NCBI GenBank assembly: GCA_014859105.1 | Contig: JACUUX010000015.1 | Span: forward strand, 1 to 53,370 | From: Nitrospirota bacterium | GTDB taxonomy: Bacteria > Nitrospirota > Thermodesulfovibrionia > Thermodesulfovibrionales > SM23-35 | Direction: 5' to 3' | Length of the DNA stretch: 53,370 bases | Shown here: positions 1 to 53,370 of the stretch, one piece after another | Layout of the letters: every line of letters starts with the position of its first letter | How positions within the stretch are numbered: position 1 is the stretch's first letter | The notes under the pieces: model-generated | Seen by the model: the letters and a program-made list of their open reading frames with translations, nothing else | Databases searched by the model: none | What the model was told of the DNA's origin: nothing | Position numbers and translations under genes: made by a program

Positions 1-59
1 CTAATAATTTATCAAATAATTGTCGGACAGCCTGCTTGCTGCGGGGTAGTTCATTGAGA

Positions 60-596
60 TCATGGAGATAGATTATGGACAAGGTTCGCAAAAAGATGGA
101 ACATTGTCCCTGGCAGTATATTATCGGTTTTCATATAAAGCCACCCCATAACTATCGATGGAAAAAAGCTAAGAAGCGATACCCAGTCATTAACAAAAAT
201 TGCTTTCGGGAGATGTGCAACGGAAAACAATAAACTTACAATCAGAACAGTCTTGAAGTTCTTGCCTATCGAATCCTGCAGAAATCCCCTGAAAAAGAAC
301 TCTTCCGGCAAAGCAACACTTAAAAGCTGGAAGAATACATAATAACCTGAAATTTTATATATATTTCCTCCGGAGATAAAGTAATATGGCAAGAGGATAA
401 CAACTGATACAACAAGACCCATGGACAGGTCTTTTATTGAGAGCTTCATTTTCACTTTGTAGCCAGCAATTACCGGGAATATGAACATCAGAATTGGTAA
501 CGAAATGTAGAAAATACCGGTTGTTGACTTTGTTGAATATAAGAGAAAAGATAAGATGAGAATAGCAAGGTAACCAGATATAGTCTTTATGTTCAT
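60..596 (-). CDS. CPBP-family intramembrane metalloprotease
   Basis: This is a 178-residue, very hydrophobic protein with about five or six membrane segments. The Abi/CPBP signature is visible: the glutamate pair and arginine of PEEFFFRGF near residues 97-105, a histidine in VAHLPKA near 128, and a C-terminal HLFANLVHN block near 167-174. In the family these residues form the zinc-binding membrane active site of Rce1-like proteases. Substrates of bacterial members are mostly unknown; bacteriocin immunity or membrane-protein processing are family precedents only. It is divergent from aroC and stands alone. No good Shine-Dalgarno lies close to the ATG. The family call is secure, the biological role is not. 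Confidence 0.8.
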   Translation of the reverse strand: MNIKTISGYLAILILSFLLYSTKSTTGIFYISLPILMFIFPVIAGYKVKMKLSIKDLSMGLVVSVVILLPYYFISGGNIYKISGYYVFFQLLSVALPEEFFFRGFLQDSIGKNFKTVLIVSLLFSVAHLPKAIFVNDWVSLLSFFPSIVMGWLYMKTDNILPGTMFHLFANLVHNLSP

Positions 597-710
597 TGAT
601 TTATTTTGATAATTCCCTCAGTAATTCATAGGTTTTAAAAGAACTATGGATGATAATATGGTTGAAGTGGGCTATTTTGTCAATAACACAGCAAATTTTC
701 ATTTTAGCTA

Positions 711-719
711 TGGTATACT
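711..719 (+). promoter_or_regulatory. extended -10 promoter of aroC, probably giving a leaderless mRNA
   Basis: The sequence TGGTATACT is an extended -10 element (TG-N-TATACT) with no clear -35 box. A start about 7 bases downstream of TATACT would be near 726-727, only a few bases before the first aroC ATG at 729 (a second in-frame ATG follows at 732). No Shine-Dalgarno is present in front of either ATG, so a leaderless or near-leaderless transcript is the simplest reading. This is inference from spacing. Confidence 0.5.
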
Positions 720-728
720 TTCACGTAA

Positions 729-1961
729 ATGATGACAGTTATCAGATACTTGACAGCAGGTGAGTCACACGGAAAGGCTTTGATCGGTATACTTGAAGGA
801 ATTCCTTCCGGACTGCCCCTTTCTACTGAAGATATGGATATTGACCTTAAAAGAAGGCAGGTTGGCTATGGTCGCGGGGGGCGGATGAAGATAGAGTCTG
901 ATCATGCCGGGATTCTTTCCGGAGTCAGGTGGGGTAAAACTATAGGGTCTCCAATAACTATATTTATTGAAAATAAAGACTGGCCTAACTGGCAGGATGT
1001 TATGAGCACGGATAATCCCCCCATCCCCCCTTTACTAAAGGGGGGTAAGGGGGGATTTGTTACCCGTCCCCGGCCCGGTCATGCAGACCTGCCGGGTGTA
1101 ATAAAATATGGACATACCGATATAAGAAACATCCTCGAAAGATCGAGTGCGAGAGAGACAGCCATGAGGGTAGCCCTCGGAGCAATAGCTAAGAAGTTTC
1201 TTTCAACGTTCAATATCAGGATAGGCAGTTACGTTATTCAAATCGGCGCAGTCATCGGTCATCAGTCATCAGTCATTGGTAAAAAGTCAGGTGAAGTAGA
1301 ACTTCTGAAGGCTTTTGAAAAGTCTGAGAAGTCTGCTGTTAGATGCTCTGACGGAAAGGCCTCGAAGAAGATGATTGAATTGATAGATAAAGCCATTAGA
1401 GAGGGAAATTCCCTCGGTGGTATATTCGAAGTCTTTGTAACAGGTGTTCCTGTAGGCCTGGGCAGTCATATCCAATGGGACAAGAGGCTTGACGGAAGGC
1501 TTGCGCAGGCATTGATGAGTATACAGGCGATAAAGGGAGTGGAAATCGGGCTTGGTTTTGAGATGAGCAGGAGATTTGGATCAGAGGTGATGGATGAGAT
1601 ATTCTACTCACCCCCCTATCCCCCCCTTAGTAAGGGGGCTGGTTTTTATAGAAAGACCAACTATGCAGGCGGGATTGAAGGCGGAATGACAAACGGCATG
1701 CCGGTAATCCTGAGGGCTGCGATGAAACCAATCCCGACTTTAAGGAAACCGCTCGGTTCGGTGGATATATCCACAAAAAAGACTGTAAAAGCAGCCTATG
1801 AGCGTTCTGATGTATGTGCTGTTCCAGCCGCTGGAGTGATAGGAGAAGCAATGGTTGCTTTGATAATTGCAGATGCTTTTCTGGAAAAATTCGGCGGAGA
1901 CAGTATTATTGAAACAAAAAGAAATTATGATGAATATCTTGAATGCATTAAACGCTTTTAG
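729..1961 (+). CDS. aroC: chorismate synthase
   Basis: Converts 5-enolpyruvylshikimate-3-phosphate to chorismate using reduced FMN, the last common step toward aromatic amino acids and folate. Recognised from GESHG at residues 11-15, the RRQxGYGRGGR block near 42-52, the [15 protein letters not shown] helix near 140, and the C-terminal [18 protein letters not shown]. At 410 residues it is longer than the usual 360-390. Three low-complexity stretches account for the excess: a [13 protein letters not shown] insert near residues 96-110, a heptamer-coded stretch near 175-184, and a second PPYPPLSKG insert near 295-304. All keep the frame and the catalytic blocks are intact, so the enzyme should work. 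It is convergent with the SspB-like gene. Confidence 0.97.
1014..1057. repeat. C/G-tract palindrome inside aroC (PPxxKGG type)
   Basis: Near-palindromic 44-bp element made of two C6 runs, a short TTTACTAAA centre and two G6 runs, bounded by AATC and GATT. It is translated in frame as [14 protein letters not shown] within chorismate synthase. Related elements sit in aroC again, in murD and in murE, so it belongs to a dispersed family able to reside in open reading frames. Confidence 0.85.
1251..1278. repeat. heptanucleotide array inside aroC (GTCATCR x4)
   Basis: Four successive 7-mers, GTCATCG, GTCATCA, GTCATCA and GTCATTG, are read as a [10 protein letters not shown]-type peptide. The same heptamer, reverse-complemented (GATGACC), forms two arrays at the 5' end of the carboxypeptidase gene. 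The arrangement resembles the short tandemly repeated heptamers (STRR) described in cyanobacteria. Confidence 0.8.
1611..1640. repeat. partial C/G-tract palindrome inside aroC
   Basis: A shorter relative of the element at 1014-1057: two C runs, then CCCCCTTA-G-TAAGGGGG at 1622-1638. The distal G arm is missing. It is read in frame as PPYPPLSKG in the chorismate synthase sequence. Confidence 0.75.
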
Positions 1962-2047
1962 AAAAATAAGTCTTCAAATCTTAAGGATAGCCACTTAGCA
2001 TACCTAATGCCTGATTTTGGGGAAATTTTGGAAATTTTGAATATATA

Positions 2048-2161
2048 TATTGGCAGATGCAGTATTTAAGCGGTTTTAAATGCTTTCGAAGAAAGAATTT
2101 TCCTCGGAAGCCCCGGTTTTATCGGGGCTGAGAATGAGCGAAAATACTGTATCTGCCAATA
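2048..2161. other. structured intergenic element with near-perfect 20-bp terminal inverted repeats
   Basis: The stretch between convergent aroC and the SspB-like gene is bounded by arms at 2048-2067 and 2142-2161. These pair over 20 bp with a single G-T position (GCAGATGCAG against CTGTATCTGC). Inside are a strong 7-bp hairpin, AGCCCCG-loop-CGGGGCT (2109-2129), and two small hairpins, CTTTC-GAA-GAAAG and TTCC-TC-GGAA. It could be a MITE-like repeat, a folded RNA, or an elaborate bidirectional terminator. No coding potential was seen. Confidence 0.55.
2109..2129. terminator. possible terminator hairpin between aroC and the SspB-like gene
   Basis: AGCCCCG and CGGGGCT pair around a 7-base loop in the gap between two convergent genes. 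There is no clean U tract on either side, so intrinsic termination is plausible but not certain. It lies inside the larger inverted-repeat element. Confidence 0.4.
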
Positions 2162-2193
2162 ATGAATAACCTGGGCTAACTTCATTCTTTGGA

Positions 2194-2628
2194 TTAATCC
2201 TTTGCTTTCCTGAAATCATCCAGTGATATTATCTTTCCCTGTGGCAATCGTTCTGTTTCAGTATTTGTAACTTTTTCAGGTTGCTGAGCGGAATCTGCCT
2301 TATCACACATGTCCCATCTGTCAAATTTTACTCTTGCATCAGGGGAAAAAACTGATACTATATCATCCACATGCAAAAAACATTTTTCCTGTTTATTGTT
2401 AACCCCAAAGCCGAGCGTAGCTGTGATACTGCCATCTTCCATCCACTGAAGGTCCTTATTATTTTTGTTGTTAAAAACTAAGACTATCCCGCTCTTTTTC
2501 TCCTCCTCGGTAAAACCTCTGCTACCTATAATTGAGTTAGCAGAATATTTAACAAGAATAAAAACCTTTCCATAATCATTTAACAGTTCATATAACAAAT
2601 TTTGAAGGTATTTAATTTGATCCTTCAT
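2194..2628 (-). CDS. SspB-like ClpXP adaptor protein
   Basis: A 144-residue protein. The middle (about residues 45-105) reads as the SspB peptide-binding fold, with a hydrophobic IVLVF strand, an ITATLGF strand and DDIVSVFSPDARVKF. The last residues, GKIISLDDFRKAKD, closely resemble the ClpX-binding tail of alphaproteobacterial SspB, which ends in VSLDxFRKK. SspB adaptors deliver ssrA-tagged and other substrates to ClpXP. A charged, variable linker (about 110-130) separates fold and tail, as in the family. It follows ftsZ on the same strand about 100 bp downstream, so read-through is possible. No Shine-Dalgarno was seen. The assignment rests on pattern memory rather than a search. Confidence 0.65.
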   Translation of the reverse strand: MKDQIKYLQNLLYELLNDYGKVFILVKYSANSIIGSRGFTEEEKKSGIVLVFNNKNNKDLQWMEDGSITATLGFGVNNKQEKCFLHVDDIVSVFSPDARVKFDRWDMCDKADSAQQPEKVTNTETERLPQGKIISLDDFRKAKD

Positions 2629-2687
2629 ATAGAGAAAAGATAGTATAGGTTTTCATAAAAAGCAAGTTTTAAATTAAAGGAGGGGGG

Positions 2688-2715
2688 GAGGGGCCTCCGG
2701 GGGAGGAAGCCCCTC
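2688..2715 (-). terminator. GC-rich hairpin just after ftsZ
   Basis: GAGGGGC pairs with GCCCCTC around an inner CTCC/GGAG helix, starting 13 bp past the ftsZ stop. The 3' side on the minus strand is C- and T-rich rather than a pure U tract. It could end or attenuate the dcw transcript, or be a member of the G/C-tract repeat family. Confidence 0.4.
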
Positions 2716-2728
2716 GTGGGAGGGAAGT

Positions 2729-3895
2729 CTAAAGCTCCTTTTGGGGTGGCTGTGTGGCCTTTCTCAAAAATGCAGGCACATCAATATGGTCCTCGTATGA
2801 AATAATATCTGAAGACATTAAATTTATCCTGTAATCTGCCCTTAAATTCTTTGATAATACCCTTTCAGAACCTTTATAACTTAACGGACGTTTAATAGGC
2901 GTCCATCTTTTAACCTGTGGCAGGTCAATCTTTTCCCTCTGTTCATCAAAACCTGTTGCAATAACAGTAACCCTTACTTCATCACCAATGTCAGCGTCTA
3001 TAACCGCACCAAATATCAAATGGACATCCTCATCTGCTGAGTCATATACAAAAGATACAGCCTCCTGAACATCGTTTAATGAAAGTTCGAGTCCGCCTGT
3101 AATATTAATCAGGATACCCTTTGCTCCTTCAATAGAAGATTCCTGAAGCAGGGGATTCAATATTGCCTTTTTAGCCGCTTCAATCGCTCCGTTTTCTCCT
3201 CGCCCTAGGCCGGCTCCCATGACTCCACCTCCTTTATCCTCTATGATTGTTCTTACGTCAGCAAAGTCAACATTGATCAAACCGGGGATCAGGATTATAT
3301 CAGATATGCCCTGAACTGCCTGTTTCAGGACATCATTGGCAACAGCAAAAGACTTCAGAAGCGGGGTTCCTTTTTCAACAACAAGACTTATCTTGTCATT
3401 TGGTATTACAATCAGTGTATCAACATTTTTTTTCAGTTCTTTTATACCCTCTTCTGCATTCATATTCCGTATTTTTCCTTCATAGAAAAACGGCTTGGTA
3501 ATGACAGCAACGGTAATTGCACCCATTTCTTTTGCTATACCTGCGATCACCGGGCTCGCACCTGTCCCTGTGCCACCACCCATGCCTGCTGTTATGAAGA
3601 CCATATCAGAACCTTCAAGGTTTTCAGCAATTAAAGCGCTGTCCTCGATGGCTGCATCCCTTCCGATCTGGGGGTTGGAACCCGCCCCGAGACCCCTGGT
3701 AAGTCCCGCTCCTATCTGAACTTTCACTGGAGCAAGGGAATTCTCAAGTGACTGCATATCAGTATTCACCGATATAAATTCAACCCCGTGAAGGTTTGAG
3801 GCTATCATATTGTTAATAGCATTGCCTCCTGCCCCTCCCGCACCTATAACCTTTATTCTTGCCTGTTGTCCTCTAACTTCTTCAATCTCAAACAT
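2729..3895 (-). CDS. ftsZ: cell division protein FtsZ
   Basis: Tubulin-like GTPase that forms the cytokinetic ring. The protein has 388 residues, with the GTP-binding GAGGAGGNA near residues 18-26 and GGGTGTG at 106-112. The T7 loop NVDFADV is also present. A conserved C-terminal peptide, DVPAFLRK, lies near residues 372-379 and is the docking site for FtsA. Only nine residues follow it (ATQPPQKEL), a short tail. It is the last gene of the dcw cluster, 17 bp after ftsA, with a GGAGGGT-type ribosome site in the gap. A GC-rich hairpin follows its stop codon. Confidence 0.98.
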   Translation of the reverse strand: MFEIEEVRGQQARIKVIGAGGAGGNAINNMIASNLHGVEFISVNTDMQSLENSLAPVKVQIGAGLTRGLGAGSNPQIGRDAAIEDSALIAENLEGSDMVFITAGMGGGTGTGASPVIAGIAKEMGAITVAVITKPFFYEGKIRNMNAEEGIKELKKNVDTLIVIPNDKISLVVEKGTPLLKSFAVANDVLKQAVQGISDIILIPGLINVDFADVRTIIEDKGGGVMGAGLGRGENGAIEAAKKAILNPLLQESSIEGAKGILINITGGLELSLNDVQEAVSFVYDSADEDVHLIFGAVIDADIGDEVRVTVIATGFDEQREKIDLPQVKRWTPIKRPLSYKGSERVLSKNLRADYRINLMSSDIISYEDHIDVPAFLRKATQPPQKEL

Positions 3896-3912
3896 AAATA
3901 CCCTCCTTATAT

Positions 3913-5121
3913 TTATTTAAAAATTCCTCTAACCCAATCTTTCATCCTGTCAAACACACCTGTACAAATATCGGGATAAAAACCCTGGTTTATTTCTTTC
4001 TCAAAACCGTAAAGCACGAGGCCTGCTCCTGTTGCATACATTGGATTATTGATATCCTGACATCCCTTTATGTCTTTCGGATATCCTATTCTGACAGGCA
4101 GACCTAATGCTGTTTCTGCAAACATATCAAGACCTTCAAGCAGGGAGCCGCCTCCTGTGAGAACAACCCCTCTGGATGCGATATCATAACCGGAACAGGA
4201 TATGAGTTCATTTTTTATAAATTCAAGCAATTCGTCAGCCCTCGGCTGTATAATCTCTGTTAAGTGCCGCCTGGGTATCTTTCTTCCTTGTCCTGCCTGG
4301 ATAATATCTATTTCTTCTGATTCATCCACCATGATTATTGCTGCCGAACCAAAACTTTTTTTGAGTCTTTCCGCCTCGGACACAGATATTCTTAAACCAA
4401 CAGCAATATCATTTGTGAAGTGATTGCCACCGATCGTGATGATAGACGAGTGTCTTAGCCAGCCGTCTTTAAAAAGGACAATGTCTGTTGTACCTCCGCC
4501 TATATCTACCATTGCAACCCCGAGTTCTTTCTCATCATCTGTGAGTATCGACCAGGCTGATGCAAGAGGCTCAAATATTACGTCCGTAACCTCAAGACAT
4601 GCACGTTCACAGCATTTAATTAAATTCTGTGTTGATGTGACAGAACCGGTAACGATAAAGACCTTTGCCTCAAGCCTCACCCCTGTCATCCCAACAGGAT
4701 CTCTGATGCCATTCTGTCCGTCGAGAATATAACCTGCAGGAATTACATGGATTACCTCTCTATCCAGCGGAACATAGGCAGCCTTTGCAGAGTCTATTGC
4801 ACGTTCTAAATCCATATAAGATACTTCTTTGCCTCTTACCCCTGCAGCGCCGCAGCTGTCAAATCCCTTTATGTGGCTTCCCGATATCCCTATCCTTACA
4901 GCATTTATATTAATACCGGTAAAAGTCTCTGCCTTTTCTACTGCATTCTTTATAGACTCTACTGTTGAGTCGATGTTTACGACCACGCCCTTTCTGAGTC
5001 CTGCCGAAGGAGACATGCTGACACCTCGAATCTCCAGATCATTATTAACAATTTCTCCCACAACAGCACATATCTTTGTAGTACCCACATCGAGTCCAAC
5101 AATAGTATTGCTCTGTCTCAT
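3913..5121 (-). CDS. ftsA: cell division protein FtsA
   Basis: Actin-like ATPase that tethers FtsZ to the membrane and recruits later divisome proteins. It has 402 residues. The start [23 protein letters not shown] carries the phosphate-1 motif, and VAMVDIGGGTTDI and GVVLTGGGSLLEGLD carry phosphate-2 and adenosine motifs. The C-terminal DRMKDWVRGIFK is a short amphipathic helix, as expected for the membrane-targeting sequence. Its ATG overlaps the ftsQ stop by 4 bp, which suggests translational coupling, and ftsZ follows directly. Confidence 0.97.
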   Translation of the reverse strand: MRQSNTIVGLDVGTTKICAVVGEIVNNDLEIRGVSMSPSAGLRKGVVVNIDSTVESIKNAVEKAETFTGININAVRIGISGSHIKGFDSCGAAGVRGKEVSYMDLERAIDSAKAAYVPLDREVIHVIPAGYILDGQNGIRDPVGMTGVRLEAKVFIVTGSVTSTQNLIKCCERACLEVTDVIFEPLASAWSILTDDEKELGVAMVDIGGGTTDIVLFKDGWLRHSSIITIGGNHFTNDIAVGLRISVSEAERLKKSFGSAAIIMVDESEEIDIIQAGQGRKIPRRHLTEIIQPRADELLEFIKNELISCSGYDIASRGVVLTGGGSLLEGLDMFAETALGLPVRIGYPKDIKGCQDINNPMYATGAGLVLYGFEKEINQGFYPDICTGVFDRMKDWVRGIFK

Positions 5122-5897
5122 TCAATCATCCTGTCATTGATTGGTTTTACAATGGCTTTATTTGCAAACCTCAAATCTATATAATCAACATAGAGACCTG
5201 TTTTCTTTATATAATTTTCCAGTTCAATAAACCTTACGAGTTTTTCCTCATAACCCCCTGCCCCCATTTTTACGATATTCCCATCTATAGTTACTGTGAG
5301 TTCATGCGGTTTTTTTACGATTATTTCAATATGATCCCTCTCAGACGAGAACCCTTTATAATTCATTGCTTTTACAAGTTTGAGTGCCTCTAAAAAACCG
5401 TCTTTTTCTTTAAAAGGGTCACCTGTTATTATCGGCAGGAAGGGTATAGAATCATCTTTAATCTCTTCAAGAAGCTTACCATTTTCACCAATGAGAAAAA
5501 GTCTGTTATTCATGTCCAGAAGAGCAAACGGTGCTTCTTCTTCTATTGACAATGACAGTGTTGCAGGAAATTCCTTTCTCACACTTGCTGATCTGAGCCA
5601 TGGAGATTTAAGCAATCTTTCACATATTTTCTTATTAGATACCGTAAATAAATCTTCGTCCGTATGAATTCCTGCAAGTGTCTTTATTTCATCGTCTGTC
5701 AGGTGTTTATTCCCTGCCAGAGAAATATTTTTAATGGGCATTGGAGATTTCATTGAAATTGCATTGATATAAACGTATACAATGATTGCAACTGAGAAAA
5801 TAAAAATATAAAAACCTGTATTTTTCACAATGCTAAAAAAACTTATCCTTTTTTTAATCTTTTTTAATTTATATTTATTTGCCTTCACCAATAACAC
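5118..5897 (-). CDS. ftsQ: cell division protein FtsQ
   Basis: Bitopic divisome scaffold. It has a short lysine-rich cytoplasmic N terminus, one membrane span (about residues 27-47), then a POTRA domain beginning [17 protein letters not shown] near residue 57 and the beta domain. It is 259 residues if started at the GTG at 5897. The GTG at 5888 is preceded by CAGGGGTG at good spacing and would give a 256-residue protein; I consider it equally or more likely. The start lies inside the end of ddl, and the stop overlaps ftsA by 4 bp, so coupled translation is expected. Confidence 0.9.
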
Positions 5898-6903
5898 CCC
5901 TGAGTATTTCTTCTATCAATCCGGAAAAATCGAAACCTGCAAGGCGGGCTATCTTGGGTAACAGGCTCATCTCTGTCATCCCGGGGATAGTATTTACTTC
6001 CAGCACATATGGATTACCTTCTGAATCGACCCTTAAATCAACTCTTGTAGCGCCTTTGCATCCGAGTGCAATATGTGCAGAAAGTGCAATGTCTTTTGCC
6101 TTTTTATAAGCCTCAGTGCCTATTTCAGGAGGGAGTATATATTTTGTTAGACCTGCCGTATATTTTGCCTCATAATTGTAAAATTCGAGAGATGGTCTTA
6201 CCTCAACTCCTCCCAAGACCGTGTCATTCAATATTCCTATATGTATTTCTTTACCCCCGATAAATTTTTCAACGATAACCCTTGAACCAAAAGAAAATGC
6301 TTTCTCCAGTGCTTCCCGGAACCTCACTTCCTCTCTCACAATACTTACCCCTACACTTGACCCTTCTGTAGCAGGCTTTACAACCCAGGGCAAATTAAAT
6401 TCTATTCTCTTTGCTCTTTGCTCTTTGCTCAAAACTACGAATGCCGCAACTGGTATATTGTGATAAATAAATATTTTCTTTGATGCCTCTTTGTCCATTG
6501 CGAGTGCAGATGCAAGTACCCCTGACCCTGTATACGGGATACCTAAAACTTCAAGCATGCCCTGTATTGACCCGTTTTCTCCATAACCTCCATGAAGGGC
6601 GATAAATGCCATTTCCACCCCTTCTCCATTTAGTACCTCACATATTTGTGATGGGTAACAGGTGATAAATGAAGAGTTAGTTGAAAGGTCACCGGGATTA
6701 ACGAATGACTGCTCTGATGACTGTTGACTATTGTCTGATGACTGTTGACTATTGCCGGATGACTGATTAGTGATTGTTATACCAACTGCATTATAACTCA
6801 ATCCCTTCAATGCACTATAAATTGCAGCTCCACTCCTGAGTGATACTTCTCTTTCAGTTGATATCCCACCCATAAAAACACCTATTTTTTTATCTGTTAT
6901 CAT
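5875..6903 (-). CDS. ddl: D-alanine--D-alanine ligase
   Basis: ATP-grasp enzyme that makes the D-Ala-D-Ala dipeptide added by MurF. It has the N-terminal [18 protein letters not shown], the [28 protein letters not shown] block, the ATP-grasp strand [14 protein letters not shown], and the C-terminal [18 protein letters not shown]. At 342 residues it is longer than the usual 305-320. The excess comes from a heptamer-coded Ser/Gln-rich insert (about residues 42-62) and a smaller one, KEQRAKR, near residue 160, both between conserved blocks. It ends 23 bp inside the ftsQ reading frame, and murB lies 34 bp upstream. Confidence 0.96.
6407..6430. repeat. heptanucleotide array inside ddl (CTCTTTG x3)
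   Basis: Three perfect tandem CTCTTTG units plus CTC. On the coding strand they give the peptide EQRAKR just before the ATP-grasp strand of Ddl. The unit differs from the GTCATC family but has the same 7-bp period as the other intragenic arrays here. Confidence 0.8.
6717..6779. repeat. heptanucleotide array inside ddl (nine units)
   Basis: Nine consecutive 7-mers of the type ATGACTG, TTGACTA, TTGTCTG, ATGACTG, TTGACTA, TTGCCGG, ATGACTG and so on, 63 bp or 21 codons in total. A 21-bp super-unit is visible twice. The product is the Ser/Gln-rich segment between the first two conserved blocks of Ddl, so the array is tolerated in a surface loop. Confidence 0.85.
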
Positions 6904-6937
6904 TTAAAAAGTCTTTTTGCTCCTGAAACCTGAATTT

Positions 6938-7891
6938 TTAATTTTGAACTTCATCTCTACCCACTATCTTTATCTCAGGCACGAGTACGATCCCGGATAT
7001 TTCCTCAACTTTTTGTGCAACTGTTTCCATCAGCGTAATAAAATCAGATGCCTTTGCGTTTCCTATGTTTATAAAAAAATTTGTATGGATGTTTGAAACC
7101 TCTACATCGCCGGTTCTCATACCTTTACATCCAGCTTCTTCTATAAGTTTCCCTGCTGATGTGCCCGGAGGATTTTTAAATACACATCCGGCAGAAGGTT
7201 CCCAGAGGGGTTGTCTCTCTCTCTTAATCTTCAAGAAATCATCTGTTTTAGCAGAAACTCTTTCCCTTGTATCTCTTCTCAGTCTTATCTCTGCACTGCT
7301 AATCAATTGTTCAGAAGAAATACTTGAGTTTCTGTATCCGAAATCAATTTTTTCTGCCTTAACTTTTTCAGTTTTGCCTTTGTCACCTATTATCTCAACC
7401 GCAATAAGAACGTCTTTAATCTCATAACCGAACGCCCCTGCATTGCCACAAATTGCTCCTCCTACTGTTCCCGGGATGCCAGTGAGACCCTCTACGCCTG
7501 AATAACCCTGCTCCTTTGAGAAATTAACAAGTCTCTGCAGAGGAGTCCCTGACTCAACATTTAAATTCACATAAGCTTCATTCTTGCTGAAAATCTCAAT
7601 CCGCCTGAAAAACTTTGAGGATATAACCATTCCTTCGATGCCCCCATCCTTCACAAGGATATTTGTTCCTCCACCGATGGGGAAAAAAGGTATCCGACGA
7701 TTTTTCAGGTTCTTCTTAATGTTCATGAGCGAGGGCAAATCTTGAGGAACTACGAATACATCCGCCGGACCACCAATCCTGAGAGATGTATGATTCTTCA
7801 TCGGTTCCATAAATTTGACTTCACCTTTGAACAGGTCTTTTGAAAATATGTCCTTTAATTTCTTATTTTTAACTTCTGTCTTTTCACTCAT
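6938..7891 (-). CDS. murB: UDP-N-acetylenolpyruvoylglucosamine reductase MurB
   Basis: Flavoenzyme that reduces UDP-GlcNAc-enolpyruvate to UDP-MurNAc. The FAD-binding half contains NHTSLRIGGPADVFVVP, GGGTNILVKDGG and GLTGIPGTVGGAICGNAGAFG. The substrate half contains the RNSS block and PSAGCVFKNPPG. In that last motif a cysteine stands where many family members have the catalytic serine of GSxFKNP. It has 317 residues with a charged N-terminal lead of about 25. The stop is followed closely by ddl, and the start overlaps the murC 3' end by 8 bp. Confidence 0.96.
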   Translation of the reverse strand: MSEKTEVKNKKLKDIFSKDLFKGEVKFMEPMKNHTSLRIGGPADVFVVPQDLPSLMNIKKNLKNRRIPFFPIGGGTNILVKDGGIEGMVISSKFFRRIEIFSKNEAYVNLNVESGTPLQRLVNFSKEQGYSGVEGLTGIPGTVGGAICGNAGAFGYEIKDVLIAVEIIGDKGKTEKVKAEKIDFGYRNSSISSEQLISSAEIRLRRDTRERVSAKTDDFLKIKRERQPLWEPSAGCVFKNPPGTSAGKLIEEAGCKGMRTGDVEVSNIHTNFFINIGNAKASDFITLMETVAQKVEEISGIVLVPEIKIVGRDEVQN

Positions 7892-9305
7892 TTGACTTTC
7901 CAGTTAATCTGCCTATTATTTCTTCTCCTGCTTTCCATACATCACCTGCTCCGAGGGTAAGAAAAATATCGCCTGCTTTAACACTTGAAATAATATTCTT
8001 TATTGCCTCTTCCCTGTCTTTCACATATATCACTCTGTTATGTCCTTCTTTTTTAATACGCTCAACCAAAATTGCTGAATTCACGCCCTCTAAAGGTCTT
8101 TCGCCGGCTGGATAGATATCCAGAACCGAGAGTGAATCTGCATCTTTAAAAGAAGTTGCGAAATCGTCCAAAAGGTCTTCTGTCCGTGTATATCTGTGAG
8201 GCTGAAACAGGACGAAAAGCCTGCCTGTTTCTCGCCCGACATTTTCTTTACTCTGCATACTGTATAAGAGACTTTCCTTTGCTGCCCTTAGCGTTGCTTT
8301 TATCTCTGCAGGATGGTGGCCATAATCATCGTAAATCCTTATCCCTCCCGCCTCACCTTTAAATTCGGCTCTTCTCTGGATACCGCTAAATTCTCTGAGT
8401 GCATCTTTTATAACTGATACATCCGAATTTAGAACTAATGCTACACTAATAGCAGCCAGGCTGTTTAAAACATTATGCGTGCCGGCCAGAGGCACGTAGA
8501 AATCTTTGATCTTCTTATCTTTATAAACGACATCAAAAATTACAGACATAAAACCTTTCCTTATATTTTCTGCACGAAGTTCAGCATCATTACTAAATCC
8601 GTAGGTAATACACCTTCTTTTAATAAATGGGACAAGACTGCGAAGATGTTCATTTTCGATACACACTATTGACGTGCCATAAAAGGGAACTTTGTTGATA
8701 AAGTAAAGAAATGCCTCTTTCAGAGACTCTATTGTCTTGAAGAAATCCATATGTTCCCTGTCAATATTTGTTACAACAGCAATGGTTGGAGAAAGCTTTA
8801 AAAACGACCCGTCGCTCTCATCAGCCTCTGCCACAAGAAATTCTCCCTCACCGAGTCTTGAGTTACTGCCTGTAGCTTTGAGTCTCCCGCCTATAATCAC
8901 TGTCGGATCAAGACCACTATGAGCAAGAATAGCAGACACCAATGATGTAGTTGTTGTCTTACCATGAGCACCTGCCACAAGTATCCCGTATTTCAGCCTT
9001 GCCAGCTCTGCAAGCATCTCTGCACGTGGTATTACGGGGATAGACCTCTTTATTGCCTCTATAACTTCCGGATTGTTACCCGGGACGGCGGAGGATATGA
9101 CCAGCACATGCGCATCATCAATGTTTTCTGCACTGTGACCTATGTAAACCTTGATACCTGATTTCTTCAATCTTGCTGTTGTCTCCGATATCCTCAGGTC
9201 GGACCCGGTAACCTTGTATCCAAGATTGTGAAGCAATTCTGCAATACCTGACATGCCTATTCCGCCTATCCCGACAAAATGTATAACCCTGTATTTCTTA
9301 AACAT
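7884..9305 (-). CDS. murC: UDP-N-acetylmuramate--L-alanine ligase
   Basis: Adds L-alanine to UDP-MurNAc, the first step of stem-peptide synthesis. It has 473 residues: an N-terminal Rossmann domain with FVGIGGIGMSGIAELL, the ATP loop AGAHGKTTTTS near residues 111-121, EADESDGSF, the NIDREHMDFF metal-binding segment, and the C-terminal DDYGHHPAEI. A short extra stretch (LLYSMQSKENVGRETG) near residue 345 sits between conserved blocks. The gene begins 5 bp after murG and runs 8 bp into murB. Confidence 0.97.
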   Translation of the reverse strand: MFKKYRVIHFVGIGGIGMSGIAELLHNLGYKVTGSDLRISETTARLKKSGIKVYIGHSAENIDDAHVLVISSAVPGNNPEVIEAIKRSIPVIPRAEMLAELARLKYGILVAGAHGKTTTTSLVSAILAHSGLDPTVIIGGRLKATGSNSRLGEGEFLVAEADESDGSFLKLSPTIAVVTNIDREHMDFFKTIESLKEAFLYFINKVPFYGTSIVCIENEHLRSLVPFIKRRCITYGFSNDAELRAENIRKGFMSVIFDVVYKDKKIKDFYVPLAGTHNVLNSLAAISVALVLNSDVSVIKDALREFSGIQRRAEFKGEAGGIRIYDDYGHHPAEIKATLRAAKESLLYSMQSKENVGRETGRLFVLFQPHRYTRTEDLLDDFATSFKDADSLSVLDIYPAGERPLEGVNSAILVERIKKEGHNRVIYVKDREEAIKNIISSVKAGDIFLTLGAGDVWKAGEEIIGRLTGKSNE

Positions 9306-9310
9306 TCACT

Positions 9311-10420
9311 TTATCCTCTTGCCTTCGACTGCTTCATCAAACTCGTCGCCATATCCACCACCCGTTCACGGGCTTCGGGTCTTCCTATGGCCTTGCAACT
9401 TTTCTGCATCTCTTTTCTCATAGCCTCATGAGAATATAACTCTCTTATGTGATTGGCGAGTGATTCCCCCTTTAGTTCGCTGTCAAGTACCATTCTTGCT
9501 GCGCCCATTTCTGAAAGCTTTCTTGCGTTTAACTCCTGATGTTTTCCAGCTGCATAGGGATATGGAATTAATATTGCGGGCTTGCCCAGAGCAGTCAACT
9601 CGGCAAGAGTTGTTGCGCCTGCCCTCGAAATAACTAAATCAGCTACTGCATATGCTTCACCCATCTGATATATAAAAGGAGTAATAGTCCCTTTAAACCC
9701 TGCCTTTCTGTATGCCTCTCTTATGTTTTCGTAGTCGCCCGTACCTGTCTGATGGAGAAATTGAATCCTGTCTTTCAGGTCATACAGATAGTTAAGCGCA
9801 TCAACCAAAGCAATATTTATGCTTTTTGCACCTGAACTCCCGCCAAAAACGAATATAGTAAATAAACCTTTATCGAGAGAGAAAAGACTGTAAGCAGTTT
9901 CAATATTTCCCTTAAGTACCTGCATCCTTATTGGATTTCCTGTGATAAAAGTTCTGGCTTTCGGAAAATAAGAAATACTTTCCTGATAAGTTATACACAC
10001 TGTATTTACAAATTTTCCGAGAATTTTATTTGTCAGTCCGGGAATTGAATTCTGCTCAAGTATCATGGTCGGTATCGAAAGAAAAACCGCAGTAAGCATA
10101 ATCGCTCCAGATGCATATCCTCCGACACCTATAACAATATCCGGGGTAACTTTCCTGATAATTCTGTATGAATCGATAATAGAGAGAAATGTACCCATAA
10201 TTGCCTTTACTTTTTTTGCAGTCGATACTCCTGCCAGTTTTTCTGCCCTTAAGAACATTATTGGATATCCTTCCCTCGGTACTACCTTTGCCTCTATTCC
10301 ATATTCTGTCCCCACAAATATTACCTCTGCTGCAGAATCCCTGTTCTTAAACTCTTCAGCTACTGCCAATCCCGGGAAAAGATGTCCTCCTGTCCCTCCC
10401 CCTGCTATTATCACCTTCAT
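9311..10420 (-). CDS. murG: UDP-N-acetylglucosamine transferase MurG (lipid II synthase)
   Basis: Peripheral inner-membrane glycosyltransferase that adds GlcNAc to lipid I. The start MKVIIAGGGTGGHLFPGLAVAEEF carries the first glycine-rich loop. GVGGYASG and LEQNSIPGLTNK follow, and the donor-binding half has FGGSSGAKSIN near residue 192 and VISRAGATTLAELTALGKPAILIPYPYAAGKHQ. Its 369 residues match the family. It sits between ftsW (21 bp upstream) and murC (5 bp downstream). Confidence 0.97.
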   Translation of the reverse strand: MKVIIAGGGTGGHLFPGLAVAEEFKNRDSAAEVIFVGTEYGIEAKVVPREGYPIMFLRAEKLAGVSTAKKVKAIMGTFLSIIDSYRIIRKVTPDIVIGVGGYASGAIMLTAVFLSIPTMILEQNSIPGLTNKILGKFVNTVCITYQESISYFPKARTFITGNPIRMQVLKGNIETAYSLFSLDKGLFTIFVFGGSSGAKSINIALVDALNYLYDLKDRIQFLHQTGTGDYENIREAYRKAGFKGTITPFIYQMGEAYAVADLVISRAGATTLAELTALGKPAILIPYPYAAGKHQELNARKLSEMGAARMVLDSELKGESLANHIRELYSHEAMRKEMQKSCKAIGRPEARERVVDMATSLMKQSKARG

Positions 10421-10441
10421 AACCCTTTCAATTGTTTGCCT

Positions 10442-11608
10442 TTATCTTTTAATCCCATAAACAGTCCTCCGGGCCCTTCTTCTTGCAAGTATTTCCTTAT
10501 CAGTATCCGGAACTTTTCTTTCATCTTCACCTTTAGATATGTTAAGAAGTATACCGACGGCAGCCATATTTACAAGGAGCGATGAACCACCGTAACTGAT
10601 AAACGGCAACGGCAAGCCCTTTGTTGGCACCATACCGGTGGCAACCGCAAAGTTAATGAGTGCCTGCAGAGAAATCATCAATGAAATTCCTGTTGCAAGG
10701 TAATAAACAAACCGGTCCCGTGCCTTATTTGCAGCAGATATGCCCTTTATGAACAAAATCAGAAAAAGCACTATTATGACTGACACGCCTATAAAACCGA
10801 ACTCTTCACCGATAATGGAAAAGATAAAATCCGTATGTGATTCAGGAAGATAAGACAGTTTCTGTTTTGAACTTCCAATCCCAACACCTGTCAGGCCTCC
10901 GCTGCCAAGTGCAATAAAAGATTGAACAAGCTGGAAGCCGCTTCCTCTCGGGTCCTCCCACGGATTTAGAAAAGAAGTTATCCTTCTGAGCCTGTAAGGT
11001 TCCATAGTAAGTTTCAAAACAAACGGTATGGCAAGAACCATAAGTGACACAAGGTATCTCAGCCTGATGCCGGAAAGGAAAAGCATCGCAAATGTTAAAA
11101 ATGCAAGACTTATAGCTGCCCCGAAATCAGGCTGTTTAAGAATGGCAATCTGAAAAACTATCATAATGAAAACGGGTTTTATAAAGGTCAGGAAATTGTC
11201 CGGCTTATATCCGGGCAGCGACATATACCAGGCAAGGAATATGACCATGGATAGCTTTACGAGTTCTGAAGGCTGAAATGTTGAAGGCCAGAGCCTTATC
11301 CACCTTTTCGCCCCACCTGCCGCAACACCGATATCCGGAATAAAAACAAGTATCAACAGTACTGAAGATATTATCAAAAGGGGAATAGCCATCTTCTTTA
11401 TAAAAGATGGTTTTAATGTATAGGCGAGTAGCATAAAACAGAAACCTATAAGGATTGTAAATATATGTCTTTTAAAATAATAAAATTCCGTAACCCCCTT
11501 TTTGGCAAGGACAGGCGTAACAACAGATGTTGTGCTGTATATCATAAGTGCGCCAAACAATACTAACAGGAGTGTAACAATAATAAGCCACTTGTCATAT
11601 CTGCCCAT
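10442..11608 (-). CDS. ftsW: peptidoglycan glycosyltransferase FtsW (SEDS family)
   Basis: Polytopic SEDS polymerase that acts with FtsI at the septum. It has 388 residues with about ten membrane segments. Family markers include GGAKRWIRLWPSTFQPSELVK near residues 98-118, the GSGGLTGVGIGSSKQKLSYLPESHTDFIFSIIGEE loop, and the C-terminal LPFISYGGSSLL. Its position between murD and murG supports FtsW rather than RodA. The ATG is almost abutting the murD stop (1 bp), so translation is probably coupled. Confidence 0.96.
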   Translation of the reverse strand: MGRYDKWLIIVTLLLVLFGALMIYSTTSVVTPVLAKKGVTEFYYFKRHIFTILIGFCFMLLAYTLKPSFIKKMAIPLLIISSVLLILVFIPDIGVAAGGAKRWIRLWPSTFQPSELVKLSMVIFLAWYMSLPGYKPDNFLTFIKPVFIMIVFQIAILKQPDFGAAISLAFLTFAMLFLSGIRLRYLVSLMVLAIPFVLKLTMEPYRLRRITSFLNPWEDPRGSGFQLVQSFIALGSGGLTGVGIGSSKQKLSYLPESHTDFIFSIIGEEFGFIGVSVIIVLFLILFIKGISAANKARDRFVYYLATGISLMISLQALINFAVATGMVPTKGLPLPFISYGGSSLLVNMAAVGILLNISKGEDERKVPDTDKEILARRRARRTVYGIKR

Positions 11609-11609
11609 T

Positions 11610-13151
11610 TCACATCTCCGTTACTATACTCTTAAATTGCCTTCCCCTATCCTCAAAATTTAAAAACATGTCGAAACTTGCACATCCAGGTGAAAGCAAA
11701 ACAACATCACCTCTTGCAGCCATATTTCTTGCTGCATAAACAGCATCCTTTAAATCCTCTGCTATAAAAGTTTCTGTTACACCTTCAAGTGCTTTCTTTA
11801 TCTTCTCTCCATCCTCACCAATCAGTACAGCTGCCTTCACCTTTTCCCTCACCAGGGGTCTGAGGAGTGAAAAATCGCCTGCCTTGTCTCTGCCTCCTGC
11901 AATTAAGATAACGGGTCTTGCAAAGCTTTCTAGTGACTTGACAACTGCACCGATATTTGTTCCTTTAGAATCATTGAAATATCTGACTCCTTCTATCTCC
12001 CTCACGAATTCAAGCCTGTGCTCTAATCCAGGGAATTCCCTCAGGGAATCTATTACTGCCTCCAGAGAGCATCCTGCAAGTAGAGCCATGGCTGATGCAG
12101 CCATGGCATTCTCAATGTTATGTACGCCCTTTATCCTTATTTCATCAGCATTAATCAGTAATGATTGGCGGATTACAGATGACAAATCAGGAAGATTACA
12201 AAAGATCTGACCATCTTTATAATAAACACCTTCTACTTCCTGTTTCCGGCTGAAATAGACGACTCGGGGTTTTGCACTTTTTACTTTCAATTTTTCACCT
12301 GCAACTTTTATTGTTTCAGGATCATCCCGGTTTAGCACAAGGAAATCATTCTCTTTCTGATTTTCGAATATCCTTGCTTTTGCTTCAGCGTATTCTTTAA
12401 GCGAGTAATATCTGTCAAGATGGTCTGGTGTAATATTGACAATACCGGCAACTTTTGGTCTTAAGTTTCTTATTGTTTCAAGTTGAAAACTCGAGACCTC
12501 GGCCACTATAAAATCGAATGATGAACCTTTTTCATTGCCCGCCTCCTGCAAGTTTTTAACAATTTTAAAAATCTCCTCTGAAATTGCATTTCCTATATTT
12601 CCACCGAGAATAGTTTTAAAGCCGCCTTTCTTCATTATGAAGTCAAGCAATGCTGTTGTTGTTGATTTACCATTAGTGCCCGTTAACGCTAAAAAGCCCT
12701 TTTTACAAAGAATAATCCCCCCTTGCTCCTCATTTTTAAGAGAATTAAGGGGGGATTCAAAAGAGGGGGGGGTGGCAGGCTTATTGAAATTAATTTTTAG
12801 ATTTTTTGTTATTACCTGATACGCGAGCTCCAGTTCACTGATGACAGGAATTCCATTTTCCCTTGCCAAGGATATTGGCTGTATATAAAGGGAGACACCC
12901 GGGCTGATCACCATCATATCTGCTGAAGTAAACAAGTCTTCGGGATGTGACCCCAGAACAAGTTTAACCGATGGGTTCAGTCCTTCTATAAATTCTTCAA
13001 GCTCGTCCTTATCTTTTATATCAGTTACGGTCACTTTTGCCCCTAGCTCACTCAGTAAATTTGCTGCCCCCCTGCCACTTCTTGCAAGGCCGACAACAAT
13101 AACATTCTTATCCTTTAGCTCTGTTAACGCCATTTTTGTTTGCAATATCAC
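11610..13151 (-). CDS. murD: UDP-N-acetylmuramoylalanine--D-glutamate ligase
   Basis: Adds D-glutamate to UDP-MurNAc-L-Ala. Seen are the N-terminal NVIVVGLARSGRGAANLL, the ATP loop ALTGTNGKSTTTALL, GNIGNAIS, NITPDHLDRY, HNIENAMAA and FNDSKGTNIGAV. At 513 residues it is about 50-60 longer than usual. The extra length lies just before the ATP loop and is largely a C/G-tract palindrome with flanking sequence (PPSFESPLNSLKNEEQGGIIL). The GTG at 13151 or the ATG at 13133 could be the start; the ATG gives the more typical MALTELKDKNVIVVG. It lies 71 bp downstream of the carboxypeptidase stop. Confidence 0.95.
   Translation of the reverse strand: MILQTKMALTELKDKNVIVVGLARSGRGAANLLSELGAKVTVTDIKDKDELEEFIEGLNPSVKLVLGSHPEDLFTSADMMVISPGVSLYIQPISLARENGIPVISELELAYQVITKNLKINFNKPATPPSFESPLNSLKNEEQGGIILCKKGFLALTGTNGKSTTTALLDFIMKKGGFKTILGGNIGNAISEEIFKIVKNLQEAGNEKGSSFDFIVAEVSSFQLETIRNLRPKVAGIVNITPDHLDRYYSLKEYAEAKARIFENQKENDFLVLNRDDPETIKVAGEKLKVKSAKPRVVYFSRKQEVEGVYYKDGQIFCNLPDLSSVIRQSLLINADEIRIKGVHNIENAMAASAMALLAGCSLEAVIDSLREFPGLEHRLEFVREIEGVRYFNDSKGTNIGAVVKSLESFARPVILIAGGRDKAGDFSLLRPLVREKVKAAVLIGEDGEKIKKALEGVTETFIAEDLKDAVYAARNMAARGDVVLLSPGCASFDMFLNFEDRGRQFKSIVTEM
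12714..12757. repeat. C/G-tract palindrome inside murD
   Basis: Arms AATCCCCCCTT (12714-12724) and AAGGGGGGATT (12747-12757) are perfect 11-bp inverted repeats around a 22-bp centre. The element is read in frame immediately upstream of the MurD ATP-binding loop. Its outer bases match the aroC copy at 1014-1057. Confidence 0.85.
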
Positions 13152-13222
13152 AATTCTTCTTTTTTTCTTTCTTCTTTAAGGCCGTTTTCACCTTACTTGC
13201 CGCTGAATCCGTCTTTTTGCTG
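13108..13222 (-). other. frame-shifted tail of the carboxypeptidase gene after an A7 run
   Basis: The carboxypeptidase frame stops right after a run of seven A (coding strand). In the +1 frame the sequence continues open for 38 codons as a Lys/Ala/Ser-rich tail, including KKTDSAASKVKTALKKKEK, and stops at 13108-13110 inside the 5' end of murD. The composition matches the preceding KIKREQKIIKK, so this looks like a former or slippage-accessible extension. A one-base assembly error in the homopolymer is the main alternative. Confidence 0.45.
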
Positions 13223-14161
13223 TTATTTTTTTATTATCTTTTGCTCTCTTTTTATTTTATTAGGAGGCCTCTGCTTACCCTTCACATCATGACCACCCTT
13301 TGTATAGATGAAAGGTTCTTCATTGTTTTTTATTACTTCGAAGCCTCTGTTGATGAGTATCTGTGTTTCTTTCCAGAGTCCTTCCCTGCTCGGAGTTCCT
13401 AAAAGTGCAACCACCACTGTATCATTTCCACGTTCGGCAGCACAGACAAAACAATGCCGTGCACTCCGTGTATATCCTGTTTTTCCACCGACAAGGTTTT
13501 CATCAATCCACAAAAGTCTGTTCGTATTTTTGAGAAATATTGAATCTCCATTTTCTGTGGAAATCTCGGTCACACGTGTCCCTATAATCTCATTCAGCTT
13601 GTGATAACTGAGCGCACAACTCATGATTTTTGCCAAATCAAATGCAGTAGTATATTGACCTGAACCGGGAAGCCCGCTGGCATTAATAAATTTAGTATTC
13701 TTTGCTCCTATTTCTTTGGCCTTCTTATTCATAAGTCTTACAAATCGCCCTTCAGACCCGGCAACTGCTTCTGAAAGAGCGACAGCCGCATCGTTCGCGG
13801 AACCAACCAGTGCCGCATAAAGAAGTTTCTCAATGGTTATTTTGTATCCTTCTCTAAAGCCGGCTTTATGCGGGGCAGCCTGAGAAGCCTTAGCGCTTAT
13901 AATTACAGTATCGTTTAAATCTGTATGCTCTAAAACTATAATTGCTGTCATTAACTTTGCAGTGCTTGCGGGGGGATGTTTTAGATGAGGGTTCTTTGCA
14001 TACAGGATTTTTTCAGTCGTTGCATCCACTACAACTAACGAACGGGAGCGAATTTCATCGGATCCGATGACCGATGACCGATGACCGATGATCAATATTA
14101 AAATCAGGGCAAAGAAAGTGAAAAGTAATGACCGACGACCGATGACCGATGACTTTCTCAT
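13223..14161 (-). CDS. D-alanyl-D-alanine carboxypeptidase, PBP5 family, inserted in the dcw cluster
   Basis: Low-molecular-mass penicillin-binding protein that trims the terminal D-Ala from stem peptides in the periplasm. The catalytic set is visible: STAK in HPPASTAKLMTAI, SAN in VGSANDAAVALSEA, and KTG in LVGGKTGYTRSA. I chose the ATG at 14161, 2 bp after the mraY stop, instead of an upstream ATG inside mraY. It gives a signal peptide, MRKSSVIGRRSLLFTFFALILILIIG. Heptamer arrays encode residues on both sides of the hydrophobic core. The C terminus is lysine-rich and interrupted by an A7 run. Canonical dcw clusters go straight from mraY to murD, so this gene is an insertion into the usual order. 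Confidence 0.9.
   Translation of the reverse strand: MRKSSVIGRRSLLFTFFALILILIIGHRSSVIGSDEIRSRSLVVVDATTEKILYAKNPHLKHPPASTAKLMTAIIVLEHTDLNDTVIISAKASQAAPHKAGFREGYKITIEKLLYAALVGSANDAAVALSEAVAGSEGRFVRLMNKKAKEIGAKNTKFINASGLPGSGQYTTAFDLAKIMSCALSYHKLNEIIGTRVTEISTENGDSIFLKNTNRLLWIDENLVGGKTGYTRSARHCFVCAAERGNDTVVVALLGTPSREGLWKETQILINRGFEVIKNNEEPFIYTKGGHDVKGKQRPPNKIKREQKIIKK
14066..14093. repeat. heptanucleotide array in the carboxypeptidase gene (GATGACC x4)
   Basis: Four tandem 7-mers (three GATGACC, one GATGATC) encode HRSSVIGS-type residues just after the hydrophobic core of the signal peptide. It is the complement of the GGTCATC-type array in aroC. Confidence 0.85.
14128..14155. repeat. second heptanucleotide array in the carboxypeptidase gene
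   Basis: Units ATGACCG, ACGACCG, ATGACCG and ATGACTT cover codons 3 to 11 of the chosen reading frame (KSSVIGRRS), i.e. the basic n-region of the signal peptide. Together with 14066-14093 the array brackets the export signal. Confidence 0.8.
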
Positions 14162-14163
14162 AA

Positions 14164-15246
14164 TCACCTCACTTTTAAAGTTGCCAGGCTTAACAGAGCG
14201 AGCATTATACCGAAAACCCAGAATCTTACTATAACCTTGGGTTCGGGCCACCCCTTTAGTTCAAAGTGATGATGAATAGGTGCCATTTTAAACACCCTTT
14301 TGCCTGTAAGTTTGAAGGATGCTACCTGCAGCATGACAGATATTGTTTCCATGACAAAAATACCGCCGACAATCGCAAGAACTATTTCGTGTTTTGTTAT
14401 AACTGCGAGGGTTCCAAGCGCACCGCCGAGTCCAAGCGACCCTACATCACCCATAAAGACATCCGCAGGGTAAGAGTTATACCAGAGGAACCCGAGTGAG
14501 GCACCAAACATTGCTCCGCAGAAAACGGTTAGTTCTCCGGTGCCCGGGAGATACAGAACCTGAAGGTATTGTGCCAGCCCTTTATGTCCTGAAATATAGA
14601 CAAGTACCCCGTTAGCCAGGACTGCAATAGCAACAAGCCCTATCGCAAGACCATCTATGCCATCTGTTAAATTAACTGCATTTGATGCCCCCACCATCAC
14701 TATTATTGAGAACGGTATATAAAACCAGCCAAGGTCAATGAGCCACTTCTTAAAAAAAGGGATGCTCAAAACAGCAGTGTAGGGGTCTTTCGGATTCATA
14801 AACAAAAAGATTCCTATGATAAAGGCGAGAAATATCTGAAGCCCGAATTTCTTATATGCCCTCAGTCCCTTATGGCTCTTTCTTGTTATTTTTAGATAGT
14901 CATCGATAAAACCAATGGCCCCGAATCCTACAAGTGAGACAATCATTGTCCAGACATAGATATTCTTTAGATCACCCCATAATATAATCGAGAAGAGTAT
15001 GCAGATGATTATAAGTATTCCTCCCATTGTAGGCGTGCCTGCTTTATTCATATGCGCCTTAGGTCCGTCGTCTCTTATATGCTGGGTAAGACTTAATCGC
15101 TTTAGTTTATTAATTATCCATGGACCCAATATAAGCGAGAAAAGCACTGCTGTAAGGACAGCTAAGAAAGTACGGAACGTAATGTATCTGAATACATTCA
15201 GCGGAGAGAACCAGTCATGTAAACTGTACAAAAGGCTATATAGCAT
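14164..15246 (-). CDS. mraY: phospho-N-acetylmuramoyl-pentapeptide transferase
   Basis: Inner-membrane enzyme that transfers phospho-MurNAc-pentapeptide to undecaprenyl phosphate, forming lipid I. It has 360 residues and about ten membrane spans. Signatures: KAHMNKAGTPTMGGILI near residues 64-80, GFIDDYLKI with the aspartate pair, SNAVNLTDGIDGLA near 189-202, FMGDVGSLGLGGALG, and MAPIHHHFELKGWPE. The start overlaps the murF 3' end by 11 bp, and the stop is 2 bp from the carboxypeptidase ATG. Confidence 0.98.
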   Translation of the reverse strand: MLYSLLYSLHDWFSPLNVFRYITFRTFLAVLTAVLFSLILGPWIINKLKRLSLTQHIRDDGPKAHMNKAGTPTMGGILIIICILFSIILWGDLKNIYVWTMIVSLVGFGAIGFIDDYLKITRKSHKGLRAYKKFGLQIFLAFIIGIFLFMNPKDPYTAVLSIPFFKKWLIDLGWFYIPFSIIVMVGASNAVNLTDGIDGLAIGLVAIAVLANGVLVYISGHKGLAQYLQVLYLPGTGELTVFCGAMFGASLGFLWYNSYPADVFMGDVGSLGLGGALGTLAVITKHEIVLAIVGGIFVMETISVMLQVASFKLTGKRVFKMAPIHHHFELKGWPEPKVIVRFWVFGIMLALLSLATLKVR

Positions 15247-16627
15247 ATTCCTCCAGAACCCTTTCCATATTCATCCCTCTCGAGCCCTTTATCAAAACTG
15301 TATCACCTTTTTTACATATCTCCTTTAATATCTTTCCTGCTTCATCGGCTTTCCCTAATTTATACGTACTACCCTTGAATTCCGATGCAGCAAATGCCAT
15401 AAAGGGACCCACCGCAATAAGTATGTCAACAGTCAGCTCTGACAGTAGCCTCCCGAGTCTTCTGTGAGCATCTTCTGCATAAAGACCTAATTCCAGCATA
15501 TCGCCCAGCGCTACAATCTTTCTTCCCCTGCCGGTCCTGACAAGTTCTCTTATAGCACCTTCCATTGATGCCGGGTTGGCATTATATACATCACTTATAA
15601 ATTTGATGCCTTTAATCTCCTTGACCTCCAGCCTCATAGGTACACCCTTGAAAGAGTCTACAGCATTTTTCATGCTCAGAAGGTCAATACTAAAGAGGTG
15701 ACCGACTGAGACCGCTGCAAGTATATTGTAAATGTTGAAAATCCCTGATATTTTTGAATTTATCTCTATGGCTTTATTCTCGATATGTAAAGTAAAGATG
15801 GACCCCTTTTCAAGAAGTTCTATGTTTTTTGCACAGATTTCAGCATCATTCTTTATCCCGTATCGAAACTGTCTTCCTTTAAAGCCTGACATGCGAATGC
15901 CTTCCATCATGAAGGAATCATCAGCATTGACAACAGCAACACCGGCGAACTCCAGAAGCTCGAGCTTCGTTTTTCTTATTGTTTCAATATCCTTAAATCC
16001 TTCAAGATGAGTCTGGCTTATATTTGTCAAAACTCCATAACCGGGGACTGCTATTTCGCAAAGTTCTTTTATTTCACCCGGACCGCTTGCTCCCATCTCA
16101 AGGACAACGACTTCATCCTCATCACTTAATTCTATAAGGCTTAAAGGAAGACCTATGTGGTTATTCAGATTGCCTCTGTTTTTCAACACCCTGTATTTCG
16201 TTCCGAGAATCGAAGCTATCAACTCTTTTGTTGTTGTCTTTCCGTTTGACCCTGTCACACCAACAACTGGTATATCCCTTTTCAAACGTATAAAATGTGC
16301 AATATTCTGGAGGGCTTTAAGTGTATCCGGCACATGAATTATTGTTTTCTCTTTCAAGTGCTTTTCTAAATGAATGCTCACGATAGCACCGCTTCCCTTA
16401 TTTAAGGCATCATCAAGAAAATCGTGTCCGTCAAATCTGCTACCCTTAAGTGCAATGAATAATTGACCCTCTTTTAGTGTCCTCGAATCTATAGAAACCC
16501 TTCTAAAAGAATCAGAATTACGATAGAGTACCTCCCCTCCGGTAGCTTTAATTATGTCTTCAATGCTTAAATTGCCCATAGTTTCTTTATACATAACAGA
16601 TGCTTGATTCATGATGGGACGGGTCAT
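15236..16627 (-). CDS. murF: UDP-N-acetylmuramoyl-tripeptide--D-alanyl-D-alanine ligase
   Basis: Adds the D-Ala-D-Ala dipeptide to complete UDP-MurNAc-pentapeptide. It has the SIDSRTLKEGQLFIALKGSRFDGHDF block, the ATP loop GVTGSNGKTTTKELI, LEMGASGPGEI, NISQTHLEGF, and the C-terminal DVYNANPASMEGAI. It is 463 residues from the first ATG. Later ATGs exist, including one giving MGNLSIEDIIKATGG, which is closer to typical MurF N termini, and no start has a convincing Shine-Dalgarno. It follows murE by 31 bp and overlaps mraY by 11 bp. Confidence 0.96.
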   Translation of the reverse strand: MTRPIMNQASVMYKETMGNLSIEDIIKATGGEVLYRNSDSFRRVSIDSRTLKEGQLFIALKGSRFDGHDFLDDALNKGSGAIVSIHLEKHLKEKTIIHVPDTLKALQNIAHFIRLKRDIPVVGVTGSNGKTTTKELIASILGTKYRVLKNRGNLNNHIGLPLSLIELSDEDEVVVLEMGASGPGEIKELCEIAVPGYGVLTNISQTHLEGFKDIETIRKTKLELLEFAGVAVVNADDSFMMEGIRMSGFKGRQFRYGIKNDAEICAKNIELLEKGSIFTLHIENKAIEINSKISGIFNIYNILAAVSVGHLFSIDLLSMKNAVDSFKGVPMRLEVKEIKGIKFISDVYNANPASMEGAIRELVRTGRGRKIVALGDMLELGLYAEDAHRRLGRLLSELTVDILIAVGPFMAFAASEFKGSTYKLGKADEAGKILKEICKKGDTVLIKGSRGMNMERVLEEYAI

Positions 16628-16658
16628 AATATTTCTTTACAGTTTTCTATCTTCATCC

Positions 16659-18320
16659 TTATATCCTGTATCCAGCATCCTGCATCCGTTTTTTTATCGT
16701 ATCCTCTACGACATCCCTATCACTAAATTTATATCTGACACCCTTAATCTCCTGATAATCCTCATGCCCCTTCCCTGCTATAAGAACTATGTCACCATTC
16801 ACAGCCATATTAACTGCTTTCCTGATTGCCTCTCTCCTGTCAGGCTCCACTGTATAATTACTGCTTACTACACCACTTTCAATCTCTCTAATGATATCCA
16901 GTGGTTCCTCAAACCTCGGATTATCAGAGGTTATAATAACAACATCACTCAGTCTCGTTGCAATCGCACCCATCCCGGGCCTTTTTCCACGATCCCTGTT
17001 CCCGCCGCAACCAAAGACTGTGATGATACGGCGAGCATGAGGAATGTATGAAGAGTTCTCACTCCCCCAAGTCCCCCCCTTGGTAGGGGGGGACTTGGGG
17101 GGTGAGATAAGCTCTTTTGCTGTAAGTATCAGTCTCTCGAGGGCATCTTCGGTATGAGCGTAATCAATAATGCATAGGAAATCCTGCCCTAAATCAATTT
17201 TTTCGAACCTCCCTCTGATGTTTTCTATCTCTTCAATGCCTTCAAGAATTGCATCCCAGGGGACACCCAGTGCGAGTGCTGCTCCTGCTGCAGACATTAT
17301 ATTATAAACATTCGGCATGCCTGTTAGGTGCGAGAATATATCATAATTTCTATCCCGGAATGATATCCTGAATCTCAATCCCTGGAATGTATTCAAGATA
17401 TTACTTGCAATTATGTCCGCACCCTGTTCAAGACCGCATGTCAATATCTTTTTAAAATTTGAATTCAAAGTTCTCATTTCAGAATTCAATCTTTTCCCGT
17501 AAGTATCATCAAGATTTATTACTGCCGTACCCTCCTTTTTGAGGAGATCTATGAATAATCTTTTTTTCGCAGCAAAATAATCCTCCATAGTCTTGTGAAA
17601 ATCAAGATGGTCTCTTGTCAGGTTTGTAAATACTGCGGCAGTAAAAATGGTTCCATCTGCCCTGTACTGTGAAAGGGCATGAGAAGATACCTCTGATATA
17701 ACATGTGTGCATTTTGATAAAAGCATATCTCTGAGAAGTCTCTGAAATTCAAGGGACTCAGGTGTTGTATACGGTGCAGGATAAACTTTATCCTTGATCA
17801 TGTATTGGATAGTACCGGTCATACCAACATTTTTCCCCCATGAATCCAGTATAGATTTGAGGATAAAAGTGGTTGTTGTCTTTCCGTTCGTACCGGTTAT
17901 GCCTGTAATCGTGAGTCCCTCCGATGGTCTTCCGTAAAAATTATTTGCAATGCATGCAAGTGCCCTCCTGCTATTTTTTACCTTAATAAATAACAGGACA
18001 TCGGTCGCTGGACATTGGTTACCCGGCCTTGCAGATGACGAATGGCTGTTGACCGGTGATCGCTTTAATGACTGGTGACTGTTCACTAATGACTGAATAT
18101 TAATTGGCTTCTCATGAACTATCGCAACCGCTCCTTTTCTAACTACATCAGCAATAAAATCATGACCGTCATGCTTTTCACCTTGTATTGATACAAAAAC
18201 GTACCCTTCACCTGCATTTCGCGAATCATAAGCCGCGCCCGATATATCTATAGACATTAATGCGTTTTTATCTTTAATGTTAAAATAATCACAATCTTTG
18301 AGGAGCTCACTGATTTTCAT
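16659..18320 (-). CDS. murE: UDP-MurNAc-tripeptide synthetase, meso-diaminopimelate-adding
   Basis: Adds the third residue of the stem peptide. The ATP loop ITGITGTNGKTTTTF, NLTRDHLDFH and DYAHTEDALERL are present. TSDNPRFEEP carries the DNPR motif that in the family marks meso-diaminopimelate rather than lysine specificity. It has 553 residues against a usual 480-510. One insert lies in the N-terminal domain (heptamer-coded, about residues 76-97) and one between the DYAHTEDAL block and the glycine-rich FGCGGNRDRGKR (SPPKSPPTKGGTWGSENSS, a C/G palindrome). Start and ftsI stop overlap by 4 bp. Confidence 0.96.
   Translation of the reverse strand: MKISELLKDCDYFNIKDKNALMSIDISGAAYDSRNAGEGYVFVSIQGEKHDGHDFIADVVRKGAVAIVHEKPINIQSLVNSHQSLKRSPVNSHSSSARPGNQCPATDVLLFIKVKNSRRALACIANNFYGRPSEGLTITGITGTNGKTTTTFILKSILDSWGKNVGMTGTIQYMIKDKVYPAPYTTPESLEFQRLLRDMLLSKCTHVISEVSSHALSQYRADGTIFTAAVFTNLTRDHLDFHKTMEDYFAAKKRLFIDLLKKEGTAVINLDDTYGKRLNSEMRTLNSNFKKILTCGLEQGADIIASNILNTFQGLRFRISFRDRNYDIFSHLTGMPNVYNIMSAAGAALALGVPWDAILEGIEEIENIRGRFEKIDLGQDFLCIIDYAHTEDALERLILTAKELISPPKSPPTKGGTWGSENSSYIPHARRIITVFGCGGNRDRGKRPGMGAIATRLSDVVIITSDNPRFEEPLDIIREIESGVVSSNYTVEPDRREAIRKAVNMAVNGDIVLIAGKGHEDYQEIKGVRYKFSDRDVVEDTIKKRMQDAGYRI
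17058..17106. repeat. C/G-tract palindrome inside murE
   Basis: A 49-bp nearly perfect inverted repeat. CTCACTCCCCCAAGT plus a C7 run faces a G7 run plus ACTTGGGGGGTGAG around TTGGTA. In the MurE frame it is read as SPPKSPPTKGGTWGSE. It is the longest-armed member of the family in this window. Confidence 0.88.
18035..18095. repeat. heptanucleotide array inside murE
   Basis: Units ATGACGA, ATGGCTG, TTGACCG and GTGATCG, a 5-bp interruption, then ATGACTG, GTGACTG, TTCACTA and ATGACTG. It is the same ATGACTG/TTGACxx family as in ddl and encodes a Ser/His-rich loop in the N-terminal domain of MurE. Confidence 0.8.
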
Positions 18321-20020
18321 CTTGATACCAATATGGCCGGCTTCTGCAGGAAATCATCTTCCATCGGCACATTGAGATACGACAATGCCTGATTGGCAAT
18401 CTCCCGGAAAACAGGTGCAGCCACTACCCCCCCGTAAATCTGACCTTTTGGTTCATAGATAACAACAATAATTGCCAGTTTCGGATTATCAGCCGGTATA
18501 AATCCTACAAATGAACTGACATATTTTTCCTTTGAATACCTCCGCGTCTCAGGATTGACAATCTGTGCTGTGCCTGTCTTACCTGCAACCTCGTTTCCAT
18601 TTACAGATGCACTCCTACCCGTACCGCCTTCTCCTACAACACGTTTTAATATCTCCTTAAATCTCACTGCGGTTTTTTCAGAAATAACGCGATTTATGTC
18701 TTTACCTTCAAACGACATAATTACGTTACCATCAGGCGAAACTATTTCAGATACTATATGTGGTCTTACCAGAAACCCTCCGTTTGCGACTACAGAATAA
18801 ACCCTCAACATCTGAAGAGGTGTCATGGCAACCTCCTGTCCGATTGATATTGCGCCAATAGATGTCCCGGACCATCTTTCAGGTGGGTGTATCCAGCCTG
18901 AGACTTCACCCGGCAAATCTATTCCGGTCTTTTCACCTATCCCTAAAAGTTTTGAATATTTATATATCCTGTCCTTGCCGAGTTTCAGGCCGATCATGAT
19001 TGAACCTACATTGGAAGACTTCTGAATAACTTCCATGAAAGTAATAATTTCATTCTTATGTACATCACGAATAACCTTACCCCCCACCTTTATGCTCCCT
19101 TCACTGACGTCAAACAATGTATCAGGATTTACAATTTTTTCTTCAAGTGCAGCAACTCCGATGATTGTCTTGAAAGTCGAACCCGGTTCATAGCAATCAG
19201 TTATTGCCCTGTTTCTTTTTTCAGGGTTGCTAGCGACTCCTGTCCTGTTCGGATTATATGCCGGTCTGTTAGCAAGAGCCAGTATTTCTCCTGTAAATGG
19301 ATCCATCATTATTGCTGTTGCAGCTTTCGCCCTCCATTTCAAAATTGCTTTATCAAGCTCTTTTTCGACAATCCGTTGAAGAACTTCGTCAATTGTCAGC
19401 ACAAGATTATTTCCTTTGGACTCTATATCAACTCCCGATGAGAGGATCCTGCCGGCTGCATCCCTTCCAAAAAAAACTTTGCCGCCCGCCGTCTTCAAAT
19501 ATTTATCATATTTAAGTTCTATTCCCTCAAGTGCCTGGTTGTCTATCCCCACAGCACCAATTATATGTGAGGCAAGTTCCTCCTTTGGATAGAATCTTTT
19601 GGCCTCTGGCACAAAACCAAGACCTTTAATATCGAGTTTCCTTACTCTCTCTGCAGTCACAGGTTCCAGTTTTCTTTCAACCCACGCAAATCTTCCTTCG
19701 CCGGGGATTTTAGAGATAATAACCTCCGGTTCTTTTGATATTATTGACGCAAGCTTTGTGATGTCCTCCTTATTGTATAGAAAATTTTCAGGGTCGCAAT
19801 AAAGAGATTCCAATTCAAGATTTAATGCAAATTCTCTTCCACGCCTGTCAAATATCATCCCCCTTCTGACCTGCATGTCTTCAATTTTGATATGCTGTTG
19901 TTCGGCCTTTTCAGAAAGACGTTCGTGATTAAATATCATCAGGTCGGCAAGACGGAGGAAAACTAAAAAGAAACTGCAAATAATCGCAGTATTAAAAATT
20001 ATAGCCCTCTTTCTGTTCAT
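18317..20020 (-). CDS. ftsI: septal peptidoglycan transpeptidase FtsI (class B PBP)
   Basis: Division-specific cross-linking enzyme that partners FtsW. It has 567 residues: one N-terminal membrane span (about 8-28), a PBP dimerisation domain with RRGMIFDRRGREFALN, then the transpeptidase domain. The catalytic set is STFK in CYEPGSTFKTIIG, SSN in QKSSNVGSIM, and KTG in VAGKTGTAQIV. No PASTA repeats follow. It lies 14 bp after ftsL and overlaps murE by 4 bp. Confidence 0.97.
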   Translation of the reverse strand: MNRKRAIIFNTAIICSFFLVFLRLADLMIFNHERLSEKAEQQHIKIEDMQVRRGMIFDRRGREFALNLELESLYCDPENFLYNKEDITKLASIISKEPEVIISKIPGEGRFAWVERKLEPVTAERVRKLDIKGLGFVPEAKRFYPKEELASHIIGAVGIDNQALEGIELKYDKYLKTAGGKVFFGRDAAGRILSSGVDIESKGNNLVLTIDEVLQRIVEKELDKAILKWRAKAATAIMMDPFTGEILALANRPAYNPNRTGVASNPEKRNRAITDCYEPGSTFKTIIGVAALEEKIVNPDTLFDVSEGSIKVGGKVIRDVHKNEIITFMEVIQKSSNVGSIMIGLKLGKDRIYKYSKLLGIGEKTGIDLPGEVSGWIHPPERWSGTSIGAISIGQEVAMTPLQMLRVYSVVANGGFLVRPHIVSEIVSPDGNVIMSFEGKDINRVISEKTAVRFKEILKRVVGEGGTGRSASVNGNEVAGKTGTAQIVNPETRRYSKEKYVSSFVGFIPADNPKLAIIVVIYEPKGQIYGGVVAAPVFREIANQALSYLNVPMEDDFLQKPAILVSR

Positions 20021-20034
20021 CCCCCCACTCTTCT

Positions 20035-20382
20035 TTAAGGTTCAGGCAATGGACTACTCTCCAGAGATGTTTTGTAAGGCATATACCTTTTTTGTTTATC
20101 TACACGTATTACCTTTATCCTTTCAGGTAAAACAAATGTGTTATTATTACTTAAAGATGTCTCCAATTTTTTAAAAGATGTCAGGCTCGTCTTCTTGGCG
20201 AGCAATAACTTCCTTTCTTTGAGATGCTCCATCTTTGTTTTATCAAGTTCACCAAGGCTATATTCCAATTTCAAAACGCCTGACCTTATATATATAAGGC
20301 AAAACACACTGAAAATCAAAAGGACTATCAAAAGAAACTTAAATATAAATAAACACATCCCTCTGATGCCCGTGCGTATCAT
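20035..20382 (-). CDS. ftsL: cell division protein FtsL
   Basis: A small bitopic protein of 115 residues with one membrane span (about residues 10-30, FIFKFLLIVLLIFSVFCLIYI) followed by a short coiled-coil-like periplasmic segment (LEYSLGELDKTKMEHLKERKLLLAKK). Sequence conservation in FtsL is poor. The call rests on size, topology and position between rsmH (4-bp overlap) and ftsI. FtsL forms a complex with FtsQ and FtsB to activate FtsW-FtsI. Confidence 0.85.
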   Translation of the reverse strand: MIRTGIRGMCLFIFKFLLIVLLIFSVFCLIYIRSGVLKLEYSLGELDKTKMEHLKERKLLLAKKTSLTSFKKLETSLSNNNTFVLPERIKVIRVDKQKRYMPYKTSLESSPLPEP

Positions 20383-21353
20383 ATCTTCTCCGCTGCTCTG
20401 AGCTTTGCGCTCCTTGAAGAAGGATTCATTTTGATTTCTTCATGGCCCGGGGTTACGGGCTTCTTTGTGATAACTTTGAGTAGCCCCTTCTTTGAATTAT
20501 TTGATATGAAATTTTTAACAATTCTGTCCTCCAGTGAATGATACGATATAACGCATAATCTCCCACCCCTTTTTAGCAGTCTCACGGATGCATCAAGTCC
20601 GGCTTTGAGTTGATCCAATTCTTTATTCACCTCTATTCTCAATGCCTGAAATGTTTTTGTTGCAGGACGAATTCTTCCTCTCTTTCCGTAAACACGTTCC
20701 ACAAGCTTTGATAACTCGGAACAGGTATCGATTATTTTCCCGCTCCTCTGTCTTACTATTGATACAGCTATTTTTCTTGACAGCCGATCTTCCCCGAATT
20801 CTCTTATTATTCGTTCGAGTTCTCTTTCAGGATATTTATTCACTACATCCCAGGCAGATAGAGACTGCGTCTTATCCATTCTCATATCCAGACGCTCGTC
20901 AGAAATAAAACTAAATCCTCTCCCGGGTTCCTTTAGCTGCAACATTGAAATACCAAGGTCAAAAAGGATCCCGTCGGCTTCACGTATTCCCTCTGTAAAA
21001 AGCATAACTTCCATGTCCGAAAAATTTCCCTTTTTTAAAACAACCCTCTCGTTAGAAAGTCTTCTGTAAGCTATTTTTAGTGCATCCTCATCTCTGTCAA
21101 TCCCGATAAGTTTCCCCCGGGGACCAATCAGCCTTAAAATATTCTCTGCATGTCCACCAATCCCGACAGTTGCATCAACGTATATCCCGTTCTGCCCGGG
21201 CCTAAGCATTTCTGAAACCTCTTTCTGCAAAACAGGCAGATGAGATATTTCTATGGTAAATCTCCCATCAACAGTATTTAAAGACCGAACGCTGCAAGTT
21301 TTTCTTCGATGCTCTTTCTGTCTATCCTTGAAGGATCGAACAGGTTGTCCCAT
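20379..21353 (-). CDS. rsmH: 16S rRNA (cytosine-1402-N4)-methyltransferase
   Basis: SAM-dependent methyltransferase of 16S rRNA, formerly mraW. Motifs: HLPVLQKEVSEML, YVDATVGIGGHAENIL, GIDRDEDAL, DGILFDLGISMLQL, RPATKTFQALRIEVN and CVISYHSLEDRIVK. The ATG at 21353 lies 76 bp inside mraZ and adds about 33 basic residues not typical of the family. No in-frame ATG, GTG or TTG lies between it and HLPVL. An ATA codon at 21252-21254, 7 bases after GGGAG, would give a family-like start (x-EISHLPVL). The true start is therefore uncertain. The stop overlaps ftsL by 4 bp. Confidence 0.95.
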   Translation of the reverse strand: MGQPVRSFKDRQKEHRRKTCSVRSLNTVDGRFTIEISHLPVLQKEVSEMLRPGQNGIYVDATVGIGGHAENILRLIGPRGKLIGIDRDEDALKIAYRRLSNERVVLKKGNFSDMEVMLFTEGIREADGILFDLGISMLQLKEPGRGFSFISDERLDMRMDKTQSLSAWDVVNKYPERELERIIREFGEDRLSRKIAVSIVRQRSGKIIDTCSELSKLVERVYGKRGRIRPATKTFQALRIEVNKELDQLKAGLDASVRLLKRGGRLCVISYHSLEDRIVKNFISNNSKKGLLKVITKKPVTPGHEEIKMNPSSRSAKLRAAEKI

Positions 21354-21730
21354 TCATTCCTGTCCCATAATTCAACCCTTTCTATCTGTCCTGCAAGAAC
21401 TACATTTGTATTTATATTCGCATCCTCCCTGAGTGCTGCAGGTATAAGTACTCTGCCCTGTTTATCCATTTCTGTTTCAACAGCAGAAGCAACAACTCTT
21501 CTTAAAAAAAACCTTATAGCCTCATCAAATCTTGGCTTGGTTCTCACCAGTTCCTGGAGCCTATTCCATTCTTCCATAGGAAATATATAAAGACATTTGT
21601 CAAATGGTGCATTCGTGATATAAAGTTTTGGGCTATAATTAGTTGATATAATTTCTCTAAAAGGAGCGGGAATAATGATTCTTCCTTTTAAGTCCACGTT
21701 ATAATAATATTTTCCCGAGAAAGCTGGCAC
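21278..21730 (-). CDS. mraZ: transcriptional regulator MraZ
   Basis: AbrB-fold DNA-binding protein that heads the dcw cluster and, in studied species, represses it through repeats upstream of its own gene. I place the start at the GTG at 21730, giving 150 residues beginning MPAFSGKYYYNVDLKGRIIIPAPFRE, the expected N terminus. GGAGG lies 4 bases upstream. The reading frame stays open another 63 codons upstream, but that part crosses the MraZ boxes and the promoter and should not be coding. A second DxKGR-type repeat (ETEMDKQGRVLIPAALRE) is visible in the C-terminal half. Confidence 0.95.
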   Translation of the reverse strand: MPAFSGKYYYNVDLKGRIIIPAPFREIISTNYSPKLYITNAPFDKCLYIFPMEEWNRLQELVRTKPRFDEAIRFFLRRVVASAVETEMDKQGRVLIPAALREDANINTNVVLAGQIERVELWDRNEWDNLFDPSRIDRKSIEEKLAAFGL

Positions 21731-21764
21731 TTTTCCTCCACTTTCTTCCACTTTCTTCCACTCA
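21731..21764 (-). promoter_or_regulatory. three MraZ-type operator boxes
   Basis: On the minus strand the sequence TGGAAGAAAG is repeated with a strict 10-bp period, with a final copy TGGAGGAAAA that also supplies the ribosome-binding site of mraZ. MraZ is known to bind 10-bp-spaced TGG-containing direct repeats in front of its gene. Because the last box overlaps the Shine-Dalgarno and the first begins just after the -10 box, binding would block transcription. Confidence 0.85.
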
Positions 21765-21793
21765 ATATTATTGCGGAAAAACACTAATGTCAA
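21765..21793 (-). promoter_or_regulatory. sigma-70-type promoter of the dcw cluster
   Basis: Minus strand: TTGACA (21788-21793), a 17-bp spacer, then TAATAT (21765-21770). This is close to perfect consensus. The predicted start is about 7 bp further on, within the first MraZ box. It is the only strong promoter I noticed for the downstream 17-gene, 19-kb run. Confidence 0.85.
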
Positions 21794-21930
21794 GTAAAAA
21801 ATATAACCTCCTACATTCTGTATGATTACGTATAAAAGACTACTACATATTGATTTATCGGGACTATTTAAGGAGTGATTATTAAAAATACTTAAAACAA
21901 AATATATGAAACCGGTCAAATATTAACTTT

Positions 21931-21946
21931 TTTATAAATTTATAAA
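21931..21946. promoter_or_regulatory. 16-bp AT palindrome between mraZ and HU promoters
   Basis: TTTATAAATTTATAAA is a perfect palindrome in the roughly 290-bp AT-rich gap between the divergent mraZ and HU promoters. No gene was seen in this gap. It could be a regulator site or simply AT-rich DNA. Confidence 0.25.
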
Positions 21947-22083
21947 TATTTTTTATCCAGGAAATTTTAAAATATACTGCAATCTTTGATGCCAAGAATG
22001 ATTATCTCTTTCAAATTCCAACAGACATATCAGGAAATTATTATCTGGCACGAGTTTTTCTGTATGAAAAGTTAATTTTTGGC

Positions 22084-22110
22084 TTGACAAAAGGATTTCT
22101 TCCTTGATAG
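22084..22110 (+). promoter_or_regulatory. probable HU promoter
   Basis: TTGACA at 22084-22089 is a consensus -35 box. A fair -10 (GATAGT at 16-bp spacing, or TAGTGT at 18) follows. It lies about 65 bp upstream of the HU start codon. Confidence 0.5.
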
Positions 22111-22172
22111 TGTTATTTTCAACTTTATATATTTTTAATGAAAAGACTAAAAACGAAAGGGGGGAAATATAT

Positions 22173-22445
22173 ATGACAAAAGCAGAGCTAATTGACAAAA
22201 TGGCTTCAAGCACAGGACTGAGTAAGGCTGATGCTTCAAGATCTCTCGATTCAACATTAAACTCTATCAGGTCAGCCTTGAAGAAAGGGCAGAAGGTTAC
22301 TCTCGTTGGGTTTGGAACTTTCTCAGTTGTTAAGAGAAAATCCAGGAAAGGCCGTAATCCAAGGACTGGTGATGTTATCACAATTCCTGCTGCAAAGATA
22401 CCAAAGTTCACATCTGGCAAAGCACTCAAAGATGCAGTAAAATAA
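22173..22445 (+). CDS. DNA-binding protein HU
   Basis: Histone-like nucleoid protein of 90 residues. The N terminus MTKAELIDKMASSTGLSKADA, the GFGTFSVVKRKSRKGRNPRTGD arm and the TIPAAKIPKFTSGKALKDAV tail are classic HU. I start at the ATG at 22173, preceded by AAAGGGGGG. The open frame extends upstream from a TTG but that part is the leader. A long hairpin follows the stop codon. Its 3' arm is complementary to the Shine-Dalgarno region. Confidence 0.97.
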   Translation: MTKAELIDKMASSTGLSKADASRSLDSTLNSIRSALKKGQKVTLVGFGTFSVVKRKSRKGRNPRTGDVITIPAAKIPKFTSGKALKDAVK

Positions 22446-22453
22446 ATCAGGTT

Positions 22454-22490
22454 TCAGGAACGAAAGGGGCATTGCCCCTTTCGTTCCTGA
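22454..22490 (+). terminator. 17-bp perfect hairpin after HU
   Basis: Arms 22454-22470 and 22474-22490 are perfectly complementary around an ATT loop. The right arm contains GCCCCTTTCGTTCC. No U tract follows (CAATCATTCTTTG), so it may act as a transcript-stabilising 3' end, or in Rho-dependent termination, as much as an intrinsic terminator. Confidence 0.65.
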
Positions 22491-22539
22491 CAATCATTCT
22501 TTGTATCCCTTGATCCTTTTAAAAAGGAGGATTTCCCCC

Positions 22540-22845
22540 ATGCTCATAGAGTTCAGTATTATTCCGGTAGGTGTCGGGAGCAGTATCGGTGACAGGCTTG
22601 CAGAAGTATTAAAGATAGTTGATACAAGCGGGCTTCCATATAAAGTTAATCCCATGGGGACAGTGGTTGAAGGTGAATGGAATGAGGTAATGAAGCTTGT
22701 AAAAAAATGTCACAAGACTGCAATGAAAAGCGGGGAGCGGTTAATAACAACCATATCTATTGATGATAGAAAAGGGAAACCTAACCGTATAGACGAAAAG
22801 GTAAAATCTATAGAGAGAAGAATCGGCAAATCCCTGAAAAAATAA
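22540..22845 (+). CDS. MTH1187/YkoF-type thiamine-binding protein
   Basis: A 101-residue protein, MLIEFSIIPVGVGSSIGDRLAEVLKIVDTSGLPYKVNPMGTVVEGEWNEVM and so on, matching the small ferredoxin-fold family formerly DUF77. Members bind thiamine or related pyrimidines in structures, but cellular roles are poorly known. I chose the ATG at 22540, which has AAAGGAGG nine bases upstream, over an upstream ATG at 22501. No thiamine genes are nearby. It ends 5 bp from the convergent tRNA nucleotidyltransferase gene. Confidence 0.85.
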   Translation: MLIEFSIIPVGVGSSIGDRLAEVLKIVDTSGLPYKVNPMGTVVEGEWNEVMKLVKKCHKTAMKSGERLITTISIDDRKGKPNRIDEKVKSIERRIGKSLKK

Positions 22846-22849
22846 AAAC

Positions 22850-25450
22850 TTATAACATAACCCTGACAAACCTTTCTTCATCTTCACGGGATTTAAGTTT
22901 GCCACGGAGCTTTTCCTCAAGGAGCCTTTTTAAAATCTTCGAATAAATAGGACCTGGTTGTATTCCCATCTTTTTTAAGTCATCCCCTTTCAGGATTGTC
23001 TTCACATTTCTCAATTCTGTGAGATAATGAGATATTGCCTTCTTTTTTCCCATGTCCTTACTCAGTGCCATAGTAAATAAAATTATCTCGAGTTTGAGGT
23101 TGCCAAGCAGTTTGTTTATCTCTACCGGATCATCAGCAGGGAACTTTCTCAATACATTCCTGGCCTGATGCATACCTTTTATAATCATATCTTTCATTTT
23201 TGGTGGCGGTGAAAGCCTTTCCAATGCAACCTTCACATCTTCATCCTTCAGGCCTGAAAGCAGGGCCATTAAATATAAGATTCCCCTGTCAGTCTTTTCT
23301 TTAAGAAAGAGCAGGTCAAACCAAGAAAGAGTCTCTTGCATCGATTTAAGTGTGGATTCAAGCTCCTCATTAAAAACGAGTTTTGGATGTATAACCTTCA
23401 AGAGTCCGGAATCAGAAAGTCTTTTTAGTGTCTTAATAGGTTCGGTCTCGTTAAATGCAAGCAGAAGTTCTTCATAGAGCCTGTGGCCTGAAAGTCTGTC
23501 AAACAGGTTCATCTCAATCGCCGATTTAATGAGATTTTCTATATGCTTGCTGATTTTAAAACCAAAACGCTCTGCAAACCTTATTGCCCTGAATGCCCTT
23601 GTAGGGTCTTCAACAAAACTGAGATTATGAAGCACCCTGATCGTTTTCTCGCGAAGATCCCTCTGACCTCCAAAAAAATCTATAAGTAGTCCGAAATCTT
23701 TAGGATTTAATTTTATGGCGAGGGTATTAATTGTAAAGTCGCGCCTGTAAAGATCCTTTTTTATGGATGATGTCTCTACTTTTGGAAGCGCTGCAGGGGA
23801 TTCATAATATTCTGTCCTTGCAGTTGCTATATCGAGTTTTAATTCATCGGTGATTATCTGTGCAGTACCAAACTTCTGGTGTGTTCTTACCTTTGCATTC
23901 AATCTTTCTCCTAATAGACGTGCAAAAGAAATTCCATCCCCTTCTATAACAATATCGATATCGAGATTCTCTTCACCTCTTAAAAGATCTCTTACCGACC
24001 CCCCAACAAGATAGGCATTAAATCCTAACTCTTTAGCTATTTCCCCGGAAAGTTTCAAGATATTACATATTGATGAAGGGAATCTCTCTCTTAACCAGGA
24101 TGAAAGGTTTCTCCCTATGGCTGGCTTCTCCCTTGTAACCGTCTCTTCAATCCTTCTTCTTCTTAAGAACTCTTCATAAAGTGTGCGCAATAAATCTGTC
24201 CTTGTGATTGCCCCCACGATCTTACCGTTTTCAACAATAGGCATAAATCTCTGATTCTGTTCGATCATTAAGGTTTCTATCTCCCTTATCGGGGTATAGG
24301 GTCCAACGGTTATAGCATCTGTTGTTGCGAAATCTAAGGATTTACTTTTTGCAAAGCCATGATATAATGCCTTCTCAACAATTTCGCGGGATATGAGACC
24401 AGCGTATTTATCTCCTTTTAAGACAGGAAGTACATTTACACCGTATCTGGTCATCATTGCAGCTGCCTCTTTAATGGAAACATCTGACTGTATGCTTATG
24501 ACAGGACGGGTCATTATATCAAATGCAACCTTCCCGGGTTTCACGCTAAAATTCAATAGATCTATTAATCTTTCCTCAATAAGTTCAATAGATGCCTCTT
24601 TTATTGTGGCAGAAGATGCTGTCGGATGTCCTCCGCCGCCAAATTCCTTCAATACCTTTGAAACATCAAGTTCCGGGACTTTGCTTCTCGCAACTATTAA
24701 AATCTTTCCTTCCATTCTTAGAAGGACAAACACGGCATCGATGTCTTCCATATCCATCATCCTGTGGGCAAGATGTGCTGCATCACCAAAATAATGTTCA
24801 CGCGAAGCTTTCGCAACCTTTACCCTTATTCCTTTGATAACCATCTCTTTTGATGATTGAATAAGCTCGTTGAGGATATCAAACTCTTCCATAGTTAGTT
24901 CCATCTTCAGGAAGCTCGAAGCAATATTGAGATTTGCTCCTCTCTTCAGGAGATATGCAACAGCGAGGAGATCCCTCTCCGTGGTCGAAGGAAAAAGCAG
25001 AGAACCTGTCTCTTCATATATTCCCAAAGCAAGTATTGTCGCTTCAATCGGTGTAGGGTGTAATCTTCTCTGCTTTAGTATTTCTGTAAAGATAGTTGCA
25101 GTTGCACCCACATTTTCGATCTTTTCCACTTCACCTCTGATATCGCCTTTATTAAACGGATGGTGGTCATAGATATGGACTTTTATGTTCCTTTTTGAAA
25201 GCAATTGTGCAAAAGGGCCGATCCTGTCCGGCATTTTTGTATCAACAATAATCAGCCTTTTTACCTTTGAAAGATCGATATCCTTTATGCGTTTTATTTC
25301 TATAGGACGAAATGCCTCAATAAAATCTCTGAGCTTCTTTTCCTGAGAACCGGGGAAAACTATTTCCGCATCAGGATACAATTTTTTTGCAGCAATCATT
25401 GAGGCAAGGGAATCAAAGTCTGCGTTTATATGGGAGGTTATAATCTTCAC
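22850..25450 (-). CDS. tRNA nucleotidyltransferase with DHH and CBS domains (A-adding/CCA-adding type)
   Basis: An 866-residue multidomain protein. Residues 1-300 are a DHH-DHHA1 phosphoesterase module (SHINADFDSLAS, DHHPF, GGGGHPTASSATI). Residues about 305-430 are a pair of CBS domains. From about 455 comes a class II nucleotidyltransferase head with GGSVRDLLRGEENLDIDIVIEGDG, RRDFTINTLAIKL and EDPTRAFRAIRFAERFGF, then a helical tRNA-binding tail. The same layout is known from the Aquifex aeolicus A-adding enzyme, which works with a separate CC-adding enzyme. Which bases this one adds cannot be read by eye. The start is a GTG. Confidence 0.92.
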   Translation of the reverse strand: MKIITSHINADFDSLASMIAAKKLYPDAEIVFPGSQEKKLRDFIEAFRPIEIKRIKDIDLSKVKRLIIVDTKMPDRIGPFAQLLSKRNIKVHIYDHHPFNKGDIRGEVEKIENVGATATIFTEILKQRRLHPTPIEATILALGIYEETGSLLFPSTTERDLLAVAYLLKRGANLNIASSFLKMELTMEEFDILNELIQSSKEMVIKGIRVKVAKASREHYFGDAAHLAHRMMDMEDIDAVFVLLRMEGKILIVARSKVPELDVSKVLKEFGGGGHPTASSATIKEASIELIEERLIDLLNFSVKPGKVAFDIMTRPVISIQSDVSIKEAAAMMTRYGVNVLPVLKGDKYAGLISREIVEKALYHGFAKSKSLDFATTDAITVGPYTPIREIETLMIEQNQRFMPIVENGKIVGAITRTDLLRTLYEEFLRRRRIEETVTREKPAIGRNLSSWLRERFPSSICNILKLSGEIAKELGFNAYLVGGSVRDLLRGEENLDIDIVIEGDGISFARLLGERLNAKVRTHQKFGTAQIITDELKLDIATARTEYYESPAALPKVETSSIKKDLYRRDFTINTLAIKLNPKDFGLLIDFFGGQRDLREKTIRVLHNLSFVEDPTRAFRAIRFAERFGFKISKHIENLIKSAIEMNLFDRLSGHRLYEELLLAFNETEPIKTLKRLSDSGLLKVIHPKLVFNEELESTLKSMQETLSWFDLLFLKEKTDRGILYLMALLSGLKDEDVKVALERLSPPPKMKDMIIKGMHQARNVLRKFPADDPVEINKLLGNLKLEIILFTMALSKDMGKKKAISHYLTELRNVKTILKGDDLKKMGIQPGPIYSKILKRLLEEKLRGKLKSREDEERFVRVML

Positions 25451-25480
25451 AATTTATTCTATCAGATAATCAGGGTCGCT

Positions 25481-26899
25481 TTACAAAGAGGAATTTATTA
25501 CAATCTGGTCCCGCCCGTTATTTTTAGCTTTAAACATGGCGTTATCAGCCCAATTGATAAGGTCATCGCTGGTATTTATATTACTATCAGCGCTGCAGGC
25601 TATTCCAATGCTCACAGTAATCTTAAAATTGCCTTTAAAGGCTTTGAACTTATGTTCTCTCACTATGGCTCCCAGTCTCTCAGCCTTTATAATGGCTCCG
25701 TCTAAAGATGTCTGGGGCAAAAGTAATATAAACTCCTCACCCCCGTATCTGGCAAGTACATCAGATTTCCTGATGCGTCTTTTTACAAGTTGTGCAAATT
25801 CCCTGAGAACAATATCACCAGTCCTGTGCCCGTAAGTATCATTGATATTTTTAAAATGATCTATATCTAACATCATGCAACATAACGACAGATTATATCT
25901 GACAGCCCTGCTGTATTCTTCATCGAGTCTGTTATAAAAATATCTTATGTTGTAAATTCCCGTGAGGTAATCGGTTATAGCAAGCTTTTCAAGCTTTGTT
26001 TTCTCCCTGTTAAGCTTTTCATACAGGAAAGCATTATAAAGGGCATTTGCAGATGCTTTGGCAAAAGCGATACAGAGGGTTACCTCTCTTTTTGTAAATG
26101 TATGGCCTGCCCTTGATGTCCTCAAAAATAATGTACCTATAACCTCATCGTGAAAAATAACCGGTACCACTACAATTGAACGAATACCTAATGGTGCAAT
26201 AATGTCCCTTATCTCTGTCATTAAAGGATCCCTCAGAGCATCCTTTATAACTACTGGCTCTTTATTCGCCATGGCTTTTCTTATTTCAGGATATTTCCGG
26301 AGATCGAGTTTCACTCCTGTTATGCTTGGGTCTTCGAATGTAGAAACAACATTTGCATATCTCTGATTACTAATACTAATGCTTATAATAGAACACCTTG
26401 TGACCTTCAAAATCTTTGATAATTTTTTTACTACGAGATACAGAACTTCTTTTGGTTTGAGAGTTGAAGAGATAAAGTAAGTCAATTCAATTAAAGCCTT
26501 CAGGTCCTTCTTTTCCATATAGAGATTTTCTATCCAGTCTTTCTTATTTATTATCAGTTTGAGCTTATGATCAAGCTCATCCCTGTGAAAAGGACTCAAC
26601 AAATAATATTCCACGTCAGAATCAACCGCTGAACGCACACCTTTTGTTACCTTACCTGATATTGTAGCTATTATCGGGCATTTAACTTCTGAAGACTTCA
26701 AATTTAAACTCTTGAGGCCGTCAGGACTGCTGATAATTAAGATATCTGGTGTTTTGAGGGAAAGTCTTTTCTTTAAGGTATTCTTGTCTTTAATAAAATT
26801 TACTGAGTAATCATCTTTTCCTTTAAAAAAGGACCTCAGAAATTTAACTGTATCCGGGTCTTTCTCATAAATCAATATTTGCTTTTCCATCTTATTCAA
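25481..26899 (-). CDS. diguanylate cyclase with pseudo-receiver and GAF domains
   Basis: A 472-residue protein. The N-terminal 120 residues look like a response-regulator receiver, but the expected phospho-aspartate position reads SSPDG after DILII, so it is probably a pseudo-receiver. A GAF domain covers about 140-300. The C-terminal GGDEF domain has YGGEEF near residue 400 and an RxxD inhibitory site (RKSD) five residues before it, so the enzyme should make cyclic di-GMP and be product-inhibited. The frame starts at TTG 26899; the ATG at 26890 (MEKQILIYEKD) is as likely. It lies just downstream of polX on the same strand. Confidence 0.9.
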   Translation of the reverse strand: MNKMEKQILIYEKDPDTVKFLRSFFKGKDDYSVNFIKDKNTLKKRLSLKTPDILIISSPDGLKSLNLKSSEVKCPIIATISGKVTKGVRSAVDSDVEYYLLSPFHRDELDHKLKLIINKKDWIENLYMEKKDLKALIELTYFISSTLKPKEVLYLVVKKLSKILKVTRCSIISISISNQRYANVVSTFEDPSITGVKLDLRKYPEIRKAMANKEPVVIKDALRDPLMTEIRDIIAPLGIRSIVVVPVIFHDEVIGTLFLRTSRAGHTFTKREVTLCIAFAKASANALYNAFLYEKLNREKTKLEKLAITDYLTGIYNIRYFYNRLDEEYSRAVRYNLSLCCMMLDIDHFKNINDTYGHRTGDIVLREFAQLVKRRIRKSDVLARYGGEEFILLLPQTSLDGAIIKAERLGAIVREHKFKAFKGNFKITVSIGIACSADSNINTSDDLINWADNAMFKAKNNGRDQIVINSSL

Positions 26900-26953
26900 T
26901 TATTACAAAAATTATTTTAATTTGTCTAAAAAATATTGTTTCTAATTTAAAAA

Positions 26954-28672
26954 CTATTTTTTCTTTTTCAATCTCTTTAACAGAAGAGCACAACTGAGTG
27001 TATTCAGGATATCTTTTTTCTCAAGCCAGCCTCTCCTTGCAATCGAAACACCATAAGCCATGTAATCAAACTGGCTGATTAAATGGGTATCTGTACTGAT
27101 TACAATTGGCACCCCCATCTCTTTTGCCTTTTTAGCATATACGTCATTTATATCCAGCCTCAGAGGATATGCATTTATCTCTATTGCCGTCCCCGTCTCT
27201 TTAGCGACTTTAAGAATTTCCTCCATGTCGATTTCATACGGATCCCGCTCTCCGATCAGTCTTCCAGTAGGATGAGCAATAATAGAGACATAAGGATTTC
27301 TCATAGCGGATATGAGTCTTTTCATTATCTTGTCTTTACTCTGTCTGAACCCCGAGTGAATTGAAGCAACGACTATTCCTAACTGTTTTAGTACCTCATC
27401 AGGAAAATCCATTTCACCATTGCTCCTTATATCTACTTCAGTGCCTGCAATCAGCCTGAATCCGTTTAATCTCTTATTTATTGCGTCTATCTCTCTCTTC
27501 TCTTCGAGGAGTCTTTCTGCACTTAGCCCCCTTGCAATCCCCAAGCCCTTTGAATGGTCTGTTATCGCTATATATTCATACCCCCTTTTCATGGCTGCTT
27601 CAATCAGCTCATCAAAATCATGGCTTCCGTCGCTAAGCCTGGTATGGACATGCAGGTCACCTTTAATATCCTTTAAATCAACGAGTACAGGCAGCCTTCC
27701 TTCCAGTGCTGCTTCAATTTCACCCGCATCTTCCCTTAATTCAGGCGGGATATACGGAAGTCCCAGTATTTTGTAAATATCTTCCTCTTTTTCGCCTCCG
27801 AGCTTTTTGTCATCTTTTTCCTTGAATATTCCGTATTCGTTTATTTTCAAGCCTGCTTTTACCGCCATTTCTCTCAATCTGATATTGTGGGCCTTACTAC
27901 CGGTAAAATATGCCAATGCAGCTCCAAAACTTTCTTCTTCAACAACACGAAGGTCAACCTGTAACCCTTCATGAATTATGATGCTTGATTTCGTCGGTCC
28001 ACGCATCAATATTTCTTTAACCTGGGGAAGATGAACAAAGACATCCATGAAAGCCTTTGGCTTCCTGGATGTTGCGAGAATATCAATATCCTTAATTGTA
28101 TCCTTCCATCTTCTGATACTCCCTGCTATGACCAGTTTTTTCACAGGGGCTTTACTTTTCAAGTGTTCAAGGATATCATTGGCAATAGGAAGTACTTTTC
28201 CCAGCGGTTGTCTTTCTATTCCTCTCTTCAGCATTTCGATGCCTTTCAATATATTCTCTTCGGTCTTTTCTTTTATACCCGGCAAACCACTGAGCTTATG
28301 TTCCCTTCCGAAACGCTCGAGTTCATCAAGATCTTTTACTTTCAATTTCTCATAAAGAAGTTTTGCTGTCTTGGGGCCAAGGCTCGGAACGGAAAGTAAT
28401 GTACTCAGACCTTCTGGTACTTCTTTTTTAAGATCCTCGTAAGACTGGAGTTTTCCTGTATTAACATACTCCTCTATTTTTCCTGCGAGGTCCTGTCCTA
28501 TTCCCGGGATTTTCAGGAGTTCCTCCTTGGGTATTTCGGAAACATCTCTGGTAAGCCCTTCTATATTGAGTGCTGCGCGCCTGTAAGCTCTTATCCTGAA
28601 AGGGTTTTCCCCTTTGATCTCAAGCACATCGGCAATATCGTTAAAAATTTTAGCAATCTCCTGATTCTTCAT
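26954..28672 (-). CDS. polX: family X DNA polymerase with PHP domain (PolX)
   Basis: A 572-residue repair polymerase. The N-terminal 8-kDa-like domain and helix-hairpin-helix motifs (LLKIPGIGQDLAGKIEEY, LLSVPSLGPKTAKLLYEKL) precede the palm with GSIRRWKDTIKDIDILATS. The two aspartates of DID bind catalytic metals. From residue about 330 the PHP phosphoesterase domain begins, DLHVHTRLSDGSHDFDELIEAA, followed by YIAITDHS and a late STDTH. Bacterial PolX enzymes combine gap filling with 3' exonuclease or AP endonuclease activity from the PHP part. No Shine-Dalgarno is visible. Confidence 0.95.
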   Translation of the reverse strand: MKNQEIAKIFNDIADVLEIKGENPFRIRAYRRAALNIEGLTRDVSEIPKEELLKIPGIGQDLAGKIEEYVNTGKLQSYEDLKKEVPEGLSTLLSVPSLGPKTAKLLYEKLKVKDLDELERFGREHKLSGLPGIKEKTEENILKGIEMLKRGIERQPLGKVLPIANDILEHLKSKAPVKKLVIAGSIRRWKDTIKDIDILATSRKPKAFMDVFVHLPQVKEILMRGPTKSSIIIHEGLQVDLRVVEEESFGAALAYFTGSKAHNIRLREMAVKAGLKINEYGIFKEKDDKKLGGEKEEDIYKILGLPYIPPELREDAGEIEAALEGRLPVLVDLKDIKGDLHVHTRLSDGSHDFDELIEAAMKRGYEYIAITDHSKGLGIARGLSAERLLEEKREIDAINKRLNGFRLIAGTEVDIRSNGEMDFPDEVLKQLGIVVASIHSGFRQSKDKIMKRLISAMRNPYVSIIAHPTGRLIGERDPYEIDMEEILKVAKETGTAIEINAYPLRLDINDVYAKKAKEMGVPIVISTDTHLISQFDYMAYGVSIARRGWLEKKDILNTLSCALLLKRLKKKK

Positions 28673-28784
28673 AAAAACAGTATATCAGAGCTCAAAGAAA
28701 TCAAAAATTTTTATGAACGCAAACTTTCCTGCTCGAGTATAAGGATATGTGGTCAAATATATTTGGCACAATCTCTGGCAAAGA

Positions 28785-29015
28785 TTAGCTCGACCCGGCG
28801 TTATAACTTTTTATTAGCACCTCTTCTGCTGTCTGCTTATCCTCCTTCCTCACCAGGACTTTCACCTCGCCCATCTTTCCGATGTTTACCGGATAGGGAG
28901 TAACCTTCGCAGACCTTATGATAACCGGAATCCCTCCGCTTTCTAAGAGGTCCTTGACAATCTCTGCCTCTATTCTGTCATATGTTACAAAAACCTCTAC
29001 CCAATCTTTACTCAT
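28785..29015 (-). CDS. DUF2007-type small protein
   Basis: A 76-residue protein, MSKDWVEVFVTYDRIEAEIVKDLLESGGIPVIIRSAK and so on, ending with a KVLVRKEDKQTAEEVL helix. This matches the DUF2007 (putative signal-transducing) fold, which resembles a short PII-like or ACT-like unit. The open frame continues about 150 codons upstream, but that part has no recognisable protein character. The ATG at 29015 with AAGGA about ten bases upstream fits the family start. Confidence 0.8.
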   Translation of the reverse strand: MSKDWVEVFVTYDRIEAEIVKDLLESGGIPVIIRSAKVTPYPVNIGKMGEVKVLVRKEDKQTAEEVLIKSYNAGSS

Positions 29016-29394
29016 TCGAATAAAATCCTTTTTTATGAATAGCCTTTTACGAACAAATTGATCCTCAAATCTCGCTATAGGCAATGGGTCATGTTTTAGA
29101 GTCCTCAATCTGATTATACCAAGACAGCAGAAAATATTTGAAGGGACATGTTGAGATGCTATTTTCAAATTCTCCGCAAGAACGTGTAAATGCTGCTCGC
29201 GAGTCAAAGGAAATGCCAATTTTAGGAAAAACTTGATGGTAGAAAAATGGAAGTTAAAAATTGTTTGGCCCGCTGGATTTCCTGCTGAATAAATTCTATA
29301 TTGAGAACTGATTTTTCTATTATAGACCCTATGACGAATCCTCTCGGAGAGGCAGGCGAAGCCTGCTTGTAAAGCGTTCCTCTCGACCGCAGTG
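29016..29394. other. non-coding-looking gap upstream of the DUF2007 gene
   Basis: No gene is recognised here on either strand. The only structures are two adjacent short hairpins on the DUF2628 side: CCTCTC-C-GAGAGG and GCAGGC-UUC-GCCUGC (minus-strand sense, about 29341-29368). They may end the DUF2628 transcript. The long open frame over this stretch has a composition unlike a real protein. Confidence 0.4.
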
Positions 29395-29772
29395 TCAGGC
29401 TTGCCTGGCAACCAAAGCAATTGCTGCATCTGGAGTTTCCGCCTGGACGGTATTAACGAGCACGTAGCCACGATTGCTTAAATTTTCTTCCCGCCACTTG
29501 TTGCCCTTGAAGGCCGGAATCAGCCATAGGGCGAAGTAAACAGCAACAAGAATAAGGTAGACCATAGCCTGAGAACCTCCAGCCTCCGCATTTTCGGCAG
29601 CAGCCTCGATAAATGCAAGCACGACATAGATACCAAGCCAGATGCCCGCGAACGTCCACAACTTCTTGAAGAGCATCCAGATAACCCCGAAGAAGAAAGC
29701 TGGCCAGGAGAAACCGACCTTAACTGCCTCAACTCCTCGGGTTGGGTGTTTGTATACATTAAACGTTTTCAT
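29395..29772 (-). CDS. DUF2628 membrane protein
   Basis: A 125-residue protein, MKTFNVYKHPTRGVEAVKVGFSWPAFFFGVIWMLFKKLW and so on, with two or three membrane segments (about 24-42, 44-60, 70-88) and a soluble tail. The N terminus is diagnostic of DUF2628, a family common in proteobacteria with no assigned function. GGGAG lies six bases before the ATG. Base composition is richer in GC than the neighbours, and it sits in a patch with transposase and HEPN relics, so horizontal gain is plausible. Confidence 0.85.
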   Translation of the reverse strand: MKTFNVYKHPTRGVEAVKVGFSWPAFFFGVIWMLFKKLWTFAGIWLGIYVVLAFIEAAAENAEAGGSQAMVYLILVAVYFALWLIPAFKGNKWREENLSNRGYVLVNTVQAETPDAAIALVARQA

Positions 29773-29949
29773 TGTAATCTCCCTTTAATAAAGGCATAAT
29801 GAGTCTGTAGAATAAGTCGTTTTTAATAAAATACCTCTACATATCTCCTCACCCGTCTTCCTTCTTACTAAACGGTCTTTTCTCTTCTTGTTACAAGATG
29901 AATGGCAATATTATAAGCCTTTCAGGACTTTTTTTACAGGTTCAATGTT

Positions 29950-30147
29950 TCACGTAACCTGAACGGGCACAACCTTTTCGGTCAGTTCTTTTGTTGCGAT
30001 TATAGCTTTATATGTCTCCTCGCTTGAGAACTGCTTCAACTTATGAACAGCCGCATTCCTAAATTCTCTAATTTTATCCGCCTTTTTAAAAGAGACCTGC
30101 GGTGTCGCACCTTGACTTTTGACTTTTCGGACGTGTGAAGAAATCAT
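29950..30147 (-). pseudogene. HEPN-like C-terminal fragment
   Basis: A 65-residue frame whose body reads KADKIREFRNAAVHKLKQFSSEETYKAIIATKELTEKVV. The RNxxVH segment fits the R-x4-H catalytic pattern of HEPN domains. These are often RNases in toxin-antitoxin and abortive-infection systems. It lacks the first helices, and a stop codon precedes the ATG in frame. A heptamer repeat covers the N-terminal codons. I read it as a decayed gene, but a short genuine ORF cannot be excluded. Confidence 0.35.
30111..30127. repeat. short heptamer repeat (CTTGACT/TTTGACT)
   Basis: Two consecutive 7-mers plus TTT at the 5' side of the HEPN-like fragment. It belongs to the same xTGACT heptamer style as the arrays in ddl and murE. 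Confidence 0.45.
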
Positions 30148-30451
30148 GCGCCCCTCGGTACAGTCTTACAATGCATTTCTACGCGCAGACGTTCAATAAC
30201 GCTTCTGTCATACTGTTTCAAAGAAATAAAAAGAAATAATAAGGAGAACGCAATGGCAAAGCCGATCAAAGCAACATCGATTTTTAGAGACGAAAGAGGC
30301 GGGGCGAAATGCCTGTTGTGTAAAGGTTTGGAGTTGTGTTTAACTATTCTTATTGGGCGATGACTACGGGTCCAAGTACTGAAGAATTGTTCCCTGATGC
30401 AAGAAATTTCAGAAGACCTGGATTTGATGACATGAATTGATAGAGTATCAT

Positions 30452-30646
30452 AATCTCTATCAGATGGCAGGGGCCATCCTTCAGGACAATACATCTCTTC
30501 CAATACCCATTGCGATAATCCTTTTGCTTCAAGGTACGTTCATGAGGTTTGCAACTTATCACATTAGTATGCTCTACCTCCAAGGTTATCTCTATATGCT
30601 TCCTCCTGAATTTCTTTACTGCTTCGTCATGTAATTCCGAATAATG
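30452..30646 (-). pseudogene. IS256-family transposase relic (N-terminal part)
   Basis: Translated on the minus strand, this gives HDEAVKKFRRKHIEITLEVE followed by HTNVISCKPHERTLKQKDYRNGYWKR and more. The K-x-x-ERT-x5-RNGY-x-R pattern is the N-terminal hallmark of IS256/Mutator transposases. An in-frame stop lies just upstream, and the homology fades after about 65 residues. No catalytic DDE part, ends or target duplications were seen, so only a fragment remains. Confidence 0.5.
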
Positions 30647-30659
30647 TTAAATTTTTCTC

Positions 30660-30689
30660 TTGACATCCACTTAGTTTTTAGGGTATTTT
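30660..30689 (+). promoter_or_regulatory. probable speD promoter
   Basis: TTGACA at 30660-30665 is followed, at 18-bp spacing, by TATTTT. The expected transcript start lies about 40 bp before the speD start codon. No riboswitch-like structure was seen in the short leader. Confidence 0.5.
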
Positions 30690-30735
30690 TTTTATCTTGA
30701 TAAGTAAATTTTGAAGTTTGAAGGGGGGTAGAGAA

Positions 30736-31155
30736 TTGTATGCTTTAGGTACCCATTTATTAGTGGAATTAAAGGATTGTAATCCTGAAATTCTCAAGAG
30801 CATTGGGAAAGTCAGAAACGCTATGGTCTCGGCAGCCAGAGAGGCCAGTGCAACAATAGTAGATGTTTCCTTCCACGAGTTTAATCCCTTCGGTGTCAGC
30901 GGTGTAATAGTCATAGCAGAATCCCATCTTACTATCCATACATGGCCCGAGTATGGTTATGCAGCCGTGGATATTTTTACATGCGGTGATGTTATAAAAC
31001 CCGAAACGGCAGCGTCTTACCTGGTAAAACATTTTGAATGTAGGAATCCGTCTATAGTGGAGATGAAAAGGGGTATACTTTCTCACGAGAATAAAAGACT
31101 GCCACACAAGGTTTCTTCTGTTACTGCGTCGGATATGAAACTGTATGTTAGATAG
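30736..31155 (+). CDS. speD: S-adenosylmethionine decarboxylase proenzyme
   Basis: Pyruvoyl enzyme that makes decarboxylated SAM for spermidine synthesis. The self-cleavage region ESHLTIHTWPEYGYAAVDIFTCG is intact, with the serine that becomes the pyruvoyl group. I start at TTG 30736 (MYALGTHLLVEL), which has AAGGGGGG about 8 bases upstream and matches the family length; the product has 139 residues. An upstream TTG at 30718 would put the start inside the Shine-Dalgarno. It is convergent with pgk, and no other polyamine genes are in the window. Confidence 0.93.
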   Translation: MYALGTHLLVELKDCNPEILKSIGKVRNAMVSAAREASATIVDVSFHEFNPFGVSGVIVIAESHLTIHTWPEYGYAAVDIFTCGDVIKPETAASYLVKHFECRNPSIVEMKRGILSHENKRLPHKVSSVTASDMKLYVR

Positions 31156-31193
31156 CCAGTCAGATATTACTGATTATAAAACCTGTAAAACTC

Positions 31194-32429
31194 TTAATCT
31201 TCCAGGTCAGTGAGGGCTGCGATTCCCGGTAGCTCTTTACCTTCGAGCAGCTGTAATGATGCTCCACCGCCTGTTGATATGAATGATATTACATCCGTTA
31301 ACCCGGCCCTGTGAACAGCAAGATCAGTATCGCCGCCTCCAACAATAGTTAGTGCATAGGCATCCGCTACTGCATGTGCGATTTCGAACGTACCCCTTGA
31401 AAAGGCATCTATTTCAAAGACACCCATCGGGCCGTTCCAGAGAATTGTTTTTGCATCCTGTATTGCCACTGAGAAAAGTTTTACAGAAGCCGGACCTATA
31501 TCGAGAGCTTTCCATCCCTTTGGAATTTCAAGAATTGGTACAATCTTTATTACTGCACCTGGTTCCATATTTTGAGCAATCACACAATCTACAGGCAGAT
31601 AAAATTTTATTCCGCTTTCTTTCAACTTTGTACTTATTCTTTGTGCTGTCTTCAGCATATCGTCTTCAACAAGGGAATCACCTATCTCGTAACCCATGGA
31701 TTTTATAAAGGTATAAGCCATGCCGCCACCAACTATAACCTTATCAACCTTGCCGGCAAGATTTTCAAGCACACCTATTTTGCCGGAAACCTTTGCGCCG
31801 CCCAGAATGGCGACAAATGGTTTAGTAGGATTATCTACTGCGCCCTTAAGATATTCAATTTCCTTCTTTAAAAGAAAGCCTGCAACAGCAGGAAGAAATT
31901 TCGGTACACCCACGACTGATGCATGCGCCCTGTGCGCTGCTCCGAATGCGTCATTTGCATAAACATCTGCGAGTCTCGCCAGGGCTTTTGCAAATTCTTC
32001 GTCATTCTTTTCTTCACCCAGATGGAATCTGAGGTTTTCAAGAAGGACTACATCTCCGTCCTTCATTTTTGAAACAAGATTTTCTACCTGGGGGCCTATG
32101 CAGTCAGATGCGAAAATAACCTCTTTATTGAGAAGCCTCTGAAGTCTCTTTGCAACAGGGGCAAGGCTTAATAATGGATTAACCTTACCCCTGGGCCTTC
32201 CGAGGTGTGAAGAAAGTATAACTTTCGCACCTTCATCTATTGCATAATTTATGGTAGGCAAGGTAGCACGGATCCTCCTGTCGTCTGTAATCTGCATATT
32301 TTCATCGATAGGCACATTAAAATCTGCCCTTATAAAGACTCTTTTCCCCTTAATATCAAAATTTTCTATTGTCAGCTTTTTAAATACATCTCTACTCTGG
32401 ACAGGTTCTAAATTATTTTGTTTCTTCAT
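31194..32429 (-). CDS. pgk: phosphoglycerate kinase
   Basis: Glycolytic/gluconeogenic kinase, 1,3-bisphosphoglycerate plus ADP to 3-phosphoglycerate plus ATP. It has 411 residues. Motifs: KRVFIRADFNVPID near residue 29, SHLGRPRGK, NDAFGAAHRAHAS, LGGAKVSGKIGVLENL, NGPMGVFE and VGGGDTDLAV. The N terminus is about 17 residues longer than usual but has AGAGGA before its ATG. It begins 1 bp after the gapA stop, so the two are an operon. Confidence 0.97.
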   Translation of the reverse strand: MKKQNNLEPVQSRDVFKKLTIENFDIKGKRVFIRADFNVPIDENMQITDDRRIRATLPTINYAIDEGAKVILSSHLGRPRGKVNPLLSLAPVAKRLQRLLNKEVIFASDCIGPQVENLVSKMKDGDVVLLENLRFHLGEEKNDEEFAKALARLADVYANDAFGAAHRAHASVVGVPKFLPAVAGFLLKKEIEYLKGAVDNPTKPFVAILGGAKVSGKIGVLENLAGKVDKVIVGGGMAYTFIKSMGYEIGDSLVEDDMLKTAQRISTKLKESGIKFYLPVDCVIAQNMEPGAVIKIVPILEIPKGWKALDIGPASVKLFSVAIQDAKTILWNGPMGVFEIDAFSRGTFEIAHAVADAYALTIVGGGDTDLAVHRAGLTDVISFISTGGGASLQLLEGKELPGIAALTDLED

Positions 32430-32430
32430 C

Positions 32431-34714
<2,284 letters not shown>

Positions 34715-34768
34715 GTTTAGAAAAAGATTTACTATCTTAGCACGCTCTTGAAACCAAATTCAAATCAA

Positions 34769-36019
34769 TCATAGAGCTTCTTTGGCTGTGGCTTTTATAA
34801 CATCCTTTATATTTCTGTCAAGAAATTCGGGTATAAAGGGAATATCTAAGTTTAAAAACCCGGATGTTATTACAGAGACCGCATCCTCTCTGGAAATGCC
34901 TCTGGACATCAGATACTCAACCTGGTCTTCGGCTATAGGGCCTATGGAAGCTTCATGAGAAAGCTCTGCTTTCAAAGCTCCATCAGATACCAGCTGCGGT
35001 ATGGCATAAATCTTTGCATTATTAGAAAATAATATTCCGCGACAATCAAGGTGTGCTAAACAATATCCTTTTGTCTCTGCCATCAGGTCACCTCTTGAAT
35101 AAATTATGCTCTCATCAGCAGCTATTGTTCTCGCAAGTGATTCACCTCTGGTATTTTCTCCTTCAAGAATTATTCTGGAACCCAGGTCAATATAAGAATC
35201 TTTAAGGCCATATACAACTGTATTGAACTTTGCAGATGCCCTGTCGCCTTTCAGATATGCAACAGGGAATGCCTGTATTGACTTTACAGGTTTTAACAGA
35301 ACATAGTTACTTACGAAAGAACCGTCTTCTTCCACGGTAACAGCTGTTCTTGGCCTTACATGAAAATTGTCCGCCCAGTTATGTATCATGGTAAAGAAAA
35401 GTTTTCCTCCTTTTTTAACATAAAATTCAGAAATTCCCAGATGTATTCCCTCTGCATCGCCTTTGGATAAAGTGCACCCGGTTATGACCTGAAGTTCTGC
35501 GCCTTCTTCTACTATTATTATGTTATGTACATTTTGACTCACGTAATTTTCTGCAACAAGTAAACATGACTGAACAGGGTAAGGTGGTTTTTGACGGGGA
35601 AATACTCTTATGAAATATCCATGAGTCATGTTTAAAGCAGCCTGGGCAGTATACTTATCCTGATCAACGGGGACAGATTTCCAGAAGTAATTTTCCAACC
35701 AGTCATAATTATTGAGAGCATCAGTAGTACTCATTATTTCAAGCTGGCCCTCATATGCTCTATTTAAACTTTCGTATACAACTGATTGATCAATCTGAAG
35801 ATAAGAGCCTGATCTTAACTCTTCTTTTATGTTGATACCTGTCATAACAGCAGCTTCTTTTGCCTGTTGAGAAAGGCTTTCCATGCTCTCTATCTTCCCC
35901 CGCTCAATATATTGAGTATAATAGGAGAGGTCTATATCAGGACCAAAAGTTGCCTTTTTTCCTTTCACCTTTTCAGCCTTTTGCATTATATCTGAAAGAT
36001 ATGCAGTACTTATCGACAT
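34769..36019 (-). CDS. SufB/SufD-like Fe-S cluster assembly scaffold
   Basis: A 416-residue member of the SufBD beta-helix family. The central part has the repeated strands of the family (EEGAELQVITGCTLSKGDAEGIHLGISEFYVKKGGKLFF), and the C-terminal end has ELSHEASIGPIAEDQVEYLMSRGISREDAVSVITSGFL. It overlaps sufC by 10 bp. Only one SufB/D partner is present and no SufS or SufU follows. This matches the minimal two-gene SufBC (SmsBC) systems found in anaerobes and archaea. Confidence 0.9.
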   Translation of the reverse strand: MSISTAYLSDIMQKAEKVKGKKATFGPDIDLSYYTQYIERGKIESMESLSQQAKEAAVMTGINIKEELRSGSYLQIDQSVVYESLNRAYEGQLEIMSTTDALNNYDWLENYFWKSVPVDQDKYTAQAALNMTHGYFIRVFPRQKPPYPVQSCLLVAENYVSQNVHNIIIVEEGAELQVITGCTLSKGDAEGIHLGISEFYVKKGGKLFFTMIHNWADNFHVRPRTAVTVEEDGSFVSNYVLLKPVKSIQAFPVAYLKGDRASAKFNTVVYGLKDSYIDLGSRIILEGENTRGESLARTIAADESIIYSRGDLMAETKGYCLAHLDCRGILFSNNAKIYAIPQLVSDGALKAELSHEASIGPIAEDQVEYLMSRGISREDAVSVITSGFLNLDIPFIPEFLDRNIKDVIKATAKEAL

Positions 36020-36747
36020 TCAGCACACCTCCTGTAACCGTGTTTTTTCACTTCTGAAAGTATATCTCTTGGATTACCACCACAGACCAGTCTCCCATCG
36101 AATATAATATAGCCCTTGTCAGCATTAACAAAATCGAGTATGTAACCTGTGTGGGTTATTATAATGGCTCCCCTCTTGTGGTCTTTTACCCTGTCTCTAC
36201 CAAGAAGTGAATTTATTGCCTCACCGACCAGTGCGATGTTCTCGACATCAACACCGGATTCCGGTTCATCAATCAGTACCATATCAGGCCTTTGCACCAC
36301 AAGCTGAAGGAGTTCTGAACGTTTCATCTCACCACCGGAGAACCCATCATTGAGTCCTCTGTCTAAATGTCCGGAGAGGTTTAGCTTTTCTACATTTTCA
36401 ATAACTCTTTCTTTGTTTAGTCCATTATTTGAGATTATTTCAATGATCTTTCTCAGGGTAACACCTCTGACAGTAGGAGGTCTTTGAAAAGAAACACCCA
36501 GACCAAGCCGGGCCCTTTCATAAATATCTTTATCGGTTATATCCTCACCTTTAAAATATATCCCTCCTTGTTCTACTTTATATTTCGGGAATCCCATCAG
36601 TGTCATCATAAATGATGTCTTGCCTGCACCATTGGGGCCGAATAATATATTAATCTCTCCATATTTTATGGAAAAATTCACACCTTTCAAGATCTGTCTG
36701 TCATCGGCAGTGACCCACAGGTCTATTGTTTTAAGCATCTCTTCCAC
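36010..36747 (-). CDS. sufC: Fe-S cluster assembly ATPase SufC
   Basis: ABC-type ATPase of 245 residues with Walker A GPNGAGKTS near residue 38, a signature-like FSGGEMKRSELLQL, and Walker B DMVLIDEPESGVD. The SufC-specific LGVSFQRPPTVRGV is present. It drives conformational change in the SufB/D scaffold. The GTG at 36747 has GGGAGGG seven bases upstream, so I keep it over the ATG three codons later. It is first in a two-gene operon. Confidence 0.94.
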   Translation of the reverse strand: MEEMLKTIDLWVTADDRQILKGVNFSIKYGEINILFGPNGAGKTSFMMTLMGFPKYKVEQGGIYFKGEDITDKDIYERARLGLGVSFQRPPTVRGVTLRKIIEIISNNGLNKERVIENVEKLNLSGHLDRGLNDGFSGGEMKRSELLQLVVQRPDMVLIDEPESGVDVENIALVGEAINSLLGRDRVKDHKRGAIIITHTGYILDFVNADKGYIIFDGRLVCGGNPRDILSEVKKHGYRRCAECR

Positions 36748-36865
36748 AATCTATCCCTCCCGTTGATAAATGTATTTATACTATTATGTTTATATTAAAC
36801 TTAAAATTAAAGTAAAGAAAATTCTTTGCTGGCAAAACAGTTTTGCGTTAAGGCATGAAGGAGTA

Positions 36866-36930
36866 TTGACAAATTTACATTGCTTTTAGTATTTTAAACT
36901 CAGATATATTCTTCGTTAAAATGGTATAAA
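36866..36930 (+). promoter_or_regulatory. two promoter-like elements upstream of rho
   Basis: TTGACA at 36866-36871 is followed by TATTTT at 18-bp spacing. Further on, TGGTATAAA (36922-36930) is an extended -10 element. Either could drive rho, leaving a leader of 70-110 bases. Confidence 0.45.
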
Positions 36931-36938
36931 CAAACCTC

Positions 36939-36964
36939 CCTGGATAGGCAAAGGACCTACCGGG
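36939..36964 (+). other. leader hairpin upstream of rho
   Basis: CCTGG-A-TAGG and CCTA-CCGGG pair over nine base pairs (one G-T) around a CAAAGGA loop, with a single bulged A. A second small hairpin, TCCT-TAT-AGGA (36991-37001), covers the rho Shine-Dalgarno. Rho autoregulates by leader attenuation in other bacteria, so these may be control elements. I could not match them to a known riboswitch. Confidence 0.4.
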
Positions 36965-37009
36965 TTATAAAAACCACCGAAATATAAAGATCCTTATAGG
37001 AGTATGACA

Positions 37010-38299
37010 ATGGAAAACCCTGCTAAAAGAAGTTTAGTAACGGAAAATATCTCTATTTCTGAACTTAAAGAGAAAACAATAGATGAGCTTACAGAGATGG
37101 CGAGAGAGTTACGCGTTGAAGGTGCCACCAGTCTGCGAAAACAGGACCTGATTTTCGCAATACTTCAGGCACAGACGGAAAAGACAGGATATGTTTTTTC
37201 TGAAGGAGTTCTTGAAATTCTCCCCGATGGCTTCGGTTTTCTCAGATCACCGGATTATAGCTACCTGCCAGGTCCTGACGATATATATGTTTCTCCTTCA
37301 CAGATAAGAAGATTCAATCTCAGGACAGGTGACCTTGTCTCAGGACAGATAAGGCCTCCGAAGGAAAGTGAGAGATATTTTGCCCTCCTGAAGGTAGAGG
37401 CCATAAATCACGAATCTCCCGAAGAAAATATAAACAGGCCGTTATTCGATAATCTCACTCCTTATTATCCAACTGAAAAGATCAAGCTTGAATATGACCC
37501 TAATGATTATTCAACCAGAGTAATGGACCTCATAACACCTATTGGTAAGGGACAGAGAGGAATGATTGTTGCTGCTCCGAGAACAGGTAAAACCATGCTT
37601 TTGCAGTCGATTGCAAAGGCCTTAAGGAAAAATCACAGAGATATTCACCTGATAATACTTTTGATTGACGAGAGGCCTGAGGAGGTAACCGACTGGAAAC
37701 GCCAGGTCCCGACAGCAGAAATAATCAGTTCAACATTTGACGAGCCTCCGCAGAGACACTGTCAGGTTTCCGAGATGGTTATAGAACGCGCAAAACGCCT
37801 TGTGGAATGTAAACGGGATGTGGTTATACTTCTTGACAGTATAACGAGGCTGGCAAGGGCTTATAATGCTGTTATCCCGGCCAGTGGCAAAGTCCTGTCA
37901 GGCGGTCTCGATTCAAATGCACTCCAGAAACCGAAGAGGTTCTTCGGTACAGCAAGGAACATAGAAGATGGTGGCAGCTTCACTATTCTGGCGACTGCAC
38001 TTGTTGATACAGGAAGCAGGATGGACGATGTAATATTCGAGGAATTTAAAGGAACCGGCAATATGGAACTCCACCTCGACAGAAAACTGGTTGACAAGAG
38101 GATATTCCCGAGCATTGACATCAATGCATCCGGCACAAGAAAGGAAGAGCTTCTTGCGGACAAAGACGTTCTCAACAAGATGTGGATACTCAGAAAAGTT
38201 CTAACCCCTCTGAGCACAGTTGAGAGCATGGAGTTTCTTCTCGGAAAACTTACGGGCACAAAGGGCAATAAAGACTTTCTTGATATGATGAATAAGTAA
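37010..38299 (+). CDS. rho: transcription termination factor Rho
   Basis: Hexameric RNA translocase that ends transcripts. It has 429 residues from the ATG at 37010, chosen because AGGAG lies 7 bases upstream; the ATG at 37004 is too close to it. Domains: N-terminal helical part ([22 protein letters not shown]), RNA-binding OB fold with [29 protein letters not shown], and the ATPase with [45 protein letters not shown] and the secondary RNA-binding loops. The P-loop lead-in is APRTGKT, where E. coli has PPKAGKT. Confidence 0.97.
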
Positions 38300-38313
38300 C
38301 CCTCATTTTCTAC

Positions 38314-38712
38314 ATGAAAAAATCTTTAGAAGATGATCATCATTGCTTTGTATGCGGGGAAAAAAATCCACAGGGTCTCCGTGTCCGATTTTCACTTCAA
38401 GATGATAAGGTAAAGGCTGAATTCATTCCACAAAAAGTTCATCAGGGTTATAAAGATATAATTCATGGCGGTATAATCTCCACATTGCTTGATGAGGCAA
38501 TGGTAAAAACAGCCCTTATGCAAGGGATGCCTGCTGTTACTGCAAAGATTACAATACGGTTCAAAAACCCTTTAATGAGTGGCGAAAAGTCAATTGTCGA
38601 GGCTGAGATTATAAAGATAAATAAGAGGATGATTGAAACTTCAGCTATAATAAAAAAAACAGATGGGACAGTTGTAGCCGAAAGCTATGCGAAACTCCTC
38701 AGGAAGGATTAA
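38314..38712 (+). CDS. PaaI/hotdog-fold thioesterase family protein
   Basis: A 132-residue hotdog protein. The DHHCFVCGEKNPQGLRVRF opening and the KDIIHGGIISTLLDEAM helix (with the conserved HGG and acidic residue) mark the 4HBT/PaaI group, which hydrolyses acyl-CoA thioesters. Substrate is unknown. It starts 14 bp after rho and is probably co-transcribed. It is convergent with rsmG. Confidence 0.85.
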   Translation: MKKSLEDDHHCFVCGEKNPQGLRVRFSLQDDKVKAEFIPQKVHQGYKDIIHGGIISTLLDEAMVKTALMQGMPAVTAKITIRFKNPLMSGEKSIVEAEIIKINKRMIETSAIIKKTDGTVVAESYAKLLRKD

Positions 38713-38761
38713 CAAATACCGATAAGGTCTTTTATTCAACCGGCTACTAATCTTTTTAGAA

Positions 38762-39418
38762 TCATTTAGCCTGATTTTTTAAATTCACCGAAATAATAAA
38801 ACGCCTTATATGAGTTAAGGGAAGGCTGACTGCTGAAATTTGATATCTTATACCTTCCAGATTCTTGATCTCATCTTTTACCTTCGGGCCTTTATTGAGG
38901 ACAAGTGTTCCTCCCTGTTTAACAATGTGAGAGGCCTTTTTTATAAAGTCCTTAATGCTGAAAAGTGCTCTGGTTACTGCTACATTAACCGCTACAGGTA
39001 ATTCCCTGCTCACTTTAATATCCTCTATCCTCTTTTCCACCACCTCAATTTTACCCATGGAGAGATGTCTTATTATATGCCCGAGAAAGGAAGATTTTTT
39101 CCCTGAAGGTTCAATGAGATACATTTCGATTTCCTGGCGGATAATCTTAATGGGGATTCCCGGGAACCCCGCGCCACTCCCGATGTCGGCAACCCGTATC
39201 TCACCTTCTGGCATAGCTTTAAGATATAGGAGTGAATCGAGGAAATGCTTAATAATGATATCTTCGTCTTTCTTGAGGCCAGTAAGATTATATGCCCTGT
39301 TCCATTTTTTAAGTTCCGATAGGTAGAACAAAAATGTACTTATATGCTCGCTTAACGGTGCGAGCCCTAATTCTAAAAGACCTTCTTTGAGAAGTTCATC
39401 AGGCTTTTCAGTGTCCAC
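38762..39418 (-). CDS. rsmG: 16S rRNA (guanine-527-N7)-methyltransferase
   Basis: Methylates G527 of 16S rRNA, formerly gidB. It has 218 residues with WNRAYNLTGLKKDEDIIIKHFLDSL, the SAM loop VADIGSGAGFPGIPIKI near residue 76, and NVAVTRALFSI. The start is a GTG. It follows mnmG on the same strand by 32 bp, the classic gidA-gidB order. Confidence 0.95.
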   Translation of the reverse strand: MDTEKPDELLKEGLLELGLAPLSEHISTFLFYLSELKKWNRAYNLTGLKKDEDIIIKHFLDSLLYLKAMPEGEIRVADIGSGAGFPGIPIKIIRQEIEMYLIEPSGKKSSFLGHIIRHLSMGKIEVVEKRIEDIKVSRELPVAVNVAVTRALFSIKDFIKKASHIVKQGGTLVLNKGPKVKDEIKNLEGIRYQISAVSLPLTHIRRFIISVNLKNQAK

Positions 39419-39450
39419 TGATTACATCTTATCATATCCAAACTTTTATC

Positions 39451-41292
39451 TTAAGCTCTGCGCTCTCTCCGTAATCTCTCTATTGTCACCATGAGGAGTG
39501 ATATGGCAGCAGGAGTAATGCCGGGGATCCTGCTTGCCTGGCCGAGATTTGCAGGTTTTACTTCCTGCAGTTTGCTCAGGACTTCTCTGGAAAGACCATT
39601 AACACAGACATAATCGAAGCCATCCGGTATCCTGATACCCTCGATCTTTTTAAGTTTTTCAGCCATCTCCATCTGGCGGTTTATATAGCCTTCATATTTA
39701 GTCTGTATCTCCACCTGTTTTTTAATTTCAGGGGCAAGTAGTTTCTCAGATGGAGACTTTTCATCAATAAATTTGTATGTTATTTCTGGCCTTTTTAAGA
39801 GCTGCTCCAGAGACTCGTTTCTGTCCGTACCGTCTACTTTTATTCGTGTCTTTTTAAGCCTCTCGATTTCTTCGGTGATAAGCCTTTTCTTTTCAAGAAA
39901 TTTCTGATAAACATCTTTATCAAGTAGCCCTATTCCATATCCCCTGTCCATTAAACGTAGATCGGCATTGTCATGTCTTAAAAGCAACCTGTATTCTGCT
40001 CTTGAGGTAAACATCCTGTAGGGATCATTAGTACCTTTCGTTATCAGATCATCAATTAACACACCTGTATATGCTTCGTGCCTTTTAAGAATCAACGGCT
40101 CTCTTCCCCTGAGTTTCAATGCTGCGTTGATTCCTGCCATAAGACCTTGTGCAGCAGCCTCTTCATACCCGGATGTCCCGTTTATCTGACCTGCGAGAAA
40201 AAGTCCTTCTACCTCCTTTGTTTCAAGATTGTGCCTGAGTTGTGTTGGATAGACAAAGTCGTATTCTATTGCATACCCTGGCCTCATAATCTCTGCTTCT
40301 TCAAGTCCGGGGATAGTTCTTACGAATTTTACCTGTACGTCATAAGGAAGGCTCGTAGGAATCCCATTGGCATAATATTCCTTTGTCTCAAGCCCTTCCG
40401 GTTCAAGAAAGACCTGGTGTCTTTCTTTTTCGGCAAAACGTATAACCTTGTCTTCAATTGATGGACAATATCGTGCACCAATCCCTTTAATCTTGCCACT
40501 GTAAAGAGGAGAACGGTCAAGGTTAGCGATAATAATCCTGTGGGTCTCCTTATTGGTATAAGTTATATAACAGGGAAGCTGCGGATTTGTTATTTGCCCG
40601 GTACTGTGAGAAAATGGTTGCGGAGGATAGTCACCGTATTGTGGTTCGGTCCTGGAAAAATCGATTGTTTTTGCATCAAGCCTTGGAGGTGTGCCTGTTT
40701 TCAGACGCCCCATTTGAAAGCCAAGCTCCTTTAAAGAATCAGACAGCCCTACTGATGGAAACTCCCCGGCCCTTCCCGCAGAAAAATGCTCCAAACCGAT
40801 ATGTATCAACCCCTTGAGAAAAGTGCCTGTTGTTATAATAACTGTCCGTGCACCATAAAAAATACCAAGTGATGTAACGAGACCTTTTACTTTTCCCTCT
40901 TCTGCTACTATCTTTTCTATGAGCGCCTGTTTTATATCAAGGTTTTCCTGTATCTCGAGGACCCTTCTCATAGCTAATTTATAAAAGACTCTGTCTGCCT
41001 GGGCCCTTAAAGACCAGACTGCAGGTCCCTTGCTCATATTGAGCATCCTGAACTGGATGCCTGCCCTGTCCGTCACTTTTGCCATTTCACCGCCGAGTGC
41101 ATCAATCTCGCGCACGAGGTGGCCTTTTGCAAGTCCACCTATAGCAGGGTTACAGGACATCTGTGCAATAGTATCGAGATTTATTGTGAACAGACATGTA
41201 TCAAAACCCATTCGCGAAGATGCAAGAGCAGCCTCACAACCTGCATGGCCGGCACCAATAACAATCACATCATAATCACGGTCTTTGTGCAT
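39451..41292 (-). CDS. mnmG: tRNA uridine-5-carboxymethylaminomethyl modification enzyme MnmG
   Basis: FAD-dependent partner of MnmE that modifies U34 of tRNAs. It has 613 residues with the dinucleotide loop VIVIGAGHAGCEAALASSRMG near residue 9, MSCNPAIGGLAKGHLVREIDALGG, the GTPPRLD block near 200, LFLAGQINGTSGYEEAAAQG, and FTSRAEYRLLLRHDNADLRL. The C-terminal region contains RIPGITPAAISLLMVTIERLRRE. First gene of the mnmG-rsmG pair, divergent from pyrE. Confidence 0.97.
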   Translation of the reverse strand: MHKDRDYDVIVIGAGHAGCEAALASSRMGFDTCLFTINLDTIAQMSCNPAIGGLAKGHLVREIDALGGEMAKVTDRAGIQFRMLNMSKGPAVWSLRAQADRVFYKLAMRRVLEIQENLDIKQALIEKIVAEEGKVKGLVTSLGIFYGARTVIITTGTFLKGLIHIGLEHFSAGRAGEFPSVGLSDSLKELGFQMGRLKTGTPPRLDAKTIDFSRTEPQYGDYPPQPFSHSTGQITNPQLPCYITYTNKETHRIIIANLDRSPLYSGKIKGIGARYCPSIEDKVIRFAEKERHQVFLEPEGLETKEYYANGIPTSLPYDVQVKFVRTIPGLEEAEIMRPGYAIEYDFVYPTQLRHNLETKEVEGLFLAGQINGTSGYEEAAAQGLMAGINAALKLRGREPLILKRHEAYTGVLIDDLITKGTNDPYRMFTSRAEYRLLLRHDNADLRLMDRGYGIGLLDKDVYQKFLEKKRLITEEIERLKKTRIKVDGTDRNESLEQLLKRPEITYKFIDEKSPSEKLLAPEIKKQVEIQTKYEGYINRQMEMAEKLKKIEGIRIPDGFDYVCVNGLSREVLSKLQEVKPANLGQASRIPGITPAAISLLMVTIERLRRERRA

Positions 41293-41465
41293 ATTACCTA
41301 CTATAAAGGATTCATTTGGTCTTATTCAATTTGCCGAAGAACAGGTCTGACAGACTAATGGAAACGATTATACGGAAAGCCTGCAAAGTTCGACTTTATC
41401 CGCCTTCCTGCATTAGTGAAAAAACTTTTGAATCTTTTAAGAATTTGAAATATAATTATGTGACA

Positions 41466-42032
41466 ATGCGTGAAAGACAACGTCTTATAGAAATTATAAA
41501 GGAACGATCATTTCAATATAGCAAAGAGCCCGTCTATAAGTTATCCTCGGGAGCAATGAGCCAATTCTATTTTAATATGAAAAATACTGCTTCGTCAGGT
41601 GAGGCAGTTTATCTTATGGGAAAACTTGTTTTTGATAAAATTCAAGAAATGCAGTTGCAAATTGATGCTATAGGCGGGCTTACAATGGGTGCTGATCCTA
41701 TAGCATATGCTGTAGCTCGTTATTCATATGATGCCCAACATCCTATCCAGGCTTTTGTAATCAGGAAAGAACCCAAAGAACACGGCCTTCAGTTACAGAT
41801 AGAAGGTTATGTCAGTGCTGGTGATCGTGTTGTAATTGTTGAAGATGTTGTTACAACTGGAAATTCTACCATCAAAGCAATTAATATTGCACGAGAGCAT
41901 GGATTGATTGTGGTAGCCGCAATTGTATTAGTTGATCGTGGTGAGCAAAATGGCAGACAAAATATAGAGGCATTAGGACTGCCTGTTTACGATATTTTTA
42001 CCATACCCGATTTTATTCCTGAAAAGCACTGA
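41466..42032 (+). CDS. pyrE: orotate phosphoribosyltransferase
   Basis: Converts orotate and PRPP to orotidine-5'-phosphate in pyrimidine synthesis. Seen are the KLSSGAMSQFYFNMKNT substrate segment, AIGGLTMGADPIAYAVA, IRKEPKEHG, and the PRPP loop VVIVEDVVTTGNSTIKAI. I start at ATG 41466 (MRERQRLIEII), giving 188 residues, the family length. The frame is open 50 codons further upstream, but that part has no family match. Codon use differs from the neighbours (more CGT and CAA), so recent acquisition is possible. No Shine-Dalgarno. Confidence 0.85.
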   Translation: MRERQRLIEIIKERSFQYSKEPVYKLSSGAMSQFYFNMKNTASSGEAVYLMGKLVFDKIQEMQLQIDAIGGLTMGADPIAYAVARYSYDAQHPIQAFVIRKEPKEHGLQLQIEGYVSAGDRVVIVEDVVTTGNSTIKAINIAREHGLIVVAAIVLVDRGEQNGRQNIEALGLPVYDIFTIPDFIPEKH

Positions 42033-42083
42033 GCTTTTCTAAAGGAATACAATAGCAAACCATCAAAATTTTCTATTTGATAA

Positions 42084-42428
42084 ATGCCGGGTGATTTAAC
42101 TTTAAGAAAGGAACTCAAGGAAAAGTTTATACAGGATTTAAATCCTTCGGAGCAGTTCTTTTTCCTTAAAAAGGCAAGAGAAGTTATAATGCTGAGAGGA
42201 TATCCTGCCTGTGAAGACCTGTATCACTATTGCTATTTTCTTACGATTAAAGAAAGATTTCGCTGTATCAGCACAGAGGGAGCTGGAGGGCTTCTGAGGT
42301 TCCTACTTGTAGAAGGCTCAAAAGACGTGGAGGAGGCGATAAGTCTGTATGAGGAGAGGCTGGAGAAAAAGAGATTGCCTGTGCCTGATATTGAAGGGTA
42401 TAAATTCCTGGAGTTTTTCTCTGAATAG
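42084..42428 (+). CDS. hypothetical protein, 114 residues
   Basis: I do not recognise a family. It is a mostly helical, charged soluble protein (MPGDLTLRKELKEKFIQDLNPSEQFFFLKKAREVIMLRG and so on) with two cysteines near residues 39 and 46, no membrane span and no signal peptide. It lies between pyrE and the HAD gene on the same strand, 14 bp from the latter, so it is probably part of a short operon. A clean Shine-Dalgarno is lacking, but the codon pattern looks like real coding sequence. Confidence 0.6.
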   Translation: MPGDLTLRKELKEKFIQDLNPSEQFFFLKKAREVIMLRGYPACEDLYHYCYFLTIKERFRCISTEGAGGLLRFLLVEGSKDVEEAISLYEERLEKKRLPVPDIEGYKFLEFFSE

Positions 42429-42442
42429 GAGAGGATAATGCT

Positions 42443-43138
42443 ATGCGTTTAATACTCTTCGACATTGATGGAACACTTATCGACACCGGAGGGGCGGGAA
42501 GCCGTTCCCTGAAGCTCGCATTGAAAGAACTGTTTTCTATCGAGAATGCCTTTCAGGGTATAAGTATGGCAGGAAAAACCGATACAGAGATTATCAGGGA
42601 AGGTTTGATAAAACATGGTATCTCAATGGACGGCAATATTAATGCCGTTGTGGAGGCTTACTTAAAGAATCTCCGGAAAGAGATATTGAATGACAGGAAA
42701 CATGTAAAACCCGGAGTATATAAATTATTAAAAGAATTAGGGATTTTAAAAAATGTAGCTATAGGACTTCTGACAGGAAACCTTGAGAAAGGTGCCAGAA
42801 TAAAACTTGAACCTTTTGGGCTTAATGAATATTTTCCATCGGGTGCTTTCGGCAGCGACCATGATGACAGAAATAAACTCTTGCCTATTGCAGTAAAAAG
42901 GCTTGAAAATTTGTATCAGAGAAAGATAGAGATCGATAATTGCATAGTAATAGGTGACACGCCCCGTGATGTCCAATGCGCAAAAATATACAGGGCTAAA
43001 TGTATAGGTGTAGCCACAGGCTCATATTCAATCGAGCAACTTATCGAAGCAGGTGCAGATTATGCGGTTAAAGACCTGACAGATTATCCTGCGCTCATTC
43101 ACTTTCTGTCATTTCGAGCTTGTCCCGGAAAGAAATAA
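42443..43138 (+). CDS. HAD-superfamily hydrolase, phosphoglycolate-phosphatase type
   Basis: A 231-residue phosphatase. Motif I is LILFDIDGTLIDTGG at residues 2-16, motif II LLTGN near 110, motif III a lysine near 145, motif IV IVIGDTPRDVQCAK near 170. The C1-cap layout is that of Gph/PGPase proteins. The substrate cannot be told by eye. GGAGAGGATAATGCT stands before the ATG. The last 40 bp overlap the 3' end of the convergent acyltransferase fusion, an unusual tail-to-tail overlap. Confidence 0.88.
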   Translation: MRLILFDIDGTLIDTGGAGSRSLKLALKELFSIENAFQGISMAGKTDTEIIREGLIKHGISMDGNINAVVEAYLKNLRKEILNDRKHVKPGVYKLLKELGILKNVAIGLLTGNLEKGARIKLEPFGLNEYFPSGAFGSDHDDRNKLLPIAVKRLENLYQRKIEIDNCIVIGDTPRDVQCAKIYRAKCIGVATGSYSIEQLIEAGADYAVKDLTDYPALIHFLSFRACPGKK

Positions 43139-45816
43139 TTACTTCCCAACTCCTTTATCCTCTTCCTCAATTCATTAACAAAAAACTGATAATCATCCAT
43201 CCCCTCGGCCTTTTTTGAAAAATCCATATCAGAGGGATAAAGGGGCTTCACGAATTTAATACTTATCCTTTTAAATTTTGGCAATATAAAACCTCTCGGA
43301 AGGGCTTCAAATGTACCCTTGATATAAGCCGGGATTACCGGCACATTGAGTTCTGCTGAAAGAATTCCGACTCCTTTTTTAAATTCCAATAATTCACCGT
43401 CATAAGACCTGCCACCTTCGGGGAATATCATGAGTGATTTTCCATTTCTCAGAATATACGAAGACATTTGTAAAGCCTTGCTGAGATATGTTTCGGGATC
43501 TACCGGGATTACATGAGCAAGCCTCGCAAATGATTCTTTTAACCCGCCGGTAAAATATTTCTGGAATCCGAGAGAATATAAATGACCAAATGATTTTAAA
43601 GGAAGTGCTGCGGTAACACAGAATCCATCGAGATAGCTTGTATGATTCGGTGTGATAATATATGGTCCCTTTTCAGGTAATTTCTCAAGTCCTTCAACTT
43701 TTAATCGGAAAAACGTTTTAAAGATAATCTTTAACAATATAATAGCAATAATTATTATCACCCATTCAAAAACATTGTGATGTAACCCAACCTTTTTCCT
43801 GTCTTCAAAATCCGGTTCTGCTGTTAATATATCTTTCCATGAGGGCATTGCTTCAAAATCGGAAACTTTTTTAACCCCGTATTCTTTTATCTTTGCAACA
43901 AGTTCTTCAACAGTCTGAACCCCGGATGCGAAGGTATCAGGAAGTTTTACTGAAAATGACTTCTCAAGTGAAGCAACGAGTTCAATCTTTGCAAGAGAAT
44001 CAAGCCCGAGGTCCAGTTCGAGATTGTCTGTTGACTGTATGGGTATTTTCTCTTTTAATAAAGGTGTTATACATTCAACAACCTTTCTGCCCATCCCGTC
44101 TTCTAATAGTTTTCTGTCTTCACTCTTTGCCCTTAACCCTTCACCCTTTGCCTTTATGAGGTCTTTAACCATGAACCTCCTGAGTTTACCAAGGGGTGTT
44201 CTGGGTAAAGGGCCCGGAGAGATGGTGTAACCCTTTATCCGCATATACTCAGGCAGATGGAGCGAAATATTATTTATCTCCCATTTAAAAGCCTCCTGCA
44301 AATTTCCTATCTGCGCCTTTTTTGCATACTCTATATCCGGCACAATGACTGCATGGAGGGATTCAACAATACCCTTATCTTCGACTCCCAGGATACAAAT
44401 CTCTTTTAAGAGAGGAATTTTTAGATACTTTTTCTCCAATTCGTCCGGGTAAATATTTTTCCCGGAACTCAGTACGATTACTTCTTTCAACCTGCCTGTT
44501 ATAAATAAATAACCTTCGTTGTCCAGATACCCGATGTCTCCGCTAAAGAACCATCCATTTTTTAAAACCTCTTGTGTTGCCTCTGGATTCTTATAATAAC
44601 CCTTCATGACCATTGGCCCTTTGATCGTAATTTCGCCATCTTTCATTTCTCCCAATTCAGTATGTTTTTCAGGGTCTATAATTTTTATCTTTACAGAAGG
44701 CAGAGGTTTTCCCACAGAACCAGGCTTTCTCTTTTCGACAGGATTAAATGTAACAACAGGCGAAGTCTCTGTTAACCCATAACCCTCAACAACCGTAAAA
44801 CCCAATGCTTCGAGATCCTTCATAACTTCGGGATTCAGTTTTGCCCCTCCGCTTGCAAAAAACCTGAACTGTTTGCCGAGTGGCCTGTGGACTGATTTAA
44901 AAACCAGCTTTCCCATGTTAAGGCCTGACTGCTTCTTGAGAGCCCCGCAGAATTTCAAAATACTGAACATTATCTGTGGCATCGGTCCGGGTAATTGTTT
45001 GAGCTTATTAAAAATACCATTCCTTACAAGTTCAAGAAGCTGTGGTACACCAACAAGCACAGTTACCCTTTTTTCATTTATTGTAGACATAAGTTCAAGA
45101 CCTTTCAGACCTGGTGGATATGTAATGGTAATGCCCAGAAAAACAGGTATCAGAAACGTGCAGGTAAAAGGATAAGTATGATGTAAGGGAAGAACTGAAA
45201 TGACGTTGTCTTTATATGTTATAATTTCAGCTTTTACAACTGCATCTGCGTCTGAACAGAAGTTTTTATGTGTGAGAAGCACCCCTTTTGGTATGCCTGT
45301 TGTCCCTGATGTATAGATAAGCGATGCAACATCATCTTCAAAAATTTCCGGGAAGATAGAGACTCCGGAAGTCCTGTATAATTCTTTAACTTCAGGAGTA
45401 TCGAAATTTATTTGAGTGATATTAGAATCTTGTTGGCCAATAAGTTCAGAACATGCCTTGCTTATGTTCTCTTCCGTCTTTGTGCTGTGGAAAACTATTT
45501 TAGATTCAGAATCAAAAAGCAGGTTCTTGATCTCATCCGGTCCGAGCTGGACATCGATTGGAACAGCAATTGCGCCAGACATTGATATTGCAAGATATGC
45601 CATACACCACTCCGGTCGATTTTCAGCAATAATTGCAATCCTGTCCCCTTTTTTAATTCCCTGCCCTATCAGATATGATGCAGCACCTTTTACATTGACG
45701 AGCAACTCATTGTAAGTTATTTCCTTCCATGTATTATCAAAAAAATAAAAGGCGATGTTATCTTTATGTTGAGTTGCACTTTGTAAAAAAGATTCGGGTA
45801 TAGTTGCTTCTTTCAT
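43099..45816 (-). CDS. acyl-activating enzyme / acyl carrier protein / PlsC acyltransferase fusion
   Basis: A 905-residue membrane-associated protein. Residues 1 to about 545 are an AMP-forming acyl-CoA/acyl-ACP synthetase (SLIYTSGTTGIPKGVLLTHKN, VEGYGLTETSPVV, WFFSGDIGYLD). Residues about 570-650 are an acyl carrier domain, LELDLGLDSLAKIE, with the phosphopantetheine serine at about 607. A membrane segment follows (about 694-712). Then comes a PlsC-type acyltransferase with NHTSYLDG (H-x4-D) and FPEGGRSYDGE. One polypeptide could activate a fatty acid, load it on the ACP and transfer it to a lysophospholipid. The domain order is reversed relative to E. coli Aas, and an internal ACP is added. 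A heptamer array encodes the linker before the ACP. Confidence 0.9.
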   Translation of the reverse strand: MKEATIPESFLQSATQHKDNIAFYFFDNTWKEITYNELLVNVKGAASYLIGQGIKKGDRIAIIAENRPEWCMAYLAISMSGAIAVPIDVQLGPDEIKNLLFDSESKIVFHSTKTEENISKACSELIGQQDSNITQINFDTPEVKELYRTSGVSIFPEIFEDDVASLIYTSGTTGIPKGVLLTHKNFCSDADAVVKAEIITYKDNVISVLPLHHTYPFTCTFLIPVFLGITITYPPGLKGLELMSTINEKRVTVLVGVPQLLELVRNGIFNKLKQLPGPMPQIMFSILKFCGALKKQSGLNMGKLVFKSVHRPLGKQFRFFASGGAKLNPEVMKDLEALGFTVVEGYGLTETSPVVTFNPVEKRKPGSVGKPLPSVKIKIIDPEKHTELGEMKDGEITIKGPMVMKGYYKNPEATQEVLKNGWFFSGDIGYLDNEGYLFITGRLKEVIVLSSGKNIYPDELEKKYLKIPLLKEICILGVEDKGIVESLHAVIVPDIEYAKKAQIGNLQEAFKWEINNISLHLPEYMRIKGYTISPGPLPRTPLGKLRRFMVKDLIKAKGEGLRAKSEDRKLLEDGMGRKVVECITPLLKEKIPIQSTDNLELDLGLDSLAKIELVASLEKSFSVKLPDTFASGVQTVEELVAKIKEYGVKKVSDFEAMPSWKDILTAEPDFEDRKKVGLHHNVFEWVIIIIAIILLKIIFKTFFRLKVEGLEKLPEKGPYIITPNHTSYLDGFCVTAALPLKSFGHLYSLGFQKYFTGGLKESFARLAHVIPVDPETYLSKALQMSSYILRNGKSLMIFPEGGRSYDGELLEFKKGVGILSAELNVPVIPAYIKGTFEALPRGFILPKFKRISIKFVKPLYPSDMDFSKKAEGMDDYQFFVNELRKRIKELGSNYFFPGQARNDRK
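44123..44157. repeat. heptanucleotide array in the synthetase-ACP linker
   Basis: Five 7-mers, CTCTTTG, CCCTTAA, CCCTTCA, CCCTTTG and CCTTTAT, encode the linker KAKGEGLRAKSE (about residues 554-565). It is related to the CTCTTTG array in ddl and again sits between domains. Confidence 0.75.
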
Positions 45817-45845
45817 GCGTTTCGATTTTTAACTTTGATAGATCT

Positions 45846-46412
45846 TCAGTAATCTATTCCCTTCTGCGGCTCTATACCCAGCCTGTAGGCATGTTTTATT
45901 TCCTTCATTTCTGTAACAGTATGCGCTCTTTTGATTACTTCTGGATGGGCATCTCTTCCGGTAAGTATCAGATGAATAAGTGGAGGTTTATTATCTATTA
46001 ATTCAAGTATCTGAGGCAGGTCTACAAGTTTTAGCCTGAGTGCATTGTTAATTTCATCCAGAATCAAGATATCAAAATTTCCTGAGAACAACTTTTCCTT
46101 TGCAAGTTTCAACGCATCCTGGGCATTAGCCCTGTGTTCGCTAAACGGATAGGGGTCTTCCATTATTCCACAAAACCCCTTACCTGTGAGATGAAGCTCA
46201 ACATTAGGTGAGAGTCTTTTTATGCCGTCAATCTCTCCTGAATACATATCGCCCTTAATAAATTCTATAATACAAACTTTCATATCATACCCAACAGCCC
46301 TCAGTGCTATGCCCAATGCTGACGTCGTTTTCCCTTTTCCTTGACCTGTGACAACCATAACAATTCCAACCTTTTCTCCCGGCTCGAATAATTTAAGTTT
46401 GTCTTGATCCAT
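45846..46412 (-). CDS. cobO: cob(I)yrinic acid a,c-diamide adenosyltransferase
   Basis: BtuR/CobA-type enzyme that adenosylates corrinoids. It has 188 residues from the ATG at 46412, chosen because GGAGG lies eight bases upstream; an ATG ten codons earlier lacks one. Motifs: VVTGQGKGKTTSALGIALRAVG (P-loop), FIKG, LHLTGKGFCG, DILILDEINNAL, and LILTGRDAHPEVI. No other cobalamin genes are nearby. It is divergent from sod and shares a control region with paired palindromes. Confidence 0.93.
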   Translation of the reverse strand: MDQDKLKLFEPGEKVGIVMVVTGQGKGKTTSALGIALRAVGYDMKVCIIEFIKGDMYSGEIDGIKRLSPNVELHLTGKGFCGIMEDPYPFSEHRANAQDALKLAKEKLFSGNFDILILDEINNALRLKLVDLPQILELIDNKPPLIHLILTGRDAHPEVIKRAHTVTEMKEIKHAYRLGIEPQKGIDY

Positions 46413-46495
46413 AAAATTATCCTCCAGATTTCTCTCAAGCATTATATCAAAGTTCAGGATATTGCATAGAAAAACTTAGAAATGATTCGGGCATA

Positions 46496-46508
46496 TTGTC
46501 CTGAACAA
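46496..46508. promoter_or_regulatory. palindromic operator candidate, cobO-proximal copy
   Basis: TTGTCCTGAACAA is a TTGT-N5-ACAA palindrome within a 19-bp sequence (46492-46510) that recurs, inverted and without mismatch, at 46623-46641 next to sod. Degenerate copies are visible at about 46517-46533 (CCTGTCTGAATAA) and 46452-46465 (GTTCAGGATATTG). Confidence 0.6.
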
Positions 46509-46614
46509 AAGACAAATTTCCTGTCTGAATAAAGATTTTTATTATTGAAATTTCAGTAAAATCAACAAGTTGATATTTTGGCATTTCTCTTGCTTCTACT
46601 AATATTAAAAAGTT

Positions 46615-46620
46615 TATAAT
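46615..46620 (+). promoter_or_regulatory. -10 box of the sod promoter
   Basis: A perfect TATAAT sits 76 bp before the sod ATG. The -35 match is weak (TTGCTT at a 19-bp spacing), which suggests help from, or control by, a regulator. The sod-proximal palindrome lies immediately downstream and would cover the transcript start. Confidence 0.6.
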
Positions 46621-46624
46621 GGTT

Positions 46625-46637
46625 TTGTTCAGGACAA
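46625..46637. promoter_or_regulatory. palindromic operator candidate, sod-proximal copy
   Basis: TTGTTCAGGACAA, the exact inverse of the cobO-proximal copy, begins 4 bp after the TATAAT box and therefore overlaps the predicted start of sod transcription. That position is typical of a repressor site. The binding protein is unknown. Confidence 0.6.
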
Positions 46638-46695
46638 TATGTTAATAAAGCTAAGATAACCTTGTAACAGAAATAAAAAACAGGAGGTAAGTAGC

Positions 46696-47274
46696 ATGGC
46701 TTACACTGCAAAAGATTATTCCGTGCTTATAGGCATGGAGGGATTCAGTGAAACTCTTTTAAAAAATCACTTTACTCTGTATCAGGGATATGTAACGAAT
46801 ACAAATAAAGTGCTTGACGCTCTTGATCAGTTGTTGAAAGAAGATAAAGCAGGAAATCCGGAATTCGCTGAACTAAAGAGGAGGCTCGGATGGGAATTCA
46901 ATGGCATGCGGCTGCATGAATACTATTTTGAAAACCTCGGTGGAAAGTCACCTCTTGATAAAAATGGAAAGTTTGCAAAGAAAATCGCTGAAGACTTTGG
47001 AAGTTACGAAACATGGGAAAAAGATTTTAAAGCAACGGGAGCGATGAGAGGTATCGGCTGGGTTGTCCTGTATCATGATGTTAAAAATGGCAGACTGATT
47101 AATTTCTGGATAAACGAACATGATGTTGCCCATCCGGCGGGTTGCAATCCAATATTGATCATGGACGTTTTTGAACACGCATTCATGATTGATTATGGAC
47201 TCAAGAAAGCCGATTACATCGGGGCATTCTTTAAAAACATCAATTGGACTATCGTGGAGTCCAGGCTGAAATAA
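46696..47274 (+). CDS. Fe/Mn superoxide dismutase
   Basis: Removes superoxide. It has 192 residues with the first metal histidine in LLKNHFTLYQGYV near residue 26, the second in NGMRLHEYYFENL near 74, and the aspartate and third histidine in MDVFEHAFMIDYG. The usual HxxxHHxxYV gate is replaced by HFTLYQGYV. That is a pattern I associate with methanogen and other anaerobe enzymes, though it was not checked. Metal choice cannot be told. No signal peptide. CAGGAGG stands before the ATG, and the DsrC-like gene follows 25 bp after the stop. Confidence 0.95.
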   Translation: MAYTAKDYSVLIGMEGFSETLLKNHFTLYQGYVTNTNKVLDALDQLLKEDKAGNPEFAELKRRLGWEFNGMRLHEYYFENLGGKSPLDKNGKFAKKIAEDFGSYETWEKDFKATGAMRGIGWVVLYHDVKNGRLINFWINEHDVAHPAGCNPILIMDVFEHAFMIDYGLKKADYIGAFFKNINWTIVESRLK

Positions 47275-47299
47275 ACTATTAAAAAAAGGAGGCGAAAAT

Positions 47300-47653
47300 A
47301 TGCCGGTACTTGAGGTTGAAGGAAAAAAAATTGATATAGATGAAGAAGGATATCTCATTAATATGGATGACTGGACCGAAAAGGTGGCCTGCGCACTTGC
47401 TGACAGGGAAGGGGTAAGCAAGACCTGCCCACTTACAAAAGAAAAGATGGAGATATTAAATTTCATGCGGGAATACTACAAAAAGTTTGAAGCTGTTCCA
47501 ATACCCAGGGGGGTATGTTTAAATGTTCATCAACCAAAAAACTGCACGTATGAAGAGTTCCCGGATCCCTTTACAGCATATAAGATTGCAGGACTTCCTA
47601 AACCTGTAGCTTATGGAGAGCTGCATGATTCTATAAAAAAGTACTTTAAGTAA
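47300..47653 (+). CDS. DsrC/TusE-family protein lacking both redox cysteines
   Basis: A 117-residue protein of the DsrC/TusE fold (LEVEGKKIDIDEEGYLINMDDWTEKVACALADREGV, then MREYYKKFEAVPIPRG). In DsrC the C-terminal arm carries CysB (ACRxAGLPKP) and CysA (the penultimate cysteine). Here the same positions read AYKIAGLPKP and VAYGEL, so both are tyrosine. The arm continues 11 extra residues to YFK. Sulfur transfer by the canonical route is therefore unlikely, and a regulatory or structural role is more plausible. Cysteines exist elsewhere (near 31, 43, 73 and 82). AGGAGG stands before the ATG, and it is co-directional with sod. Confidence 0.85.
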   Translation: MPVLEVEGKKIDIDEEGYLINMDDWTEKVACALADREGVSKTCPLTKEKMEILNFMREYYKKFEAVPIPRGVCLNVHQPKNCTYEEFPDPFTAYKIAGLPKPVAYGELHDSIKKYFK

Positions 47654-47707
47654 AACTGCTAATAGAAGAAACCAGATTTAAATTTGAACATAAAGTTATG
47701 CCAAAAG

Positions 47708-48214
47708 ATGAGAGCTCTAATAATAAGTGCAGATAATTTTGAGGATTCCGAACTTCTTGTCCCATACTATACGCTGCAAGAGGAGGGAATCGAGATTGAT
47801 ATTGCTTCTATAAAGAAAGGTTCAATAAAGGGGAAACATGGTTATAAAGTCCAGGCGAATAAGAGTTTGAAAGAAGTTAATCCGGATGAGTACGACGTCC
47901 TTATTCTTCCCGGAGGAAAAGCACCTGAAACAATAAGGAAAGAGAAAACCGCACTTGAGATTGCAAAAAAATTTTTCCAGAGGAATAAGCCAGTCTCAGC
48001 CATATGTCATGGCCCTCAGATTTTGATAACCGCCGGGCTTATGAAAGGGAGAAGATCAACCTGTTATAAATCAGTAGCCGGTGAAATGAAGGAGGCCGGA
48101 GCTATCTATGAAGACAAAGAGGTGGTGGTCGACGGCAACCTTGTTACTTCAAGACAGCCCTCTGATCTTCCCGCATTCATGAGAGAGACTTTAAAGATGA
48201 TTAAGAAGAGCTGA
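47708..48214 (+). CDS. DJ-1/PfpI family protein
   Basis: A 168-residue protein of the PfpI/YhbO group: MRALIISADNFEDSELLVPYYTLQEEGIEID, VLILPGGKAPETIR, and the nucleophile elbow SAICHGPQILITAG with the cysteine near residue 100. Family members are described as stress-related deglycases or cysteine peptidases. I start at ATG 47708; a TTG eight codons earlier keeps the frame but has no family-like sequence. Its place after sod and the DsrC-like gene suggests a thiol or oxidative stress role. Confidence 0.88.
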   Translation: MRALIISADNFEDSELLVPYYTLQEEGIEIDIASIKKGSIKGKHGYKVQANKSLKEVNPDEYDVLILPGGKAPETIRKEKTALEIAKKFFQRNKPVSAICHGPQILITAGLMKGRRSTCYKSVAGEMKEAGAIYEDKEVVVDGNLVTSRQPSDLPAFMRETLKMIKKS

Positions 48215-48260
48215 TCTGTTGCCTATTTTGTCTATGCACTTTATTCATGAAAGGGCAACT

Positions 48261-49169
48261 ATGCACCACGATAAGTCAAAAAAGGTTTTGTTTCTTGTAA
48301 TGGATGCAGGAGAAATTGCGAGAGAAACCGGGATGGGTCTGCAGAAAGTTTCTGAAACCGTAAAACGCGGCATGAGAAAATTATTGGAGGAAAGGAATAA
48401 AAGAAAGGCTCCATTTATCGACAGAACTTTTTATACCTCTTTAAACGGCATGATGATCACTGCATATATGAAGGCTTTCAGGCTATTTAAAAACAGCAAG
48501 CTAAAGGATTTTGCTCTTAAAAGCCTCACCAGGATACTGGAAGATCATTTTATAAATAACGAGCTTCTCCACACAGAAGGAGTAACGGCAATATTGGATG
48601 ACTATATTTATTTGATTGAAGCATTAGTTTCCTCCTATGAAGTCACCGGTGATAAGAATTATTTCAATAAAGCAGATAAACTAATGCAATTATGCATGGA
48701 GAAATTCTGGGATAAAGAACAAGGAGGGTTTTTTGATACAGATAGAGAGGTACTGGGAATAAGGCTCAAGGCTATTGAAGATATCCCTCACCCTTCAGCT
48801 AATGCTCTAAGCATAATTCTCATGTTAAAGCTCCATGCTATGACCGAAAAGAAAAAATACTATTTATATGCACAGGAGTCATTAAAAGCTTTTTCTCTAA
48901 AAGCAAAAGATATAGGGATTCAATCAGGTTATTATTATTGCGCACTCGATGCGTACTTTAATATGATGAAGCTTACCTTGCAAACAAAGCCTGCTGATAA
49001 GCTTGCCGGAACAGCCCTTACCTCTTTTTATCCATACATGAGTATAGTTTATGGAGAAGACAGAGGCTATGCTGTTCCATGCATTAGAGAAACATGCTAC
49101 GAACCTATTAATAAACCGGAAAGTCTTAAAATTTTTTGCCAGATCATCGGTCAGAAGATTTTGAATTAA
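48261..49169 (+). CDS. YyaL/SSP411-type protein, C-terminal part only
   Basis: A 302-residue protein matching only the C-terminal (alpha/alpha toroid) half of the DUF255 YyaL family: GEIARETGMGLQKVSETVKRGMRKLLEERNKRKAPFIDRTFYTSLNGMMITAYMKAF, then TAILDDYIYLIEALVSSYEVTG and FWDKEQGGFFDT. Full-length members have about 650-700 residues with an N-terminal thioredoxin-like domain; that part is absent here, and no remnant is seen upstream, where the PfpI gene lies. I chose ATG 48261 because GAAAGG lies just upstream. It may be a stand-alone module or a truncated gene. Confidence 0.75.
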   Translation: MHHDKSKKVLFLVMDAGEIARETGMGLQKVSETVKRGMRKLLEERNKRKAPFIDRTFYTSLNGMMITAYMKAFRLFKNSKLKDFALKSLTRILEDHFINNELLHTEGVTAILDDYIYLIEALVSSYEVTGDKNYFNKADKLMQLCMEKFWDKEQGGFFDTDREVLGIRLKAIEDIPHPSANALSIILMLKLHAMTEKKKYYLYAQESLKAFSLKAKDIGIQSGYYYCALDAYFNMMKLTLQTKPADKLAGTALTSFYPYMSIVYGEDRGYAVPCIRETCYEPINKPESLKIFCQIIGQKILN

Positions 49170-49252
49170 ATTCAGAACTAATCAGAATTGAAATAAAAAA
49201 AGTCGAAAAGTCTGTTTGCTATTTATTTATGCTATAAATTAATAATAAAAGA

Positions 49253-49280
49253 CACTCTGCAGGTTAAGGCCTGCAGAGTG
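49253..49280. terminator. bidirectional terminator hairpin
   Basis: CACTCTGCAGG and CCTGCAGAGTG pair perfectly over 11 bp around TTAAGG. On the minus strand it is followed by TCTTTTATT, a fair U tract, ending the lipoprotein gene. On the plus strand it is followed by CAGGTATTTT, which would also serve the YyaL-like gene. Confidence 0.8.
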
Positions 49281-49288
49281 CAGGTATT

Positions 49289-49705
49289 TTAATATCTCCT
49301 CTCGAATTTCTCTCCTTCACAGACTTCTCGAATATTATCTTTAACCAGTTGTCCATTTTCCCAAACCCGCTCATGAATCTTGTGACACTTAGTTTGAGCA
49401 TCGTAATCTAACGGCTCGGCGCGATAAACCCCTCTTCCATCCTCAGTTGTGTACTGCACAGGTTGCCCGGTCACAGCAGCTTCTCTCGACGCCCTCATGG
49501 AAATATCTGTGAGTGTTACCCCTGCTGCTCCACCAATCGCTGCTCCAATAACACCACCACGCCATGGATTTTTACTGTCGAGGAGAGCGCCGGTAATGCC
49601 GCCCAGTACAGCTCCGGCTCCAAGTCCCTCACCATGATATTGAGTGCAACTAAATGATATGCCCGACAGGGACAGAATTAACAATAAAGATACGATTTTT
49701 TTCAT
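49289..49705 (-). CDS. glycine-zipper 2TM lipoprotein
   Basis: A 138-residue envelope protein. The signal peptide MKKIVSLLLILSLSGISFSC ends in a lipobox-like cysteine at residue 20. Residues about 27-66 form a glycine-rich zipper (GLGAGAVLGGITGALLD, GGVIGAAIGGAAGV) of the Rick_17kDa/SlyB type. The C-terminal part carries YDAQTKCHKIHERVWENGQLV and a final cysteine. It is likely an outer-membrane lipoprotein. AAGGAGG stands before the ATG, and a terminator follows the stop. Confidence 0.88.
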   Translation of the reverse strand: MKKIVSLLLILSLSGISFSCTQYHGEGLGAGAVLGGITGALLDSKNPWRGGVIGAAIGGAAGVTLTDISMRASREAAVTGQPVQYTTEDGRGVYRAEPLDYDAQTKCHKIHERVWENGQLVKDNIREVCEGEKFERRY

Positions 49706-49933
49706 GACTTCCTCCTTTTGAAAAAACTTTCAGCCAATGGCTTATTTAATCAAAAAACTCCTTAAAAATCAGCTACTGACCCCCTCAAACCCCGCTATAT
49801 TTTTCCATATGTATTATCCAACTATCAATTATTATATTCATATATTTTGATAAAAATATCAATATTAGTTGTCACATGATGTATAAAGGTTTTTAAAATA
49901 ACCATTCATCAGATATGGTAACATTAACATGAT
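49706..49933. other. AT-rich divergent gap before the DUF167 gene
   Basis: No gene seen. TTGATA-AAAA-TATCAA (49847-49862) is a small palindrome that might be a regulator site. It does not fit an FNR box because the half-sites are spaced by six bases instead of four. Confidence 0.3.
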
Positions 49934-50203
49934 ATGGAAATCCCGTTTCGAAAATCAAAAAGGGGCATAACCATAAAGGTAAGGGTAGAACCCAGGTCTT
50001 CAAAAAGAAATTTTTCAGGTCTTATTGGTGACACCTTAAAGGTAAAAGTCCACTCACCTCCATCTGGAGGTGCTGCAAATGAAGAGCTTATAGAGGTCCT
50101 TGCTGAGAAAATTGGTGTAAAAAGAACAGCCATAAAAATCATTAAGGGGCATACTTCTAAAAATAAGCTTATAGAGATAGAAGGTATAGATTCAGTTCCT
50201 TGA
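49934..50203 (+). CDS. DUF167 (YggU) family protein
   Basis: An 89-residue protein with the family core KVRVEPRSSKRNFSGLIGDTLKVKVHSPPSGGAANEELIEVLAEKIGVKRTAIKIIKGHTSKNKLIEI. YggU-like proteins are small alpha/beta proteins of unknown function. It lies 81 bp upstream of serS on the same strand. No clear Shine-Dalgarno. Confidence 0.88.
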   Translation: MEIPFRKSKRGITIKVRVEPRSSKRNFSGLIGDTLKVKVHSPPSGGAANEELIEVLAEKIGVKRTAIKIIKGHTSKNKLIEIEGIDSVP

Positions 50204-50242
50204 CTTCATGATATTTTAATAGTAGTTTATTTAGACCAATAG

Positions 50243-52590
<2,348 letters not shown>

Positions 52591-52648
52591 AAAATTTTAC
52601 TATTTCCTGACCATTTCAAAATTTATTTTTAAATATTCTATTTTTTGC

Positions 52649-52654
52649 TATAAT
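52649..52654 (+). promoter_or_regulatory. -10 box of the XRE-S24 regulator gene
   Basis: A perfect TATAAT 65 bp before the start codon with a poor -35. It is followed by an AT-rich leader that contains an imperfect inverted repeat. Confidence 0.5.
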
Positions 52655-52666
52655 TTGATGGATGTG

Positions 52667-52716
52667 CGAAATTTTTTAAATATTTTGTTAATTATTTAAA
52701 AATTATTAAAAATTCG
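52667..52716. promoter_or_regulatory. AT-rich inverted repeat in front of the XRE-S24 gene
   Basis: CGAAATTTTTTAA at the left and TTAAAAATTCG at the right form an imperfect inverted repeat across the leader, ending 2 bp before the ATG. It is a reasonable candidate for an autoregulatory operator. Confidence 0.35.
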
Positions 52717-52718
52717 TT

Positions 52719-53333
52719 ATGAAAATGACTTTTGGCGAAGAACTGAGAAAACTGATGAAATCGAGGGGCATAAAAGCTATAACACTTGCTCAAAGAATGA
52801 ACGTTAACTGTGCTTACATCAGTCAGCTTATTGCCGGCATAAGAAAACCCGGAAGAGAAACGCTTCTAAAACTTTCAAAAGCATTAGAAGTACCACTGGA
52901 GACTCTTTTGCTAATAGAAACAGATATTGTCAATAAAATGTTTGCTTCAAGAAGGATCCCGGTTCTGGATGAGTCTCAAATTATGGCATGGGGCAATTTT
53001 ATGGATCCGGATTACCCCATACTGGCTGCAAATAAATTCGAATATGTTACTACGGATGATCCCAATGCTTTTTATATAGCATGTAAAGGTTTTCTACAAT
53101 GTTATGGGGTTGATTCATGTGATTTGATATTGATAGAGCCGAATAAGCAGGTCGCCAGTGGTGATACAATATTCGTATCCTCACCGGGTGGATTATCAAT
53201 TAAGAAGATATTGATCAAAGAGGATATAGTAATTCTAACGGAAGATAAAAAAGAACCTGTTGTTCTAACTAAAGAAAATATCAGGGAAGGCTGGATATTT
53301 TACAGAGTCAGTCAGTGCATTAAGAAGTTTTAA
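52719..53333 (+). CDS. XRE-family regulator with degenerate S24 (LexA/CI-like) domain
   Basis: A 204-residue DNA-binding protein. The N-terminal helix-turn-helix (FGEELRKLMKSRGIKAITLAQRMNVNCAYISQLIAGIRKPGRETLLKLSKAL) is a standard XRE fold. The C-terminal half (about 95-195) has the shape of the S24 peptidase domain, with SGDTIFVSSPGG and a lysine in LSIKKIL. The catalytic serine motif GDSM is replaced by ACKGFLQCYG, so self-cleavage is unlikely. It may sense through another signal or act as a constant repressor. No prophage genes are next to it. No Shine-Dalgarno before the ATG. Confidence 0.8.
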   Translation: MKMTFGEELRKLMKSRGIKAITLAQRMNVNCAYISQLIAGIRKPGRETLLKLSKALEVPLETLLLIETDIVNKMFASRRIPVLDESQIMAWGNFMDPDYPILAANKFEYVTTDDPNAFYIACKGFLQCYGVDSCDLILIEPNKQVASGDTIFVSSPGGLSIKKILIKEDIVILTEDKKEPVVLTKENIREGWIFYRVSQCIKKF

Positions 53334-53370
53334 ATTCGTCCAATCGTATTTCTTAAAAAATCTTATTAGT

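Follow-up and report, generated by a model that had tools for sequence, protein, structure and literature searches.

What does a protein with the fold of DsrC do when it lacks both of the functional arm cysteines, CysB and CysA? The question is raised by a gene in the window, the whole stretch of 53,370 nucleotides that we analysed from a Nitrospirota bacterium (Table 1). Its open reading frame starts with an ATG preceded by an AGGAGG ribosome-binding site. The product scores above the cut-offs of the Pfam DsrC family (PF04358; 71.2 bits, cut-off 24.9) and of TIGR03342 (67.3 bits, cut-off 53.5), and below that of the PRK11508 equivalog model for TusE (53.8 bits, cut-off 191). An AlphaFold model built from a four-row alignment (mean pLDDT 78, pTM 0.73) has its best Foldseek match in DsrC (1sau, E = 1e-6, TM 0.73), and each of the 8 matches with E ≤ 0.001 is a DsrC, gamma-subunit or DsrC-family structure. 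Compared with four relatives the gene has a dN of 0.18–0.24 and a dS of 1.7–3.0, the latter near saturation, and on these substitution rates it is under purifying selection; a dN/dS well under 1 rules out a pseudogene, decay or a chance reading frame. The profile scores, the structural matches and a dN far below dS thus bear out the proposal in the preliminary description that a DsrC fold is maintained here by selection.

To place the protein among its relatives we sampled 395 genomes of the window's phylum. Matches at E ≤ 1e-20 occur in 88 of them, one of which (G282) was removed because its match is a canonical DsrC, leaving 87 genomes that carry the variant; with two more genomes from a family search, these yield 93 distinct variant sequences. 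Judged from this sampling, the window protein is a member of a conserved subgroup and not a one-off. In a quick tree the variants are separate from 18 canonical DsrCs and 3 TusE-type proteins. The phylogeny suggested in the preliminary description sets them apart from both, although it takes two label changes where the minimum is one, in an alignment (sequence L009 left out) with few columns to resolve forks. A scan of genome contigs for the variant gave one locus. None was found in the viral contigs scanned, in which canonical DsrC has 2 loci, and phage and plasmid searches returned 2 records in one case and a best 8 of 14 in the other, all below 60% identity and labelled TusE where annotated. 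No description of the subgroup was found in the parts of the open-licence literature that we searched.

The C-terminal arm of the window protein reads AYKIAGLPKPVAY and then continues for 12 residues after Y105, not the 11 originally counted. In an ungapped alignment Y94 occupies the CysB register and Y105, exactly 11 residues further on, the penultimate CysA register, a position held by cysteine in each of the 18 canonical DsrCs examined. That both arm cysteines are replaced by tyrosine thus holds for the window protein but not for its subgroup. Among the 92 readable arms (L009 was left out because a stop codon truncates it before the arm), the CysB position is tryptophan in 88, tyrosine in 3 and cysteine in 1, and the CysA position is never cysteine and is filled by assorted residues, with tyrosine in 3. 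By these counts the tyrosines themselves are not the key feature, since most relatives have tryptophan at CysB and varied residues at CysA. The arm exceeds the canonical length in 92/92 members, and residues A97, G98, L99 and P100 are retained in 91–92 of the 93 sequences.

The subgroup has a cysteine pair of its own. C73 is present in 93/93 distinct sequences and C82 in 91/93, whereas canonical DsrC has V/I and G/A at these positions and no cysteine in 18/18 cases. That alignment rules out a replacement of CysB or CysA by C73 or C82, a possibility named in the preliminary description as fatal to its reading. The aligned sequences contain a conserved cysteine pair that might form a disulfide, as in a thiol-disulfide redox protein. 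In the AlphaFold model C73 lies within a predicted helix (residues 69–76) and C82 in the loop before the helix at 90–96; within the fold core, the model is least confident about the stretch between them (pLDDT 62–67). A further DsrC-like group was seen in L011, L030 and L031 (genomes G003 and G011), with tryptophan at CysB, an arm of the 'AWKIAGLPQP' type and neither C73 nor C82; G011 has two tandem copies.

Table 1. Positions of the features discussed, in window coordinates unless a locus is named
Feature	Position	Strand	Remarks
Fe/Mn superoxide dismutase (SOD)	46696..47274	+	25 nt upstream of the DsrC-like gene
DsrC-like protein, 117 aa	47300..47653	+	C73 and C82 conserved in the subgroup; no CysB or CysA; 12-residue tail
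Codons 73-82, C-L-N-V-H-Q-P-K-N-C (new cysteine pair)	47516..47545	+	From the alignment of relatives
Codons 94-105, Y-K-I-A-G-L-P-K-P-V-A-Y	47579..47614	+	Arm segment across the CysB and CysA registers
DJ-1/PfpI family protein	47708..48214	+	ATG at 47708, 54 nt downstream of the DsrC-like gene; the ORF listing has a TTG start at 47684
Thioredoxin-like DUF255 (Thioredox_DsbH) protein, C-terminal half	48219..49169	+	4 nt after the PfpI gene
84-aa protein	L069:6570-6824	-	C-x5-C pair; encoded on its own or as part of a DsrC-like fusion

The neighbourhood of the variant is indicative of oxidative stress. The SOD, DsrC-like and DJ-1/PfpI genes follow one another on the same strand of the window, an order shared with a relative (L003) from 'Nitrospirae bacterium isolate L.E.D.9'. 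The DUF255 gene beyond them is missing the thioredoxin half of its full-length relatives; a 684-aa protein from its cluster is encoded at L060, in a relative. SOD matches were found in 76 of the 87 variant genomes, on the same strand within 6 kb of the variant in 34 and elsewhere in the genome in 42, so that SOD is missing from the 6-kb surroundings in 53 genomes, 11 of which gave no SOD match at all. We also counted same-strand neighbours within 3 kb in 66 of the 93 contexts, because the ORF caller retained the variant ORF only in these: SOD appears 28 times, the 84-aa gene described below 13, nitroreductase 10, DUF255 8, PfpI 6 and thiol peroxidase 5. Genes resembling 2-oxoacid:ferredoxin oxidoreductase (assigned by eye) are present in 10/66 contexts, and rubrerythrin-like genes are also among the neighbours. 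For thiol peroxidase, the only match in the window's own genome falls below the family cut-off.

Some relatives are fused to such neighbours. In genome G270 a single frame (L118:2699-3556, plus strand) encodes a 285-aa fusion of a thiol peroxidase with a DsrC-like protein, an arrangement seen once. Another 13 relatives have an N-terminal domain of about 80–100 aa (counted by eye), which at other loci has an 84-aa gene of its own next to the variant. The 84-aa protein has no match above the Pfam cut-off and none in NCBIfam, and its cysteines are well conserved (C60 in 37/37 sequences, C66 in 34/37). With fusions counted in, 33 of 91 places have its gene within 5 kb of the variant, and the gene occurs in 98 of the 395 genomes: 68 of the 87 with the variant versus 30 of the 308 without, in counts that ignore kinship. 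When only dsrA-positive genomes are compared, again ignoring shared ancestry, the gene is in 64 of 81 with the variant versus 25 of 96 without. This undescribed protein is a candidate partner of the DsrC-like protein. In the window's genome the gene is represented by its 3' half only, which immediately follows a rubrerythrin-like gene (locus L158, contig C18, 3300-4500), and therefore the partner may have been lost there; the fragment looks like a remnant.

Variant genomes are also linked to sulfur metabolism: dsrA is present in 81 of the 87, versus 96 of the 308 genomes without the variant (kinship ignored), and has no match in the other 6. As for the 84-aa gene, G282 was left out of this co-occurrence test. 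The window's genome has dsrA and a canonical DsrC (QACRYAGLPKPTGCV) and gives no match for TusD/DsrE. It is thus an instance of the variant accompanying a canonical DsrC, as the preliminary description had envisaged. Some variant genomes, for example G013, G076, G352 and G379, gave no match for a canonical DsrC at E ≤ 1e-25, possibly through assembly gaps. Because neither arm cysteine is present, and because a canonical DsrC and dsrA are found in the same genome, the window protein, as judged from its sequence, cannot act in the known manner of DsrC or TusE.

If not sulfite reduction, then what? The DsrC-like protein probably does redox work, because it has a near-invariant cysteine pair and its gene is often in an operon with oxidative-stress enzymes. 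The earlier proposal of a non-catalytic role finds no support, since the subgroup has its own C73/C82 pair where canonical DsrC has none and lies beside, or is fused to, redox enzymes. The explanation that we tentatively prefer, and to which we give a little under half of our confidence, is that it is an accessory thiol-redox protein in an oxidative-stress module of DsrAB-bearing Nitrospirota-type bacteria, working through C73 and C82. What suggests this is conservation and gene company, from which we infer the chemistry. C73 and C82 would form a dithiol/disulfide (or persulfide) switch, the retained KIAGLPKP arm would dock the protein on its partners, and when oxygen leaks in, the recipient of its electrons or sulfur would be the small C-x5-C protein, or else a peroxidase or some damaged target. 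Against it stand the low pLDDT of the stretch in which the putative C73–C82 bond would form; the variant genomes without SOD nearby (53/87) or with no SOD match (11/87); the co-occurrence counts, which ignore kinship; the single occurrence of the thiol peroxidase fusion; and, in the window's own genome, the fragmentary 84-aa gene and the thiol peroxidase match below cut-off.

The best-surviving alternative, though an unlikely one, is a redox- or metal-responsive regulator in which helix 3, the loop and helix 4 act as a helix-turn-helix switched by C73 and C82, an idea that corresponds to 'RspA'. The two cysteines do bracket a turn, and in the Foldseek search the DNA-binding domains of LexA come second, as a weak match (prob 0.72, E 0.55). 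A perfect 19-nt inverted repeat (46492-46510 and 46623-46641, 112 nt apart) also lies upstream of SOD and could be a paired operator or the ends of a small mobile element; exact copies of its 13-mer core number only two in the window's genome. However, an 11-mer form of the core was not found in the 330-nt regions scanned upstream of the relatives' SOD genes, and a regulator would not usually be fused to a peroxidase. The same fold is found in DsrC itself, which to our knowledge is not generally accepted as a transcription factor. A search for PerR boxes gave 16 matches versus 10.7 expected.

Alternatively, C73 and C82 might bind zinc or an iron-sulfur centre in a structural role, perhaps together with H77, C31 or the C-x5-C pair of the partner. 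H77 (68/93 sequences), C31 (46/93) and the partner's cysteine pair speak for this, but neither residue is strictly conserved and each chain offers only two near-invariant ligands, so we consider a metal site quite improbable. A four-cysteine cluster within one chain is ruled out by the counts for C31 and for C43, which is found in only 8/93 sequences, where the window's own family has a 3-residue insert.

We think it very unlikely that the protein is a decoy or cap for DsrAB, whose retained KIAGLPKP arm would enter the DsrAB channel without cysteines and shield the siroheme site under oxygen. The frequency of dsrA in variant genomes (81/87) and the retention of A97, G98, L99 and P100 would fit such a cap. 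Yet GLPKP is also retained in E. coli TusE, a protein used without DsrAB; 6 of the 87 variant genomes have no dsrA match, the arm is longer than the canonical one in 92/92 members, and C73 and C82 would be left unexplained. A sulfur relay of the TusE type in tRNA thiolation, favoured by the TIGR03342 score above cut-off, is scarcely credible and we reject it, because CysA, given in a passage of PMC3397948 as the sulfur-carrying residue of DsrC, is missing, the window's genome has no TusD/DsrE match, and the variants stand apart from TusE in the tree.

The presence of DsrC is taken to mark dissimilatory sulfur metabolism; because standard models score the subgroup as DsrC/TusE, genomes that carry it may be mis-annotated. 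If the thiol-redox role is true, the DsrC scaffold has been reused for oxygen defence with a relocated thiol pair. The fused or adjacent 84-aa protein provides a concrete candidate for the partner. A broader proposal, which we regard as doubtful, is that the subgroup makes up a third functional class within the DsrC fold. Its members would be thiol proteins of oxygen defence, their redox pair shifted out of the flexible arm into the helix 3–4 stretch, and together with the 84-aa C-x5-C protein and SOD or thiol peroxidase they would tie the machinery for sulfite reduction in anaerobic Nitrospirota-type bacteria to the detoxification of reactive oxygen.

Among known systems, the window protein resembles RspA-type or cysteine-lacking DsrC homologs in having the DsrC fold with arm cysteines lost; these homologs lack one or both. 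Our search of the open-licence literature found no relevant paper on RspA. A passage of PMC8190135 notes a phage DsrC with neither cysteine motif. E. coli TusE belongs to the same Pfam and TIGRFAM families and is also without CysB, which is T in the K-12 protein, but it retains the penultimate cysteine that the window protein lacks and has TusBCD for a partner, of which TusD has no match in the window's genome. With DsrC, the gamma subunit of dissimilatory sulfite reductase (PDB 1sau, 2v4j, 1yx3), the protein has in common the fold and the KIAGLPKP segment of the arm, and it is 35–41% identical, by two programs, to the canonical DsrC of its own genome. Unlike DsrC, it has no CysB or CysA but the pair C73 and C82, a shorter loop between helices 3 and 4, an extended tail and a gene context of the SOD type.
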